A stretch of DNA of 64,000 nt. Origin: Stutzerimonas stutzeri. GTDB lineage: Bacteria > Pseudomonadota > Gammaproteobacteria > Pseudomonadales > Pseudomonadaceae. The notes under the pieces are model-generated. The model was not told where the DNA came from. It worked only from the letters and a program-made list of their open reading frames with translations, and searched no databases. Within the stretch, counting starts at the first letter, position 1, and every line of letters begins with the position of its first letter. The stretch is taken from positions 3,920,001-3,984,000 of the forward strand of contig NZ_CP036186.1 of assembly GCF_015291885.1 (NCBI RefSeq). Direction: 5' to 3'. Below, in pieces: positions 1 to 64,000 of the stretch. Made by a program: the position numbers and the translations under genes.

Positions 1-72
1 CTTTCAACCGCTTCCGATCAACCCGACCGAAGCCACCAACAGGACTCAACCACCACCCTGTCAGCCCGGCGC

Positions 73-197
73 ATTCTACTCGAATTCGCCATCCGTGCAA
101 CCCTTTTATTTAGCTAACCTTTTGATTTACAAGAGGTTTTGCTTGAGGACTGCGCCGGAAGTGGTGCGCATTATAGGGGCCTGGAAATTACCGTCAA
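73..197 (-). promoter_or_regulatory. Tandem sigma70 promoters P1 and P2 of an rRNA operon lying beyond the left edge
   Basis: On the minus strand P1 has -35 TTGACG (192-197), a 16-base spacer and a perfect -10 TATAAT (170-175). P2 has -35 TTGCAC (95-100), a 16-base spacer and -10 TAGAAT (73-78). Both are followed by GC-rich discriminators (GCGCACC, GCGCCGG), as is usual for stringently controlled stable-RNA promoters. In P. aeruginosa an rRNA operon lies immediately downstream of tyrZ in the same direction, and that arrangement fits here. The TGA of tyrS lies inside the P1 -35 box. No rRNA sequence is visible in the window, so the target operon is inferred. Confidence 0.75.
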
Positions 198-1411
198 CCG
201 TTTATTTCAGTTTTATCTGACTTCAGCGAAACGCGCGCAAACGACTTCTTACCCGCCTGGCAGACATGGGTGGCGCCAAGCTTGAACATGAAGGTGCGAT
301 CCACCACCTCCCCGTCAACGCGCACACCTCCAGCACCCAACAGATCGCGGGCCATAGCGGCATTCCTAACGAGAGCAGCCTTATTAAGCACCGAAGAAAT
401 CGGCATATCCTGATCGGACACCAACTCAACTTCAGGCAGATCTTCGGGGAGCTCACCATCCCTCATTCTATTACCCGCGGAGCGGTGCGCGGCCGCTGCC
501 GCCTCCTCCCCATGAAAACGCGCGACGATCTCCTCTGCCAACTTGATCTTGATATCACGCGGATTAGCACCTCGGCCGACGTCGGCGCGAAGCTCGCCAA
601 TATCCTCCTCCGACCGGAAGCTAAGAAGCTCGAAATAGCGCCACATAAGAGCATCAGGAATCGATACTAGCTTGCTGTACATTACGCCCGGCAGCTCCTG
701 GATGCCGACATAATTGCCGAGCGACTTGGACATCTTCTTGACGCCATCGAGCCCTTCCAGCAACGGCATAGTCACTACACACTGCGACGCCTGTCCATAA
801 GCGCGCTGCAGCTCTCGCCCCATCAGAAGATTGAATTTCTGATCGGTCCCACCTAGCTCGATGTCGGCCTTCAGTGCCACCGAGTCATAACCCTGGACCA
901 GCGGATAGAGAAACTCATGAATGGCGATTGGCTGATTAGTGGAGTAACGCTTGCTGAAGTCGTCGCGCTCGAGCATGCGCGCCACCGTGTACTGTGAGGC
1001 TAGCCGGATGAAGTCGGCAGGCGTCAGCCTGTCCATCCATGACGAATTGAATGCGACCTCAGTCTTGGCCGGATCCAATATCTTGAAAACCTGAGCCTTG
1101 TAGGTTTCAGCGTTCTCAAGGACCTGCTCCCGCGTGAGCGGCGGCCGTGTTGCGCTTTTGCCACTTGGATCACCAATCATTCCAGTGAAATCCCCTATAA
1201 GGAAGATCACGTGATGCCCCAGCTCCTGCAGTTGACGCATCTTATTAATGAGCACCGTGTGGCCGAGATGAAGATCGGGAGCGGTAGGGTCGAATCCGGC
1301 CTTGACTCGCAAGGGCTCGCCTCGCTCAAGCTTGGCTACAAGCTCCGACTCGACGAGCACCTCATCAGCGCCCCGCTTTATCACCGACAACTGCTCTTCA
1401 ACCGACTTCAT
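194..1411 (-). CDS. tyrS: Tyrosyl-tRNA synthetase (TyrZ-type)
   Basis: Class I aminoacyl-tRNA synthetase of 405 aa that charges tRNA-Tyr in the cytoplasm. The HIGH-like motif HLGHTVL, the KMSKS loop ([14 protein letters not shown]) and a C-terminal S4-type RNA-binding domain ([20 protein letters not shown]) are all present. The start MKSVEEQL is preferred to an ATG 11 codons upstream because the family begins there. The long variant with the insert [15 protein letters not shown] matches the second P. aeruginosa enzyme (tyrZ, PA0668), and the neighbours agree. It is divergent from the M23 gene, and its stop overlaps the rrn P1 promoter. Confidence 0.95.
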
Positions 1412-1595
1412 GGCAAGCCTCGTACCATTATCAAAGGGCGACAACCTTACAAGATCGCAAGCCGATTACAAGCCACCTACTTGCACCGGCTGGCAGACTA
1501 GCAGTCACAAGGGTTGCCTCCTAAGGCCTTTGCTTATATTTTAGACAGTTATTTCCCGTGCAAAAACATGCCAGAAGCCTAATGATGCCATCCAA

Positions 1596-4102
<2,507 letters not shown>

Positions 4103-4110
4103 GACTTCAA

Positions 4111-4136
4111 ACGAAAACGCCGTGCATTGCACGGCG
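4111..4136 (-). terminator. Intrinsic terminator after erpA
   Basis: A perfect 8-bp stem (CGCCGTGC / GCACGGCG) with a 3-base loop is followed on the minus strand by TTTTCGTTT. It lies between the convergent ends of anmK and erpA and could also slow plus-strand transcription. Confidence 0.7.
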
Positions 4137-4153
4137 CTCAAGCTGAGGAAACG

Positions 4154-4504
4154 TCAGATAGAAAACGACTGACCACAACCGCAAGTGGTAGTGGCATTCG
4201 GATTTTTGATCACGAAACGAGAGCCCTCCAATCCCTCTTGATAGTCGACTTCCGCGCCAGCCAAATACTGATAGCTCATCGGGTCGACCACGAGGCTCAC
4301 ACCTTCCCGCTCGATAATCGTATCGTCGTCGGCTACATCCTCATCGAATGTGAAGCCGTACTGGAAACCTGAGCACCCGCCGCCCGTGACGAACACCCGC
4401 AACTTCAGGCGCGGATTACCCTCCTCATCGACGAGGCTCTTCACCTTGCTCGCAGCCCCCTGACTGAACTGGATGGCGGTGGGCGTGAAGGATTCGACAC
4501 TCAT
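4154..4504 (-). CDS. erpA: Iron-sulfur cluster insertion protein ErpA
   Basis: A-type Fe-S carrier of 116 aa that delivers clusters to apo-proteins in the cytoplasm. The three family cysteines are present: one in [11 protein letters not shown] and the CGC pair in [12 protein letters not shown]. Length and C-terminus are typical. It is monocistronic-looking and convergent with anmK; the order anmK-erpA-argC matches P. aeruginosa. Confidence 0.95.
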
Positions 4505-4617
4505 TGGGATCTCCTGGCGTGAAACGCCCTACTGCATTGACGGCGCATTATCGGCTTTCCTGACAAAACCGGTCAACTATTCGACCGGTAGCGGTGTACT
4601 AGATCGAAACGCCGCTG

Positions 4618-5652
4618 TTACGGCAACAGCGCGACATTGCCAAGCCCCAATCGCTCGTCGAGGTCAAACAGGATATTCATATTCTGGATCGCCTGCCCAG
4701 ATGCGCCTTTCACCAGATTGTCGATCACCGACAGCACAACAACCAGGCTTCCACCCTGTGGGCGGTGCACCGCGATGCGACACACATTTGCACCACGTAC
4801 GCTGCGCGTCTCCGGGTGGCTACCAGCCGGCATTACGTCGACAAAGGGCTCATCAGCATAACGCTGCTCATAGAGGCGCTGTAGATCAACTGAAGTGTCA
4901 GCGACAGTAGCGTACAACGTGGCATGGATGCCGCGAATCATCGGAGTTAGGTGCGGGACGAAGGTCAGCCCGATGTCACCTTGGGCAGCTCGGCGCAGCC
5001 CTTGACTAATCTCCGGCAGATGACGATGCCCCTTGACCGCGTAGGCCATCATGCTTTCGCCGGCCTCAGTGAACAGGGACCCGATCTTCGCCGCGCGCCC
5101 GGCGCCGCTGACCCCCGACTTGCAGTCCGCAATCAAGCGTGAGGAATCGGCGAGACCGTTTTCGAGCAATGGGAGGAAGCCCAGCTGGGTGGCGGTCGGA
5201 TAGCAGCCTGGAACAGCTATCAAACGAGCCGTCCTGATCTGTTCGCGATTGACCTCCGGTAACCCATAGACCGCTTCTGGAAGCAAGTCAGGCGCGCCAT
5301 GAGCCTGGCCGTACCATTTTGCCCACTCCTCAGCATCCTGCAGGCGGAAATCTGCGGACAGATCAATCACCCGTGTTCCAGCCCCCAACAGCTCACCGGC
5401 CAGCGCATGGGCTACGCCATGGGGCGTCGCAAAGAACACCACGTCGCAAGCGCCCAGGGTCGCTGCATCCGGAATGCTGAAGGCAAGGTTGTCGTAGTGG
5501 CCTCGCAGGTTGGGATACATGTCAGTGACCTTCACCCCATCTTCAGAGCGGGAGGTGATCACGGCGACCTCGGCCTGTGGATGCTGAGCAAGCAGGCGCA
5601 ACAACTCGACGCCCGTATAGCCTGTGCCACCAACGATACCGACCTTGATCAT
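4618..5652 (-). CDS. argC: N-acetyl-gamma-glutamyl-phosphate reductase
   Basis: Third step of arginine biosynthesis: NADPH-dependent reduction of N-acetylglutamyl phosphate to the semialdehyde. The 344-aa protein has a Rossmann start ([18 protein letters not shown]) and the catalytic cysteine in [15 protein letters not shown]. Length is that of the long bacterial form. It is divergent from hemJ. Confidence 0.96.
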
Positions 5653-5779
5653 GACGTACCCTCAACTAAAAACTTAAAGCGCGATGATAAGGCTGCTTTG
5701 GCCCCGGGCCAACCGGCGGGATGACGGAGCCGACCCCAGCCACTACTATCGACGTATTCGCCCTGCAAGGATTCAAACG

Positions 5780-6208
5780 ATGCTCTACCTCTGGCTCAAA
5801 GCACTACACATCATCGCGGTCGTCTGCTGGTTTGCTGGCCTCTTCTATCTCCCCCGCCTGTTCGTCTACCACGCGATAAGTGAAGACCAGCCTAGTCGTG
5901 AGCGCTTCAAAGTCATGGAGCGCAAGCTATACCGGGGCATCATGCTCCCATCGATGATTGCAACGCTGGTGTTCGGGCTATGGATGCTCATGCTCAACCC
6001 CGGATTGTTCGGCATGGGCGGCTGGCTCCACGCCAAGCTGGCGCTAGTGCTTTTGCTGGTCGGTTACCATCACGTATGTGGCGCGCAGATGAAACGCTTT
6101 GCCCGAGACGAAAACACCCATGGGCACGTCTTCTATCGCTGGTTCAATGAGATCCCAGTTATCTTTCTAATAGCCATCGTAATTTTCGTGGTGGTCAAGC
6201 CATTCTGA
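5780..6208 (+). CDS. hemJ: Protoporphyrinogen IX oxidase HemJ
   Basis: A 142-aa integral membrane protein with four predicted membrane helices, the HemJ (UPF0093) family. It oxidises protoporphyrinogen IX to protoporphyrin IX in haem synthesis. The conserved N-terminal histidine (KALHIIAVVCWFAG) and the following FYLPRLFVYH are visible. The start at MLYLWLKAL fits the family; an in-frame extension upstream is not conserved in style. It lies between argC (divergent) and the DUF805 gene, as in P. aeruginosa. Confidence 0.88.
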   Translation: MLYLWLKALHIIAVVCWFAGLFYLPRLFVYHAISEDQPSRERFKVMERKLYRGIMLPSMIATLVFGLWMLMLNPGLFGMGGWLHAKLALVLLLVGYHHVCGAQMKRFARDENTHGHVFYRWFNEIPVIFLIAIVIFVVVKPF

Positions 6209-6340
6209 GACCACTGACGCTTACCAGCAGGACCAAGCAGCAATGTGTTATCTAGCTCGGAGTCTTGGGTAAACCTTGTTGTTTCGGCCAAGCAGGCCCT
6301 CTAATCTGCAGCCACCATTCAGTCGTGACATGGACGCCAC

Positions 6341-7291
6341 ATGCTAGAAGCCCAATTCAAGATCGTCTTCAATGGCGAACTGATGCCCGAAGTGCCACTT
6401 GAGGTTGCCAAGTCGAACCTGGCAACGCTGTTCAAGACAGATCTGAACAAGGTCGAGCGCCTGTTCAGCGGCCAGGTGACCACCATCAAGAGCAACCTGA
6501 GCAGTGATCAGGCTGATAAATACCTTGGGGCATTGCACCGCGCCGGCGCCAAGGCGACCAAAGAGCCGGAGCGCCTCACACCCGCATTGAGCCTAATGCA
6601 GACTGAAGAAGAGCTGGCAGCGAACACTGCTCAATCTACAGCCGCATCCATGGCCTGCCCAAAATGCGGACATACCCAGACCCAATCCAGTGAATGTGCG
6701 GCTTGCGGCATCATTATCGAGAAGTACCTGGCTCGTCAGGCACAGGTGCGCGACGGTATCTCGCAAAGCAAAAGCGTCGCGGCCTCGCCGTATTCGCCGC
6801 CGTCAGCAAACGTCGGCGAGGCCATGCCACTGTACGGCGAGCTCAAGCCGTTCTCGGTCACAGGCCGAATCGGCCGACTGCGCTATCTCGCCTGGTCGCT
6901 GGTCATAATGGTCGCAGCAGCAGGGCTCTTCGGTGTTGCTGCGGTCATCATGGCAGTATCCAGCACTGCGGGCTTGCTCTGCATGGGCCTGATCGGCATC
7001 GGCATGCTGGTAGTCAGCGTGCAGATTGGCATCCAACGGCTACATGACTTCGGCTGGTCCGGCTGGCTGATCTTGTTGAATCTGGTCCCATTCCTAGGCA
7101 GCCTATTCCCGTTCGTCATGCTACTGATGCCCGGGAGCCGCGAGGTCAACCACTACGGTTCGCCACCGCCCCCCAACAGCCGTTCAGTAAAAGTGCTTGC
7201 TGCACTGTGGTTGGTGCTCATCGTTTCCGGCCTGGTAGCGGCGTTGACCGTCCCAGCACTCGTAGGGCTGGGCAACGGAAACAGCCTTTAA
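6341..7291 (+). CDS. DUF805 membrane protein with N-terminal zinc-ribbon region
   Basis: Four parts are visible in this 316-aa protein: an N-terminal domain of about 80 aa, a CxxC...CxxC zinc ribbon (CPKCGHTQTQSSECAACG, about residues 106-125), a short linker, and a C-terminal DUF805 region with about four membrane helices ending near residue 312. DUF805 proteins are inner-membrane proteins of unknown function. The FGWSG signature typical of DUF805 is present (RLHDFGWSGWLIL). The gene stands alone, convergent with the AAA ATPase. No specific role can be assigned. Confidence 0.75.
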   Translation: MLEAQFKIVFNGELMPEVPLEVAKSNLATLFKTDLNKVERLFSGQVTTIKSNLSSDQADKYLGALHRAGAKATKEPERLTPALSLMQTEEELAANTAQSTAASMACPKCGHTQTQSSECAACGIIIEKYLARQAQVRDGISQSKSVAASPYSPPSANVGEAMPLYGELKPFSVTGRIGRLRYLAWSLVIMVAAAGLFGVAAVIMAVSSTAGLLCMGLIGIGMLVVSVQIGIQRLHDFGWSGWLILLNLVPFLGSLFPFVMLLMPGSREVNHYGSPPPPNSRSVKVLAALWLVLIVSGLVAALTVPALVGLGNGNSL

Positions 7292-7308
7292 TCGCAGCGG
7301 GCCGCAGC

Positions 7309-8787
7309 TCAGTCGGCCTGCACCGTACGACCCTGGGCCCACTCCCGCAGCGCGGCCAGCCGCTCAGCCATGACGACCGACAAAGGCGATGTTGCACGGA
7401 TGCAGTCGAGCAACATCTGCTGATCGACCTGCCGTTGCCGAGCCTGACCGGCATAGACGGCACTCACCACGACCTGCTCGATCTCGGCACCGGAGAAACC
7501 GTCGCAGGCCTCAGCGAGCGCGATCAGACCCAAACTATCAGGCCGCAGCTCGCGGCGAGCGAGATGGATTCGGAAGATATCCGCTCGGGTCGCCAGATCC
7601 GGCAGGTCAACGAAGAACAGCTCATCGAAGCGCCCCTTTCGCAATAGTTCCGGCGGCAGCCGATCGACCGCATTCGCAGTGGCAACCATGAATACCGGGG
7701 CGGTACGCTCCGCCATCCAGGTCAATAGCGTCCCCAGCACTCGCTGACTGACGCCGCCATCCATATCACCCGTCGCCAGACCTTTTTCGATCTCATCCAT
7801 CCACAGCACGCAGGGCGCCATCTGCTCGGCCAACGTCAGCGCATCACGCAGATTACGCTCTGTCTCGCCAAAGTACTTGTTGTACAAGCAGGCAAAATCC
7901 AGCCGCAACAATGGCAAACCCCACAACCCTGCCACCGCCTTGGCAGCGAGGCTCTTGCCTCCCCCTTGAATGCCGACCAGCATCACGCCCCGCGGCAAAT
8001 CATCACCCTGCCCACTTAGGAAGGCGCCCTGCCGCTCCCCTAGCCAGCGTTTGAAATTAGCCAACCCTCCCACTTCCGCGAAGCGGGCAGTTTCGTATTC
8101 GAAACCCAGTACGCCGTCGAGGCCAAGAAGTTGAAACTTGCTGCGATTGAGTTCGGGAAGGTCTTCCTGAGTGATGGCGCCGTCATCACAAATGACATTG
8201 CGCGCCAGCGCCCGCGCCTCAGCATGGCTCAGGCCGCGCAGATTTTTTACCACTTGCTGAAGGGTTCGATTATCGGTACGCACCCGTGCTCCGCGATTAC
8301 GTTCGCTCCAGCGGGCTGCCTCCTCACGAACGATGGCAAGCAGCTCCTCCTCAGCCGGAAGCGAAAGGCTGAACCGCGCGGCGTAGCGTTGAACCTCGGG
8401 CGGGAGTTTGAGCGCATGCGACACCAGCACGAGGGTTGGTGCTTCAGGCGCCTCGCTCATTGCAATATCCTTGAGCAGCCGCACCAACTTTGGCTCCTCA
8501 AGAAACGAGTGAAGATCACAGAAGACATACAAATTTGCACGGGGATCGTGCTTCACCAGCTTCAGCGCCGACTCCGGCACGTAGCTTTCTTCACCGCCCT
8601 GCAGGTCACCACCAAAAGACAAATGACGCAGCCCCTCGGTGACGGACCAAACGTAGAAGCCAAGCCCCTGCCGAACGGCAAGGCCGGTCAGCGTCTCGAG
8701 CACCCTGCGCTCATCCCATGACTCGACCAGCACCAGCTTGACCCGCGACTCCAGAACCAAACCCAGATCATGTATATCGTTCTTCAC
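7309..8787 (-). CDS. AAA+ ATPase, FtsH/Cdc48-like, GTG start
   Basis: A 492-aa cytoplasmic ATPase equivalent by position to PA0657. The N-terminal ~220 residues are family-specific. The AAA module follows, with Walker A GIQGGGKS, Walker B VLWMDEIEKG, sensor 1 in MVATANAVDRLPPELLRKGR and an arginine finger, then a lid domain. No protease or membrane segment is seen. The start is a GTG at 8785-8787 preceded by GAGGTGAT. The substrate is unknown. Confidence 0.85.
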   Translation of the reverse strand: MKNDIHDLGLVLESRVKLVLVESWDERRVLETLTGLAVRQGLGFYVWSVTEGLRHLSFGGDLQGGEESYVPESALKLVKHDPRANLYVFCDLHSFLEEPKLVRLLKDIAMSEAPEAPTLVLVSHALKLPPEVQRYAARFSLSLPAEEELLAIVREEAARWSERNRGARVRTDNRTLQQVVKNLRGLSHAEARALARNVICDDGAITQEDLPELNRSKFQLLGLDGVLGFEYETARFAEVGGLANFKRWLGERQGAFLSGQGDDLPRGVMLVGIQGGGKSLAAKAVAGLWGLPLLRLDFACLYNKYFGETERNLRDALTLAEQMAPCVLWMDEIEKGLATGDMDGGVSQRVLGTLLTWMAERTAPVFMVATANAVDRLPPELLRKGRFDELFFVDLPDLATRADIFRIHLARRELRPDSLGLIALAEACDGFSGAEIEQVVVSAVYAGQARQRQVDQQMLLDCIRATSPLSVVMAERLAALREWAQGRTVQAD

Positions 8788-8864
8788 ATCACCTCCCTGT
8801 ACAACTCACCCTGGCATAAATGCCCTGATACACTGTGTGGCCGACTCTCTTCTGGAGAACCGTC

Positions 8865-9206
8865 ATGGACTGTCTATTTTGCAAGATCGTGGACGGGGAA
8901 ATTCCCGCGCGCAAGCTATACGAAGATGATCAGCTTATTGCCTTCCACGACATTGCTGCCCAAGCTCCGGTGCACTTTTTAGTCATTCCAAAAGCACACA
9001 TAGCCACATTGCATGATCTGAATGACGAGCAGGACAAGGCACTGGCCGGCCACATCCTTCTCACTGCGCAGCGTCTGGCGAAAGAGCAAGGCTGTCAGGA
9101 CGGTTTCCGCGTGGTGATGAACTGCAACGACCTTGGTGGGCAGACGGTCTATCACATCCATATGCACGTACTCGGTCAGCGCCAAATGCATTGGCCGCCA
9201 GGCTGA
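8865..9206 (+). CDS. HIT-family nucleotide-binding hydrolase (HinT-like)
   Basis: This 113-aa protein has the histidine-triad signature HIHMHVLG near the C-terminus and the N-terminal CLFCKIVDGEIP of the HinT branch. Family members hydrolyse purine nucleoside phosphoramidates and aminoacyl-adenylates in the cytoplasm. The ATG at 8865 follows TGGAGAA; an upstream in-frame start would add ten residues unlike the family. Equivalent by position to PA0656. Confidence 0.92.
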   Translation: MDCLFCKIVDGEIPARKLYEDDQLIAFHDIAAQAPVHFLVIPKAHIATLHDLNDEQDKALAGHILLTAQRLAKEQGCQDGFRVVMNCNDLGGQTVYHIHMHVLGQRQMHWPPG

Positions 9207-9272
9207 TAGCGAGCGTACCCGACAATGCAGCACATCGCCTTGCCAGCGGTCTCATCTTGTACCGGAGGACAC

Positions 9273-9920
9273 ATGCCCAGCCAACGCCACTACTCCCCAG
9301 CTGACCGCTTGCTGATGCAAGCCGATGCAGCATTACGGACACTGCTGCCCTTCAGTGGCCAACCGGGTCGGCCGTCGCCGGCACTGCTTAAGAGCGAAAC
9401 TGAGCTCAGCGAGAGTGACACCCGGCATGTAGCAGGCTTGATGCGCATAAACCACACTGGAGAAGTCTGCGCGCAGGCACTGTATCAAGGGCAAGCGCTG
9501 ACAGCTCGGCTACCTCAGGTCCGCCAGGCGATGGAGCAGGCAGCAGACGAGGAAATCGATCATCTGGCTTGGTGCGAACAACGCATTCGCCAACTCGGTA
9601 GCCATACCAGTGTGCTCAATCCGCTGTTCTATGGGCTGTCATTCGGTATCGGCGCGTCTGCCGGCCTGATCAGCGATCGCATTAGCCTAGGCTTCGTCGC
9701 CGCCACAGAGGATCAAGTCTGCAAACATCTTGACGAACATCTGGACCAGATCCCGGCGAGCGATGAAAAGTCGCGCGCCATTCTAGAGCAGATGCGTGAG
9801 GATGAAGAGCATCACTCCACCGCCGCCATCGAGGCCGGCGGCCTACGATTCCCTGCGCCGGTGAAGTTCGGCATGAGCCTGGTTTCCAAGGTCATGACCA
9901 AGGCAACGTACCGCATCTGA
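9273..9920 (+). CDS. coq7: 2-nonaprenyl-3-methyl-6-methoxy-1,4-benzoquinol hydroxylase
   Basis: Di-iron monooxygenase of 215 aa for a late hydroxylation in ubiquinone synthesis. Carboxylate-bridged di-iron ligands are seen as E in [12 protein letters not shown], the pair EEIDHL, E in [11 protein letters not shown] and EDEEHH. Start at 9273 follows a strong GGAGG. The order HIT-coq7-speD is that of P. aeruginosa. Convergent with speD. Confidence 0.94.
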
Positions 9921-9939
9921 TTCTGGCTAAAGGTCAAAC

Positions 9940-9966
9940 AAAAGGGGGCCGGAGCGCCCTCTTTAC
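9940..9966. terminator. Candidate bidirectional terminator between coq7 and speD
   Basis: An imperfect hairpin (AAAGGGGGC ... GCGCCCTCTTT) sits between convergent genes, with an A-tract before and short T-tract after it. Confidence 0.5.
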
Positions 9967-9990
9967 TTGAAATGGCACCGAATGCTAACC

Positions 9991-10788
9991 CTAGCGCGGC
10001 ATGTTTCGGGCATAGAAGATCTCCAGCATCTCGTGACGCAGCCGCTCCTCGACCTGTTTGCGCTGTTCCTGCGATAGATTGCTGGTCGCGTCACCGAACA
10101 GGTAGTTCTCCAGCTCGAAATCCTTGAGCAGCATCTTGGTGTGGAACAGGTTCTCCTGATACACGTTCACATCGGTCATCTGATAGGCCGAGCGCGTGTC
10201 ATCGGACAGGTAATTCTGGATCGAATTGATCTCGTGATCGATAAAGTGTTTCTTTCCTGCGACATCACGCGTGAACCCGCGCACTCGATAATCTACGGTG
10301 ACGATGTCAGAGTCGAACTGGTGGATTAGATAGTTGAGTGCCTTCAGCGGCGAAATCACACCACAAGTCGAAACATCAATATCAACGCGAAATGTGGCGA
10401 TGCCATCCACCGGATGAATTTCAGGATAGGTGTGCACCGTGATGTGGCTCTTATCGAGATGCGCAACGATCGTTTCCGGCAATGGGCCCGGTGACTCCTC
10501 AATCTGGCTATCGGTAGGGGTCACTGGCTGTTCGGAGATCAGCATCGTCACGCTGGCGCCTTGCGGCTCGTAATCCTGGCGAGCAATGTTCAGAATATTG
10601 GCACCAATGATTTCGACAACATCAGTCAGAATCTGCGTCAGCCGCTCAGCATCGTACTCTTCATCAATGTACTGTACGTACGCCTGCTGATCCTCAGAGG
10701 TCTCGGCATAACAGATGTCGTAAATGTTGAAGCTCAAGGTCTTGGTCAGGTTATTGAACCCATGGAGCTTGAGTTTGCTTTTCACCAT
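9991..10788 (-). CDS. speD: S-adenosylmethionine decarboxylase proenzyme, long bacterial form
   Basis: Makes decarboxylated SAM for spermidine synthesis. The 265-aa length equals that of the E. coli-type class 1A enzyme. The self-cleavage site that produces the pyruvoyl group is [11 protein letters not shown] (cut before the Ser). Start [15 protein letters not shown] at 10788 is conserved; the upstream in-frame extension is not. Located between coq7 (convergent) and osmC. Confidence 0.95.
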
Positions 10789-10913
10789 TGGGAAACACTC
10801 TTTTGGTGCGGTTTGACCGCGTGATTTGAGCACGCCCGTCACATAGCGAAGCATCTGCGTGGGACGGTAAATCTTTTCGCACCGGCGATTGCGGCTTTGC
10901 GTCAAACGAAATA

Positions 10914-10932
10914 GCCCCGAATAAGTCGGGGC
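10914..10932 (-). terminator. Intrinsic terminator after the OsmC-family gene
   Basis: A 7-bp GC stem (GCCCCGA / TCGGGGC) with 5-base loop is followed on the minus strand by TATTTCGTTT. It separates the osmC-like gene from speD. Confidence 0.6.
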
Positions 10933-11014
10933 GTATTACGCGGAGTACCCGCGCGTCGACACCAGAAGTGGGGCGACTTCCCGCGGGGACAAAACAGCCC
11001 GGAGTGGCGCGCAG

Positions 11015-11437
11015 TCAGTCGAGCTGCACGATTTCGTATGCATGGGTGATCTCGACACCGGCGCGTACAAGCATGATTGAGGCTGAACAGTACTTTTCTG
11101 CCGACAACTCAACTGCACGCTTGACCTGAGCTTCCTTCAGCCCACGCCCCTTAACGACGAAACGCAGATGGATCTTGGTGAATACCTTGGGATCTTCGGA
11201 GGCCCGCTCGGCCTCAACGAAGGCTTCGCAACTATCCACAGCCTGCCGCGACTTTTTCAAGATACTCACTACATCGAAGTTGCTACAGCCACCCAGGCCC
11301 AACAACAGCATCTCCATTGGCCGTACGCCTAGATTTCGACCACCATTTTCGGGCGGCCCGTCCATTACGACGACATGGCCACTGCCGGACTCGCCGAGAA
11401 ACATGGCACCGTCGACCCATTGAATGCGCGCTTTCAT
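11015..11437 (-). CDS. OsmC/Ohr-family protein
   Basis: A 140-aa OsmC-fold protein of the YhfA type. The two redox cysteines of the family are present in GLGGCSNFDVVSILKK and EKYCSASIML. Family members reduce organic or fatty-acid hydroperoxides, but the YhfA branch has no proven substrate. Start MKARIQWVDG is preferred to the longer reading frame. Divergent from vfr, equivalent to PA0653. Confidence 0.88.
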   Translation of the reverse strand: MKARIQWVDGAMFLGESGSGHVVVMDGPPENGGRNLGVRPMEMLLLGLGGCSNFDVVSILKKSRQAVDSCEAFVEAERASEDPKVFTKIHLRFVVKGRGLKEAQVKRAVELSAEKYCSASIMLVRAGVEITHAYEIVQLD

Positions 11438-11650
11438 CGCCAACTCCAATACAGACAAGGCGAATAGCTTAACATGGGCCTCCAAATCGTCAGCGACCAT
11501 GCACGAGACTAAAGGTGCGTTGACCCACACGTTTCGCCTGTCGCAACTTTGCAACTGCTCCGCCTTGGTCTGTTAAGCTCACGAAAGCTGAATGACAGCC
11601 ACATATAACAATAATCAGTCTTTATTGAATACTTATCCGGGACCCACAGC

Positions 11651-12295
11651 ATGGTAGCTATCTCTCTTACGCCCAAGATAAAGAATATCGACAAGTTGCT
11701 CGCCCACTGCCATAGACGGCGATACACGGCGAAGAGCACGATCATTTACGCAGGCGACCGTTGCGAGTCGCTTTTTTTCATCGTCAAAGGCTCGGTCACC
11801 ATTCTTATCGAGGATGACGACGGCCGCGAAATGATCATTGCCTATCTGAACGCCGGCGACTTTTTCGGAGAGATGGGGCTTTTCGAGAAGGAAGGAACGG
11901 AAAAGGAACGCAGCGCCTGGGTCCGCGCAAAGACCGAATGCGAAGTGGCCGAACTCAGTTACGCAAAGTTCCGCGAGCTGACCCAGCAGGACCCGGACAT
12001 CCTTTACGCACTTGGTAGTCAGATGGCTGAGCGTCTGCGCAATACCACACGCAAAGTCGGCGACCTAGCGTTCCTGGACGTTACCGGCCGCGTCGCACGT
12101 ACCTTGCTCGACCTGTGCAAGCAGCCCGATGCAATGACTCATCCGGACGGCATGCAGATCAAGATCACCCGCCAGGAAATCGGCCGTATTGTCGGCTGCT
12201 CCCGCGAGATGGTCGGCCGAGTACTCAAGAGCCTGGAAGCTCAGGGTCTCGTCTTCGTCAAAGGCAAGACCATGGTGGTATTCGGTACTCGCTGA
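11651..12295 (+). CDS. vfr: Vfr, cAMP-responsive CRP-family regulator
   Basis: A 214-aa CRP homologue with N-terminal cyclic-nucleotide domain (phosphate-binding cassette [11 protein letters not shown] ... ERSAWVRAK) and C-terminal winged helix with recognition helix in [20 protein letters not shown]. In pseudomonads Vfr controls virulence, type IV pili and quorum sensing. Neighbours (osmC, trpC) agree with PA0652. Confidence 0.95.
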
Positions 12296-12303
12296 TCCCG
12301 TAA

Positions 12304-12343
12304 GACCGCTACCTGCCGGCGCACAATGCGCAGGCAGGCGGTC
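12304..12343. terminator. Candidate hairpin terminator between vfr and trpC
   Basis: Interrupted long stem GACCGC-x-CTGCC ... GGCAG-GCGGTC between convergent genes; it reaches the trpC stop codon. No clear T-tract, so Rho-independent function is uncertain. Confidence 0.4.
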
Positions 12344-13184
12344 ACTCCGGGTCGGCAGCGACAGGGGCCACGCGGCCGCGCGAACGATCGGGGTAGAACA
12401 GGCGCTGCAGTTCTACGCCAGGCTGTTCGGCACGCATGAATGCCTCGCCCACCAGGAATGCATACACCTGGTTGATCTCCATCAGCTCGACATCGGCACG
12501 ATTGAAGATCCCGCTCTCGGTCACCACCAGACGATCCTTCGGAATCCGCGGCAACAGATCTAGCGTAGTTTCCAGACTGACTTCGAACGTATGCAGGTTG
12601 CGGTTGTTGACGCCCACCAGCGGTGTTTCCAGACGCAGCGCCCGTTCTAGTTCGGCAGCGTCGTGCACCTCTACCAGCACGTCCAGCCCCTGCTGCTTCG
12701 CTACCACTGCCAGTTCGTGCATACGCGCATCGTCCAGTGCCGCGACGATCAGCAGAATGCAGTCGGCGCCAAGCGCTCGCGCCTCGACCACCTGATACGG
12801 GTCGATCATGAAATCCTTGCGAATCACCGGTAGCGAGCAGGCCGCACGCGCTTGCTGCAGATACTCATCAGCACCTTGAAAGAAATCGATGTCGGTCAGT
12901 ACTGACAGGCAGGCGGCACCACCGGCTTCGTAGCTGGCTGCGATCTCGGCAGGCAAAAACGGATCACGTATGACGCCTTTGCTTGGCGAAGCCTTCTTTA
13001 CCTCTGCAATGACGGCCGGTTCCTTGCTGCGCACACGCTGCTCCAGTGCGGCGGCAAAGCCACGCACGGGATCGGCAACAGCCGCCCGCTGCTCGAGCTC
13101 GCTCAACGCGACCTGGCGACTGCGCTGGGCAACCTCCTCGAACTTGCGTGCGATGATCTTTTCCAGCACGGTCTGCACGCTCAT
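12342..13184 (-). CDS. trpC: Indole-3-glycerol-phosphate synthase
   Basis: Closes the indole ring from CdRP in tryptophan synthesis. The 280-aa TIM barrel shows the IGPS signature [13 protein letters not shown], the catalytic lysine in [10 protein letters not shown] and glutamate in VTESGI. Monofunctional, with no trpF fusion. The start overlaps the trpD stop by 4 bases (ATGA), so translation is coupled in trpGDC. Confidence 0.96.
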
Positions 13185-14227
13185 TTCTGGTTCTCCTGCT
13201 TGAACACTGCGGTGAAGGACACCAGTTCCTCCAGCTTGTCACGCGCCAGCCCGGTGCTGAGCGCGTCATGGGCCATCTCGACACCCTGCTTCAGGCTGCT
13301 CGCCAGATCGGCTGCGTAGAGCGCAGCGCCAGCATTGAGCACGATCATGTCGGCAGCCTTCTGACCGTTCTCGCTCTGCCGACGGCCTAGCGCATCACGG
13401 ATCAAGACCAGCGAGCCCTGTGCATCCTCGACGTTCAAACCGATCAGGCTCTGGCTCTTGATGCCGAAGTCTTCCGGCTGAACGCTGTATTCGCGGATTT
13501 CACCGTCTTTCAGCTCGGCGACATGCGTCGGCGCCGCGAGGCTGATTTCATCCAGCCCATCCTGCGCATGCACCACCAGCACATGCTTGCTGCCCAGCCG
13601 CGCCAGCACTTCGGCCATCGGCCGGCACAACGCCTTGCTGAACACACCAAGCACCTGATGGCGGACGCCGGCCGGGTTGGCCATGGGGCCGAGGATATTG
13701 AACAGGGTCCGCAGGCCGAGTTCACGGCGCGGGCCGGCTGCGTGCTTCATGGCGCCATGATGGGCCGGCGCGAACATGAAGCCGACGCCGACGGTATCGA
13801 CGCTGCGCGCCACCTGTTCGGGCGTCAGGTCGAGAAAGACCCCGGCCGCCTCGAGCAGATCGGCGCTGCCACTCTTGCCGGATACCGCGCGGTTACCGTG
13901 CTTGGCCACCTTGCCGCCAGCGGCCGCAACGACGAAGGAGGCGGCAGTGGACACATTGAAGATATTCATCCCGTCGCCACCGGTGCCACAGGTGTCGACA
14001 AGCTTGTCGGTGTCGAAACGCACCGGGGCGGCCAGCTCACGCATGACCTGCACCGCGCCGACGATCTCGTCGATGGTTTCGCTCTTCATGCGCATGCCCA
14101 TGAGGAACGCACCGACCTGCGCATCAGTGCATTGACCGGTCATGATCTGACGCATCACCGCCTGCATCTCTTCGGTGGTCAGGTCCAGCTGACCGACGAT
14201 GCGGTTGAGGGCTTCCTTGATATCCAT
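13181..14227 (-). CDS. trpD: Anthranilate phosphoribosyltransferase
   Basis: Transfers the phosphoribosyl group of PRPP to anthranilate. The 348-aa protein has the PRPP/Mg signature [19 protein letters not shown] and the second motif in [19 protein letters not shown]. The start shares one base with the trpG stop (TGATG) and the end overlaps trpC by 4 bases. Confidence 0.96.
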
Positions 14228-14820
14228 CAGCGCACGCCTCCGGTCTGCTTCAGAAAATTCGCGAACAGCTCATGGCCCTGTTCGGTGAGGATCGATTCGG
14301 GGTGGAACTGCACACCCTCTATATTCAGCGTCTTGTGTCGCAAGCCCATGATCTCGTCGACCGAGCCATCGTCCAGCTGGGTCCAGGCGGTGATTTCCAG
14401 GGAGTCGGGCAACGTCTCGCGCTTGACCACCAGCGAGTGGTAACGGGTGACGGTCAGCGGATTGTTGAGCCCGGCGAACACACCCTGATCATGGTGAAAC
14501 ACCGGACTGGTCTTGCCGTGCATGGCCTGACGGGCGCGCACCACATCGCCACCGAAGGCCTGACCAATGCTCTGGTGGCCGAGGCAGACGCCGAGAATCG
14601 GCAACTTGCCGGCGAAATGACGAATCAGCTCCAGCGACACGCCGGCCTCGTTCGGCGTGCACGGGCCGGGCGAGACGACGATACGCTCCGGATTCAGCGC
14701 TTCGATTTCGGCCACGCTCAGTTCGTCGTTGCGCACCACTTTCACGTCAGCGCCCAGTTCGCCGAGGTACTGCACGACGTTGTAGGTAAAGGAATCGTAG
14801 TTATCGAGCATTAGCAGCAT
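14227..14820 (-). CDS. trpG: Anthranilate synthase component II (glutamine amidotransferase)
   Basis: Supplies ammonia from glutamine to TrpE. The class I triad is visible: Cys in [12 protein letters not shown], and His and Glu in GVQFHPESI. The family start is MLLML(I)DNYDSFTYN, hence 14820; an in-frame ATG at 14829 adds three residues. Both ATGs and the AGAGG upstream lie on the island side of the integration core, so the translation start region of this housekeeping gene is island-derived. TrpE, its partner subunit, is now 30 kb away. Confidence 0.95.
14801..14820. other. Island attachment core, trpG side
   Basis: Twenty bases at the start of trpG (minus strand ATGCTGCTAATGCTCGATAA) match 45123-45142 directly after trpE at 17 of 20 positions in the same orientation. 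Together they bound a segment containing a P4-type integrase, so they are read as the two att cores. The three mismatches argue for an old integration or an attP that only resembles the host site. Confidence 0.65.
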
Positions 14821-14872
14821 TTTTAGCATAACCTCTTGATTTTACTGCTTTTTTATTAGCTTCTACTGCCAT

Positions 14873-14893
14873 GATACCCGCATATATACCCGC
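14873..14893. other. Candidate integrase arm-type sites, trpG end
   Basis: Two direct copies of ATACCCGC (14874-14881 and 14886-14893) lie about 55-70 bp inside the trpG-side core. The same octamer occurs three times beside the integrase start at the other end, as expected for arm sites of one tyrosine recombinase. Confidence 0.5.
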
Positions 14894-14987
14894 TTTTTAT
14901 TGTGCTGCGGTGAGCTAGGGGTAAGCAGCCGAAGGCTAGGGAAGCAGGAACGAACAAGGACGGACCGGACGAGCCGGCAAGGAGAAG

Positions 14988-15032
14988 TCAGGCGCGCCAG
15001 CGCCAACGGGCCAGGGCCTTGATGACTCGCAT
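14988..15032 (-). CDS. trp-type leader peptide upstream of trpGDC
   Basis: A 14-residue reading frame, [14 protein letters not shown], carries two closely spaced Trp codons and lies about 170 bp before trpG. It differs by one residue from the frame before trpE (46701-46745), with 43 identical consecutive bases (14985-15027 against 46698-46740). Attenuation of both trpE and trpGDC is known in P. putida. A longer version starting at 15071 (27 aa) is open in frame. A textbook terminator with a T-tract is not evident after it. It sits on the island side of the att core. Confidence 0.7.
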   Translation of the reverse strand: MRVIKALARWRWRA

Positions 15033-15083
15033 CAGGAGGGTGCTGCTAGTGGTCACGGCGATATCTCGCATTGCTATCCCGGC

Positions 15084-15112
15084 ACAGTAGCCGACAGCGC
15101 AATACGGTGCAA
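15084..15112 (-). promoter_or_regulatory. Candidate promoter for the trpG leader
   Basis: Minus strand: -35-like TTGCAC (15107-15112), a 17-base spacer, -10-like TACTGT (15084-15089), about 50 bases before the 14-residue leader. Each box matches consensus at four of six positions, so this is only the best candidate in the 250-bp gap between the leader and the next gene. Confidence 0.35.
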
Positions 15113-15213
15113 TAACACTGTACCGCTCAACACCCGTGGAAACTCACACAGCAGCTCTGCTTGCCCTAAAGCCCCTCCGCAGAAGTCGATTCAAAAATTT
15201 TTCAGACCTTTAT

Positions 15214-15260
15214 TACCCACAGGAAGACGAGCACGAAAGGCTCGTTTCTACCTCTGGGTA
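15214..15260 (+). other. Nested inverted repeats in the 5' leader of the zinc-ribbon gene
   Basis: Outer arms TACCCA (15214-15219) / TGGGTA (15255-15260) enclose inner arms ACGAGC (15227-15232) / GCTCGT (15240-15245). The structure ends 23 bases before the start codon and could fold in the mRNA. Confidence 0.4.
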
Positions 15261-15283
15261 TCCTCTTTTGAACAGGAGTCTGA

Positions 15284-15619
15284 ATGATGAGTATTTGCTG
15301 TCCTTCCTGCGGTTCTCTTCGAGTTGTAGCGCGCAATCATGGTCGCAAAGTCGGTGGCGCTATTGGCGCCGTTGGCGGCACGGCGAGCGGAGCAGCAGGC
15401 GCTATGGCTGGCGCAAAAAGCGGCGCGCTTATAGGTGCTTTCGCTGGCCCCGTGGGTATTACGCTGGGTAGCCTGGCTGGCGCGATTCTGGGCGGCCTGG
15501 CAGGTGGAACTGCCGGGGGGCTGGCCGGCGCCAAGATGGGTGAAGAGTTCGATTCTCACGTACTCGACAACTATGAGTGCCATCACTGCGGCACTGCCTT
15601 TACACAAAATGAGCGCTGA
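15284..15619 (+). CDS. Glycine-zipper protein flanked by two halves of a zinc ribbon
   Basis: This 111-aa protein has CPSCG at its start and CHHCG near its end; the ~70 residues between are a run of Gly/Ala zippers (GAIGAVGGTASGAAGAMAGA and similar repeats) that could cross a membrane. Each CxxC is half of a zinc ribbon, so N- and C-termini may meet around one zinc. No known function is recognised. It is the first gene of the island at the trpG end, with a structured leader upstream and a DUF932 gene 60 bp downstream. Confidence 0.6.
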   Translation: MMSICCPSCGSLRVVARNHGRKVGGAIGAVGGTASGAAGAMAGAKSGALIGAFAGPVGITLGSLAGAILGGLAGGTAGGLAGAKMGEEFDSHVLDNYECHHCGTAFTQNER

Positions 15620-15627
15620 ACTCATCG

Positions 15628-15664
15628 TAACGATATACGAAACGTTATTACGTATACATACGTA
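15628..15664 (+). promoter_or_regulatory. Operator-like inverted repeats before the DUF932 gene
   Basis: A perfect 7+2+7 palindrome TACGTAT-AC-ATACGTA (15649-15664) is preceded by TAACG ... CGTTA arms. They end just before the AAGGAG ribosome site of the DUF932 gene, a position fit for a repressor. Confidence 0.45.
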
Positions 15665-15678
15665 GAAGGAGTATTGTA

Positions 15679-16647
15679 ATGGCTCATCTCATCGAAACCA
15701 TGGCCTACGCTGGCGCTACCCCGTGGCACGGTCTGGGCAACAACCTGCCGCAGAAACAACCCATCGAAGTCTGGCAACGCGAAGCCGGCATGGACTGGCA
15801 GATCCTGGAAAGCCCTGTGCATTTCAAGTCGGATGCCATCGGCCATCTGGGCGCGATCCACTCATTCCCAGAACAGAAAGTGCTCTACCGCTCGGACACC
15901 AAGGCACCGCTGTCGGTGGTCTCGCAGCGCTATCACACCGTGCAGCCAAAGGATGTCTTGGAGTTTTATCGCGACCTGACCGAGGTTTCCGGCTACGAGC
16001 TGGAAACTGCTGGCGTGCTCAAGGGCGGCCGCAAGTTCTGGGCGCTGGCGCGGACCGGCCAGGGTGCAGCAATCAAAGGCAACGACCAGGTGAATGGCTA
16101 CCTGCTTTTGGCCACTTCCTGCGACGGCACTCTGGCCACCACGGCAACGCCCACCACTATCCGCGTTGTCTGCAACAACACGCTGACCATCGCCCTGGAC
16201 GGCACCAGCCGTGCGATCAAGGTGCCGCACAGCACCCGCTTCGATGGTGAGCTGGTGAAGAAGCAGCTTGGTGTCGCCGTCTCGCAATGGGACGACTTCA
16301 TGTACCGCATGCGCCACCTGGCGGAACGCAAGGTGCAGTGGCATGAGGCACTGAGCTTCTTTATGAACGTGATGTGTGAGACCAACCCGACCGGTCCGCT
16401 TCCTGAACAGCTGCCGAACGAGCGCGCTCTGCGCAAAGTGCAGGAGCTGTACGAAGGCCGTAGCCGGGGCAGCCAGCTGGATTCAGCACGAGGCACCGCC
16501 TGGGGTCTGCTCAATGCCGTGACCGAGTACGTCGATCACGAGCGCCGGGCACGCAGTACCGAGTACCGCCTCGACTCCGCCTGGTTCGGCCAGGGCGCGC
16601 AGATCAAGCAACGCGCCTTGGACGCAGCGCTGCAGCTCGCCGCTTAA
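15679..16647 (+). CDS. DUF932 (phage/plasmid-like TIGR03299) protein
   Basis: A 322-aa member of the DUF932 family that is frequent on plasmids, ICEs and phages. It is recognised by the N-terminal PWHGLGNNLP and the central VVCNNTLTIALDG followed by HSTRFDGELV. The molecular function is unknown; the usual neighbours are recombination genes, as here (YqaJ exonuclease, RadC fragment). An AAGGAG precedes the ATG. Between this gene and yqaJ lies a vapBC module on the opposite strand, probably a later insertion. Confidence 0.82.
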   Translation: MAHLIETMAYAGATPWHGLGNNLPQKQPIEVWQREAGMDWQILESPVHFKSDAIGHLGAIHSFPEQKVLYRSDTKAPLSVVSQRYHTVQPKDVLEFYRDLTEVSGYELETAGVLKGGRKFWALARTGQGAAIKGNDQVNGYLLLATSCDGTLATTATPTTIRVVCNNTLTIALDGTSRAIKVPHSTRFDGELVKKQLGVAVSQWDDFMYRMRHLAERKVQWHEALSFFMNVMCETNPTGPLPEQLPNERALRKVQELYEGRSRGSQLDSARGTAWGLLNAVTEYVDHERRARSTEYRLDSAWFGQGAQIKQRALDAALQLAA

Positions 16648-16665
16648 GCTGATGCGGCATAAACA

Positions 16666-16700
16666 CAACCCTTGATCGCCACAAGGGTGATCAGGGGTTG
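16666..16700 (+). terminator. Hairpin after the DUF932 gene
   Basis: Arms CAACCC-T-TGATC and GATCA-G-GGGTTG form an 11-bp stem with one mismatch; only a short T-tract follows. Confidence 0.45.
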
Positions 16701-16733
16701 TTCAGCTCCTCTGCGTTAAATGATCGCCCTTAC

Positions 16734-17138
16734 TCAGGCGCTCACCCAATCCTCGACGCGCAAACCTGGAACTCGCTCGAATTCACGAAGATTATTCGTG
16801 ACCAGAATCAGTCCCTGGGCACGTGCGTGTCCTGCAATCATCTGATCATACGGGCCAATAGGCTTGCCGATACGAGCCAACTCAGCTCGCAATTGCCCGG
16901 AATGAGCCGCTGCCTGAGCGTCGTAAGACAGTACTTCCAGGCGCGCAGCGAAACCTTCAACGTCCGCCAGATTACGCTCGGGATTAGCGGACTTCTCGGC
17001 GCCGTAAATAAGCTCCATCAGGGTGACAGTGCTAATGCTCAGCTGCCCTGAATGGCGCTTGAAGGCTTCCCGCACCTGCTCAGGGCGATTCTTGATCGTG
17101 AAAATGCAGATGTTGGTATCAAGCATGTACTTCAGCAT
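16734..17138 (-). CDS. vapC: VapC-type PIN-domain toxin
   Basis: A 134-aa PIN ribonuclease with the acidic quartet visible as D7 (MLDTNICIF), E in TLMELIYGAEKS, D in GPYDQMIAGHA and a late acidic position. VapC toxins cleave tRNA or rRNA and are held by VapB. The ATG overlaps the last base of the vapB stop (TGATG), which gives coupled translation. The closest style is chromosomal VapC of the tRNA-fMet type (LDTNI, KNRPEQVREAF), inferred only. Confidence 0.92.
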   Translation of the reverse strand: MLKYMLDTNICIFTIKNRPEQVREAFKRHSGQLSISTVTLMELIYGAEKSANPERNLADVEGFAARLEVLSYDAQAAAHSGQLRAELARIGKPIGPYDQMIAGHARAQGLILVTNNLREFERVPGLRVEDWVSA

Positions 17139-17368
17139 CAGAACGCATCCCGCTCTTGATCTGCAGGCTGCTCGCGATCCGCCATGTAGTCAGCGGTCAC
17201 ACCTTCGCCATCGAACCAGACGTCCCAGGCCTCGCCTGCCGGCGTGATGATTCGGGCTCGACCAACTACCACTACATCCACCCGCTTCACATCCTCAGGC
17301 AGCGCAACCGCCTTGGGCAAACGCACCGCTTGACTGCGGTTGCTCTGAAAAACTGCACCTTGTTCCAT
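17138..17368 (-). CDS. vapB: VapB-type antitoxin
   Basis: A 76-aa AbrB-fold antitoxin: FQSNRSQAVRLPKAV is the DNA-binding swapped hairpin typical of VapB, and the C-terminal half (WFDGEGVTADYMADREQPA) would wrap the toxin. Start at 17368 follows AGGAGG; longer in-frame starts lack such a site. It precedes vapC and overlaps it. Confidence 0.9.
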   Translation of the reverse strand: MEQGAVFQSNRSQAVRLPKAVALPEDVKRVDVVVVGRARIITPAGEAWDVWFDGEGVTADYMADREQPADQERDAF

Positions 17369-17379
17369 GGAAACCTCCT

Positions 17380-17442
17380 GGGGATATGCCTTGCGTATAG
17401 CCCATTGTGCCAATCAAGCGGGATATGTCAACGGCATATCCC
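17380..17442 (-). promoter_or_regulatory. vapBC operator repeats
   Basis: A perfect inverted repeat GGGATATG-7-CATATCCC (17420-17442) and a further GGGGATATGCC half-site (17380-17390) lie just upstream of vapB, where VapBC complexes autoregulate their own operon. Confidence 0.6.
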
Positions 17443-17466
17443 TAACTAGCCATCCACCTACCACCA

Positions 17467-17505
17467 TAAACGCCCGGTCAGCCTTGTGATGGCTGGGCGT
17501 TTTTA
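17467..17505 (+). terminator. Hairpin with T-tract ahead of yqaJ
   Basis: Arms CGCCC-GGT-CAGCC and GGCTG-GGCG followed by TTTTT. It lies 17 bases before the yqaJ start and may end a transcript entering from upstream; its ribosome site GCAGGAG begins right after. Confidence 0.55.
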
Positions 17506-17521
17506 TGCCTGCAGGAGAAAC

Positions 17522-18529
17522 ATGATGAAAGCTACTTCATTGAACCGCAGCCCCAGCAAACCCCGCCCAGCCCTACGTCTGATCAGCACCAAGGAATTGC
17601 CCCGCGAGGACTGGCTGCAGATCCGCAAGCAAGGCATCGGCAGTTCGGACGCTGCGGCTACGGTCGGTCTGAACCCCTACAAGTCGCAGCTGGAACTCTG
17701 GATGGAGAAGACCGGTCGCGATGCTGGCATGCCGAAGGCCGATCCTCAGGATGAGGAAAGCCCACTGTACTGGGGCAACGTGCTGGAGCCCATCGTGGCC
17801 TGGCATTACAGCAAGCGCACGAAGCACAAGGTACGGCGCATCAATGCCGTGCTCCAGCATCCGGATCCGGAGCTGCCCTGGATGCTCGCCAACATCGACC
17901 GCGAGGTGATCGGTGCCGACGATGTGCAGATCCTCGAATGCAAGACAGCCGGCATAAACGGGGCACGCCTCTGGAAAGAAGGCGTACCCGAGTATGTGCA
18001 GTTGCAGGTGATGCACCAGCTCGCCGTCACCGGCAAGCAGGCGGCGGATGTGGCGGTGCTACTGGGTGGCCAGACGTTGGAGATCCATCGCATCGAGCGG
18101 GATGAGCAGATGATTGCTCGCCTGATCGAGCTGGAGCGCCGTTTCTGGCAGTACGTTGAAACGGACACGCCACCACCTGCCGATGGCAGTGCCTCGGCTG
18201 AGCTGGCGTTGCGTTGCCTGTATCCGCAGGACAACGGCCAGGTCGTCGACTTCAGCGGAAATGCCGGTCTGGCGGCTGCCTTCCTGGAGTTGAAGGCGGT
18301 GCGTCAATCAATCTCTGAGAAGGAAAAGCGCGAAGCCGAGCTCAAGCAAATGCTGCAGCAAGCAATGGGTGAGTTCACCCGCGCTGAGTTCTCCAGCGGC
18401 TACGTGAGCTGGCGCAAAGCCAAGGACAGCACCGTGCTCGATGTCGAGCGCCTGCTCCAGGAAAAGCCCTACCTGCAGGCCCGTTATCCGAAGCTCAAAG
18501 AAGGTAGCCGGCGCTTTCTGATCGGCTGA
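17522..18529 (+). CDS. YqaJ-type viral recombinase (lambda-exonuclease fold)
   Basis: This 335-aa protein opens with the YqaJ signature (WLQIRKQGIGSSDAAATVGL, then NPYKSQLELW) and has the PD-(D/E)xK nuclease core: D in MLANIDREV and ExK in QILECKTAG. The C-terminal third is helical, with SEKEKREAELKQML a likely coiled coil. Such enzymes resect 5' ends for single-strand annealing on phages and plasmids. Start chosen at the first ATG after GCAGGAG. No Beta/RecT annealing protein is recognised beside it; the following Cys-cluster protein occupies that place. Confidence 0.88.
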   Translation: MMKATSLNRSPSKPRPALRLISTKELPREDWLQIRKQGIGSSDAAATVGLNPYKSQLELWMEKTGRDAGMPKADPQDEESPLYWGNVLEPIVAWHYSKRTKHKVRRINAVLQHPDPELPWMLANIDREVIGADDVQILECKTAGINGARLWKEGVPEYVQLQVMHQLAVTGKQAADVAVLLGGQTLEIHRIERDEQMIARLIELERRFWQYVETDTPPPADGSASAELALRCLYPQDNGQVVDFSGNAGLAAAFLELKAVRQSISEKEKREAELKQMLQQAMGEFTRAEFSSGYVSWRKAKDSTVLDVERLLQEKPYLQARYPKLKEGSRRFLIG

Positions 18530-18558
18530 TCGCCCTATTCAACTCAATCCCTCCCCTT

Positions 18559-18599
18559 GGCCAGTCCATGCAGTTCGCGCTGTGTGGCTGGCCTTTTTT
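18559..18599 (+). terminator. Hairpin with T6 after yqaJ
   Basis: Outer arms GGCCAG (18559-18564) and CTGGCC (18588-18593) with an inner CAG...CTG pair are followed directly by TTTTTT. Confidence 0.5.
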
Positions 18600-18618
18600 G
18601 CTTACAAGGAGCGCCATC

Positions 18619-19515
18619 ATGCTCAAAGGTCTGGCAATTACTCCGCCCGTGCTCGGGCGCATCTCTATCGGCAAGGTCGTCGAGAAGAACGGCAAGCGGC
18701 TGCCGGAGAAAGACGATCAATTCACCATCACCTCTCAGGTACAAGGCAAGGACGGTTGGCTACTGCACCCGCTGAATGACGAGCTGCGCCAGGGCAAAGA
18801 CGACAAGCTGCGCAGCATCCCGGTGCGCTTGTTATTCAACGAGCCTGAACTGAATTTCCGCGCTGACTACACCTTGTTTGATCGGCAGAACGGTCGACCA
18901 ATGTGTGTCGGCAACGGTGAGACCTGCAAACGTATCGGTAAGGATGGCGTTCAATCGCTGCCCTGCCCGTCACCCGATGCCTGCCCGCTGGCCAAGGGCA
19001 ACGCCTGCAAGCCCTACGGACGAATGAACGTAGTGATTGGCGATGAGGATGCGCTGGGCAGCTTCGTGTTTCGCACCACGGGCTTCAACAGCATCCGCAC
19101 GCTGATAGCCCGGTTGCAGTACTTCCGGGCCATATCAGGTGATCGTCTGGCGTGCCTGCCGCTGGAGCTGCGCCTACGTGGCAAATCCACCCGACAGAGC
19201 CATGGTACGCCGATCTTCTACGTCGATCTGACGCTGCGCAGCGGTATGACCGTGGAGCAAGCATTACTCACTGCGCGTGAGTTGGATGAGGCGCGTCAGG
19301 CGGCTGGTTTTGATCAAGCCGCACTGGATGCCACCGCGCGTGTCGGCCTGGGCAACGGCATCTTCGAGGACGACGGTGAGGACAGCAGCGCCATTGCTGA
19401 AGAGTTCTTTCCGGACGGTCAGCCCGCCGCGTCGAAACCCGACAGCACCGTTCACACCCAGTCACTCGCTGAGAAGCTCGAAGCCCAATCCCAACAGCTC
19501 GAACCTTCTGCCTAA
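18619..19515 (+). CDS. Cys-cluster protein (annotated in relatives as hydrolase or metal-binding protein)
   Basis: A 298-aa protein with five closely spaced cysteines (MCVGNGETC, then LPCPSPDACPLAKGNACKP) that could bind zinc or an Fe-S cluster. After it come GRMNVVI and FRTTGFNSIRTL. This layout, a Cys cluster then R-x-N-V then a T-x-x-x-N-S-I segment, resembles phage recombination-directionality-factor-like proteins (PF18897), which is a guess from pattern only. It follows yqaJ after a terminator, with its own AAGGAG. The acidic C-terminus (EDDGEDSSAIAEEF) is likely disordered. Confidence 0.6.
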   Translation: MLKGLAITPPVLGRISIGKVVEKNGKRLPEKDDQFTITSQVQGKDGWLLHPLNDELRQGKDDKLRSIPVRLLFNEPELNFRADYTLFDRQNGRPMCVGNGETCKRIGKDGVQSLPCPSPDACPLAKGNACKPYGRMNVVIGDEDALGSFVFRTTGFNSIRTLIARLQYFRAISGDRLACLPLELRLRGKSTRQSHGTPIFYVDLTLRSGMTVEQALLTARELDEARQAAGFDQAALDATARVGLGNGIFEDDGEDSSAIAEEFFPDGQPAASKPDSTVHTQSLAEKLEAQSQQLEPSA

Positions 19516-19556
19516 CCACTGGCGGGCCGGCTCGGCTCGCCCACCGGAGACACACC

Positions 19557-19754
19557 ATGAAATTTCACAAACTCAAGGCCGGTGAAGTCGCCGGCAGTTA
19601 CCTGGTGGACTCGCCCGTCAGCGAAACCGACATCCTGCGCATGGCCCAGCAGTTGGCCACTCAGCGACTTAGTAAGGGACGCGCGCTGACTGATCCACAC
19701 AAAGTCAGGGAGCACCTGCAAGTGCTGCTGCAGGATCTACCGCACGCTGAGTAA
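19557..19754 (+). pseudogene. RadC-family protein, N-terminal fragment
   Basis: The 65 residues (VSETDILRMAQQLATQRLSK ... REHLQVLLQDL) look like the helical N-terminal part of RadC/YfjY proteins of integrative elements, which normally run on with a metal-binding JAB domain of about 100 residues. Here translation stops right after LPHAE and no JAB motif (H-x-H...D) is found downstream; the next gene is a chemoreceptor. It may instead be a small gene in its own right. Confidence 0.5.
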
Positions 19755-21207
19755 TAAAATTAGGTAAGATAGCCACTAGGAATGATGGCCATGTGCTACC
19801 TACTGTCTTCAGAGAGCTTTACCGATGAGAAACAATGGTCCAGTGACTGCAAAAGAGCGCGATTTTCCTTCAGCTCAACGGCTGATCACCACTACTGATA
19901 CGCATGGCACGATCACCTACTGCAATGACGCTTTCGTCAGCATCAGCGGCTTTGATCGTGACGAGTTGCTCGGGGCACCGCACAACATTGTCCGACATCC
20001 GGATATGCCACCAGCGGTCTTCGCGCACATGTGGAGCCATCTCAAGGCCGGCAAGGCCTGGATGGGTATCGTTAAAAATCGTTGCAAAAACGGGGACTTT
20101 TATTGGGTCAACGCCTATGTGACAGCGATAACTGAAAATGGCCGGGTGACAGGTTACGAGTCAGTTCGAGTAAAACCTGAATCAGAACATATACGCAGAG
20201 CAACTGACCTTTATGCTCGTATGCGCTCTGGCACTTGGAAGGAGACGGAGGGTAAGCCTTTGCGCCTGCTTTCCGTCTCGGCTCCCCCGCTACTAGCGAG
20301 CGCGTTAGTACTGGGGACATATTTCCTCATTTCCCCTGCGATAGCGTCAGGCTTGGCAGTCGCTGCGTTTTTTGCAATGCAAGGGTGGCAAAGCCGGAAT
20401 ACAGAACAGCTGCTGGAGCGCCTAAAAAACTCTGTAGAGGGAGCTTTCGATAGCGAGTTGATCGCCAGAACTTATACAGACCTGGTAGGCAAGCCAGCAC
20501 AGATACAAATGGCTTTGATCAGTGAGCGCGCACGGATCCGTACCGTGCTTTGCCGTCTTGAAGACTATGCCGACCATAGCTCTGAGCTTGCACAGCGCAG
20601 TGGCCAGCTGACAAGTAGCGCAGAAACGTCTCTTTTGGCGCAGCGCAACGAGGCCGACATGACGGCAACCGCAATGCACGAAATGGCGGCTTCTATTGCA
20701 GAAGTTTCAACACACGTCCACCGCACTGCAGATGAGGCAAATCAGGCTAATGCACTGGCCAAGACTGGTTCTGCAGAGGCAAGCAAAACTCGAGAGGTCA
20801 TCGAGAACTTGGCTAAGGAAGGTCTGAAGTAGCCCTGTATTTCCGGTCGACTTCAGCCCTCGCTGCTTTTGAAAGCGGGCCGTCGATCAAAATCGACCAG
20901 GTAACCCGCTCAGTTCTCCGTTTTTGGCCGCCGCGAGCACCTCGCAGCAGCCATTTCCCGCATTACAGGCGTACCTCTCCTGCGGTAGTCAGCAAATGTC
21001 GGCGCGCCATCCATAGGTTTGACAGCGCGAACAGCGTCACCAGCTGAGCGGTGTTCTTGGCCAGGCCACGGAAGCGCACCTTCACGTAACCGAACTGGCG
21101 CTTGATCGTATCCGTCCGGCCAACTCACCTTCCGAACTCCAGCATTAAGGACGATGGTGTCCGCGTATTTTTAAGCGGACGCGATAGCCCTTATCGCCGG
21201 GATTTCC

Positions 21208-21525
21208 ATGCGCCAACGAAGCTCTTACCCCAAACCGTTCAAGGCCCAGGTTGTTCAGGAGTGCCTGCAACCCGGTGCGACCGTTTCCAGCGTTGCCATC
21301 CGCCACGGCATCAATGCCAACGTCATTCGCAAGTGGCTACCGCTTTATCGAGATCAACTGCCAGCGGCGTTGCCGGCGTTCGTTCCTGCGAGAGTTACGC
21401 CAAAACGACCAGTTGAACCAGCTGTGATTATCGAGCTACCGCTGGGCGAGCAATCGATCACAGTGAAATGGCCAGCTTCCGATCCTGAAGGATGCGCCCG
21501 CTTTGTCCGGGGGCTCGCCCAGTGA
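21208..21525 (+). CDS. tnpA: IS66 TnpA (helix-turn-helix accessory protein)
   Basis: A 105-aa protein of the IS66 orf1 type with the helix-turn-helix YPKPFKAQVVQECLQPGATV and IRHGINANVIRKWL. It is required with TnpB for IS66 transposition. The stop overlaps the tnpB GTG start (GTGA), giving translational coupling. Confidence 0.88.
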   Translation: MRQRSSYPKPFKAQVVQECLQPGATVSSVAIRHGINANVIRKWLPLYRDQLPAALPAFVPARVTPKRPVEPAVIIELPLGEQSITVKWPASDPEGCARFVRGLAQ

Positions 21526-21857
21526 TCCGTATCGATAGTATCTGGCTCGCCACCGAACCCATGGATATGCGCGCGGGCACTGAAACCGCGTTGGCTCGCG
21601 TAGTGGCGGTGTTCGGTGCGGCGAAGCCGCACTGTGCTTACCTGTTCGCCAACCGCCGCGCCAACCGCATGAAAGTGTTGGTGCATGACGGTGTAGGGAT
21701 CTGGCTGGCCGCGCGGCGATTGAACCAAGGCAAGTTTCACTGGCCAGGCATCCGCCACGGCTCGGAAGTTGAACTCGACACCGAGCAACTTCAGGCGTTG
21801 GTACTGGGGCTGCCCTGGCAGCGGGTCGGTGCGGGCGGCGCGATCACAGTGCTGTAG
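21522..21857 (+). CDS. tnpB: IS66 TnpB (Orf2 family)
   Basis: A 111-aa IS66 Orf2-like protein: the family opening IDSIWLATEPMDMRAGTE and the central KVLVHDGVGIWLAARRL are clear. The start is the GTG at 21522 that overlaps the tnpA stop. Function in transposition is accessory and poorly defined. Confidence 0.88.
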   Translation: MIRIDSIWLATEPMDMRAGTETALARVVAVFGAAKPHCAYLFANRRANRMKVLVHDGVGIWLAARRLNQGKFHWPGIRHGSEVELDTEQLQALVLGLPWQRVGAGGAITVL

Positions 21858-21918
21858 CACCGGCCATTAGCCTATCGCTTTATCTGCGCGGATCGCCTGC
21901 TCTGGCACAATCAGCGGC

Positions 21919-23457
21919 ATGACTTCCTTGCCCAATCTCGACCAACTAACACCTGAGCAACTGCGCGCACTGGCCGCCCAGTTGCTCACGCAGGTCGATG
22001 CGATGGGCAAAAAGATCCACCGTGATCAAACCATCATCGAGCAGCTCACCCACGAAATCGCCTGGTTCAAGCGCCACAAGTTCGCCAAGCGTAGCGAGCA
22101 ACTAAGCCCTGAACAGGGCAGCCTGCTGGATGATTTGCTCGACACGGACATCGCCGCCATCGAGGCGGAACTGAAAACCCTCAATCCTCCGGCGGCTCCG
22201 GCTGAACCCCGCCAACAGCCCAAGCGCGCGCCGCTGCCAGCCCAGTTTCCGCGTACTGTGATCCGTCACGAGCCGCAGAACACTCAATGCGCCTGCGGCT
22301 GCCCGCTGCAACGCATCGGCGAAGACATCAGCGAAAAGCTGGATTACACGCCTGGCGTGTTCACCGTCGAACAGCATGTGCGTGGCAAGTGGGCCTGCCG
22401 CCAGTGCGAAACATTGATCCAGGCGCCGGTACCAGCCCAGGTGATCGACAAGGGCATCCCCACCGCCGGCCTTCTGGCTCACGTGATGGTGGCCAAATTC
22501 GCCGACCACTTGCCGCTATATCGGCAAGAGAAAATCTTTGGCCGTGCCGGCCTGGCCATCGCTCGCTCGACACTGGCGCAGTGGGTCGGACAAACCGGCG
22601 TGCAGCTCCAGCCGCTAGTCGATGCCCTGCGCGAAGCCGTGCTGGGCCAACGCGTGATCCACGCTGACGAAACCCCGGTGCAAATGCTCACCCCAGGCGA
22701 GAAGAAAACCCATCGGGCTTACGTCTGGGCCTACAGCACCACACCCTTCGCCGATCTGAAGGCCGTGGTGTATGACTTCAGTCCCAGCCGTGCCGGCGAG
22801 CATGCGCGCAATTTTCTTGGTCAGTGGAATGGCAAGCTGGTCTGCGACGACTTCGCTGGCTACAAGGCCAGCTTCGAGCAAGGCATTACCGAAATCGGCT
22901 GCATGGCCCACGCCCGCCGCAAATTTTTCGATCTGCACTCAGCGAACAAAAGCCAGTTAGCCGAACAGGCGCTGCACTCCATTGCCGGGCTGTATGAAAT
23001 CGAGCGGCAAGCACGGCACATGAGCGATGAAGAACGCTGGCGAATACGCCAGGAAAAGTCTTCACCGATCCTCGATGCGCTGCATGACTGGATGCTGGCC
23101 CAGCATGATCGGGTGCCCAATGGATCAGCCACGGCAAAAGCCCTGGATTACAGCCTAAAACGCTGGCTAGCGCTGACGCGCTATCTGGAAGATGGAGCCG
23201 TGCCCATCGACAACAATCAGGTCGAGAACCAGATTCGGCCTTGGGCATTGGGGCGCTCGAACTGGCTGTTTGCCGGTTCACTACGCAGCGGCAAACGGGC
23301 GGCTGCGATCATGAGTCTGATCCAGTCAGCACGCCTCAACGGTCACGATCCGTACGCCTACCTGAAGGACGTGCTCATGCGGCTACCAACGCAGCGGGCA
23401 AGCGAAATCAGTCAACTGCTGCCGCATCAGTGGATACAGCCTGAAGCAGGCATGTAA
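21919..23457 (+). CDS. tnpC: IS66 TnpC transposase
   Basis: The 512-aa DDE transposase has an N-terminal coiled coil and basic region, a zinc-binding CACGCPL ... CRQC segment (about residues 117-155) and the catalytic residues D in HADETPVQML, D in CDDFAGYKASFE and E in DNNQVENQIRPWALGR. Full length and apparently active. Confidence 0.95.
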   Translation: MTSLPNLDQLTPEQLRALAAQLLTQVDAMGKKIHRDQTIIEQLTHEIAWFKRHKFAKRSEQLSPEQGSLLDDLLDTDIAAIEAELKTLNPPAAPAEPRQQPKRAPLPAQFPRTVIRHEPQNTQCACGCPLQRIGEDISEKLDYTPGVFTVEQHVRGKWACRQCETLIQAPVPAQVIDKGIPTAGLLAHVMVAKFADHLPLYRQEKIFGRAGLAIARSTLAQWVGQTGVQLQPLVDALREAVLGQRVIHADETPVQMLTPGEKKTHRAYVWAYSTTPFADLKAVVYDFSPSRAGEHARNFLGQWNGKLVCDDFAGYKASFEQGITEIGCMAHARRKFFDLHSANKSQLAEQALHSIAGLYEIERQARHMSDEERWRIRQEKSSPILDALHDWMLAQHDRVPNGSATAKALDYSLKRWLALTRYLEDGAVPIDNNQVENQIRPWALGRSNWLFAGSLRSGKRAAAIMSLIQSARLNGHDPYAYLKDVLMRLPTQRASEISQLLPHQWIQPEAGM

Positions 23458-25218
23458 CCACAGCGGTGTATCACCCCAAACAGCCTACCCGTAATAGTCT
23501 CGCACTGATTTTTTGGGCGTTCACGATGTGATACACGGTAAGCGTTCAGCGTGTGATACAGCTACCCGTGCAGCCTGTGATACAGATACGCAAGGTGAGT
23601 TAGCTAGACGCTTACGCTTGATCACTCGAAACGGGTGCTCGACCTTCGCTCGCACTTGTGCCTTGGCCTTCTCGATCTTGCGCTTGGCTTTGTACAGGGC
23701 GCTGCGTTTATCGAGCTTCTTGTAGGTGCTGCGGCGTGCTGCGACCTGCCAGATCACTTCGCGGCCAGCATGTTCGGGGCGCTTTTCGACGCCGGTGTAG
23801 CCGGCATCGGCGCAGACGACGTTCTCTTCACCATGCAGCAGTTTGTCGACCTGGGTGACATCCGCCACGTTTGCCGCCGTGCCGACCACGCTGTGCACCA
23901 GCCCCGACTCGTCATCCACACCGATGTGGGCCTTCATGCCGAAGTAGTACTGGTTGCCCTTCTTGGTCTGGTGCATCTCCGGATCGCGCTTGCCGTCCTG
24001 GTTCTTGGTCGAGCTGGGCGCGTGGATCAGTGTGGCATCGACGATAGTGCCCTGGCGCAGCGACAGGCCGCGATCCCCCAGGTAGCCATTGATTACGCCG
24101 AGGATGCCGGCTGCCAGCTCATGTTTCTCCAGCAAGCGACGGAAATTTAGGATGGTGGTTTCGTCGGGAATACGCTCCAGGCTCAGCCCGGCGAACTGAC
24201 GCAGGATGGTCGTCTCGTAGAGCGCTTCTTCCATGGCCGGGTCGCTGTAGCCGAACCAGTTCTGCATCAGATGGATACGTAACATGGCCATCAGCGGATA
24301 GGCTGGACGACCACCTTCACCCTTTGGGTAGTGTGGCTCGATCAGGGCAATCAATCCCTTCCACGGCACCACCTGATCCATCTCGATCAGGAACAATTCC
24401 TTACGGGTCTGCTTGCGCTTGCCGGCGTACTCGGCGTCGGCGAAGGTCATCTGCTTCATGGAAAAACTCGGCTGGCGGGATCGGCGTATTTCACCAGATT
24501 CGGGAAGTCTTTTTCAGACCTTCCCTAAAACCGTTTCCGGCATTAGCGAATCGGTAGAGGTGCTGGCACGCGATACACAGGCCATTGAACAAGCAGCAGG
24601 CATGATTCGGGCAATTGCTGAGCAGACTAATTTGCTGGCACTCAATGCGGCCATTGAAGCTGCACGTGCCGGAGAGCAAGGCCGAGGTTTTGCAGTGGTT
24701 GCAGATGAAGTGCGTGCTCTCGCGTCTAAGACGCAGGAGTCGACTAAAGCCATTCAAGAGATAATCCAAACCCTACGAGAGGGCGCACAAAACGCTGTAT
24801 CTATAGCTAAAGCAGGAACTAGAGAAGCGGATGCTGGTGTACAGCAGGTTATATCCACTCAAGAAGCGCTTCAAGGAATCAGCAACGCAGTGAGTATGAT
24901 TCACGATATGGGTCAACAGATGGCGGCTGCATCTGAAGAGCAAGCGCATGTAGCTGAGGATATTTCACAGCAAATTACGCGCATTGCCCAGGCCTCTGAC
25001 CATAACGCTGAGCTAGCGGGCGAATCGGCACAAGTGGGCCAGGATCTGAAAGATACCTCAAGAGCCATGCATGCCTTAGTTGAACGCTTTGGTCGTTGAA
25101 AATGACAGACTTAGTAAATAGTAAAATCGCTACTGAAAGAGCACATGAAGTATGGGACGGCCTGGAATCGGCTCTTACCAGCGCTATTTTCAATGCTGCT
25201 GTCGATGCAATCATGGTA

Positions 25219-26325
25219 TTAACCCGGCAATCAAATACACCAAATCATGCTGCGTAGGCGATACGTGGATGCCGGAAATAAGAACGGATTCTTTGAGGGC
25301 GTAATTGCAATCGTCTCATGACCGAGCGAACACGCCTTTCCAGTTCGTCCTGATTACGCGCCGGCAAGCCCGTGCGAACCTGATGTTTCAAATCACAATT
25401 CAAATACTCGTCAGGGTTCAACTCCGGGGCGTAGGCCGGCAAGAAGAACAGTTCGATTTGCTCTTTGCGGTCGCCAACCCAGGCGCTCACCTTTTTGCTG
25501 TGGTGTACGCGCAGGTTGTCGAGAATCAGGAACACCTTGCGGCCCTGAGCATCGCGAATCAGGCGACTCAGGAAGCGAATCAGCACTGGGGCTGTCAGCG
25601 TTTCCCGATACAGCATGAAGCGCAGTTTGCCCCGATTGGTCACGGTGGAAATCATGTTGGTGGAAAAACGACTGCCGCTGACCAGGCGCACCGGCGTTTC
25701 GCCAATAGGGGCGTAGCTGCGGCCAGCATGGCTGTCACTGCGCATACCGGTTTCGTCGCCCCACTGAATCTCACCATTCTCAGCCCTGGCCCGCTGTGCG
25801 ATGCGTGGATATTCATTATCCAGCCAGTGCTGAACCACTTCAGGTTTCTGCTGATAAGCCCGATGCAGTGGGCGCTGCGGGGTGTAGCCCCAACGCTTGA
25901 GGTATTCACCAACCGTTCGAACCGGCATGAGAAAACCACAGCGCTGGCGGATCAGTTCTCGCACCGCATCACGCGTCCAGAGCGCAAAGCCGAGTTTGAG
26001 TTGGTCGGGCATCTTATCGGTCATCAAGGTGCGAATCAGCACTTCCTGGCTGGAGCTCAAACTGCGGCGATCACCCTGGCGCACACCACGCTGGCCGCCG
26101 GCAATGGCAGCCTTTTCGCCTTTATGTTCTGCGACCTGCGCCCAGTGAGCAATAGTGCGGGGGTGAACACCAACCGCTTCGCCAATAGCCTTGTAGGTGT
26201 AACCCTGCTCACGCATGCGTAGGGCCGTGGAGCGCTTTTCACGTTGTTCTTGGGGGCTGAGTTTACGGGCATCTATTTTCATGGAGACAGATTATCTAAT
26301 ATGCCCTATTTATTTGCCAGGTTAA
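25219..26325. mobile_element. IS630-family insertion sequence, copy 1
   Basis: 1107 bp with short inverted ends (TTAACCCGGCAA at the left, TTAACCTGGCAA reversed at the right) and TA target copies at 25217-25218 and 26326-26327. Its transposase gene is on the minus strand. Identical in protein and in all compared bases to copy 2 at 40735-41841. Confidence 0.92.
25245..26282 (-). CDS. IS630 transposase, copy 1
   Basis: A 345-aa Tc1/mariner-type transposase: N-terminal helix-turn-helix (MREQGYTYKAIGEAVGVHPR), catalytic D in QWGDETGMRSD, D in FLILDNLRVHHS and E in PAYAPELNPDEYLN. Full length. It lies inside the PAS-GGDEF-EAL gene and reads against it. Confidence 0.94.
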   Translation of the reverse strand: MKIDARKLSPQEQREKRSTALRMREQGYTYKAIGEAVGVHPRTIAHWAQVAEHKGEKAAIAGGQRGVRQGDRRSLSSSQEVLIRTLMTDKMPDQLKLGFALWTRDAVRELIRQRCGFLMPVRTVGEYLKRWGYTPQRPLHRAYQQKPEVVQHWLDNEYPRIAQRARAENGEIQWGDETGMRSDSHAGRSYAPIGETPVRLVSGSRFSTNMISTVTNRGKLRFMLYRETLTAPVLIRFLSRLIRDAQGRKVFLILDNLRVHHSKKVSAWVGDRKEQIELFFLPAYAPELNPDEYLNCDLKHQVRTGLPARNQDELERRVRSVMRRLQLRPQRIRSYFRHPRIAYAA

Positions 26326-28001
26326 TAATAGACTCACGCGGAATTCTCAAAGCAGCCAATAAGTCAGCAGAGCGTCTTTTTGGATTCAGCGAAGATGAAA
26401 TGCTCGGCCAGAACGTTTCTATACTCATGCCTGCACCTTACGCACAGCAACATGATACTTATTTAAACAACTACTGCACTGGTGGCGAACGTAAAATCAT
26501 TGGTATTGGCCGAGAGGTCATGGGAAGGCATAAAGACGGAAGTAGCTTTCCACTACATCTGAGCGTCGGCGAGTTTCTCCAAGGAGATCAGAGGTTATTC
26601 GTTGGAATTTGTCATGATATTAGCGAACGCCGCCAATTCACGGAACATATTGCTTTCCTGGCCAAGTATGACGGACTAACAGGATGCGCCAACAGAAGGG
26701 AATTTATCGAAGGTTTGTCCAACGCCATCGAGTCATGCGACATCAATGAAAGGAAAATTGCTGTACTTTTTATTGATTTAGACGGCTTCAAGCAAATTAA
26801 CGATAATCACGGCCACCGAGTCGGCGACCGACTGCTAAAGCTAACAGCTGAGCGCTTTCAGAAAACACTGCGCGACACTGATCTACTGGGTTGCGTTGGC
26901 GGGGATGAGTTTGTCGTTTCCATCGTTATAGATTCAAAAATAGAAACAGCCAGCGAAATCGCAAAACGCCTTCTTGAGACACTCAGGGAGCCTTTTGTCA
27001 TCGACAACCGAGCGCTGACTGTCAGCGCAAGTATTGGTATTAGCCTATTTCCAGATGACGGGATCACAGCCGATGAAGTCATCAATGAAGCTGACATCGC
27101 CATGTATCAGGCGAAAGTAGAGGGGGGCAACTGTATTCGCTTGTTCGATCAAGCCTTACGTGACCGATCCGAGCAGATCTACCGCGTGCTAAGCCGTCTA
27201 CGCAAGGCCATACCGCTTGAGCAGTTCGAGTTACATTACCAGTTGCAGTTCGATTTGCAGACCATGCAACCGTGTGGCATTGAAGCACTGCTACGCTGGC
27301 GCGATGGTAAAAATGGTCTGGTGCCCCCTGACCAGTTTATACCCGTAGCCTTAGAGTATGGATTAATGCCTACTATTGGGCGCTGGGTCATCCACCAAGC
27401 CTGCAAAGATAATAAAACTTTAATTGAAAGCGAGTTACTCGATGTGACTGTAGCGGTTAATATTTGCGCCTCGTTATTTAGCGAACCCAGATTCTGCAGT
27501 CTAGTAAGCCAGAACCTTATCAAAACCGGCCTTCCGGCGAATCGTTTGGAGCTCGAAATTACCGAAGATGTAGCAATGAACTCTTCAGCACAGGTTTTAC
27601 AAACTTCAAACGAACTACACAAAGCAGGTATCAGCCTAGCAATGGATGATTTTGGAGTTGGCTTTTCCTCTCTAGATCGCTTAAAAAAACTCCGGTTCGA
27701 CAAACTAAAAATTGATCGATCATTTGTTTCTGGCCTTCCCGAAAGCACTAGCGACCAAGCCATTGTAAAAGCGATCCTAGGCATGGCCGAAGGACTCGGG
27801 ATGATTACAATTGCGGAAGGCATTGAATCAAGTGAACAAATATCCTTTCTTCAAGAAGCTGGCTGTGCTCGGGGACAAGGTTTCATATTCGCAAAGCCGA
27901 TGCCATTAAAGGATTTGATAGAGTGGCTAAGAGCACGCAAGTAAACTCAATAACGACAGATGCGTCATCTTATTGGCAAGAACGTCTTTTGCTGCTCAAC
28001 C

Positions 28002-28202
28002 ATGAAACACCGAAGCATCGGTAACTACGACTGCCGCCCTGCAGGCGACCGTACGCCACGGATCAAGCGCCTGCCGTTCATCGACAATCAGACAGGCGCC
28101 CGAACACTCGATGAAGTCCCCGGCTCACTGAATGTCCTGTGCGACCAAACGGCTGCGCCACGATATCCAACCAGCCTGGGTTTCCGAAGGGCACGATGGT
28201 AG
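28002..28202 (+). CDS. Small hypothetical protein
   Basis: A 66-aa frame (KHRSIGNYDCRPAGDRTPRI ...) after the GGDEF-EAL gene. Its stop overlaps the ATG of the next small gene (ATGGTAG). No family recognised; coding status rests on the overlap and the absence of another feature here. Confidence 0.35.
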   Translation: MKHRSIGNYDCRPAGDRTPRIKRLPFIDNQTGARTLDEVPGSLNVLCDQTAAPRYPTSLGFRRARW

Positions 28203-28465
28203 GTAAAGGAGCTAACGGTTACTTCATCATCGAATCGGGTTGGTATCTGGGCTATGACAGCAATGGTCACACCACTGCATACCGTGGAGATGTGGGACCG
28301 GACAGAGGCGACGCACCTTACGAGCCTTTGGTAAACATCGCCAAATACGGCACCGATGCCTGCCACGACGACGCCGTCAATGCCATTGAGAGCAAAACAG
28401 GCGCACCGCTGGAGGATTACTACATCCGCCAGATCCTTGAGGAGTGCGGCCTGCCGATCCAGTGA
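28196..28465 (+). CDS. Small hypothetical protein
   Basis: An 89-aa acidic protein (GYFIIESGWYLGYDSNGH; ALEDYY-like C-terminus ending ILEECGLPIQ) without signal peptide or recognised domain. It is followed 20 bases later by a strong terminator, which supports it as a real last gene. It may be coupled to the 66-aa frame before it. Confidence 0.5.
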   Translation: MVGKGANGYFIIESGWYLGYDSNGHTTAYRGDVGPDRGDAPYEPLVNIAKYGTDACHDDAVNAIESKTGAPLEDYYIRQILEECGLPIQ

Positions 28466-28484
28466 CTGACTTTTGTGCAAACAC

Positions 28485-28522
28485 ATGCCTCGTACCTCCG
28501 GGTACGAGGCATGCTTTTTTTT
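28485..28522 (+). terminator. Strong intrinsic terminator
   Basis: A perfect 12-bp stem ATGCCTCGTACC / GGTACGAGGCAT with a 4-base loop is followed by GC and eight or more T residues. It closes the plus-strand cluster facing the restriction operon. Confidence 0.85.
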
Positions 28523-28707
28523 GCTCCGATGATGAGTCTCGGTTTGTAGCTGTCCAGAGTAATAGCGCAAGGTGCCGCTCGCATCGGCGGGTCGCCAGCT
28601 GATATCGCCGAACAGGGCTTGGTTCTCGATCAGCCACAAGGGCGCAGCCGTGTGCCAATCATCGCCGCACTCCATAAAGGCTCAGCTACTAGGCCCGCGC
28701 CTCAGCG

Positions 28708-31700
28708 TCAAACCAGCCCAAAATAACGCTCGAAGAAAGTTGCCAGCTTGCCCAGCACTGTCTGTTTCTTGGCTGCATGACCATTGCCCTGGGAGAAGCG
28801 CGAAACAGGCGGCAGAATCTTTGTGATAGCAGTGCCGGCCGTGGGGATAGAGCCGTCACGGAACGCCTGTTCAACGAACTCGCGCGCCGCTTCGGCGTTG
28901 AGGTTTTCCTCCGTGATGATGCGCTCCAGTTCCTCGGTCTTCTTGGCCGCCATAAAGCTCTGCCACTGAGCGTCCACCTTGGCCCTGGTATTGACCGACT
29001 CCACGAACTGAACAATAAGATCCTTCTTGTTGCGCAGACTGGGGCTGGCGTTGATGGCGCGTTCGATAGCGGCACGGATCTCCTTGTCCTCCCCCGAGCC
29101 CTTTTTCTTCAGGTACTGCTCGACCAGCAGCAGAATGTAGTCGACGTTGATTTCCACCTGCTTGATCAGCTCGATCTCGAAGACCACGTCGTCGTTGATC
29201 GACTCCTTCTCCGCTTCGGACGTCGTGCGGAACTCGGCATACAGATTCAGATAGACGCTCTGGTAGTCCTGGTACTGCCGCTCGCTGAGAATCTCGTTCC
29301 CAGCAAAATCGTCGAAGGCCGTCAGGATATTTTTCAGCCGCAGGATCGAGCCAAACAGCTTGATGAAGGCTTTCTGCGCCGCTTCGCCGACGATGGCCTG
29401 CCCCAGTGGGAATTTATCGAGCAGCTCGCCGACTCGGGCCTGGTATTCAGCGTAATACTCGGCGTAAGGCTTCAGCAGCACGATGCCCTTGGCGTCCTTG
29501 TTGCCGAACAGGGCGAGCGCATCGTTGGTTTCCTGCTCCAGGTTGCGGAAGGAGACGATGTTGCCGTAGGTCTTCACCGAGTTGAGGATGCGGTTCGTGC
29601 GCGAATACGCCTGGATCAGGCCGTGCGCCTTGAGGTTCTTGTCCACCCACAGCGTGTTCAGCGTGGTGGCGTCGAAGCCGGTCAGGAACATGTTGACCAC
29701 AATCACCAGGTCCAACTCACGCTTCTTCAGGCGCTGCGACAGATCCTTGTAGTAGTTCTGGAACTTGTCTGCCGAGGTGTCGAAGCTGGTACTGAACAGC
29801 GCGTTGTAATCCTTGATCGCGGCGTCCAGAAAATCCCGCGAGCTTTGATCCAGCCCCTCGGCCTCGAACTCTTCCTCGCCAAGCAGGCCGTCTTCGTCGT
29901 CCTCGTTGGCGGCAAAGCTGTAGATCAACCCAACCTTGAGGCGCTGGGCCTCGGGCAGCGCCTGCTGCTGCGCGGCAAATTCCGCGTAGTAACGCCTGGC
30001 CGCATCAATCGAAGCACAGGCAAACAGCGAGTTGAAACCAGCCACCCGCTTGCCGTCATGGCGATAGGTGCTGGCGCGCTTGGTCTTCTGATCGAAATGC
30101 TCGCGGATATAACCGACGATCTGACTGATGCGTTCCGGCGCCAGCAAGGCGCGCTCGGTATCGATGGCCGATACCTGCTTGTCCTTGATCCGCGCCTGCA
30201 TCTTGAGGGTATTGATGTAGTCGATACGAAACGGCAGGACGTTCTTGTCGTTGATCGCATCGACGATGGTGTAGGTGTGCAGCTTGTCGCCAAAAGCCTG
30301 CTCGGTGGTGCGGCGCAACGGGTTGCCGCCGGTTCCCGAGTTCTTCGCAAAGATCGGCGTGCCGGTGAAGCCGAACAGGTGGTAGCGCTTGAACACACGG
30401 GTGATTTCGCTGTGCATGTCGCCGAACTGGCTGCGGTGGCACTCGTCGAAGATCACCACCACATGCGCGTCGTACACCGGGTGCTTCTTGTTCTTGGCCA
30501 CGAAGCGCGAGAGCTTCTGAATGGTGGTGATGATGATCCGCGCGTTCGGGTCTTCCAGCTGCTTTTGCAGCACCGAGGTCGAGGTGTTGGAGTTGGCCGC
30601 GCCTTTCTCGAAGCGCTCGTATTCGCGCATGGTCTGGTAGTCCAGATCCTTGCGATCCACCACGAACAGCACCTTGTCGATGTCCGGCAGGCCACGGGCG
30701 AGCTGGGCAGCCTTGAAGCTGGTCAGCGTCTTGCCTGAGCCCGTGGTGTGCCAGATGTAGCCACCTGCCGCCACAGTGCCCAGTTGGCGGTGATTGGTTG
30801 AGGTGGCAATGCGCTGCAGGATGCGCTCGGCGGCCACGATCTGGTAGGGGCGCATCACCAGCAGTTTGCGATCCACATCGAACACGCAGTACTTGGTCAG
30901 CACGTTCAGCAGCGAATGCTTGGCAAAGAAGGTCTTGGTAAAGCCCACCAACTCGGTGATGGGCTGGTTGCGCGCGTCGGCCCACCAACTGGTGAAGGAA
31001 AAGCTGTTGGAGGTTTTACTCTTGCTGCGCTTACCGGACTGCTCCTTCAAGTGCCCGTCGCGCACGGTGTTGCTGTAGTACTTGGTCAGCGTGCCATTGC
31101 TGATCACGAACAGCTGCACGTACTCGAACAGGCCGCAGCCCGCCCAGAAGCTGTCGCGCTGGTAGCGGTTGATCTGGTTGAAGGCTTCGCGGATGTCCAC
31201 ACCACGGCGCTTGAGCTCGATGTGCACCATCGGCAGGCCGTTGACCAGTACCGTCACATCGAAGCGCGTGGCGTGCTTGCCGCCCTGCTCGCCGGTTGGC
31301 GTTTCGTACTGGTTGATCACCTGCAAGACGTTGTTGTGGATATTGGCCTTGTCGATCAGGTAGATGTTCTTGCTGCTGCCGTCGTCGCGCTTCAAGACCT
31401 GGACGTGGTCCTCCTGCAGGCGCGCAGTTTTTTCCAGAATGCCGTCGTTGGTGCCCGCAATGCAGGTGGTGAAGAAGCCCTGCCACTCCGTGTCGGAAAA
31501 CTCGATCTTGTTGAGCTGCTCCAGCCGGGCCCGCAGGTTGGCGACCAGCTCGGCCTCCGAACTGATCGGCAGGTACTCGTAGGCCTGCCGCTGCAGTTGT
31601 TCGATAAAAGCACTCTCCAGCGCCGCCTCGCTCTGGTAGCCGGTCTCGCGCACACCCAGCGCATCCGGCAGAAATTCGGCCACCACGGTGCTCTCGTTGG

Positions 31701-31746
31701 AGAGTGCAATGGCCTCGTAGCGATAGGGCTGGTTCTCAATGCTCAT
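28708..31746 (-). CDS. hsdR: Type I restriction enzyme, R subunit
   Basis: This 1012-aa motor/nuclease cleaves unmethylated DNA after translocation. The N-terminal PD-(D/E)xK nuclease shows as RFDVTVLVNGLPMVHIELK, Walker A as HTTGSGKT, the DEAD-like box as FDECHRSQFGD and motif III as FGFTGTPIF. The C-terminal helical part would bind the methylase. Its ATG overlaps the hsdS stop by 4 bases. The last gene of the operon. Confidence 0.95.
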   Translation of the reverse strand: MSIENQPYRYEAIALSNESTVVAEFLPDALGVRETGYQSEAALESAFIEQLQRQAYEYLPISSEAELVANLRARLEQLNKIEFSDTEWQGFFTTCIAGTNDGILEKTARLQEDHVQVLKRDDGSSKNIYLIDKANIHNNVLQVINQYETPTGEQGGKHATRFDVTVLVNGLPMVHIELKRRGVDIREAFNQINRYQRDSFWAGCGLFEYVQLFVISNGTLTKYYSNTVRDGHLKEQSGKRSKSKTSNSFSFTSWWADARNQPITELVGFTKTFFAKHSLLNVLTKYCVFDVDRKLLVMRPYQIVAAERILQRIATSTNHRQLGTVAAGGYIWHTTGSGKTLTSFKAAQLARGLPDIDKVLFVVDRKDLDYQTMREYERFEKGAANSNTSTSVLQKQLEDPNARIIITTIQKLSRFVAKNKKHPVYDAHVVVIFDECHRSQFGDMHSEITRVFKRYHLFGFTGTPIFAKNSGTGGNPLRRTTEQAFGDKLHTYTIVDAINDKNVLPFRIDYINTLKMQARIKDKQVSAIDTERALLAPERISQIVGYIREHFDQKTKRASTYRHDGKRVAGFNSLFACASIDAARRYYAEFAAQQQALPEAQRLKVGLIYSFAANEDDEDGLLGEEEFEAEGLDQSSRDFLDAAIKDYNALFSTSFDTSADKFQNYYKDLSQRLKKRELDLVIVVNMFLTGFDATTLNTLWVDKNLKAHGLIQAYSRTNRILNSVKTYGNIVSFRNLEQETNDALALFGNKDAKGIVLLKPYAEYYAEYQARVGELLDKFPLGQAIVGEAAQKAFIKLFGSILRLKNILTAFDDFAGNEILSERQYQDYQSVYLNLYAEFRTTSEAEKESINDDVVFEIELIKQVEINVDYILLLVEQYLKKKGSGEDKEIRAAIERAINASPSLRNKKDLIVQFVESVNTRAKVDAQWQSFMAAKKTEELERIITEENLNAEAAREFVEQAFRDGSIPTAGTAITKILPPVSRFSQGNGHAAKKQTVLGKLATFFERYFGLV

Positions 31747-32984
31747 GCGGCTTCCTTGAATGTGAGCAAACGGTCGCGGTAGTAGGCGTACTGCCGACGG
31801 CGAGCGGCGATCTCGGCAGGCAGACCGATGGAGATGTCATTTACCAGCGCATCGAATTTGTCGAGGATGGCGACGATGCGTGCTTGCTCCTCAGGCGAGG
31901 GAACGGGGATGGCCAACTTGGCCAGGCTTTCTGCGGACAAGCGTTTCACCTTGGCTCGGGCGACAAACTTGTTCTTCTCCGCGTGAAACGCCGTGCTCTG
32001 GAAGTAATAGGAAACGAACCGAGGATTTAGCGAATGCCGGAAGGCAAAGCAGTCGTCATGAATCGCCACTTCGTCATGGCCGAGCCATGCCACAGCCTTG
32101 CCCACATCCTCGACCGTCTCGCCCACGCCAGCGATTATCAAATCGCCTGGCTGCGCAAAGCGGAGCGACGAAGCCATATCAGCGCGCACATGTGAGACCG
32201 TCTTTTCGGTAGCAGTGCCGTACTGCGTGTAGATGTCGCCATAGTGGATACAGGGCACCCCGTCTTCGACGTAGTCAGCCTTGGTAAAACGCCGACCTCG
32301 GAAGAACTCGCCGACCTCGGCCATCGCGGCCCAGCGAATATCTTGATCGCTGAAAGCGAGCAAGGCGTCGCGGTAGTACGTGTACTGCCTGCGACGCGCC
32401 TCAAGCTCCGCCTCAAGCTCCGCCTCAAGCTCCGTAAACGCGTCAAGAATTTTCACAATTTCCTGCTGAATTTCTTTAGGCGGAATTGGAATACGCACCT
32501 TCAAAAATCGCTTCTTAGAAATATTGAAGCGCGTCACACCACTCGCGCTCATGACAATCTGCTGGCGAACGACATCGCTCCGAAAAATGTATTTCGAAAA
32601 ACCTGGCAAAAGCAGTGCATCGTCATTGAACCGGTAGCCGAAGCAGAAGCTATTGAGAAAAGTGGCTTCCGATGGCTTCGCCAAGACTACCGCTGACATT
32701 CCTACTTCATCAGGTGTCTCCGATGAGCCCGTGAAAAGCACATCACCAATCGCCAGAGAATTCTGGCTCTCGTCAGGACCGACTTTGACAAAGTCATCGA
32801 GGTCGAGATTGACCGCTAGGTTATTGAAGATGTTCTTGTAGGAAACAAATCGGGCATTACCGTCGCTGAAGTCAGCCTTAGTTTTTCCGGTGAGCCCGCC
32901 GTAGGTTACACCCAACTCTTCGAGGGCCTTGAACTCCACCCCATCCGGGCAAAGCTCAGCGATCAGCGTATCGATCCGGCTCAT
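31743..32984 (-). CDS. hsdS: Type I restriction enzyme, S (specificity) subunit
   Basis: A 413-aa protein with two target-recognition domains, each ending in a conserved helix (EARRRQYTYYRDALLAF near residue 205 and IAARRRQYAYYRDRLL at the end). Each domain reads one half of a split DNA site. The first spacer helix contains LEAE repeats coded by three 12-bp units (32399-32434), the same position where the TAEL repeats of EcoR124 set the gap length. Four-base overlaps join it to rhuM upstream and hsdR downstream. Confidence 0.92.
   Translation of the reverse strand: MSRIDTLIAELCPDGVEFKALEELGVTYGGLTGKTKADFSDGNARFVSYKNIFNNLAVNLDLDDFVKVGPDESQNSLAIGDVLFTGSSETPDEVGMSAVVLAKPSEATFLNSFCFGYRFNDDALLLPGFSKYIFRSDVVRQQIVMSASGVTRFNISKKRFLKVRIPIPPKEIQQEIVKILDAFTELEAELEAELEARRRQYTYYRDALLAFSDQDIRWAAMAEVGEFFRGRRFTKADYVEDGVPCIHYGDIYTQYGTATEKTVSHVRADMASSLRFAQPGDLIIAGVGETVEDVGKAVAWLGHDEVAIHDDCFAFRHSLNPRFVSYYFQSTAFHAEKNKFVARAKVKRLSAESLAKLAIPVPSPEEQARIVAILDKFDALVNDISIGLPAEIAARRRQYAYYRDRLLTFKEAA
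32399..32434 (-). repeat. Three tandem 12-bp units inside hsdS
   Basis: Plus-strand unit CCTCAAGCTCCG occurs three times without interruption (32399-32410, 32411-32422, 32423-32434), coding ELEA-type turns of the spacer helix. Gain or loss of a unit keeps the frame. Confidence 0.85.
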
Positions 32985-33982
32985 GGCTTTTTCTTCCCGG
33001 TGATTTTCTTCTGCACCGTCTTTACGGTTTCCAGATAGGCCGCCTCCACCTCACTCGGCTGCTCGGCCAAGTGTGCACGGAACTTGGCGTACTCCGTTTC
33101 GGCGTGAGCAATGGCCTGCTGATGACTGACTTTGCCGGCACCTTCCAGGGCCTTGCCGCCCATGGCCAGGATCAGTTGCTCTAAGTGCGCGAGCCAATCC
33201 TTCATATAGGTCGGCTCGTGGTTCATGGCACGGAACTCGGCGGCGTCGAAATAGGCCGAGACCAGCGTATTCAGGCGTTTTAGCTCATCGGCGTTGAGGT
33301 AATTCTTGGCGTTGGTGACTTCGGCCTTGGTGGGCTGCTTGCCGCTGAAGGACAGCAGGCCCATAAAGGGCTTACCAGCATCGGCACGCTGTCTGACCAC
33401 TTCCGCCGCCGTCTGGCCATGGGCCGCGTAATGCAGCTTGTTCTGCACGGCCTTGAAGAACACCACGCTGGCTTCGGCCTTGGGGTCGTAATCCACGCTG
33501 GTGGCGTACAGGTCGAGCACCTGACGGTAGAGCACCTTCTCGCTGGAGCGAATGTCCCGGATGCGATCCAGCAGCTCTTTCCAATAGCTGCCGCCGCCCA
33601 GGTTCTTCAGGCGCGCGTCATCCATGGTGAAGCCCTTGACCAGGTATTCGCGTAGGCGCTCGGTGGCCCAGATGCGGAAGCGCGTGCCCTGCTGCGACTT
33701 GACCCGGTAGCCGACCGAGATGATGACGTCGAGGTTATAGAAGTTGGTCGGCTTGGTAGAAAATTCGGAAATTCCGATTTTTCTCATCACCTGCTCCGGC
33801 ACCAACTCGCCTTCCTCGAAGACGTTCTTGATGTGCTCGTTGATGGTCGACTTGGCCTTGCCGAACAGTTCCGCCATCTGCTCCTGGGTCAGCCAGACCG
33901 TATCGCCGTCTAGCCGCACATCGATGGCGGTTGCATCGCCACGTTGGTAAAGAATGATCTCCCCTGCTGGCTGCTCGCTCAT
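32981..33982 (-). CDS. RhuM-family protein within the type I restriction operon
   Basis: The 333-aa Virulence_RhuM protein (PF13310) begins with the family pattern IILYQRGDATAIDVRLDGD, then VWLTQEQMAELF, and continues through SKPTNFYNLDVIISVGYRV. RhuM homologues are common between hsdM and hsdS genes, but their function is not established. Here it has 4-base ATGA overlaps with hsdM before it and hsdS after it, so it is made in step with the restriction complex and is unlikely to be a chance passenger. Confidence 0.88.
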   Translation of the reverse strand: MSEQPAGEIILYQRGDATAIDVRLDGDTVWLTQEQMAELFGKAKSTINEHIKNVFEEGELVPEQVMRKIGISEFSTKPTNFYNLDVIISVGYRVKSQQGTRFRIWATERLREYLVKGFTMDDARLKNLGGGSYWKELLDRIRDIRSSEKVLYRQVLDLYATSVDYDPKAEASVVFFKAVQNKLHYAAHGQTAAEVVRQRADAGKPFMGLLSFSGKQPTKAEVTNAKNYLNADELKRLNTLVSAYFDAAEFRAMNHEPTYMKDWLAHLEQLILAMGGKALEGAGKVSHQQAIAHAETEYAKFRAHLAEQPSEVEAAYLETVKTVQKKITGKKKP

Positions 33983-35559
33983 GCCTGGGCTCCTTCCAGA
34001 TCCGCAACGATGGCATCGATCTGCTTTCGCAGCTCCGTTTGCCGGGCAACGATGCCGCTGATTTTCTCGTTGAGCTCACGAATGTCTACCGCATCGCGGG
34101 TGTCGGCCTGCTCGACATAGCTGGAGACTGCGATGTTGTAGCCGTTGGCGGCGATGTCGCCGTTCTCCACCATGCGGGCGAAATGGTCGATGCTCTGGCG
34201 AGCGGTGAATGCGTCGAGGATTTTCTCTTGGTGCTCGCGCAACAGCTTGTTCTTGTTGCCGCCGCGCACGAACAGGCTGGAGGCGTCGATGAACAGCGTG
34301 GCGTTGTCGCGCTTGGACTTCTTCAGCACGACGATGCAGGTCGCGATGGTGGTGCCGAAGAACAGATCCGGCGGCAACTGAATAACGGCATCGACGTAGT
34401 TGTTGTCGATCAGGTACTTGCGAATCTTGGCTTCGGCACCGCCTCGATAGAGCACGCCGGGGAATTCGACAATGGCAGCCGTGCCGTTGACCGCCAGCCA
34501 GCTGAGAATGTGCAAGGTGAAGGCTAGGTCGGCCTTGCTCTTGGGCGCGAGCACGCCGGCCGGAGCGAAGCGCGGGTCGTTGATCAGCAGCGGGTTGGCA
34601 TCGCCCTCCCATTTAATCGAGTACGGCGGATTGGAAACGATAGCCTCGAACGGCTCGTCATCCCAGTGCGCCGGGTCGGTTAGCGTGTCGCCGTGGGCGA
34701 TGTTGAACTTCTCGTAGTTCACGTTGTGCAGGAACATGTTGATCCGGCACAAGTTGTAGGTGGTGAGGTTGATTTCCTGGCCGTAGAAGCCCTGACGCAC
34801 CTTGTTGTGCCCCAGCACCTTGGAGAAGCTGAGCAACAGCGAGCCGGAGCCGCAAGCTGGGTCATAAACCTTGTTGACCTCTTTCTTGCCCACCACGGTG
34901 ATGCGGGCCAGCAGTTCGGAGACTTCCTGCGGGGTGTAGAACTCGCCACCGGACTTGCCGGCAGTGGAGGCATACATCTGCATCAGGTATTCGTAGGCGT
35001 CGCCGAACAGGTCGATGCTGTTGTCGGCAAAATTGCCCGAGCTGTTGCCCAGCGGCAGATCGCCGATAGCGTCGAGCAGCTTGACCAATTTTTCGTTGCG
35101 CTTGGCCACGGTGGGGCCGAGCTTGCTGCTGTTGACGTCCAGGTCATCGAACAGCCCCTTGAAGTCGTCCTCGCTACCAGCGCCCAACGCCGAGGCCTCG
35201 ATGTCCTTGAACACTTTCGACAGGGTTTCGTTGAGGTTTGGGTCATGGCGGGCGCGCTTGCGCACATTGGCGAACAGTTGCGACGGCAGGATGTAGAAGC
35301 CCTTTTCCTGAACCGTTTCGTAACGGCCCACGATAGCGTGGGCGTCTGCCAAATCGCTGTAGTCAAAATCCGCACTCCCCGCGCGGCGCTCCTGTTCGTT
35401 GAGGTAGTTGGTCAGGTTCTCTGAGATGAAGCGGTAGAACAGCATGCCCAGCACGTAGGTCTTGAAGTCCCAGCCATCAACGCTGCCACGCAGGTCGTTG
35501 GCGATGCGCCAGATAGTTTTGTGCAGTTCGGCGCGTTCAAGATCTCTGGTGTTGCTCAT
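33979..35559 (-). CDS. hsdM: Type I restriction enzyme, M (methyltransferase) subunit
   Basis: An N6-adenine methylase of 526 aa. The N-terminal HsdM helical domain (WRIANDLRGSVDGWDFKTYV) is followed by SAM motif I in YDPACGSGSLLL and the catalytic NPPY in IVSNPPYSIKWEG. The C-terminal coiled tail contacts HsdS. First gene of the tightly coupled hsdM-rhuM-hsdS-hsdR operon, 68 bp after the WYL regulator in the same direction. Confidence 0.95.
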   Translation of the reverse strand: MSNTRDLERAELHKTIWRIANDLRGSVDGWDFKTYVLGMLFYRFISENLTNYLNEQERRAGSADFDYSDLADAHAIVGRYETVQEKGFYILPSQLFANVRKRARHDPNLNETLSKVFKDIEASALGAGSEDDFKGLFDDLDVNSSKLGPTVAKRNEKLVKLLDAIGDLPLGNSSGNFADNSIDLFGDAYEYLMQMYASTAGKSGGEFYTPQEVSELLARITVVGKKEVNKVYDPACGSGSLLLSFSKVLGHNKVRQGFYGQEINLTTYNLCRINMFLHNVNYEKFNIAHGDTLTDPAHWDDEPFEAIVSNPPYSIKWEGDANPLLINDPRFAPAGVLAPKSKADLAFTLHILSWLAVNGTAAIVEFPGVLYRGGAEAKIRKYLIDNNYVDAVIQLPPDLFFGTTIATCIVVLKKSKRDNATLFIDASSLFVRGGNKNKLLREHQEKILDAFTARQSIDHFARMVENGDIAANGYNIAVSSYVEQADTRDAVDIRELNEKISGIVARQTELRKQIDAIVADLEGAQA

Positions 35560-35588
35560 GGTCAGGTAGTCACTCTAGATTTTCGTGT

Positions 35589-35612
35589 TGCCGGATGCAT
35601 AAGCGCATCCGA
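35589..35612 (-). other. Hairpin between the WYL gene and hsdM
   Basis: Arms CGGATGC and GCATCCG around a short loop, in the 68-bp gap; no T-tract on the minus strand side. It may modulate read-through from the regulator into hsdM. Confidence 0.4.
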
Positions 35613-35627
35613 CTTGTAGTCGTTCGC

Positions 35628-36512
35628 TTAGCCTGCTCGGTAACCGGGCGCCAGCACTGCTGTTTCCACGCCGTAGAGCAGTAGGGGATCTTTCAGCCAG
35701 AGGCGGTACTCCGGATCACGCAACCGATGATCTGGCGAACAGTCGACGCTCCATTTGCGCAGTACGTAACCCGCCGTGGCCCCGCGCAGCCTCAGGCGCA
35801 GCACACCGTCTTGCATGGCGTAATCCATGGCGGTGATGTCCGGATGTGGCTGGTCGGGGTGTGGCACCAATTCGACCTCCACTATCCGGCTCCACTGGAC
35901 ATCCTGCTCCGGTCGTTCGTGCTCGGCGACGGGAGACTCCATCAGCAGCTTCGGCCGCCTGATGCGCGTGACCACAAAGTCCCGAAACGCACCGCGCTTG
36001 CGGTCATAGCCGCGCACGTGCCAACGCAAGCCCGTATCGATGAGGGCAAACGGCACGATCTCCCGCTGGGTCTTGCCGCTGCCTAGGGAGTAGTACTCCA
36101 CACGCAGAGGGCAGCGATGGTAAATGGCACGAGTCACGATACCCAGCGTATCCAGATCCGGCTGGGTAAGACGCCCGGACGTTACGCAGGCAATTCCCGG
36201 CGCACTGCTCGCCGGCTCACCATCACCAAAACCCTCTGCCAGCCAAGCCAGTACCCGGTCAGCAGAGAAGGTGAAGATCGGCCGGAACTCCTTGGTCGGC
36301 GTGTAGATTTTGCTGCTGCGGTCATAGGCCAGGTTGTTGCCGGCGAGCTCACGATAGGTGGCGAGGTCACGGGTGGCGGCCGCCGTTTGAATGCCGAAGC
36401 GCTGAATCAGGTCCTGCCGTCCTATCTCCCCCACGAATCGCAGGCGCAACTCCAGGTAGGCCAGGCGATCGCGCTGGGCTTGCGTTAGTTGCGAGAGAGC
36501 TGCAGTGGTCAT
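35628..36512 (-). CDS. WYL-domain transcriptional regulator (BrxR/CapW-like)
   Basis: This 294-aa protein has an N-terminal winged helix (LAYLELRLRFVGEIGRQDLI, then QRFGIQTAAATRDLATYREL), a WYL domain (CPLRVEYYSL; VPFALIDTGLRWHVRGYDRK) and a C-terminal extension. This three-part plan is that of BrxR/CapW repressors found beside phage-defence operons. It stands immediately upstream of the restriction operon and divergent from the NUDIX gene, so it probably controls one or both; the ligand is unknown. Confidence 0.82.
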   Translation of the reverse strand: MTTAALSQLTQAQRDRLAYLELRLRFVGEIGRQDLIQRFGIQTAAATRDLATYRELAGNNLAYDRSSKIYTPTKEFRPIFTFSADRVLAWLAEGFGDGEPASSAPGIACVTSGRLTQPDLDTLGIVTRAIYHRCPLRVEYYSLGSGKTQREIVPFALIDTGLRWHVRGYDRKRGAFRDFVVTRIRRPKLLMESPVAEHERPEQDVQWSRIVEVELVPHPDQPHPDITAMDYAMQDGVLRLRLRGATAGYVLRKWSVDCSPDHRLRDPEYRLWLKDPLLLYGVETAVLAPGYRAG

Positions 36513-36547
36513 GGTGGACTAGTCGCGGTTAAAACCTGGACAGCATA

Positions 36548-36572
36548 AATTGCGATCACAACGCCCGCAATT
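36548..36572. promoter_or_regulatory. Candidate operator between the WYL and NUDIX genes
   Basis: Inverted repeat AATTGCG-11-CGCAATT, 36 bases upstream of the WYL start in the 165-bp divergent intergenic region; a plausible autoregulatory site. Confidence 0.4.
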
Positions 36573-36677
36573 AAAAATCACGAACGCACCATTTACCGAT
36601 CATTTTGATTCGTAATAGCCTAAAGCAATCGTCGGGCGCCAACTGCCCGACCCAAAAACTCTGGGACGGGCAGGCAC

Positions 36678-37559
36678 ATGTGGCTGTTTACCAAATTCGG
36701 TTTCTTTTCCGTTGTAAAGAAAGGCACCAACGATGACCTGACCATTCGCAGCCGCACACGCAGCGACCTGGACCGTCTTCGCAATCACTATCTGCCTTCG
36801 CTCTCTGCCTCCCGAGCCCATGAGGGCACTGACTACCCCTGGCGAGCCACGGCGTCTGCTTCCGCCCTGGCGGAGGCGATGAGCGCCATTGCGCAGGACA
36901 TTGACTATGCGAATTTCAAAGACGAAGTAGCGTTTAGCCTTGGGAAAGATCGTGCCAAACGCTACGGCAGAGTCTGGTCGGCGCTCTACGATATGTCGGA
37001 TGATTTCAGCGAACCCCATCAGGAAGGCTTCGAGGGCCTCCCCTGGCAACAAAGCGCCAGCACCGGTAAAGCCGTGGCCTACGGCGGCGTGGTGATCGAT
37101 CCCAATGGCTACCCGCTGATGCGCGAGGTGAAAAACCACTTCGATGGCTATGTGTGGACATTTGCCAAGGGCCGCCAGGATAAAGGGGAAAGCCCAAGGC
37201 AGACCGCACAGCGCGAAGTCCGCGAAGAGATGGGCATAGACGCCACCATTCTCTCAGCTATACCCGGCGAATTTGCTGGCGGCACCACAATCAACCGTTT
37301 CTTCCTAATGCTGACGGACCGTGGAACACCAGACCTCACCTTTGGGAATCGGGAGACTGAGCGCCTGATCTGGGCAACTGCAGAGGAAGCCAAGCGACTG
37401 ATCGCGCAATCAACCAACACTAAAGGGCGACAGCGTGACCTTGCCATTCTTCAAGCTGCGCTGGCCCTTCTGCCTGCCGAACCTCCACTTAAACGTGCTA
37501 TGGCTCGCCGCACCGACTGGCAAAGCAAGGCGGCGGCAAAAACTGAGTGCAACACCTGA
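36678..37559 (+). CDS. NUDIX hydrolase fused to an N-terminal domain of unknown function
   Basis: Residues 1-110 of this 293-aa protein (MWLFTKFGFFSVVKKG ... DIDYANFKDEVA) match a widespread small domain that is often a stand-alone protein. Residues 130-250 carry a perfect NUDIX box, G-x5-E-x7-REVREEMG, in GRQDKGE to EEMGID. The substrate is likely a nucleoside diphosphate derivative, unidentified. The last codons and the stop (ECNT*) come from the IS30 end, so the natural C-terminus is lost. Divergent from the WYL regulator. Confidence 0.78.
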   Translation: MWLFTKFGFFSVVKKGTNDDLTIRSRTRSDLDRLRNHYLPSLSASRAHEGTDYPWRATASASALAEAMSAIAQDIDYANFKDEVAFSLGKDRAKRYGRVWSALYDMSDDFSEPHQEGFEGLPWQQSASTGKAVAYGGVVIDPNGYPLMREVKNHFDGYVWTFAKGRQDKGESPRQTAQREVREEMGIDATILSAIPGEFAGGTTINRFFLMLTDRGTPDLTFGNRETERLIWATAEEAKRLIAQSTNTKGRQRDLAILQAALALLPAEPPLKRAMARRTDWQSKAAAKTECNT

Positions 37560-38627
37560 CCTTTCCGGTACGGTGCTGCCCCTATGTCTTATACCGAACT
37601 CAGCGTTGAAGAGCGCGCCACCATTCAAATCGGTCGTACCCAAGGCTTCAGCCTGCGCAGGATTGCCTGCTTGATCAACCGATCCCCTTCGACCATCAGC
37701 CGTGAGCTGCGCCGTAACCGAGGTGCTTGCGGTGGCTACTCGGCCCGCCTGGCCCAGCAGCAAATGCAGGCCCGCCGCCAGGTTTGTCGACCGATGCGAA
37801 AACTGTTGCCGGGTAGCGAGCGCTTCGAACTGGTGACCCATATGCTGCGTGAGCGTTTGTCTCCCGAGCAGATTGCCGGCAAGCTGCGCAGCATGAACAT
37901 ACCCAACCTGCGAGATGCCTACGTCTGTCGCGAGACGATCTACAACGCGATCTATGCCCTGCCAGTGGGTGAGCTGCGTAAGGAGCTGATCATCTGTCTG
38001 CGCCAAGGCAAGACGACGCGCCGGCCGCGCTCTGGTGGCGTGGATCGGCGCGGCCAGATCCCCGAGATGGTCAGTATTCATGTGCGCCCGCCGGAGATTG
38101 AAGACAGGCTGATGCCGGGGCATTGGGAAGGCGACCTCATCAAGGGTAAGGCCAACGCCTCGTCCGTCGGTACGCTGGTGGAACGCACCAGTGGCTACCT
38201 GATGTTGGTGAAGATGAACGACGCGACGGCGACTTCGGCACTGGAAGGCTTCAGCGCCGCGCTCAATAGCATGCCGCTGGAGATGCGCAAGAGCATGACT
38301 TACGACCAGGGCCGGGAGATGGCGCGACACGCCGAGATCACCCAAAGAACCGGCGTGGCGATCTACTTCTGCGACCCGCACAGCCCCTGGCAGCGCGGCA
38401 GCAACGAAAACATCAACGGCCTGATTCGCCAGTACTTGCCCAAGGGCACAGACCTGTCGGTACATAGCCAGGAGAAGCTGGACGCCATTGCGCTGCAACT
38501 GAACATGCGACCGCGCAAGCGCTTCGACTTCAAATGCCCCATCGAGGTGATGGGAGAGGTCATGCAAAATTCCATGGCAATGCGGCATGATGCTCCGGCT
38601 TCAATTCAATAACCGTGTTGCACTCAG
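37543..38627. mobile_element. IS30-family insertion sequence
   Basis: Inverted ends CTGAGTGCAACAC (37543-37555) and GTGTTGCACTCAG (38615-38627) flank an intact transposase. A target duplication is not clear, so the exact ends may be off by a few bases. It separates the NUDIX gene from the following hypothetical gene. Confidence 0.82.
37584..38612 (+). CDS. IS30 transposase
   Basis: The 342-aa protein shows an N-terminal helix-turn-helix (LSVEERATIQIGRTQGFSLR; SPSTISRELRRN) and DDE core (PGHWEGDLI; MTYDQGREMARH; RGSNENINGLIRQYLPKG). Complete. Confidence 0.94.
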   Translation: MSYTELSVEERATIQIGRTQGFSLRRIACLINRSPSTISRELRRNRGACGGYSARLAQQQMQARRQVCRPMRKLLPGSERFELVTHMLRERLSPEQIAGKLRSMNIPNLRDAYVCRETIYNAIYALPVGELRKELIICLRQGKTTRRPRSGGVDRRGQIPEMVSIHVRPPEIEDRLMPGHWEGDLIKGKANASSVGTLVERTSGYLMLVKMNDATATSALEGFSAALNSMPLEMRKSMTYDQGREMARHAEITQRTGVAIYFCDPHSPWQRGSNENINGLIRQYLPKGTDLSVHSQEKLDAIALQLNMRPRKRFDFKCPIEVMGEVMQNSMAMRHDAPASIQ

Positions 38628-38648
38628 CTCCTGCAACCGCCCAAGTTC

Positions 38649-39485
38649 ATGCCTGCTGCGCGAGTAATCGTGCCCCTGGAAACTCGCTATTCGCTTCAGG
38701 AAATGGCCACAATCATCCGTGGTTCCTTGCCCAACAGCCAGGATGACAAGTGGTTCATCTTCTACGAAGACGGCGTGCTGCACTGTCACCGCAGCTGGAC
38801 AGGTATCTGCATTTTCCGAGTTCACTTCAGGCCCTGCGATAGCGGCTGGCAAGCCTGGCAAGTGGAAATCAATCGGCACAGCGGACAATACACAGCAACC
38901 GATGAACGCGAGGATCTGGCGCAACTGGACTCGCTTATCGAAAATCTACTGATCCATGGCCCCACCGAGCCCACTGTCGATGGCTTTGCTCAGGCGTTGC
39001 TGCAGACAACTCAGCCTGGCTATCTGGGGTCACCTCAAGTAGTCGGCGAGCTGCTGCAAGAGCTGTTTATTGCCATCGTCGAAGAACAGCAAGGCACCGC
39101 CCAAAAAGGGGCGTCCTTGGCTGTTATCCACAAGCATTCCCTGATCTTTTCCGAAGACACTGAGGGCTATACACGGATGCCTGGCTGGCACAGCGCAGAT
39201 CAACTGGGCAAAGCTCTAGTGCGCTTCTGCAACCTGGATGAGGATTATTGCGAAGGCGAAAACCTCTGCTGCCTGGTCGCAGAAGGATTAGCTGCACTGA
39301 AGTTAAAAATTATCGAACTGCTGCAGGCCTTCGAGGCAGATGACGACGCGCAATGGGAGCGAGACGCCCTGCCTCAGCTCAACGAAGTGCACCACTTTGC
39401 CACGGCGGTGCTGCTTGGCAGCAACAGCGTGACCCACCCAGAGCTCACGCTCAGGGACTTCAACTGGAAATTATCGAAAGCCTGA
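38649..39485 (+). CDS. Protein of unknown function, possibly linked to the NUDIX gene
   Basis: A 278-aa protein whose first ~90 residues (DDKWFIFYEDGVLHCHRSWT, then GICIFRVHF) form a compact domain that, to the best of recall, recurs beside ADP-ribose or NAD-related genes; that link is unverified. The rest is helical, with no membrane segment. The reading frame is open up to the IS30 edge and there is no good ribosome site, so its 5' end may have been damaged by the IS. Confidence 0.6.
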   Translation: MPAARVIVPLETRYSLQEMATIIRGSLPNSQDDKWFIFYEDGVLHCHRSWTGICIFRVHFRPCDSGWQAWQVEINRHSGQYTATDEREDLAQLDSLIENLLIHGPTEPTVDGFAQALLQTTQPGYLGSPQVVGELLQELFIAIVEEQQGTAQKGASLAVIHKHSLIFSEDTEGYTRMPGWHSADQLGKALVRFCNLDEDYCEGENLCCLVAEGLAALKLKIIELLQAFEADDDAQWERDALPQLNEVHHFATAVLLGSNSVTHPELTLRDFNWKLSKA

Positions 39486-39684
39486 TTCTTGTTACTAAAT
39501 CTGCCAACAGCACGTGTAAGGCGAGAGCTGTAGTGACTTCACCAAAAATACGCCCTGTTGGTTGAGTTTCAGTCGCCCTACCGGCCTGGCCGACCTCCAG
39601 GCCGGCCACCATGATGCTGGACGAATACAGTCAGCTTTGACCTACTGGATCGAATCGCAGCTCAAGCCACCGGGAGCACTCACC

Positions 39685-39882
39685 ATGATCAGTCGCTATC
39701 TTGCCGGCCTGCTGCTTGGCCTCACGTCAGCAGCAAGCGCCGCCGACTCATCCAGTTGCTACAACATCGCAGACGCTGACGCCAGAACCTACTGCCTGGC
39801 TATGGCCCACAATGACCCCGGTCGCTGCTATGCAATCCAAGACTCCGCTTTACGTAGCCGCTGCCTGGCTGAGATACGGTAA
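39685..39882 (+). CDS. Small secreted cysteine-rich protein
   Basis: A 65-aa protein with a signal peptide (MISRYLAGLLLGLTSAASA, cut after ASA) and a mature part of about 45 residues with four cysteines arranged C-x12-C-x9-C-x10-C, consistent with two disulfides in the periplasm. No known family. The stop shares a base with the start of the next gene. Confidence 0.55.
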   Translation: MISRYLAGLLLGLTSAASAADSSSCYNIADADARTYCLAMAHNDPGRCYAIQDSALRSRCLAEIR

Positions 39883-40082
39883 TGAGTTCCGGCGAGATAC
39901 AAGCACTGCTGATTGACCTAGACGGTCTAGCTCGCGAAACAGACCGCGCGGAAAGAGAGATTTTGCGCAAAGCTCAAGATCGACTCTGCCAGCTATCTGA
40001 TCAACCAGGCAGCGAACCTGAAGAGCGCCTGCTGATGGAAGTGATCAACAAGGCACAGGCGGCGCTTGGAGCAAGCTCCTAG
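39882..40082 (+). CDS. Small helical hypothetical protein
   Basis: A 66-aa charged, helix-forming protein (DLDGLARETDRAEREILRKA). Its ATG overlaps the preceding stop (TAATG), so it is probably translated together with the secreted peptide gene. Function unknown. Confidence 0.5.
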   Translation: MSSGEIQALLIDLDGLARETDRAEREILRKAQDRLCQLSDQPGSEPEERLLMEVINKAQAALGASS

Positions 40083-40734
40083 TCATCCACCCAGTGCCAT
40101 AGAGACTCCCCAACCTAACCTGCCAGGGTTATTTGAGCCCAGCCGGGCCCAACGCAAGCGACAGTACTATGGGGAATCAGAGCCTACTTGCGTCGAAACC
40201 ATGCTGGCCATTTCCGTAGACCTTGGTAGCAACCTTGCAGAGGTAGCTGGCCCTATAGAAAAAATCAGCCTGACTCTGCGGATCATTACGACGTAGGCAG
40301 TAGGCAGAATTGGCCGGTATCTCCACCAGCCCTCTGACGGCCTCCACTGATAAGCCCAAGGCACTTGCCCACGCCTGTTCGAGACGATTGAACATGTTGT
40401 CCCTTCCTGCCTCAAACTTACCGAGGGCATTAAACGCATCAAAATTCAGCAAAATAGCCATGTGATAGTGTGGCTTTCCATTCGACCCAACTTCCCGCGT
40501 CCATACGAATCGCACAACGCTGTCATGTGCATATTTGTTCTCTTGACGTGCATTTTTCCGATTATTGGAAATCTTCGCCTTGAGCGACTTTATAAAGCGC
40601 TCTATTATCTTATTCGTGCAATGGTCACCTGGGAGAATGATTCCAACGGGAAACCTCAGGTCAATCCTAAAAGCCAACACCCTAGAGTACTGCTGAAGAG
40701 CACTATCAATCACACCTCGAAGCCTTTCTAGATA

Positions 40735-41841
40735 TTAACCCGGCAATCAAATACACCAAATCATGCTGCGTAGGCGATACGTGGATGCCGGAAATAAGAA
40801 CGGATTCTTTGAGGGCGTAATTGCAATCGTCTCATGACCGAGCGAACACGCCTTTCCAGTTCGTCCTGATTACGCGCCGGCAAGCCCGTGCGAACCTGAT
40901 GTTTCAAATCACAATTCAAATACTCGTCAGGGTTCAACTCCGGGGCGTAGGCCGGCAAGAAGAACAGTTCGATTTGCTCTTTGCGGTCGCCAACCCAGGC
41001 GCTCACCTTTTTGCTGTGGTGTACGCGCAGGTTGTCGAGAATCAGGAACACCTTGCGGCCCTGAGCATCGCGAATCAGGCGACTCAGGAAGCGAATCAGC
41101 ACTGGGGCTGTCAGCGTTTCCCGATACAGCATGAAGCGCAGTTTGCCCCGATTGGTCACGGTGGAAATCATGTTGGTGGAAAAACGACTGCCGCTGACCA
41201 GGCGCACCGGCGTTTCGCCAATAGGGGCGTAGCTGCGGCCAGCATGGCTGTCACTGCGCATACCGGTTTCGTCGCCCCACTGAATCTCACCATTCTCAGC
41301 CCTGGCCCGCTGTGCGATGCGTGGATATTCATTATCCAGCCAGTGCTGAACCACTTCAGGTTTCTGCTGATAAGCCCGATGCAGTGGGCGCTGCGGGGTG
41401 TAGCCCCAACGCTTGAGGTATTCACCAACCGTTCGAACCGGCATGAGAAAACCACAGCGCTGGCGGATCAGTTCTCGCACCGCATCACGCGTCCAGAGCG
41501 CAAAGCCGAGTTTGAGTTGGTCGGGCATCTTATCGGTCATCAAGGTGCGAATCAGCACTTCCTGGCTGGAGCTCAAACTGCGGCGATCACCCTGGCGCAC
41601 ACCACGCTGGCCGCCGGCAATGGCAGCCTTTTCGCCTTTATGTTCTGCGACCTGCGCCCAGTGAGCAATAGTGCGGGGGTGAACACCAACCGCTTCGCCA
41701 ATAGCCTTGTAGGTGTAACCCTGCTCACGCATGCGTAGGGCCGTGGAGCGCTTTTCACGTTGTTCTTGGGGGCTGAGTTTACGGGCATCTATTTTCATGG
41801 AGACAGATTATCTAATATGCCCTATTTATTTGCCAGGTTAA
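40735..41841. mobile_element. IS630-family insertion sequence, copy 2
   Basis: 1107 bp, same ends as copy 1, TA target copies at 40733-40734 and 41842-41843, same orientation as copy 1 at an offset of exactly 15,516 bp. Confidence 0.93.
40761..41798 (-). CDS. IS630 transposase, copy 2
   Basis: Residue-for-residue identical to the transposase at 25245-26282 (345 aa, DDE residues present). Identity of the copies points to recent transposition within this island. Confidence 0.94.
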   Translation of the reverse strand: MKIDARKLSPQEQREKRSTALRMREQGYTYKAIGEAVGVHPRTIAHWAQVAEHKGEKAAIAGGQRGVRQGDRRSLSSSQEVLIRTLMTDKMPDQLKLGFALWTRDAVRELIRQRCGFLMPVRTVGEYLKRWGYTPQRPLHRAYQQKPEVVQHWLDNEYPRIAQRARAENGEIQWGDETGMRSDSHAGRSYAPIGETPVRLVSGSRFSTNMISTVTNRGKLRFMLYRETLTAPVLIRFLSRLIRDAQGRKVFLILDNLRVHHSKKVSAWVGDRKEQIELFFLPAYAPELNPDEYLNCDLKHQVRTGLPARNQDELERRVRSVMRRLQLRPQRIRSYFRHPRIAYAA

Positions 41842-42016
41842 TACTGCTGAAAAAATGGCCCCTTATCGCCCTGGACTGGCAGCCCACAATAGTCACCTCC
41901 ATAATGAATGAGTAGATTTTTGTTTTGATGATGACGTAACATTACTTAACACCTCACTGTTAGATTCATATACTTCTAACAGTAAGTAGATTTTAACAGA
42001 CATCAATCTTCAACCC

Positions 42017-42046
42017 TATGAATGGCACTTGTGGGTGCCATTCATA
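42017..42046. other. Long perfect hairpin
   Basis: TATGAATGGCAC-6-GTGCCATTCATA: 12-bp perfect arms without a T-tract on either side. It lies upstream of the Gp2-like gene in the 301-bp gap 41943-42243, otherwise AT-rich and without genes. Confidence 0.55.
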
Positions 42047-42174
42047 TACCAGTAATCATACTACTAAAGCATACTACCAATACCGAGAAGAAAAATTCAT
42101 AAAACCCAGGAAATCAGACGAGTCTACACAGACAAACACCATAAAAACTTCAAACTAACTACTCGCGTAAAATA

Positions 42175-42207
42175 TCACCACAGCCGGGCTAGCCCCGACT
42201 GTGGTGA
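42175..42207. other. Second strong hairpin, downstream of alpA
   Basis: TCACCACAG ... CTGTGGTGA (9-bp arms, with extra GGG/CCC pairing inside) lies 37 bases after the alpA stop. It could end alpA transcription or, with the first hairpin, belong to a replication origin of a satellite element. Confidence 0.5.
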
Positions 42208-42243
42208 CAACCAACCACTTACAAGAACAGCTGGTGCTTCACC

Positions 42244-42438
42244 TTAAGCAACTTCTTGAATATCTCGCTCTGCCACCCTCTCCAGTATCCATTCAGACAC
42301 CTCACCCTCCAGCCAACCCACGCTTCTTCCTCCCAAGGGAATTGGCTTCGGAAACCAACTTTCGGAAACATACTTGTAAATTGTGGAGCGCCCGAGACCG
42401 GTCATCTCCATTACCTGCTGCAATCGAATTACTTTCAT
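42244..42438 (-). CDS. alpA: AlpA-family excisionase/regulator
   Basis: A 64-aa winged-helix protein of the AlpA family (VIRLQQVMEMTGLGRSTIYK; FPKPIPLGGRSVGW). AlpA proteins activate excision of P4-like elements. Located 1.3 kb from the integrase. Confidence 0.9.
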   Translation of the reverse strand: MKVIRLQQVMEMTGLGRSTIYKYVSESWFPKPIPLGGRSVGWLEGEVSEWILERVAERDIQEVA

Positions 42439-42661
42439 GATGAGCTCCTAACTTGACTCATCAGATCTGGCTTCCCCGTACTTTTTTACACGCCGCCAAG
42501 GCACCACCCATAGACCGGCGAGGAACACCTACCGAACAACCACCCGCACAGCCCTTCTGCACCTGGATTTCTCTGTAACTAGAAAGCGAGGCCGACGATC
42601 AAAGCCAGCTCCTGATCGCACGGCGCGGTAACGCACCGACCACCAACCTAGCCACAGGACA

Positions 42662-42688
42662 CTGAATCGACCTGAAAAGACGATTCAG
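42662..42688. promoter_or_regulatory. Inverted repeat between alpA and the AT-rich gene
   Basis: CTGAATCG-11-CGATTCAG in the 403-bp gap 42439-42841; possible operator. Nothing else with coding or RNA features is evident in that gap. Confidence 0.35.
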
Positions 42689-42841
42689 AACGCTGCCCCA
42701 TCCGTTAGCCCCCATGTATACTGCGCCTACGACTGATTAAAATCTCTATGGAACCACTAAAATACACCCTAAACACAACATAAATTGACCTGAAATACCA
42801 CTGCAATTCTACTAGAGTTTAAATTATAAAGAGCTTACGTC

Positions 42842-43690
42842 ATGGCTAGCGCAATCAACGACAGACTCCAGAAAACGCTGAGCGGTCTCAATGTAGATAG
42901 CAGGCTAAGCACCTGGCTATGGCTCTTCCTGAAAAGCCAAGCCCCACACGCCAATCTCGGGGAGCTCGGCAGCCCTGCCATGCGAGACCGCATGGCAGAT
43001 ATCATCCAGAACACTCAATTAAACGCAGAGCTTATTGAGGCACAAAGCGCCTTATTCTTGCTGCCAGAAAAAGATTTAGAGTGGATAACAAACAACAAAA
43101 GACAAAATTTATTTATATCTAGAAAGCTTATTGAAAAACACGGTTATCAGCCCATCCTGCCGCCAACCAACCTGACGGGCAGAGCTTTTACCATTGCCAT
43201 GGTGGACATATGGGCAATAGAAAAAACCCACAAGTCATGGAACATCAATCAAATAAAATTTGAATGGGAACAGCACTCGAGATCAGACCAGATATTCAAA
43301 TGGTTTGATGGCAGCGACATCGAACAAAGACTAGAAACCGCATGGGAAATAACTAAAAAGAAATTCCCACTCCTGGCATACCAAGAAAACGCCCCAAAAG
43401 AAAAAGAAGAATTTATAATCTTTCTCGAAATCCAGTTCATTACCATATCAGATAAAATACTACTTATGGAGTCCATCAAGAAACGATGGAGCCAAAATAA
43501 ATATCGAGCAAAATTAACAGGAAAAAAACAATACAACTTCATCCTATCTGAAAAGGCAATTAATCGCCTTGACAAGCTAGCAGGCAAATATGATTTAAGA
43601 AGAACCGAAGTACTGGAAATACTTCTTCAAATGGAAGAGGAAAAAGGAATTTATATTCCAGAAAGAAAAGCTCTAACAAAGTTAATTTAG
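42842..43690 (+). CDS. AT-rich hypothetical protein with ribbon-helix-helix-like C-terminus
   Basis: A 282-aa lysine-rich protein with base use unlike the host (many AAA, ATA and AAT codons). Its last ~50 residues (YNFILSEKAINRLDKLAGKY, then DLRRTEVLEILL) fit a ribbon-helix-helix DNA-binding fold; the N-terminal part is helical and unrecognised. It lies between alpA and int, a common place for element-specific regulators or cargo. Foreign composition suggests recent acquisition by the island. Confidence 0.55.
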   Translation: MASAINDRLQKTLSGLNVDSRLSTWLWLFLKSQAPHANLGELGSPAMRDRMADIIQNTQLNAELIEAQSALFLLPEKDLEWITNNKRQNLFISRKLIEKHGYQPILPPTNLTGRAFTIAMVDIWAIEKTHKSWNINQIKFEWEQHSRSDQIFKWFDGSDIEQRLETAWEITKKKFPLLAYQENAPKEKEEFIIFLEIQFITISDKILLMESIKKRWSQNKYRAKLTGKKQYNFILSEKAINRLDKLAGKYDLRRTEVLEILLQMEEEKGIYIPERKALTKLI

Positions 43691-43765
43691 TCAATTCGAA
43701 TCAAACAGAAGCCAGATAATTTTCAATAGGGGATGGTACGCTAATCCAGCCCCCCTAAATGAAAC

Positions 43766-44965
43766 TCAACGGCGCCCCTTTGAAATATTCATATCAATAT
43801 CATCAGCCCAGGCCTGCATCATCTGGCGTCGCTCATCCAGATATTCCGCCTGGTTGTAACTTGCGCGCACCTTGTTTCTCTCGGCATGCGCCAACTGACG
43901 CTCGATAACATCTGCGCGATATCCCATTTCGTTCAGCATTGTCGAAGCTGTTGCGCGGAAGCCATGAGCCGAAAAACCGATACTGTCCTTCCCATTGAAT
44001 CCCATGCGCTCAAGCGCACGGTTCAGCGTCGTTGCCGTCATGCATTCGTTCGGATTGCGAAGGTTCGGGAAAAGCTGGCGACGACCGCCCGTATGGGTGG
44101 CTAGCTCACGGAGCAGTGCGACTGCCTGACTCGATAGAGGAACGATGTGCGGCTCACGCATCTTCATGCGCTCACCCGGGATTCGCCATTCAGCACGATC
44201 CAGGTCGAATTCAATCCACTCCGCCTTGCGCAGCTCTACAGTGCGAACGAATGTGAGCAGCATCAGACGTAGCGCGATTACCGTGACTCTGTAGCCACCG
44301 TATTGCTCCAAGGCCTTAGAGAACTCCGCTATCTGATCACGGGTGAGCGGCTTGTGGTGCTGCACCCTGGGACGCTGGATAGCCCCCTTCAGAGCCGCAG
44401 CCGGGTCGGCATCTGCACGCAATGTCGCGACGGCATATCGAAACACTGCCGATGACCACTGCCTTACGAGCAAGGCAACTGTGGCGGCCCCTCGCCCTTC
44501 AATTCGATTGAGGATCTCAAGCAAATGCGCAGCAGAAACATTGCGTATCGGCAACTTCCCAACAAAGGGGAAGACGTCGGCTGCCATGAACCGCTCAACC
44601 TGCCGTAAGTAGTATGGCGTCCAACTTGGGGCTTTTTTCTTGATCCACTCGCGGGCAACCGCTTCGAAAGTGTTCGCATTGGCAGCGCTGTTAGCCAGTC
44701 GCTCAGCCTGCCGATTGTGCGATGGATGGATGCCCTGACGAATCAGCGGCTTGGCCTTTTCCCGCGCATCACGCGCATCGGCCAGGCCGATCTCCGGATA
44801 GCCACCAATTGCAAACACGTTCTCCTTACCGTCTATGCGATAGCGCAAACGCCATAGCTTGGTACCGGTCGGGCGAATCTCCAGGTAAAGCCCACCACCA
44901 TCGGTGAGCTTGAGGGGTTTATCGCCAGCCTTAGTGTTGCGGATCTTGGCATCGGTAAGAGGCAT
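43766..44965 (-). CDS. int: P4-type tyrosine recombinase (island integrase)
   Basis: A 399-aa integrase with N-terminal DUF4102 arm-binding domain (MPLTDAKIRNTKAGDKPLKL), core-binding domain and catalytic domain. Active-site residues are visible: R in LTFVRTVELRKAEW, H-x-x-R in SAHGFRATASTML, and the tyrosine in ASYNQAEYLDERR. Length and motifs indicate an intact enzyme. It faces away from trpE, with att core and arm-like repeats between its start and the trpE stop. P4-type integrases usually use tRNA genes; here the site is the start of trpG. Confidence 0.95.
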   Translation of the reverse strand: MPLTDAKIRNTKAGDKPLKLTDGGGLYLEIRPTGTKLWRLRYRIDGKENVFAIGGYPEIGLADARDAREKAKPLIRQGIHPSHNRQAERLANSAANANTFEAVAREWIKKKAPSWTPYYLRQVERFMAADVFPFVGKLPIRNVSAAHLLEILNRIEGRGAATVALLVRQWSSAVFRYAVATLRADADPAAALKGAIQRPRVQHHKPLTRDQIAEFSKALEQYGGYRVTVIALRLMLLTFVRTVELRKAEWIEFDLDRAEWRIPGERMKMREPHIVPLSSQAVALLRELATHTGGRRQLFPNLRNPNECMTATTLNRALERMGFNGKDSIGFSAHGFRATASTMLNEMGYRADVIERQLAHAERNKVRASYNQAEYLDERRQMMQAWADDIDMNISKGRR

Positions 44966-44968
44966 AGT

Positions 44969-45006
44969 GCGGGTATCCGTACTTTGATACCCGCAACGAT
45001 ACCCGC
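44969..45006. other. Candidate integrase arm-type sites, trpE end
   Basis: One inverted (44969-44976) and two direct (44987-44994, 44999-45006) copies of ATACCCGC lie just upstream of int. The octamer recurs at 14873-14893 beside the other core. Confidence 0.5.
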
Positions 45007-45007
45007 A

Positions 45008-45142
45008 TTATCCGTAGATTCCAACGGACGCCATGGACGCCAACGAACGTGAAACCCGCTTAAACATTGGGCTTGATGGGGATGCGTAGACGCCAACGGA
45101 CACCACAAGAAGCCAATGCTGCTTATCCAGCATCAACAGCAT
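45008..45142 (-). pseudogene. Relic of the trpG 5' end / attachment core beside trpE
   Basis: Starting 2 bases after the trpE stop, ATGCTGTTGATGCTGGATAA codes MLLMLDK, the trpG start, then passes into unrelated sequence and stops after 44 codons. A Shine-Dalgarno AGGAG inside the trpE 3' end sits 8 bases before this ATG. It shows that trpG, or an attP mimic of it, once followed trpE directly. The core is 45123-45142. Confidence 0.65.
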
Positions 45143-45144
45143 GA

Positions 45145-46629
45145 TCAGTTCTCCTGCTGGTCGCGTTCGGCCAGGGCCACCGCACGAAACATGGCGCGGC
45201 GCTTGTTCAGCGTCTCTTCCCATTCGAGTGCCGGCTGCGAGTCGGCGACGATGCCGGCACCGGCCTGCACGTGCAGCTCGCCGTCCTTGATCACCGCGGT
45301 ACGAATTGCGATAGCGGTATCCATGTTGCCGTTCCAGGCGAGGTAGCCGACCGCGCCGCCGTAGACGCCACGCTTGACCGGCTCGAGTTCGTCGATGATT
45401 TCCATGGCGCGAATCTTCGGTGCACCTGAGAGCGTGCCGGCCGGCAGGATCGCGCGCAGCGCATCCATCGCCGTCAATGGCGCCTTGAGCTGGCCGGTGA
45501 CGTTGGAAACGATGTGCATGACATTCGAATAGCGCTCGATGACCATCTTCTCGGTAAGCCGCACCGTGCCGGTCTCGGCGACACGACCGACGTCGTTGCG
45601 GCCCAGGTCGATCAGCATCAGGTGTTCGGCGAGCTCCTTGGCATCGCTGAGCAGGTCCTGCTCCAACGCCAGATCAGCTTCTTCGTTGGCGCCGCGTGGA
45701 CGCGTGCCGGCGATGGGGCGGACCGTAACCAGGCCTTCCTCGACCCGCACCAGCACTTCCGGCGACGACCCCACCACGTGGAAATCGCCGAAGTTGAAGA
45801 AGTACATGTAGGGCGTCGGGTTGAAGCAGCGCAGCGCGCGGTAGAGATCGATCGGCGCGGCCTTGAACGGGATCGACATGCGCTGGGAAATCACCACCTG
45901 CATGCAGTCGCCGGCGAGGATGTAGTCCTTGATGCGGTTGACCGCCTGCTCGTAATCCTCGCGGCTGAAGCTGGAGCGGAAGGTCGGTTCGGCACCATTG
46001 CTCTTTTCGAAATCCAGGCCCAGGCGCGGCGTGATCGACTGGCGCAGCTTCGCCCGCAACGCCTGCAAGCGAGCCTGACCCGCCTCGTAGGCGTCCGGCT
46101 GCGACGGGTCGACCAGCACGATGCAGTGCAGCTTGCCGGCGAGGTTGTCGAATACCACCACGGCGTCGGAAACCATCAGCAAGATATCCGGTGTGCCCAG
46201 CGGATCCGGGTTGGGGCAATTGCCCAGTTTGCGCTCGACATAGCGCACGCTGTCGTAGCCGAAATAGCCGACCAGCCCGCCGTTGAAGCGCGGCAGGCCT
46301 TCGACCGGCGCGACGCGGTAGCGCTGCTGGAAGGACTCGACGAAGGCCAGCGGATCCTCGACCTCACAGGCCTCGGTCTCGATGCCATCGGTGGCCACGC
46401 TGATGCGGTGATCCTGCACGCGCAGCACGGTGCGGCATGGCAAGCCAATGATCGAATAGCGCCCCCACTTCTCGCCGCCCTGAACGGATTCGAGCAGATA
46501 CGAGTTTGGCGCATCGGCCAGTTTCAGGTACAGCGACAGTGGCGTGTCGAAGTCGGCAAGGGTTTCGAACGACAGGGGGATGCGGTTATGGCCTTCGGCG
46601 GCCAAACGCAGGAATTCTTCGCGGGTCAT
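45145..46629 (-). CDS. trpE: Anthranilate synthase component I
   Basis: Makes anthranilate from chorismate together with TrpG. A 494-aa protein with the chorismate-binding signature [17 protein letters not shown] and [11 protein letters not shown]. The start [10 protein letters not shown] is family-typical; an open frame upstream (40 codons) overlaps the leader peptide region and is rejected. Expression is probably attenuated through the leader at 46701-46745. Confidence 0.95.
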
Positions 46630-46700
46630 GTCAGCCTCGTGGTCTGAGGAGGGTTCGAACGAACAACGGCAAACGCGCCGGCCTGGCCGGCAGGAAAAAG

Positions 46701-46745
46701 TCAGGCGCGCCAGCGCCAACGGGCCAGGGCCTTGATGACTTTCAT
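46701..46745 (-). CDS. trp-type leader peptide upstream of trpE
   Basis: [14 protein letters not shown], 14 residues with two Trp codons, ending 71 bases before trpE. Right after the stop a perfect GCCGGCC-A-GGCCGGC hairpin follows (46678-46692), though with little T after it. The same peptide with one change precedes trpG. An in-frame GTG upstream would add a third Trp. Known biology: trpE attenuation in P. putida. Confidence 0.75.
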
Positions 46746-46809
46746 CCATTGTCTGCGGGTGAGCACCACGAGCGGATCTCTTCGGTGGGTCAAAAAGAGT
46801 CCGGCCACA

Positions 46810-47511
46810 CTAGCGCAGGCCCGGAGCCGAAGCAACCAGCTCGCGCAGGTCGTCGAGCACCAGCGCCGGCTGCTCATCCGCGATGGGCTCGCCGTGGTTG
46901 TAGCCGTAGGTAAGCGCGACACAGCGTACTGTCGCGGCCTTGGCAGCCCGTACGTCGTTGCGCGAGTCACCAACGAATAGCGATTCGCCGGGCGCAACGC
47001 CCGCCTTGTCCATGACCCAGAACAGCGCCGCCGGATCGGGTTTCTGCTGCGGCAAGGTATCGCCGCCGACCAGCCAATCGAAGTAACCGGCCAGCCCCTT
47101 TTCCTCCAGCAGCGGTTCGATGAACTGCGCCGGTTTGTTGGTGATGATCGCCAGCTTCACCTCGCGCTCGCGCAGCCAGTCCAGGCATTCACGAACGCCC
47201 GGATAGACAGTGGTCAGCTCGTGGCCGCCGGAGTAGGCCTGCATGAACAGCGCCAGCGCCTCGTCGGCCAACTCGTCGCTTACACCGTCATGGTCCAGCT
47301 GCCCGGCCAATGCGCGACGCACCAGCACGCGCGAGCCATTGCCGACCCAGTCGCGTACCCGCTCGATGCCGGCAGGCTCGCGACCGAGCAGCATCAGCAT
47401 CTTGTCCACTGCGGCGGCCAGGTCCGGTACCGAGTCCATCAGAGTGCCGTCCAGATCGAACATCACCAGCCGTGGCAGCATGCCGTCGAACAGTTGCTCC
47501 AGGCGAGTCAT
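46810..47511 (-). CDS. gph: Phosphoglycolate phosphatase
   Basis: HAD-family phosphatase of 233 aa that removes 2-phosphoglycolate. Motif [13 protein letters not shown], motif II IITNKP and motif [14 protein letters not shown] are present. The ATG overlaps the rpe stop by 4 bases. A longer open frame exists only because the rpe region happens to be open out of frame. Confidence 0.93.
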
Positions 47512-48182
47512 GGGCGGGCCAGCGCCAGCTCGGCGCGCATCTGGTCGATCACCGCCTTGTAGTCCGGCTGGTTGAAGATGGCCGAGCCGGCGACGAAGGT
47601 GTCGGCGCCGGCTGCGGCGATCTCGCGGATGTTCTTCGGATTCACCCCGCCATCGATCTCCAGGCGAATCTCGCGGCCACTGGCATCGATCAGCGCACGC
47701 GCTTCGCGCAGCTTGTCGAGGGTGTTGGGAATGAACTTCTGTCCGCCGAAGCCCGGGTTGACGCTCATCAGCAAGACCATGTCGACCTTGTCCATGACGT
47801 ACTTGAGCACGTCCAGCGGCGTGGCCGGGTTGAACACCAGGCCGGCCTTGGCGCCGCCGTCCTTGATCAGCTGCAGCGAGCGATCGATGTGCTTGGAGGC
47901 TTCCGGGTGAAAGGTGATGTAGCTGGCACCGGCTTCGAGGAAGTCGCCAATCATACGATCCACCGGCTCGACCATCAGGTGTACGTCGATGGGCGCGGTC
48001 ACGCCGTGCTTGCGCAGGGCCGAGCAGACCATCGGGCCGATGGTCAGGTTGGGGACGTAGTGATTGTCCATCACATCGAAATGGACGATGTCGGCGCCGG
48101 CGATCAGCACGTTGTCCACTTCCTCGCCCAGGCGGGCGAAATTGGCGGAAAGAATGGAAGGGGCGATAGCGAACGGCTGCAT
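47508..48182 (-). CDS. rpe: Ribulose-phosphate 3-epimerase
   Basis: Pentose-phosphate enzyme of 224 aa, interconverting ribulose-5-P and xylulose-5-P. TIM barrel with [42 protein letters not shown] and the catalytic Asp in EIDGGVN. Start MQPFAIAPS at 48182. The rpe-gph-trpE order equals that of P. aeruginosa. Confidence 0.95.
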
Positions 48183-48286
48183 GACGACCTCGGGTAGCAC
48201 GGCAAGATGCCGCGCATTGTACCCGAGGGGTCAGGGTTGCGGCGCGCCTGACATCCATTGCGGATGCCGGCGAGCCCGCCGTTGGA

Positions 48287-49567
48287 TCAGGTCAGCTCAT
48301 CGAAGCACTCACCGATGATGGCCAGGCCACGGTCGAGCAGTTCGTCTTCGGCAGTCAGAGGCACCAACACCCTCAGCACGTTGTAGTAGGTGCCACACGA
48401 CAGCAGGATCAGTCCCTTGTCCCGCGCACGGGCAACGATCTGCGAGGTAAGGGCGGCAGCCGGTCGCGCATGATCACCGTCTTCGAATAGCTCGATGGCG
48501 ATCATCGCGCCGAGGCCGCGCACCTCGCCGATCTCCTTGTGCTTGGCCTGGATTGCCTTGAGGCCCGTGGTCAGCCTCTCGGCTACCGCCTTGCAGCGGT
48601 CGAGCAGATTCTCTTCCTCGAAGACTTCCAATACCGCCAGGGCGGCTGCGCAAGAAAGAGGATTGCCTGCGTAGGTGCCGCCCAGCCCGCCAGGGGCGAT
48701 GGCATCCATGATCTCGGCTTTGCCGCACACGCCGGCAATCGGGAAACCACCGCCAACAGACTTGGCGAAGGTGGTCAGGTCGGCGACCACGCCCATCTGC
48801 TCCATGGCGAAGAAGGTGCCGGTGCGCCCGGCACCGGTCTGCACCTCGTCGGCTATCAGCAGGATGCCGTGTTCGTCACACAGTGCGCGCAGGCGAGCCA
48901 TGAAGTCCTTCGGTGCGACGTTGAAACCGCCCTCGCCCTGCACCGGCTCGATGATGATCGCCGCGATGTCGCGTGGCTCGGCGTCGTTCTTGAAGATGCG
49001 CTCGATGCTGGCGATCGAGTCATCGACGCTGACGCCATGAATGGCGCAGGGGTACAGCGCACGGAAGATACCGCCGGGCATCAGGCCCATGCCCGCCGAA
49101 TAAGGCGCGACCTTGCCGGTCAGGCCAAGCGTCATCATGGTGCGGCCATGATAGGCGCCGGTGAAGGCGATCACGCCGGCACGGCCGGTGGCGGCGCGGG
49201 CGATCTTCACCGCGTTTTCCACGGCCTCGGAGCCGGTGGTGACCAGCAGGGTCTTCTTGGCGAAATCACCCGGCACCCGCGCATTGATCTTCTCGCACAG
49301 CTCGACATAGGGCTCGTAGGCCAGCACCTGGAAGCAGGTATGGGTGAGCTTGTGCAGCTGCTCTTCCACCGCCTTGACGATCTTCGGGTGCAGGTGGCCG
49401 GTATTCAGCACGGCGATGCCACCGGCAAAATCGATGAACTCGCGGCCTTCGACGTCGACTACGCTGCTGTTCTTGGCGTGGTCGGCAAAGATCGGATGGA
49501 TCTGGCCGACGCCACGGGGGACGGCGGCGACACGGCGTTGCATCAGGGATTCATTGGTCTTGCTCAT
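48287..49567 (-). CDS. gabT: 4-aminobutyrate aminotransferase
   Basis: Class III PLP transaminase of 426 aa: GABA plus 2-oxoglutarate to succinate semialdehyde plus glutamate. PLP lysine in TFAKSVGGGFPIAG, cofactor loop TTGSEAVENAVKIAR and EVQTGAGRTG. Follows gabD in the same direction. Together with the neighbouring agt-like transporter it forms a GABA/5-aminovalerate uptake and breakdown cluster. Confidence 0.93.
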   Translation of the reverse strand: MSKTNESLMQRRVAAVPRGVGQIHPIFADHAKNSSVVDVEGREFIDFAGGIAVLNTGHLHPKIVKAVEEQLHKLTHTCFQVLAYEPYVELCEKINARVPGDFAKKTLLVTTGSEAVENAVKIARAATGRAGVIAFTGAYHGRTMMTLGLTGKVAPYSAGMGLMPGGIFRALYPCAIHGVSVDDSIASIERIFKNDAEPRDIAAIIIEPVQGEGGFNVAPKDFMARLRALCDEHGILLIADEVQTGAGRTGTFFAMEQMGVVADLTTFAKSVGGGFPIAGVCGKAEIMDAIAPGGLGGTYAGNPLSCAAALAVLEVFEEENLLDRCKAVAERLTTGLKAIQAKHKEIGEVRGLGAMIAIELFEDGDHARPAAALTSQIVARARDKGLILLSCGTYYNVLRVLVPLTAEDELLDRGLAIIGECFDELT

Positions 49568-49687
49568 AAGCTCCTCGGTAGCCGCTCATCGTCGGCACGG
49601 GTCGGAAAGAACGCCAGGAAACGGGCGCGGCAGCATACGATGATCGACTGCCGCGCCATCCGGAGCGTTCGGATTACAGTAAAACTC

Positions 49688-49705
49688 CGTGCATTATTTT
49701 GCACG
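49688..49705 (-). promoter_or_regulatory. Inverted repeat between gabD and gabT
   Basis: CGTGCA-6-TGCACG in the 157-bp gap. On the minus strand GAGTTTT follows, so it could be a weak terminator of gabD or an operator of gabT. Confidence 0.4.
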
Positions 49706-49724
49706 CCTGATTTGGGCCGCTTGG

Positions 49725-51191
49725 TCAGATGCCGCCCAGGCACAGGTATTTGATTTCCACGTATTCATCCAGGCCGTACTTCGAGCCTTCACGGCCGAGG
49801 CCCGATGCCTTCATCCCGCCGAACGGCGCCACCTCGGTGGAAATCACCCCGGTGTTGATGCCGACCATGCCGTACTCCAGCGCCTCGGCGACACGGAACA
49901 CCCGGCTCAGGTCGCGGGCGTAGAAATAGGCGGCGAGGCCGAACTCGGTGTCGTTGGCCTGGCGGATCACCTCAGCCTCGTCGCTGAAGCGAAACAGCGG
50001 CGCCAGCGGCCCGAAGGTTTCCTCGCGCGCCACAGCCATCTCGGACGTGACACCGCCCACCAGCGTCGGCTCGAAGAAGTTGCCGCCCAGCGCATGCGGT
50101 TTGCCTCCGGCCAGCAAAGTAGCTCCCCTGCCCAGCGCGTCCTGCAGATGGCGCTGGACCTTGGCTACGGCCGCGGCATCGATCAGCGGACCAGTGGTGA
50201 CGCCCTCCTCCGCACCGTTGCCAACCTTCAGCCGCGCCACCGCAACGGAAAGCTTGTCGACGAAGGCGTCGTAGATACCGTCCTGCACGTAGATGCGGTT
50301 GGCACAGACGCAGGTCTGCCCGGCGTTGCGATACTTGGAAATCATCGCGCCTTCCACCGCCGCATCCAGATCGGCGTCGTCGAAGACGATAAAGGGTGCG
50401 TTGCCGCCCAGCTCCAGCGAGAGCTTCTTCAGCGTCGGCGCGCACTGCTGCATCAGCTTGATGCCCACCGCCGTCGATCCGGTGAACGAGAGCTTGCGCA
50501 CGATTGGGTTTTCGCAGAGCTCGGCGCCTACCTCGCGGGAGGTCGCGGCGTCGGCGGTAATCACACTAAACAGCCCAGCCGGAATTCCCGCACGCTCGGC
50601 CAATGCAGCCAGTGCCAGCGCCGAGAACGGTGTCTGCGGCGCTGGCTTGAGCACCATGGCACAACCGGCCGCCAGCGCCGGGCCGGCCTTGCGGGTGATC
50701 ATGGCGCTGGGAAAATTCCACGGCGTGATCGCCGCGGTGACGCCGACCGGCTCCTTCTGCACCAGGATGCGCTTGTCGCCAGCGTGGGCCGGGATCACGT
50801 CGCCGTAGAGGCGCTTGCCCTCCTCCGCGAACCACTCGAGGAAGGATGCGGCGTAGGCCACCTCACCCCGCGCCTCGGCCAGCGGCTTGCCCTGTTCGGC
50901 GGTCATGATCCGCGCCAGGTCTTCCTGATTCTCCAGCATCAGCTCGTACCAGCGCCGCAGGCGCGCGGCACGCTCCTTCGCAGTCAGCGCGCGCCAGGCC
51001 GGCTGGGCTGCCTGCGCGGCTTCGATGGCGCGGCGGGCCTCGTCGCGGCCCATGTTCGGCACGGCGCCGATCAGCTCGCCGGTGGCCGGGTTGAAGATCC
51101 CGGTGCGCGCGCCACTGTCGGCCTCGCACCATTCACCGTTGAGATAGGCCGTTTGGCGCAACAGATCGGGTTGCCCAAGTTGCAGAGTCAT
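49725..51191 (-). CDS. gabD: Succinate-semialdehyde dehydrogenase (NAD(P)+)
   Basis: Oxidises succinate semialdehyde to succinate, the step after GabT. The 488-aa aldehyde dehydrogenase has the catalytic Cys in GQTCVCANRIYVQ, the Glu in LELGGNAPFIVFD and the NAD site GSTAVG. Starts 12 bases after the permease gene stop. Confidence 0.93.
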   Translation of the reverse strand: MTLQLGQPDLLRQTAYLNGEWCEADSGARTGIFNPATGELIGAVPNMGRDEARRAIEAAQAAQPAWRALTAKERAARLRRWYELMLENQEDLARIMTAEQGKPLAEARGEVAYAASFLEWFAEEGKRLYGDVIPAHAGDKRILVQKEPVGVTAAITPWNFPSAMITRKAGPALAAGCAMVLKPAPQTPFSALALAALAERAGIPAGLFSVITADAATSREVGAELCENPIVRKLSFTGSTAVGIKLMQQCAPTLKKLSLELGGNAPFIVFDDADLDAAVEGAMISKYRNAGQTCVCANRIYVQDGIYDAFVDKLSVAVARLKVGNGAEEGVTTGPLIDAAAVAKVQRHLQDALGRGATLLAGGKPHALGGNFFEPTLVGGVTSEMAVAREETFGPLAPLFRFSDEAEVIRQANDTEFGLAAYFYARDLSRVFRVAEALEYGMVGINTGVISTEVAPFGGMKASGLGREGSKYGLDEYVEIKYLCLGGI

Positions 51192-51203
51192 GTGCGTATT
51201 CCG

Positions 51204-52031
51204 TCAGGCAGGTTGTTGAGTGCGCAGCTTCTCGGCGCGGCCACGCAGCCACTCCAGAGTCAGCAGCAGGGCGATGGAGAAGCCGATCAGCAGCGTCGCC
51301 GCGGCGGCGATGGTCGGGCTGAGGTTCTCGCGGATGCCGCTGAACATCTGCCGTGGCAGGGTGATCTGCTCGGGGCCGGCGAGGAACAGCGTCACCACCA
51401 CTTCATCGAACGAGGTGGCGAAGGCGAACAGCGCGCCGGAAATCACCCCCGGCGCGATCAGCGGCAGGGTCACCCGGAAGAACGCGGTCAGCGGCGAGGC
51501 GCCAAGGCTCGCCGCGGCGCGCACCAGGTTGTAGTTGAAGCCCTGCAGCGTTGCCGACACCGTGATGATCACGAAGGGCACGCCGAGCACCGCGTGCACA
51601 AGGATCAGCGACAGGTAGCTGTTGCCCATACCCAGCGGGGCAAAGAACAGGTAGCTGGCCACACCGATGATCACCACCGGCACCACCATCGGCGAGATCA
51701 GCACCGTCATCAGCAGCGCCTTGCCGCGAAATTCCGCGCGGGTCAGGCCGACCGCCGCCAGGGTGCCGAGCACCACGGCGAGGAAGGTCGCGGCGGGCGC
51801 GATGAGCATGCTGTTCTTCAGCGAGCGCATCCAGTCCGCCGAGGTGAACAGCGCCTCGTACCAGCGCAGCGAGAAGCCCTGCAGCGGATAGACCAGGAAC
51901 GAGCCGGAGTTGAACGACAGCGGCACGATCACCAGCACCGGCACGATCAGAAACAGCAGCACCAGCGCGCAGAGGATGCGCAGCGCGTAGTACCAGGCCC
52001 GCTCGACGGGCGACATGTAGGGGCTCAGCAT
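51204..52031 (-). CDS. ABC transporter permease (PotC/PotI-type, agt-like)
   Basis: A 275-aa inner-membrane subunit with six helices and the EAA loop AAASLGASPLTAFFRVTLP. By gene order it corresponds to one permease of the P. aeruginosa AgtABCD system for GABA and 5-aminovalerate. Located between the first permease and gabD. Confidence 0.88.
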   Translation of the reverse strand: MLSPYMSPVERAWYYALRILCALVLLFLIVPVLVIVPLSFNSGSFLVYPLQGFSLRWYEALFTSADWMRSLKNSMLIAPAATFLAVVLGTLAAVGLTRAEFRGKALLMTVLISPMVVPVVIIGVASYLFFAPLGMGNSYLSLILVHAVLGVPFVIITVSATLQGFNYNLVRAAASLGASPLTAFFRVTLPLIAPGVISGALFAFATSFDEVVVTLFLAGPEQITLPRQMFSGIRENLSPTIAAAATLLIGFSIALLLTLEWLRGRAEKLRTQQPA

Positions 52032-52091
52032 GAAAGGTTCTCCTGCCCATGAAGACTCTGAAAAGGCGGCCGCGCCGCGACGTGCGTCATC

Positions 52092-53345
52092 TCAACCCAG
52101 CCGCAGGCGACTGGCACCGACCAGCCAGCTGTAGATGACGTACAGCAGCATGGTGGCGAGCAGCAGCAGACCGCCCAGCGCCGTGGCCATGCCCCAGTTG
52201 ATGGTGGTGTTGGTGTAGAAAGCGACGAAGTAGCTGACCATCTGGTCGTTCGGGCTGCCGAGCAGTGCCGGGGTGATGTAGTAGCCGATGGCGATGATGA
52301 ACACCAGCAGGCTGCCGGCACCGACACCGGCCAGCGTCTGCGGGAAGTACACCCGCCAGAAGCTGGCGAACGGGTGACAGCCTAGTGACACCGCCGCACG
52401 CATGTAGCTCGGCGAGATGTTCTTCATCACGCTGTAGATCGGCAGGATCATGAACGGCAGCAGGATGTGCACCATGGCGATGTACACGCCGGTGCGGTTG
52501 AACACCAGCTGCAGCGGCTCGTCGATCAGGCCCATCTTGAGCAGCGCGCCGTTGATCAGCCCACCCGACTGCAGCAGCACGATCCAAGCCGCCACGCGCA
52601 CCAGGATCGAGGTCCAGAACGGCAGCAGCACCAGGATCATCAGCAGGTTGCTCTGCCGCGCCGGCAGGTTGGCCAACAGATAGGCCAGCGGATAGGCCAG
52701 CAGCAGACAGATCACCGTGATCACCAGGCCCATCCAGAACGTGCGGGCAAAGATGTCCAGATACACCGCCTGATCCGGCGAGACCTTGGCCAGTTCACCC
52801 AGCTCGTCGATGCGGTGATCCAGCGCCGCCAGCAGGTAATAACCGGTCACCGCACTGTCGTTACGCTGGATGATCTGCCAGAACGCCGGGTCGCCCCAGC
52901 GCTCGTCGAGCGACTCCAGTGCCTCCTGATACGACGCGGGTGTCTCGCGGAACGGCAGCGCCCGCGCGGTCTTGGTCAGCAGGCTGCGATAGCCGGCCAG
53001 TTCCATGTTCAGCCGCTTGGACAGATCGCCCAGGCTCTGTTCACGGCGCGCCTGATACAGGTCCTCGGCCAACGCCTGGTAGGCGGGCTCGGCCGGCAGT
53101 CCGCGACCATCCCATGCGGCCAGCGCCGCCAGCGTGCGCGGCAGCGTGTTCACCACCTCCGGGTTCTCGACGCTGCGCCAGAGCAGCGAGGCGATGGGTA
53201 TCAGGAAGGTCAGCAGCACGAACAGCAGCAGCGGCAGGATCAGCGCCTGCGACTTGAGCTTGTTCACCCGCTCGGCCCGTGCCAGTCGCTGTTTCAGATT
53301 GGGCTCGGCGATCTCGTTCGCCGGCAGGGATATTGCTGTGGCCAT
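52092..53345 (-). CDS. ABC transporter permease (PotB/PotH-type, agt-like)
   Basis: 417 aa, longer than PotB because of a ~150-residue periplasmic segment between the first helix (ALILPLLLFVLLTFLIPIAS) and the core helices. EAA loop AAVSLGCHPFASFWRVYFP is intact. Partner of the following permease. Confidence 0.88.
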   Translation of the reverse strand: MATAISLPANEIAEPNLKQRLARAERVNKLKSQALILPLLLFVLLTFLIPIASLLWRSVENPEVVNTLPRTLAALAAWDGRGLPAEPAYQALAEDLYQARREQSLGDLSKRLNMELAGYRSLLTKTARALPFRETPASYQEALESLDERWGDPAFWQIIQRNDSAVTGYYLLAALDHRIDELGELAKVSPDQAVYLDIFARTFWMGLVITVICLLLAYPLAYLLANLPARQSNLLMILVLLPFWTSILVRVAAWIVLLQSGGLINGALLKMGLIDEPLQLVFNRTGVYIAMVHILLPFMILPIYSVMKNISPSYMRAAVSLGCHPFASFWRVYFPQTLAGVGAGSLLVFIIAIGYYITPALLGSPNDQMVSYFVAFYTNTTINWGMATALGGLLLLATMLLYVIYSWLVGASRLRLG

Positions 53346-53408
53346 GAAGACTCCGCGATTCGTTCCGATAGCTGGGACCGGCCCCGCCCATGCGGCGGGG
53401 CTCCAGGG

Positions 53409-54440
53409 TCAGCGTGCTGCCCAGGCGTTGAAACGCTGTTCCAGTTGCTCGCCGTAGTCGGCCCAGAAGGTCACGTCCATCGCCACCTGGTCGACGATGT
53501 TCTCCGGCGCGGTGGGCATCTGTGCCAGGCGCTTTTCATCCAGCAACGACACGGCCTGGGTGTTCGCCGGGCCGTAGGCGATGTTCTCGGAATAAGCCTT
53601 CTGCTGCTGCGGCTCGACGGTGAAGGCGATGAACTTGCGTGCCTGCTCCTGGCTCTTGGCGCCCTTGGGGATGGCCCAGGAATCGAAGTCGTAGATGCCG
53701 CCGCTCCAGACGATCTGCAGGTTGCTCTCGTTCTGCACGGCAGCGATGCGGCCGTTGTAGGCGCTGCTCATCACCACGTCGCCGGAGGCGAGGAACTGCG
53801 GCGGCTGCGCGCCGGCTTCCCACCACTGAATGTGCGGCTTGAGCTGATCGAGCTTTCTGAAGGCGCGGTTCTGGCCGTCCTTGGTGGCCAGCACCTTGTA
53901 GACGTCCTTGACCGGCACACCGTCGGCCATCAGCGCGAATTCGAGAGTGTACTTGGCGCCCTTGCGCAGGCCGCGCTTGCCGGGGAATTTCTCGGTATCC
54001 CAGAAATCCGCCCAGCTGGCCGGCGCGCTTTTCAGCTTGTCGGCGTTGTAGGCCAGCACTGTCGACCAGACGAAGAAGCCAACGCCGCAGGGCTGTATCG
54101 CACCCTCGACGAAATCGTCCGGATTGCCGACGACGCCCGGATCGAGCTCCTCGAACAGCCCCTCGTCACAACCGCGCGCCAGCTCCGGCGACTCCACCTC
54201 CACCAGGTTCCACGACACACTGTTGGTGTCGACCATCGCCTTGACCTTGGCCATTTCGCCGTTGTATTCGCCGGCGACGATGCGGCCGTGACCGGCGGCT
54301 TCCCACGGCTGATAGAAGGCCTTCACCTGGGCCTGCTTGTTGGCGCCGCCGAAGCTCACCGCAGTGAGGTTCTCGGCAGCCGCTTGCCCGGCACAAACGA
54401 GACCGAGCGCCAGCGCGGACAGTTTCAGGTAGTTGCTCAT
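53409..54440 (-). CDS. Periplasmic binding protein (PotD-type, agt-like)
   Basis: A 343-aa extracellular solute-binding protein with signal peptide (MSNYLKLSALALGLVCAGQA, cut at AAA-E). Ligand region motifs FFVWSTVLAYNADKLK and NGRIAAVQNESNLQIVW fit the polyamine/GABA group. Substrate inferred from adjacent gabTD. Confidence 0.88.
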   Translation of the reverse strand: MSNYLKLSALALGLVCAGQAAAENLTAVSFGGANKQAQVKAFYQPWEAAGHGRIVAGEYNGEMAKVKAMVDTNSVSWNLVEVESPELARGCDEGLFEELDPGVVGNPDDFVEGAIQPCGVGFFVWSTVLAYNADKLKSAPASWADFWDTEKFPGKRGLRKGAKYTLEFALMADGVPVKDVYKVLATKDGQNRAFRKLDQLKPHIQWWEAGAQPPQFLASGDVVMSSAYNGRIAAVQNESNLQIVWSGGIYDFDSWAIPKGAKSQEQARKFIAFTVEPQQQKAYSENIAYGPANTQAVSLLDEKRLAQMPTAPENIVDQVAMDVTFWADYGEQLEQRFNAWAAR

Positions 54441-54488
54441 GACAGTTCGCTCCTTGATGCAGTTGTTTGGGGTTGCTGCGGGAGTGGC

Positions 54489-55597
54489 TCAGGCCACCTG
54501 CAGCGAGTCGAGCGCGCGAACGTGCTCGACATGCCAGCCGATCGGGACCACGTCGCCGACGCGCAGGGCGCTGTCGAACTCGGCGATCGGCTGCTTGACG
54601 AAGAAATCGCTGACGCCGCAGACCTCGAGACGGATGCGGATGTGGTCGCCGAGATAGATGAACTCGGCGACGCGCCCGGTGAAGCGGTTCGGGCAGTTGG
54701 CACTGGCACCGTTGAGCAGCACCCGCTCCGGACGGATCGACAGGCTGACCGGCGCTCCCGCCGCACCGACGTTGACGGCCAGCGCCTCGACGGTTTCGCC
54801 GCGGCCGAGCTTGACCGTGCAGCTGTCGCCACGCCGGTCGAGCAGATGCGCCGGCAGGCGGTTGTTCTCGCCAAGGAAGTTGGCGACGAAGGTGTTCACC
54901 GGCTTTTCGTACAGGGTGCGCGGGTCTTCGATCTGCTGGATCTGGCCCTGATGGAACACCGCTACCCGATCGGACATGGTCAGCGCCTCGCCCTGATCGT
55001 GGGTGACGTACACCACGGTCACGCCGAGGCGTTCGTGCAGGTGCTTGATCTCCATCTGCATCTGCTCGCGCAACTGCTTGTCCAGTGCGCCCAGGGGTTC
55101 GTCCATCAGCACCAGCTGCGGTTCGAACACCAGCGCGCGGGCCAGTGCCACGCGCTGTTGCTGGCCGCCGGAGAGCTGCGCCGGATAGCGGTTGCGAAAG
55201 CCCTCCAGCTGGACCATCGCCAGGGCGCGCTTGACCCGTTCCTTGATGTCCGGCTTGGCCATGCCGCGCACGCTGAGCGGGAACGCCAGGTTTTCCGACA
55301 CGGTCATGTGCGGGAACAGCGCGTAGTTCTGGAACACCATGCCCATGTCGCGCTTGTGCGGCGGCACGTTGTTGATCGCCCGGCCATCGAGGAGGATTTC
55401 CCCCGCGGTGGGCGTCTCGAAGCCGGCCAGCATCATCAGGCTGGTGGTTTTGCCCGAGCCGGACGCCCGAGCAGGGTGAGGAATTCGCCGCGGCGGATGT
55501 CCAGATTCAGATCCCTGACGATCAGCGACTCACCGTCATAGCTCTTCTGGATGCCGCGAAAACTCACCAGGATATCGTTCGCCGTTGACTCGACCAT
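54489..55597 (-). pseudogene. ABC transporter ATPase (PotA-type, agt-like), frameshifted in Walker A
   Basis: Two frames, 55597 down to about 55465 (MVESTANDILVSFRGIQKSY ... GEFLTLLG) and about 55465 down to 54489 (Q-loop MVFQNYALF, signature LSGGQQQRVALARAL, Walker B LVLMDEPLGALD, then a TOBE domain). Adding one C after GGG near 55465 (GGGCG to GGGCCG) gives GPSGSGKTT and a 369-aa protein of normal length. As written, no complete ATPase is made. A sequencing error in a GC run is possible. Confidence 0.85.
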
Positions 55598-55745
55598 GCT
55601 GCTGCACCTGCGTAACCGTTGAACCGTGGCCACAGCGTAGAAGCGCAGCGGCGGCGGAAAAATCGGTACAGCGGAGCGATTGGCCTAGGCGTGAGGGAGA
55701 GTCGCGTGTAGGGAACGCCCTACACGGCGGGTCGGCGGCTGGCGT

Positions 55746-57994
55746 TCAGACCAGCTTGTGTTCCATGGCATAGCGCACCAGATCGGCCACCGAATGCGCC
55801 GCCAGCTTCTGCATCAGGCGGGCCTTGTGGGTGCTGATGGTCTTGCTGCTCAGCGCCAGCTTGCCGGCAATGTCGTTCACCGAATCGCCCTGCACCAGCC
55901 GTTCGAACACCGAGTATTCGCGTTCGGAAAGCAGCGCGTGGGGCGGCCGCGAATCGGTCAGGCCAACCTCGAAGACCATGCGATCGGCCAGCGCCGGGTC
56001 GATGTAGCGCCCGCCACCGGCGACCTTGCGCAGGGCGGTGGCGACATCGCGCACACGCTGAAACAGCTGGGCGATCAGCCGCTTCATGCTCTCCAGCCGC
56101 TGCGCCAGGGCCGGATCGAGCTCGGCGAAACCCAGCTCGCACATCGAGGTTTCCAGCTTGAGCACGGTCAGCACCTGGCCCAGCTCGTCGTGCACCTCCC
56201 GAGCGATATGCGCCTTCTCTTCCTCGCGTACCGTCTCCAGGTGCGCGGCCAGCTCGCGCAATTGCGCCCGCGACGCATCCAGTTCCAGCTCGATGCGCTT
56301 GTTGTCGGTGATGTCCCAGACGATACCGTCCCACACCTGGCGGCCATCCGGCTGGCCGCGCACGGAGGCGCGGATATCGGCCCAGCGCACCTCGCCATCG
56401 CGATTGAGAATGCGCCCCTGCCAGCGCCAGTCCTGGCTTTTCTCCAGTGCCAGCTGCTGGCTGGCCCAGTAGCCGGCCTCGTCATCGGCGTGCACCAGGC
56501 TGCGGATGCCAAGTCCCGGCTGCAGCAAGCGCTCGGCGGAATAGCCCACCAGGCGCTGACTGGCTTCGCTGATATAGGCCACCCGCACCGGTTCCTGCGG
56601 CCCGTCCCGCTCCAGGCGGAACACCAGCCCGGGCACGTTGCCAGCCATTGCCTTGAGACGTGCCTCGCTCTCCTGCAGCAGGGCGCTGGCGCGACGGCGC
56701 TCGGTAATGTCGGCGAGAAACACCACCAGATATTCACGGCTGCCGAAGCGCAGGAAGCTGTAGGTGACCGCCGCCGGAAAGCGCTGGCCGTCGGCGCGCA
56801 GCCATTCGCATTCGTGCACCTGGCGGTCGTCTTCGCCGGTGCGCGCGGCGCGCCAGCGCGCGAGCCAGGCATCCATGCCCAACGCCGGGTCGAGGGTCTC
56901 CAGCGGGTGATCGAGCAATCCCCCGGAGGCATGCCCGAGCAGCACCTCGGCGGCCTGATTGGCGTAACGCACGCGGCTGTCCCAGTTGAGCCAGAGGATG
57001 CCGACGGTGCTGTGATCGAGACAGAACTGGGTGAGTCGCTGCGCTTCCTCGGCCGCCTCACGCAGCTCGATGTCGCGGCGGGCGGTCTTCAATCGACTTT
57101 CCAGCAGGCCGTGCTGGCGGCGCTGCCAGGCCAGCATCAGCAGGCAGGCCAGTAGCAGGACGCCGAGCAGCAGGCTGAGACTGCGCCAGTAGCTGACCTC
57201 GCGACCCAGGTCGATGCTGCGGGTCTTGAGCCACTGCTCCTGCAACTGACTGAATTCCCGCGCCGGAAATTGCCGCAGGGCCGTATCGAGCACGGCAGCG
57301 AGTTCAGGGCTGTCACGCCGCGATGCGATTCGCAGCAGCTGCGGGTTGCCCAGATCACCAACCACCGCCAGCGAGTCGTACTCCACCTGCTGCGACAGCC
57401 GCGCGAACACCGGCTCGTCGATAACGGCATAGCTGGCCTTGGCTTCCAGCACCTGACGCAGCGCATCGGCCTGACTGGTCGCCGTCAGCACGGTGATATT
57501 GGGATAGTTGCTGGCGAGGAATTCGGTGATCGGTCCCGGCCCGACGGCGGAAACCAGTTCGCTCGGGTGCAGGTACTCCAGGTCGATGGCGCGCGGACCG
57601 CCGCGATCACCGACGAGCAAACGCGGAATGCGCAGGAAGGGATCGCTGTAGCGCCACAGCCGCAGGCCGGCCGGCGTCTGGCGCAGGCCCGGCGCCACAT
57701 CGATCAGGCCTTCGCGGGCGGCCTTTGCCAGCGCGTCTTCGTCAGCGAAGCGGCGCCAGTGCAGGCGCACGCCGAGATCGTCCGCCAGATGCTCCATCAG
57801 CTGCACATGAAAGCCTGACAGGCGCCGCTGGCGCTGGTCATATCGGCATAGGGCGCGCCCATCACCACCCCCACACGCCACTCCGGATGCTGCTCCAGCC
57901 AGGCGCGGCTGTCGTCGTCGAGCGTCACGGCGCTGGCCGCTAAAGGCAGCATGAGGCTAATGAGGAGAAGGAAACGCAGGGTTGAGGCGAGCAT
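55746..57994 (-). pseudogene. Sensor kinase fused to LuxR response-regulator tail (agtS/agtR-like), with N-terminal frameshift
   Basis: From 57994: signal peptide (MLASTLRFLLLISLMLPLAA) and the start of a periplasmic SBP_bac_3 domain; a missing C near 57823 shifts the frame. The open 711-residue remainder has the rest of that domain, a membrane helix (SLLLGVLLLACLLMLAW), two PAS domains and a HisKA_3 box (IAREVHDELGQVLTVLK). After VRDVATALR (about 56030) it passes without a break into KVAGGGRYIDPALADRMV and a LuxR helix-turn-helix (LSEREYSVFERLV; SSKTISTHKARLM). The HATPase and receiver domains are gone. Its neighbours match P. aeruginosa agtS-agtR. Confidence 0.85.
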
Positions 57995-58090
57995 ATATTC
58001 ACGCAATTGATGGGCGTGCCGACACGCTGTTGTAATGCATAACCCCTGCCGGCGCCAGCGTGGTGCCGACACCCATAGCGGAGACAATCC

Positions 58091-59116
58091 ATGCGTCGCT
58101 TGCCTGCCCTAGTGCTTTTGTTCGGCGTCGCGCTTGGCGGCGGCGTGCCGTACATGGCCGCGGCGCAGGAACCGGAGGCGGCTCAGGAAGCACCGGCGGA
58201 CGAGCCGGCAGCAACGCCACGACCCTCGCCGCACACTCGCAGCCAGGCGCTGGCAGAGGGGCTGCAACGGCAGCTCGAAGCCGCCGCCCAGCTGCAACTG
58301 GGCGATGAGGACAAGTTCCTCGCACTCTGGCACCCGGCCAATACGGCAAAAGCCCGCGGCGTGCTCGTCATCGTACCGAGCGAAGGCGAAACCGCCGATT
58401 GGCCACGCGCAATCGGACCGCTACGGCGCGGCCTCCCCGAACATGGCTGGCATACCCTGAGCCTGACGCCCGCCGATCCGGCGTTGAGCCCTGGCCCGCG
58501 CCCGCCAGCGGCAGAAACCCCGACTGCAGAAGAAAAGCCCGAATCGGTGGAAGACACTGAGCCTGACGCCACCGATGCCCAGCCGGCCGCCGCGCAAACG
58601 ACTTCGGCGGGCTACTTGCCTGAGCAGACGGCAGGCGCCGACAACGACGAATCAACGCCTACGCAAGACGAGCAGGACACGCCGTCGCCAACTGATGCCG
58701 AGCGTATGCTGGCGCGCCTGGATGCTGCCATCGAGCATGCGCGCACGCTGCAGGCACCGATGATCGTTATGGTCGGCCATGGCACCGGTGCCTACTGGGC
58801 AAGTCAGTACCTGACGCAGCTTCAGCCCAAGGAAGTCGGCCAGTTGATCGTGATTGATCCGCGCGCACCATCACGGCCCGATCAGCCAATAGAGACTTAT
58901 ATCGCAGCGCTGAAGATCGGCGTCGGTGATTTCTATACCAGCACTCGCCGGCCCGCCCAGGAGCAGGCGCTACAACGGCGCAACGCTGCGCGACGCGCAG
59001 ATCATCCCGACTACCGCCAGGTGGCGCTGCCCGCAGTCGAGAACGACCGCTTCGGCGCGCAGGAACAACTAGTGCGCCGCGTGCGTGGCTGGCTGGACCG
59101 CAAGCCAGCACGGTAA
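58091..59116 (+). CDS. DUF3530 alpha/beta-hydrolase-like protein, exported
   Basis: A 341-aa protein with signal peptide (cut near AAAQ), a Pro/Glu/Ala-rich insert (about residues 138-205) and a hydrolase-like core with the elbow VGHGTGAYWASQYL, where the nucleophile position is Thr rather than Ser in GxGTG. DUF3530 has no proven activity. Divergent from the sensor gene with 96 bp between; equivalent to PA0599. Confidence 0.78.
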   Translation: MRRLPALVLLFGVALGGGVPYMAAAQEPEAAQEAPADEPAATPRPSPHTRSQALAEGLQRQLEAAAQLQLGDEDKFLALWHPANTAKARGVLVIVPSEGETADWPRAIGPLRRGLPEHGWHTLSLTPADPALSPGPRPPAAETPTAEEKPESVEDTEPDATDAQPAAAQTTSAGYLPEQTAGADNDESTPTQDEQDTPSPTDAERMLARLDAAIEHARTLQAPMIVMVGHGTGAYWASQYLTQLQPKEVGQLIVIDPRAPSRPDQPIETYIAALKIGVGDFYTSTRRPAQEQALQRRNAARRADHPDYRQVALPAVENDRFGAQEQLVRRVRGWLDRKPAR

Positions 59117-59123
59117 GTACACA

Positions 59124-59891
59124 TCAGCGAAAACCACGTCGTTCGCGTATCAGTGCGTAGGCGCTGTGCAGTTCGCGGGTCCGCTCGGTGGCATCGCGAA
59201 CCTGAGCTGCATTTGCGCCTGCCCCCGCCTGCTTGTCCGGATGGTGCTTGCTCAGCAGACGCCGATAAGCACGCTTGATCAACTGCGGGTCGGTATCCTG
59301 ATGCACGCCAAGCAGCTGCAATGCCTGTTCGTAGGCACCTCCACGCCCGGCGGGCGCCTCCTTGCGCCGAGTAACGCCTGGATCTAGCGCCGCCACCTCG
59401 GCTGCATTCCAACCCAACCACTTGCCCCAGAGCAGCACCAGCTCATGTTCGCGAGCGCCGATTTGCCCCTGCGCGCGCGCCATGTGCCAGCAAGCCTGGA
59501 TCAAACGACGACTCTCTTCGCGCTGGCCTCGCAGGCGCTGCAAGGTGTCGCGCAGGCCGTCACCGCTGGCCTTGCCACGATTGAACGCAGCGATGGCTTG
59601 GCGCTGCGCCACGGCATCGAGCCCCTGTCGGCGCATTTCGTCGCGGGCGGCCTGGATATGCGCAGGGGCCACTCGTCCCCCACTCTTGGCCAGACGGCCC
59701 AGCAACAAGAAGAGTAATTCGTTGCCTTGCAGGACGGGCGTGCCGGCCAGGCGCTTACGCAGGCTGGCCCACGAATCGAGCCCCAGACGCCGATCCAGCA
59801 CCTGACCCAGCAGACCGCCGAGCAATGCCCCCGGAATGCTGGCCAGCAACCAGCCGATCAGCAGCCCCAACAGCGTGATGGGCCAGAACAT
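59124..59891 (-). CDS. Membrane-anchored J-domain protein (DjlA-like)
   Basis: A 255-aa co-chaperone with an N-terminal glycine-rich membrane segment (PITLLGLLIGWLLASIPGAL), a TerB-like middle domain and a C-terminal J domain with the HPD motif (LLSKHHPDKQ). It would stimulate DnaK at the inner membrane. Start at 59891 by the membrane segment; convergent with the DUF3530 gene. Confidence 0.85.
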   Translation of the reverse strand: MFWPITLLGLLIGWLLASIPGALLGGLLGQVLDRRLGLDSWASLRKRLAGTPVLQGNELLFLLLGRLAKSGGRVAPAHIQAARDEMRRQGLDAVAQRQAIAAFNRGKASGDGLRDTLQRLRGQREESRRLIQACWHMARAQGQIGAREHELVLLWGKWLGWNAAEVAALDPGVTRRKEAPAGRGGAYEQALQLLGVHQDTDPQLIKRAYRRLLSKHHPDKQAGAGANAAQVRDATERTRELHSAYALIRERRGFR

Positions 59892-59892
59892 G

Positions 59893-61580
<1,688 letters not shown>

Positions 61581-61709
61581 CCAGGGGGTCTCCACGGCGC
61601 TAGCCGATAGGCGGGTCATGCTTTATTATCCTGCATCTTTCTCAGCCCATCGAGAGGCGTGCGGCCCAGCCGGCCGATGGCTCGCCGCAAGCACGGACCA
61701 AAAAACAAG

Positions 61710-64000
61710 ATGGCAGTCAAATACCCCGCGTTTCGTAAAAAATTCCCTCTACTGGTTACTGGCGGTCTGCTTGCATTGCAACCGGTAGCTGTACCTTTTG
61801 TCTTCGCAGCCGAACAATTCGCCTGCCAGCCCGATGCCTCGGGCGGCTGGAATTGCGCGTCCAATGCGGCCAGCCCGACTCTACCGCCGCGCCCAGTGCA
61901 CAGCGGCGGTGCCGTAAGCACGGCGAGCACCGAGAAATCGACGACCGCCAAGGCCCAGCAGCAGGCGACAGCCAGCACCAAGCTGGTCACCGAGAGCAAG
62001 GGCCGCGCCCTAGCTTCGCGTAGCGCTGATTACAGTCACCTCGACTGGGTTCCGCGCGAGCAGCTAACCCCGGCTCAGCTAGCCGAAACCGGTCCCTATT
62101 GCGCCGGTACTTATGTCGAGCCCGACCGGCCCGGCAAGTTCGACACGACGCCGATGAGCGAAGCGCCGACTTATGTGTCGGCCAAGGCAACCCGCTACGA
62201 GCAGGAACAGGAGATTGCCACCCTGGCTGGTGAGGTTGTTCTGCGCCAGGGCAGCATCCAGGTCGAAGCAGACGAAGCCAACCTGCACCAGCTGGAGAAT
62301 CGCGGCGAGCTGACCGGCAATGTCCGTTTCCGCGACCGCGATGCGCTGCTGGTCGGTGACCGCGCAGAGATCTTTCTCGACAGTGGTGAAGCCAAGGTCG
62401 AGAACGCCGAGTACGTTGTCCACTCCGGCAAGATTCGTGGCAGCGCGCAATACGCCAAGCGCGAAGAGACTGCGATCATCCGCCTCAAGGATGGGACGTA
62501 CACGAGCTGTGAGCCGGGCGAGAACACTTGGCACCTTCGCGGTAACAACGTCACGCTGAACCCGGCCACCGGCTTCGGCTCGGCGACCAACGTCACACTG
62601 CGGGTCAAGGATATTCCGGTGTTCTACACCCCCTATATCCACTTCCCCATTGATGACCGCCGCCAGTCGGGCTTCCTGGCGCCGAGCATTGGTACCTCCA
62701 GCGACAACGGCTTCTCCGTGCAGACGCCATACTATTTCAACCTGGCGCCGAACTTCGACGCCACGCTGTACCCGCACCTGATGACCGACCGCGGCCTGCT
62801 GATGGAGGGCGAGTTCCGCTACCTGACGCGCAGCAGCGAAGGTCAGTTCGGCGCTGCGTATCTGGACGACAGCAACGATGATCGCAAACTGCAGTCCGAG
62901 TACGAAGACCAGCGCTGGATGTATAGCTGGCAGAACCGTACCGGCCTGGATTCGCGTTGGCTCGCCGAGGTCGACTACACCGATATCAGCGACCCGTACT
63001 ATTTCCAGGATCTGGATACCAATCTGAGCATCGACCGCCCGGATCATCTTGATCAGCGCGGCACGCTTACTTACCGCGGCGACACCTATACCGCACGCCT
63101 GAACGTGCACGCCTATGAGCGCGCCACCGTCGCCGACATCACGCCTTATGAGCGCCTGCCACAGCTGACCCTGGACGGACGTCTGCCGTTCCAGCCGGGC
63201 GGCCTGAACTTCGCCTACAAGACTGAATTCGTAAGCTTCCAACGCAGCTTGCGTAACGGCAATTTCATTAACGAGGATGGCAACCCGGAGCAGTGGTACG
63301 ACGATCGCCTACAGGGCCTGACCCGTACCGAGGGCGAGCGCCTGCATCTGGAGCCCGGTGTCAGCCTGCCGCTTAACTGGTCGTGGGGCTTCCTCAATCC
63401 CTCGCTGAAGTACGCCTACACCCAGTACGATCTCGACCTGGATGGACGCGGCCAGAGCACCTTGGCCGACTATGAGTCGTTTGATAGCAGCCAGAACCGC
63501 AGCGTCCCGATCCTTAGTGTCGACAGCGGCTTGTACTTCGATCGCGACACGCAGTGGTTCGGCAAGGACTATCGGCAGACCCTTGAGCCGCGCATGTTCT
63601 ATCTCTACGTACCGGAAGAAGATCAGGACGACATTCCGATTTTCGATACGGGCGAAAGCAGCTTCAGCTATTCCTCGCTGTGGCGCGACAACCGTTTCTC
63701 CGGCAAGGATCGCATTGGCGACGCCAATCAGGTCTCGCTCGGCGTAACCAGCCGCTGGGTTGAGCCCAACGGCTTCGAGCGCCAGCGCTTCAGCATCGGC
63801 CAAGCGTTCTACTTCGAGGACCGCAAGGTGCAGTTGCGTGGTATCGATTACCGCACACGCTCCAATGCGACCTCGGACGTATCGCCGTATGCGCTGGAGT
63901 ACATGTACCGCTACAACCGCGACTGGCGCTTCACCTCGACCTTTAACTGGGATCCGGACAGCCACAGCACACGCTCCGGCAGTGCCATGTGGCATTACCA
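61710..64000 (+). CDS. lptD: LPS-assembly protein LptD (5' part, runs off the window)
   Basis: Outer-membrane translocon that inserts lipopolysaccharide. 763 codons are visible and no stop is reached. Signal region [18 protein letters not shown]; Pseudomonas-type N-terminal extension with Cys pair ([12 protein letters not shown]); LptA-like jellyroll ([20 protein letters not shown]) and start of the beta-barrel ([20 protein letters not shown]). An in-frame ATG at 61677 exists but MAVK is the Pseudomonas start. Confidence 0.95.

Follow-up and report, generated by a model that had tools for sequence, protein, structure and literature searches.

Is the short tryptophan-rich reading frame that precedes trpG at this locus a part of the host operon, or of the island that cuts this operon? 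The window, i.e. the whole stretch of 64,000 nucleotides of Stutzerimonas stutzeri contig NZ_CP036186.1 analysed here, has trpC, trpD and trpG together on the minus strand and trpE 30 kb away. A frame ending in ARWRWRA and a stop codon precedes both trpG (15032–14988) and trpE (46745–46701) on the same strand.

The island and its insertion site

The genes trpC (12342–13184) and trpD (13181–14227) were named from their place and reading; trpG (14227–14829) was taken from the ORF list; and trpE (45145–46629) was identified by Pfam. Between trpG and trpE lies an island of 30.3 kb (14807–45133), delimited by its att cores and characterised by the Pfam matches of 19 of its ORFs. These include transposase genes, type I restriction-modification, YqaJ, DUF932, a Gp3-like recombination-directionality-factor-like protein (18568–19515, plus strand; PF18897) and a tyrosine integrase (43766–44965, minus strand; PF00589 and PF13356), whose relatives stand behind the trpG core. 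No phage tail family was found among these 19 ORFs, which are the larger ones only and four of which had no match. Two DDE_3 transposase genes of 345 aa each (25245–26282 and 40761–41798) have identical Pfam scores and share 300 identical bases at one end, as a duplicated IS. In the type I restriction-modification operon (31743–35559), a gene of the RhuM family separates the specificity gene from the modification gene.

The trpE-side att core ATGCTGTTGATGCTGGATAAG (45122–45142, minus strand) is a remnant of the host trpG start; it lies behind the trpE stop codon and is followed by the integrase gene, so that the integrase adjoins one att site. The trpG-side core ATGCTGCTAATGCTCGATAAC (14800–14820, minus strand) was recognised from three empty sites (L001–L003), those of Stutzerimonas stutzeri BAL361, S. 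kunmingensis 7850S and a MAG, in which the end of trpE overlaps trpG without a leader between them. The trpG-start remnant behind trpE and the uninterrupted trpE–trpG of these three loci place the insertion in the first codons of trpG, hence inside the 5′ end of a gene whose empty site is known. The crossover lies within the shared ATGCT (14807–14811 and 45129–45133). The island supplies trpG with a new in-frame N-terminus, since codons one to six (MLKMLL) are island sequence, where the empty site has MLL. A motif pair GCGGGTAT, probably arm-type sites that the integrase would bind, occurs between the leader and trpG (14874–14893, minus strand) and again before the integrase gene (44987–45006, minus strand); similar pairs are found in the equivalent place in related elements.

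The leader frame starts 203–227 nt upstream of trpG. As the att core is the trpG start itself, downstream of the leader, the leader lies inside the island, where the first-pass annotation had placed it by the two cores. The same island end is present over 2.3 kb on a contig of P. fluvialis ASS-1 (L006). In steps of 250 bases, its identity to the window is 0.90–1.00 over 17105–14856, with 0.976 (15355–15106) and 0.988 (15105–14856) in the steps that hold the promoter, the leader and the arm motifs; from the trpG start it is 0.856, 0.872 and 0.824 within trpG, and it goes down to 0.68 in trpD and trpC. In another genus, as judged by group code, an element whose integrase is 89% identical to that of the window (L295 in genome G028) shares 335 bp of the same end at 78.5% identity, leader included, and is unlike the window beyond those 335 bp. 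By the GCGGGTAT pair between leader and trpG, the identity break in P. fluvialis and the end shared with L295, the leader is carried by the element. A host origin in this lineage was rejected on account of the leaderless empty sites and the same identity break. The first-pass annotation had reasoned that island-free strains with this leader directly before trpG would make it host sequence. In the window's lineage this did not apply (L001–L003, and none of the 107 adjacent loci surveyed below); elsewhere such strains exist, as other Pseudomonas without a visible integrase have a leader directly before trpG.

The leader module and its origin

The trpG leader and the trpE leader match exactly over 43 bases (14985–15027), within a direct repeat of 74 nt with 86% identity (14960–15033 and 46673–46746). 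The first-pass annotation had rested on these 43 shared bases, and they were borne out. A simple calculation puts an exact match of 43 bases far outside what chance would give, and the 74-nt repeat is the longest in the window except for the duplicated IS end. A leader core of 26 nt has exactly two copies in the own genome (4.64 Mb, one contig; up to three mismatches allowed).

The frame before trpG spans 14988–15032 from ATG and 14988–15056 from an in-frame GTG eight codons upstream. The latter is probably the conserved start, which would give a peptide of 22 residues: a GTG stands at the equivalent place in 56 of 59 trpG-type and 66 of 81 trpE-type representative leaders. The host trpE leader ORF (46701–46769, minus strand) likewise has an ATG at 46745 and in-frame GTG codons at 46769 and 46766. 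In having a short leader frame with tandem Trp codons, predicted to be translated, before the trp gene, the module resembles ribosome-mediated trp attenuators.

A promoter-like sequence, TTGCAC-N17-TACTGT (15084–15112, minus strand), was found before the trpG leader by consensus match and is conserved in trpG-type modules; its counterpart before the trpE leader, also a consensus match, is TTGCTT-N17-TAGTGT (46807–46835, minus strand). The promoter score, a measure of sequence match only, has a mean of 6.05 in 59 trpG-type modules versus 3.71 in 300 random stretches. Behind the leader stop codon a hairpin, GCCGG-CUCGU-CCGGU (14964–14978, minus strand), is predicted by folding, and the 36 nt after the stop fold on average better than shuffled sequence (mean z −1.38 in the 59 trpG-type and −0.77 in the 81 trpE-type leaders). 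Folded as a whole, the window's two leaders are not more stable than their shuffled counterparts (z 0.60 and −0.29). The RNAalifold consensus structures differ between the two types; that of the trpG type has two hairpins, with the stem after the stop present in 58 of 59 leaders by a stem count without control. Compensatory change was seen in one of nine pairs for the trpG type and in none of 16 for the trpE type, the pairs being mostly invariant. Behind the hairpins there is no clear T run, which leaves a terminator, and an antiterminator mutually exclusive with it, putative. Rfam matched no trp leader in the window; its sole match there at gathering score was the gabT RNA (RF01738; 49609–49670, minus strand).

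The trpE-type and trpG-type modules share one layout, composed of a promoter-like TTGCNN-17-TANTGT, a GTG start, a peptide of about 22 residues and a hairpin, and in both types the GTG stands 15 codons before the alanine of ARWRW. In trees of 81 trpE-type and 60 trpG-type modules, which are unrooted and built from short sequences, the label changes once; the 69-nt leader frame alone also gives one change, and the promoter part alone gives three. By these trees the island leader is of the trpG type, and its peptide and promoter are closest to those of other leaders of this type. P. fluvialis has the same 45 bases in its leader. The island leader had initially been taken for a copy of the host leader; this idea is not supported, and a recent copy of the own host's trpE leader was rejected in view of the P. 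fluvialis bases and of the single change between types. On this evidence the leader is better described as one of trpG type that the element carries and that is related to the trpE leader, and not as a host-leader copy.

Among 81 pairs of leaders from the same genome, the 43 bases are the longest identical run (next 27, median 20), and at a position where 47 of the 59 trpG-type representatives encode His, the island leader has Leu (CTG), as in the trpE type. The majority fraction by codon position in these 59 is 0.939, 0.949 and 0.809, with the third position most variable; in codons 8–13 most first and second letters are set by the pattern used for sampling, so that the free part consists of codons 1–7, codon 14 and silent positions. 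The module belongs to an old trpG-type branch common to elements and to Pseudomonas with a resident separate trpGDC. The elements may have founded the separate trpGDC, or they may have captured the module from hosts already having it.

Separated trpG genes and related elements

The region before trpG was read in 221 loci: the window, 80 loci (the best 80 of 584 relatives) and 140 further loci, 55 of them from the window's genus and 85 of 98 matching in a second genus. Loci were called separated when the gap exceeded 150 nt or trpE was out of reach, and a leader was defined as a small frame, at most 480 nt away, that contains W-W or W-x-W. Before deduplication there were 107 separated and 114 adjacent loci. 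All 107 separated loci had a leader, ARWRW-like in 101 and WWRF-like in six (L009, L036, L071, L072, L149 and L175, of which L009 and L175 look like one contig). In two flagged adjacent loci (L080 and L161) the frame proved to be the trpE end read out of frame, and both were recorded by hand as leaderless. Removal of 14 duplicates left 207 distinct loci; a tandem-Trp leader is present in each of the 100 separated loci and in none of the 107 adjacent ones. A quickly built trpG tree implies 32 switches of state, and the 13 independent pairs taken from its supported branches are all in agreement (sign test, p = 0.00024). The window fits this rule, by which a tandem-Trp leader precedes trpG exactly where trpE has been split off, over many independent switches.

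A trpG core remnant behind trpE was absent from 84 of the 85 separated loci with trpE at hand (control 0/1580), so that these splits cannot be ascribed to an integrase element. By the reading of examples, some Pseudomonas have an esterase-like autotransporter gene in the gap, and eight Stutzerimonas loci have a GGDEF-EAL gene there. In P. putida ASAD (L012), the 2.5-kb gap contains by reading such an autotransporter gene, which we take to be EstP; in P. aeruginosa PA7 (L077), the leader that precedes trpG is of the trpG type. Six adjacent loci (L008, L017, L018, L019, L022 and L056) have gaps of 76–106 nt with a AATTCAAGAGGTT-like box before trpG, as in element ends, and these boxes are possibly the scar of a lost insert.

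Leaders of the WWRF(Q/L/S) kind with a TAGGAAGCGGC-like stretch precede trpG in L009, L036, L071, L072, L149 and L305–L309, loci from Pseudomonas relatives and from other families of the order. They were found in one of 38 near relatives, at an already-known locus, and in five of 341 genomes of the order, in all five before trpG; four other families of the order are represented. The three WWRF loci searched in Rfam gave no match.

Relatives of the integrase at E ≤ 1e-100, with up to six candidates per genome scored, occur in at least 23 of 298 genomes. Ten integrases stand behind a trpG core, nine retrieved with the search expression (L267–L271, L273–L275 and L280) and one by eye, with an altered core (L272). 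Seven of them directly follow trpE (L267–L270, L273, L274 and L280), and L271 and L272 follow another leader. The trpG end is readable in nine of the ten genomes; G001, which begins at the core, was left out of the leader count. The first-pass annotation had proposed searching other islands with this integrase for the leader, and among the elements with a trpG-start integrase the outcome was divided. Seven of the nine have it: the window, G028, G197, G160, G233 and G178 with the ARWRW type and G237 with the WWRF type. In G127 (L297) and G025 (L301), whose integrases are 89–90% identical to that of the window, no tandem-Trp leader was found within 480 nt of trpG, though arm motifs and core are present; the leader is thus not obligatory. 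Integrase and trpG lie 138 kb apart in G127 and 210 kb apart in G028, a stretch that may contain several elements, and the trpG end of G127 may belong to another element.

In G160 a single contig carries trpE, core, integrase and, about 41 kb on, a leader MRVIKGHARWRWRA and trpG. Terminase, portal, head protease, major head, tape measure and tail fibre families were matched among ten ORFs searched, and by this content the G160 element is a phage-like prophage. In G233, trpG (L165) is preceded by the leader MRVIKGHARWRWRA, and a related integrase follows another leader, MRLFKAHARWRWRA, and a core (L271). Here an element presumably inserted at a site that already had a leader and added one of its own, a linkage of L165 and L271 that is inferred because they lie on two separate contigs. 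The WWRF leader of G237 (L149, L280) goes with a more distant integrase, the integrases that accompany ARWRW and WWRF leaders being 49% identical.

The leader pattern was found in 42 stretches of IMG/VR. In 24 of these it runs into a full trpG, and in 13 it is followed by a trpG core and then, 328–394 nt on, by an integrase match (weak, with 28–39% identity, in L113 and L114); four stretches end at the contig end and one stands before trpE. The same search in INPHARED gave one match, OQ658366.1 (L125), deposited as a phage, whose sequence by reading is instead a pyocin region of P. aeruginosa that includes trpG and trpD; its trpG is annotated as carbamoyl phosphate synthase small subunit. A plasmid search for the leader returned nothing but one weak, irrelevant match. 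Judged from these loci, the finding is wider than the window, in that related Pseudomonas phages and islands carry similar leaders.

Two further groups of integrases were noted. The own genome has a second one, 44% identical (G000:C1:288347-289507; L291), by reading behind a tRNA-like sequence, and sister integrases with 53–55% identity (L276–L279) stand behind a sequence that reads like the start of what is presumably dinB, which would be another 5′-end target.

Weighing of explanations and comparison with known systems

Most probably, the leader is part of a site-specific element that carries a replacement module for the trpGDC it cuts off, and this module was not copied from the present host. 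The tyrosine integrase would recombine in the first trpG codons, which overlap the trpE end in the empty site, and insertion would sever trpGDC from the promoter and leader of trpE. At its trpG-proximal end, the element would bring a sigma-70-like promoter, a 22-codon Trp-Arg-Trp leader, a hairpin and in-frame trpG codons. We infer that the new promoter drives trpGDC and that the leader attenuates it in response to tryptophan, whereby both halves of anthranilate synthase would stay co-regulated; such co-regulation of trpGDC with trpE is likely. At the level of sequence, the comparisons establish element ownership of the leader, in-frame rebuilding of trpG, homology of the modules and recurrence in other elements.

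That the leader is old host sequence, with the island merely inserted upstream, would agree with the many Pseudomonas that have a leader directly before trpG without a visible integrase at the site, and with the WWRF-type leaders before trpG in other families of the order. In the window's lineage, however, the empty sites are leaderless, the core lies downstream of the leader with the probable arm motifs between, and the identity with P. fluvialis breaks at the core, which leaves such an origin highly improbable. We give similarly little credit to a leader that serves the element, e.g. as an attachment-region signal, and not trpGDC: it does adjoin the probable arm motifs, but it is absent at adjacent and present at separated loci, even those without a visible integrase.

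The element may instead have taken its end from a host with a separate, attenuated trpGDC, in which case the leader would be a passenger and only the promoter would matter. The nearness of the island leader to trpG-type leaders and the two related elements without a leader speak for this. It is nevertheless unlikely, given that the third codon positions of the 59 representatives vary more than the first and second within the free part defined above, that the leader is kept in 100/100 separated loci, and that a second leader type accompanies a more distant integrase in G237. A recent gene conversion between the trpE and island leaders in this host was considered for the 43-base identity, which is the longest run of the 81 pairs and goes with a trpE-type Leu (CTG) in the island leader. 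The P. fluvialis copy has the same 45 bases, so any exchange predates the spread, and the 69-nt frames still split by type with one change; this reading is quite improbable. Returning to the replacement module, a broader proposal would be that such elements are armed with the attenuator of the operon they cut, that the separate, attenuated trpGDC of P. aeruginosa and P. putida is their legacy and not an invention of the host, and that ARWRW and WWRF leaders are convergent. We offer this only tentatively, as possible rather than expected. One integrase family with and without the leader, and with a known empty site, provides a natural test of the weight of attenuation.

In P. putida, trpE and trpGDC are reportedly subject to attenuation, according to the title of a 2001 paper listed among the references of PMC8297930, and separate leaders likewise stand before trpE and trpGDC. 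The arrangement of P. putida is resident, whereas the window leader comes with a mobile island into a lineage with a leaderless empty site. The first-pass annotation had called this form of repair undescribed, which is true in part: in the open-licence literature, no paper on an element carrying the attenuator of the operon it cuts was found among the matches listed, but separate attenuation of trpGDC is, by that title, reportedly known. The rebuilding of a gene's 5′ end is also known, as the excerpted text of PMC8409611 attests. In P. aeruginosa, premature 3′ ends lie beside a GTG uORF in the trpGDC leader, according to a figure legend of PMC8297930, and by the same source they are predicted, above the cut-off, only in azithromycin-treated biofilms.

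The trpE–trpG gap is, in the passages available of PMC13075995 and PMC7344871, the site of the P. aeruginosa pyocin cluster, and an extract of PMC8319346 has it searched as a tailocin site. The window island shares this site. Pyocin clusters are marked by an absent integrase (PMC13075995, in the same passages), whereas the island has integrase, restriction-modification and transposase genes and thus does not correspond to a pyocin cluster. The 'prophage' WX-3, which contains trpG in the portion consulted of PMC12456005, may be the P. aeruginosa pyocin region; as it contains trpG, its deletion phenotypes may reflect loss of host trpG, which its authors suggest for motility.

The closest parallels are SXT in prfC and IMEVchUSA3 in dusA, which insert at the 5′ end of the gene and give it a new promoter and an in-frame N-terminus, as summarised in sections of PMC8409611. 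For dusA, expression was measured and was reduced after insertion (same sections), whereas the window island is known from sequence alone. Like the window island, these elements insert in the 5′ end of a gene and rebuild its N-terminus; unlike theirs, the target in the window is internal to a biosynthetic operon, and the island also carries a leader of the operon's type. Bearing on the putative excision and transfer of the island are its recombination-directionality-factor-like gene and the nearly identical island end in P. fluvialis. If the proposed role is true, the repair of genes by elements extends from a promoter and first codons to metabolic regulation.
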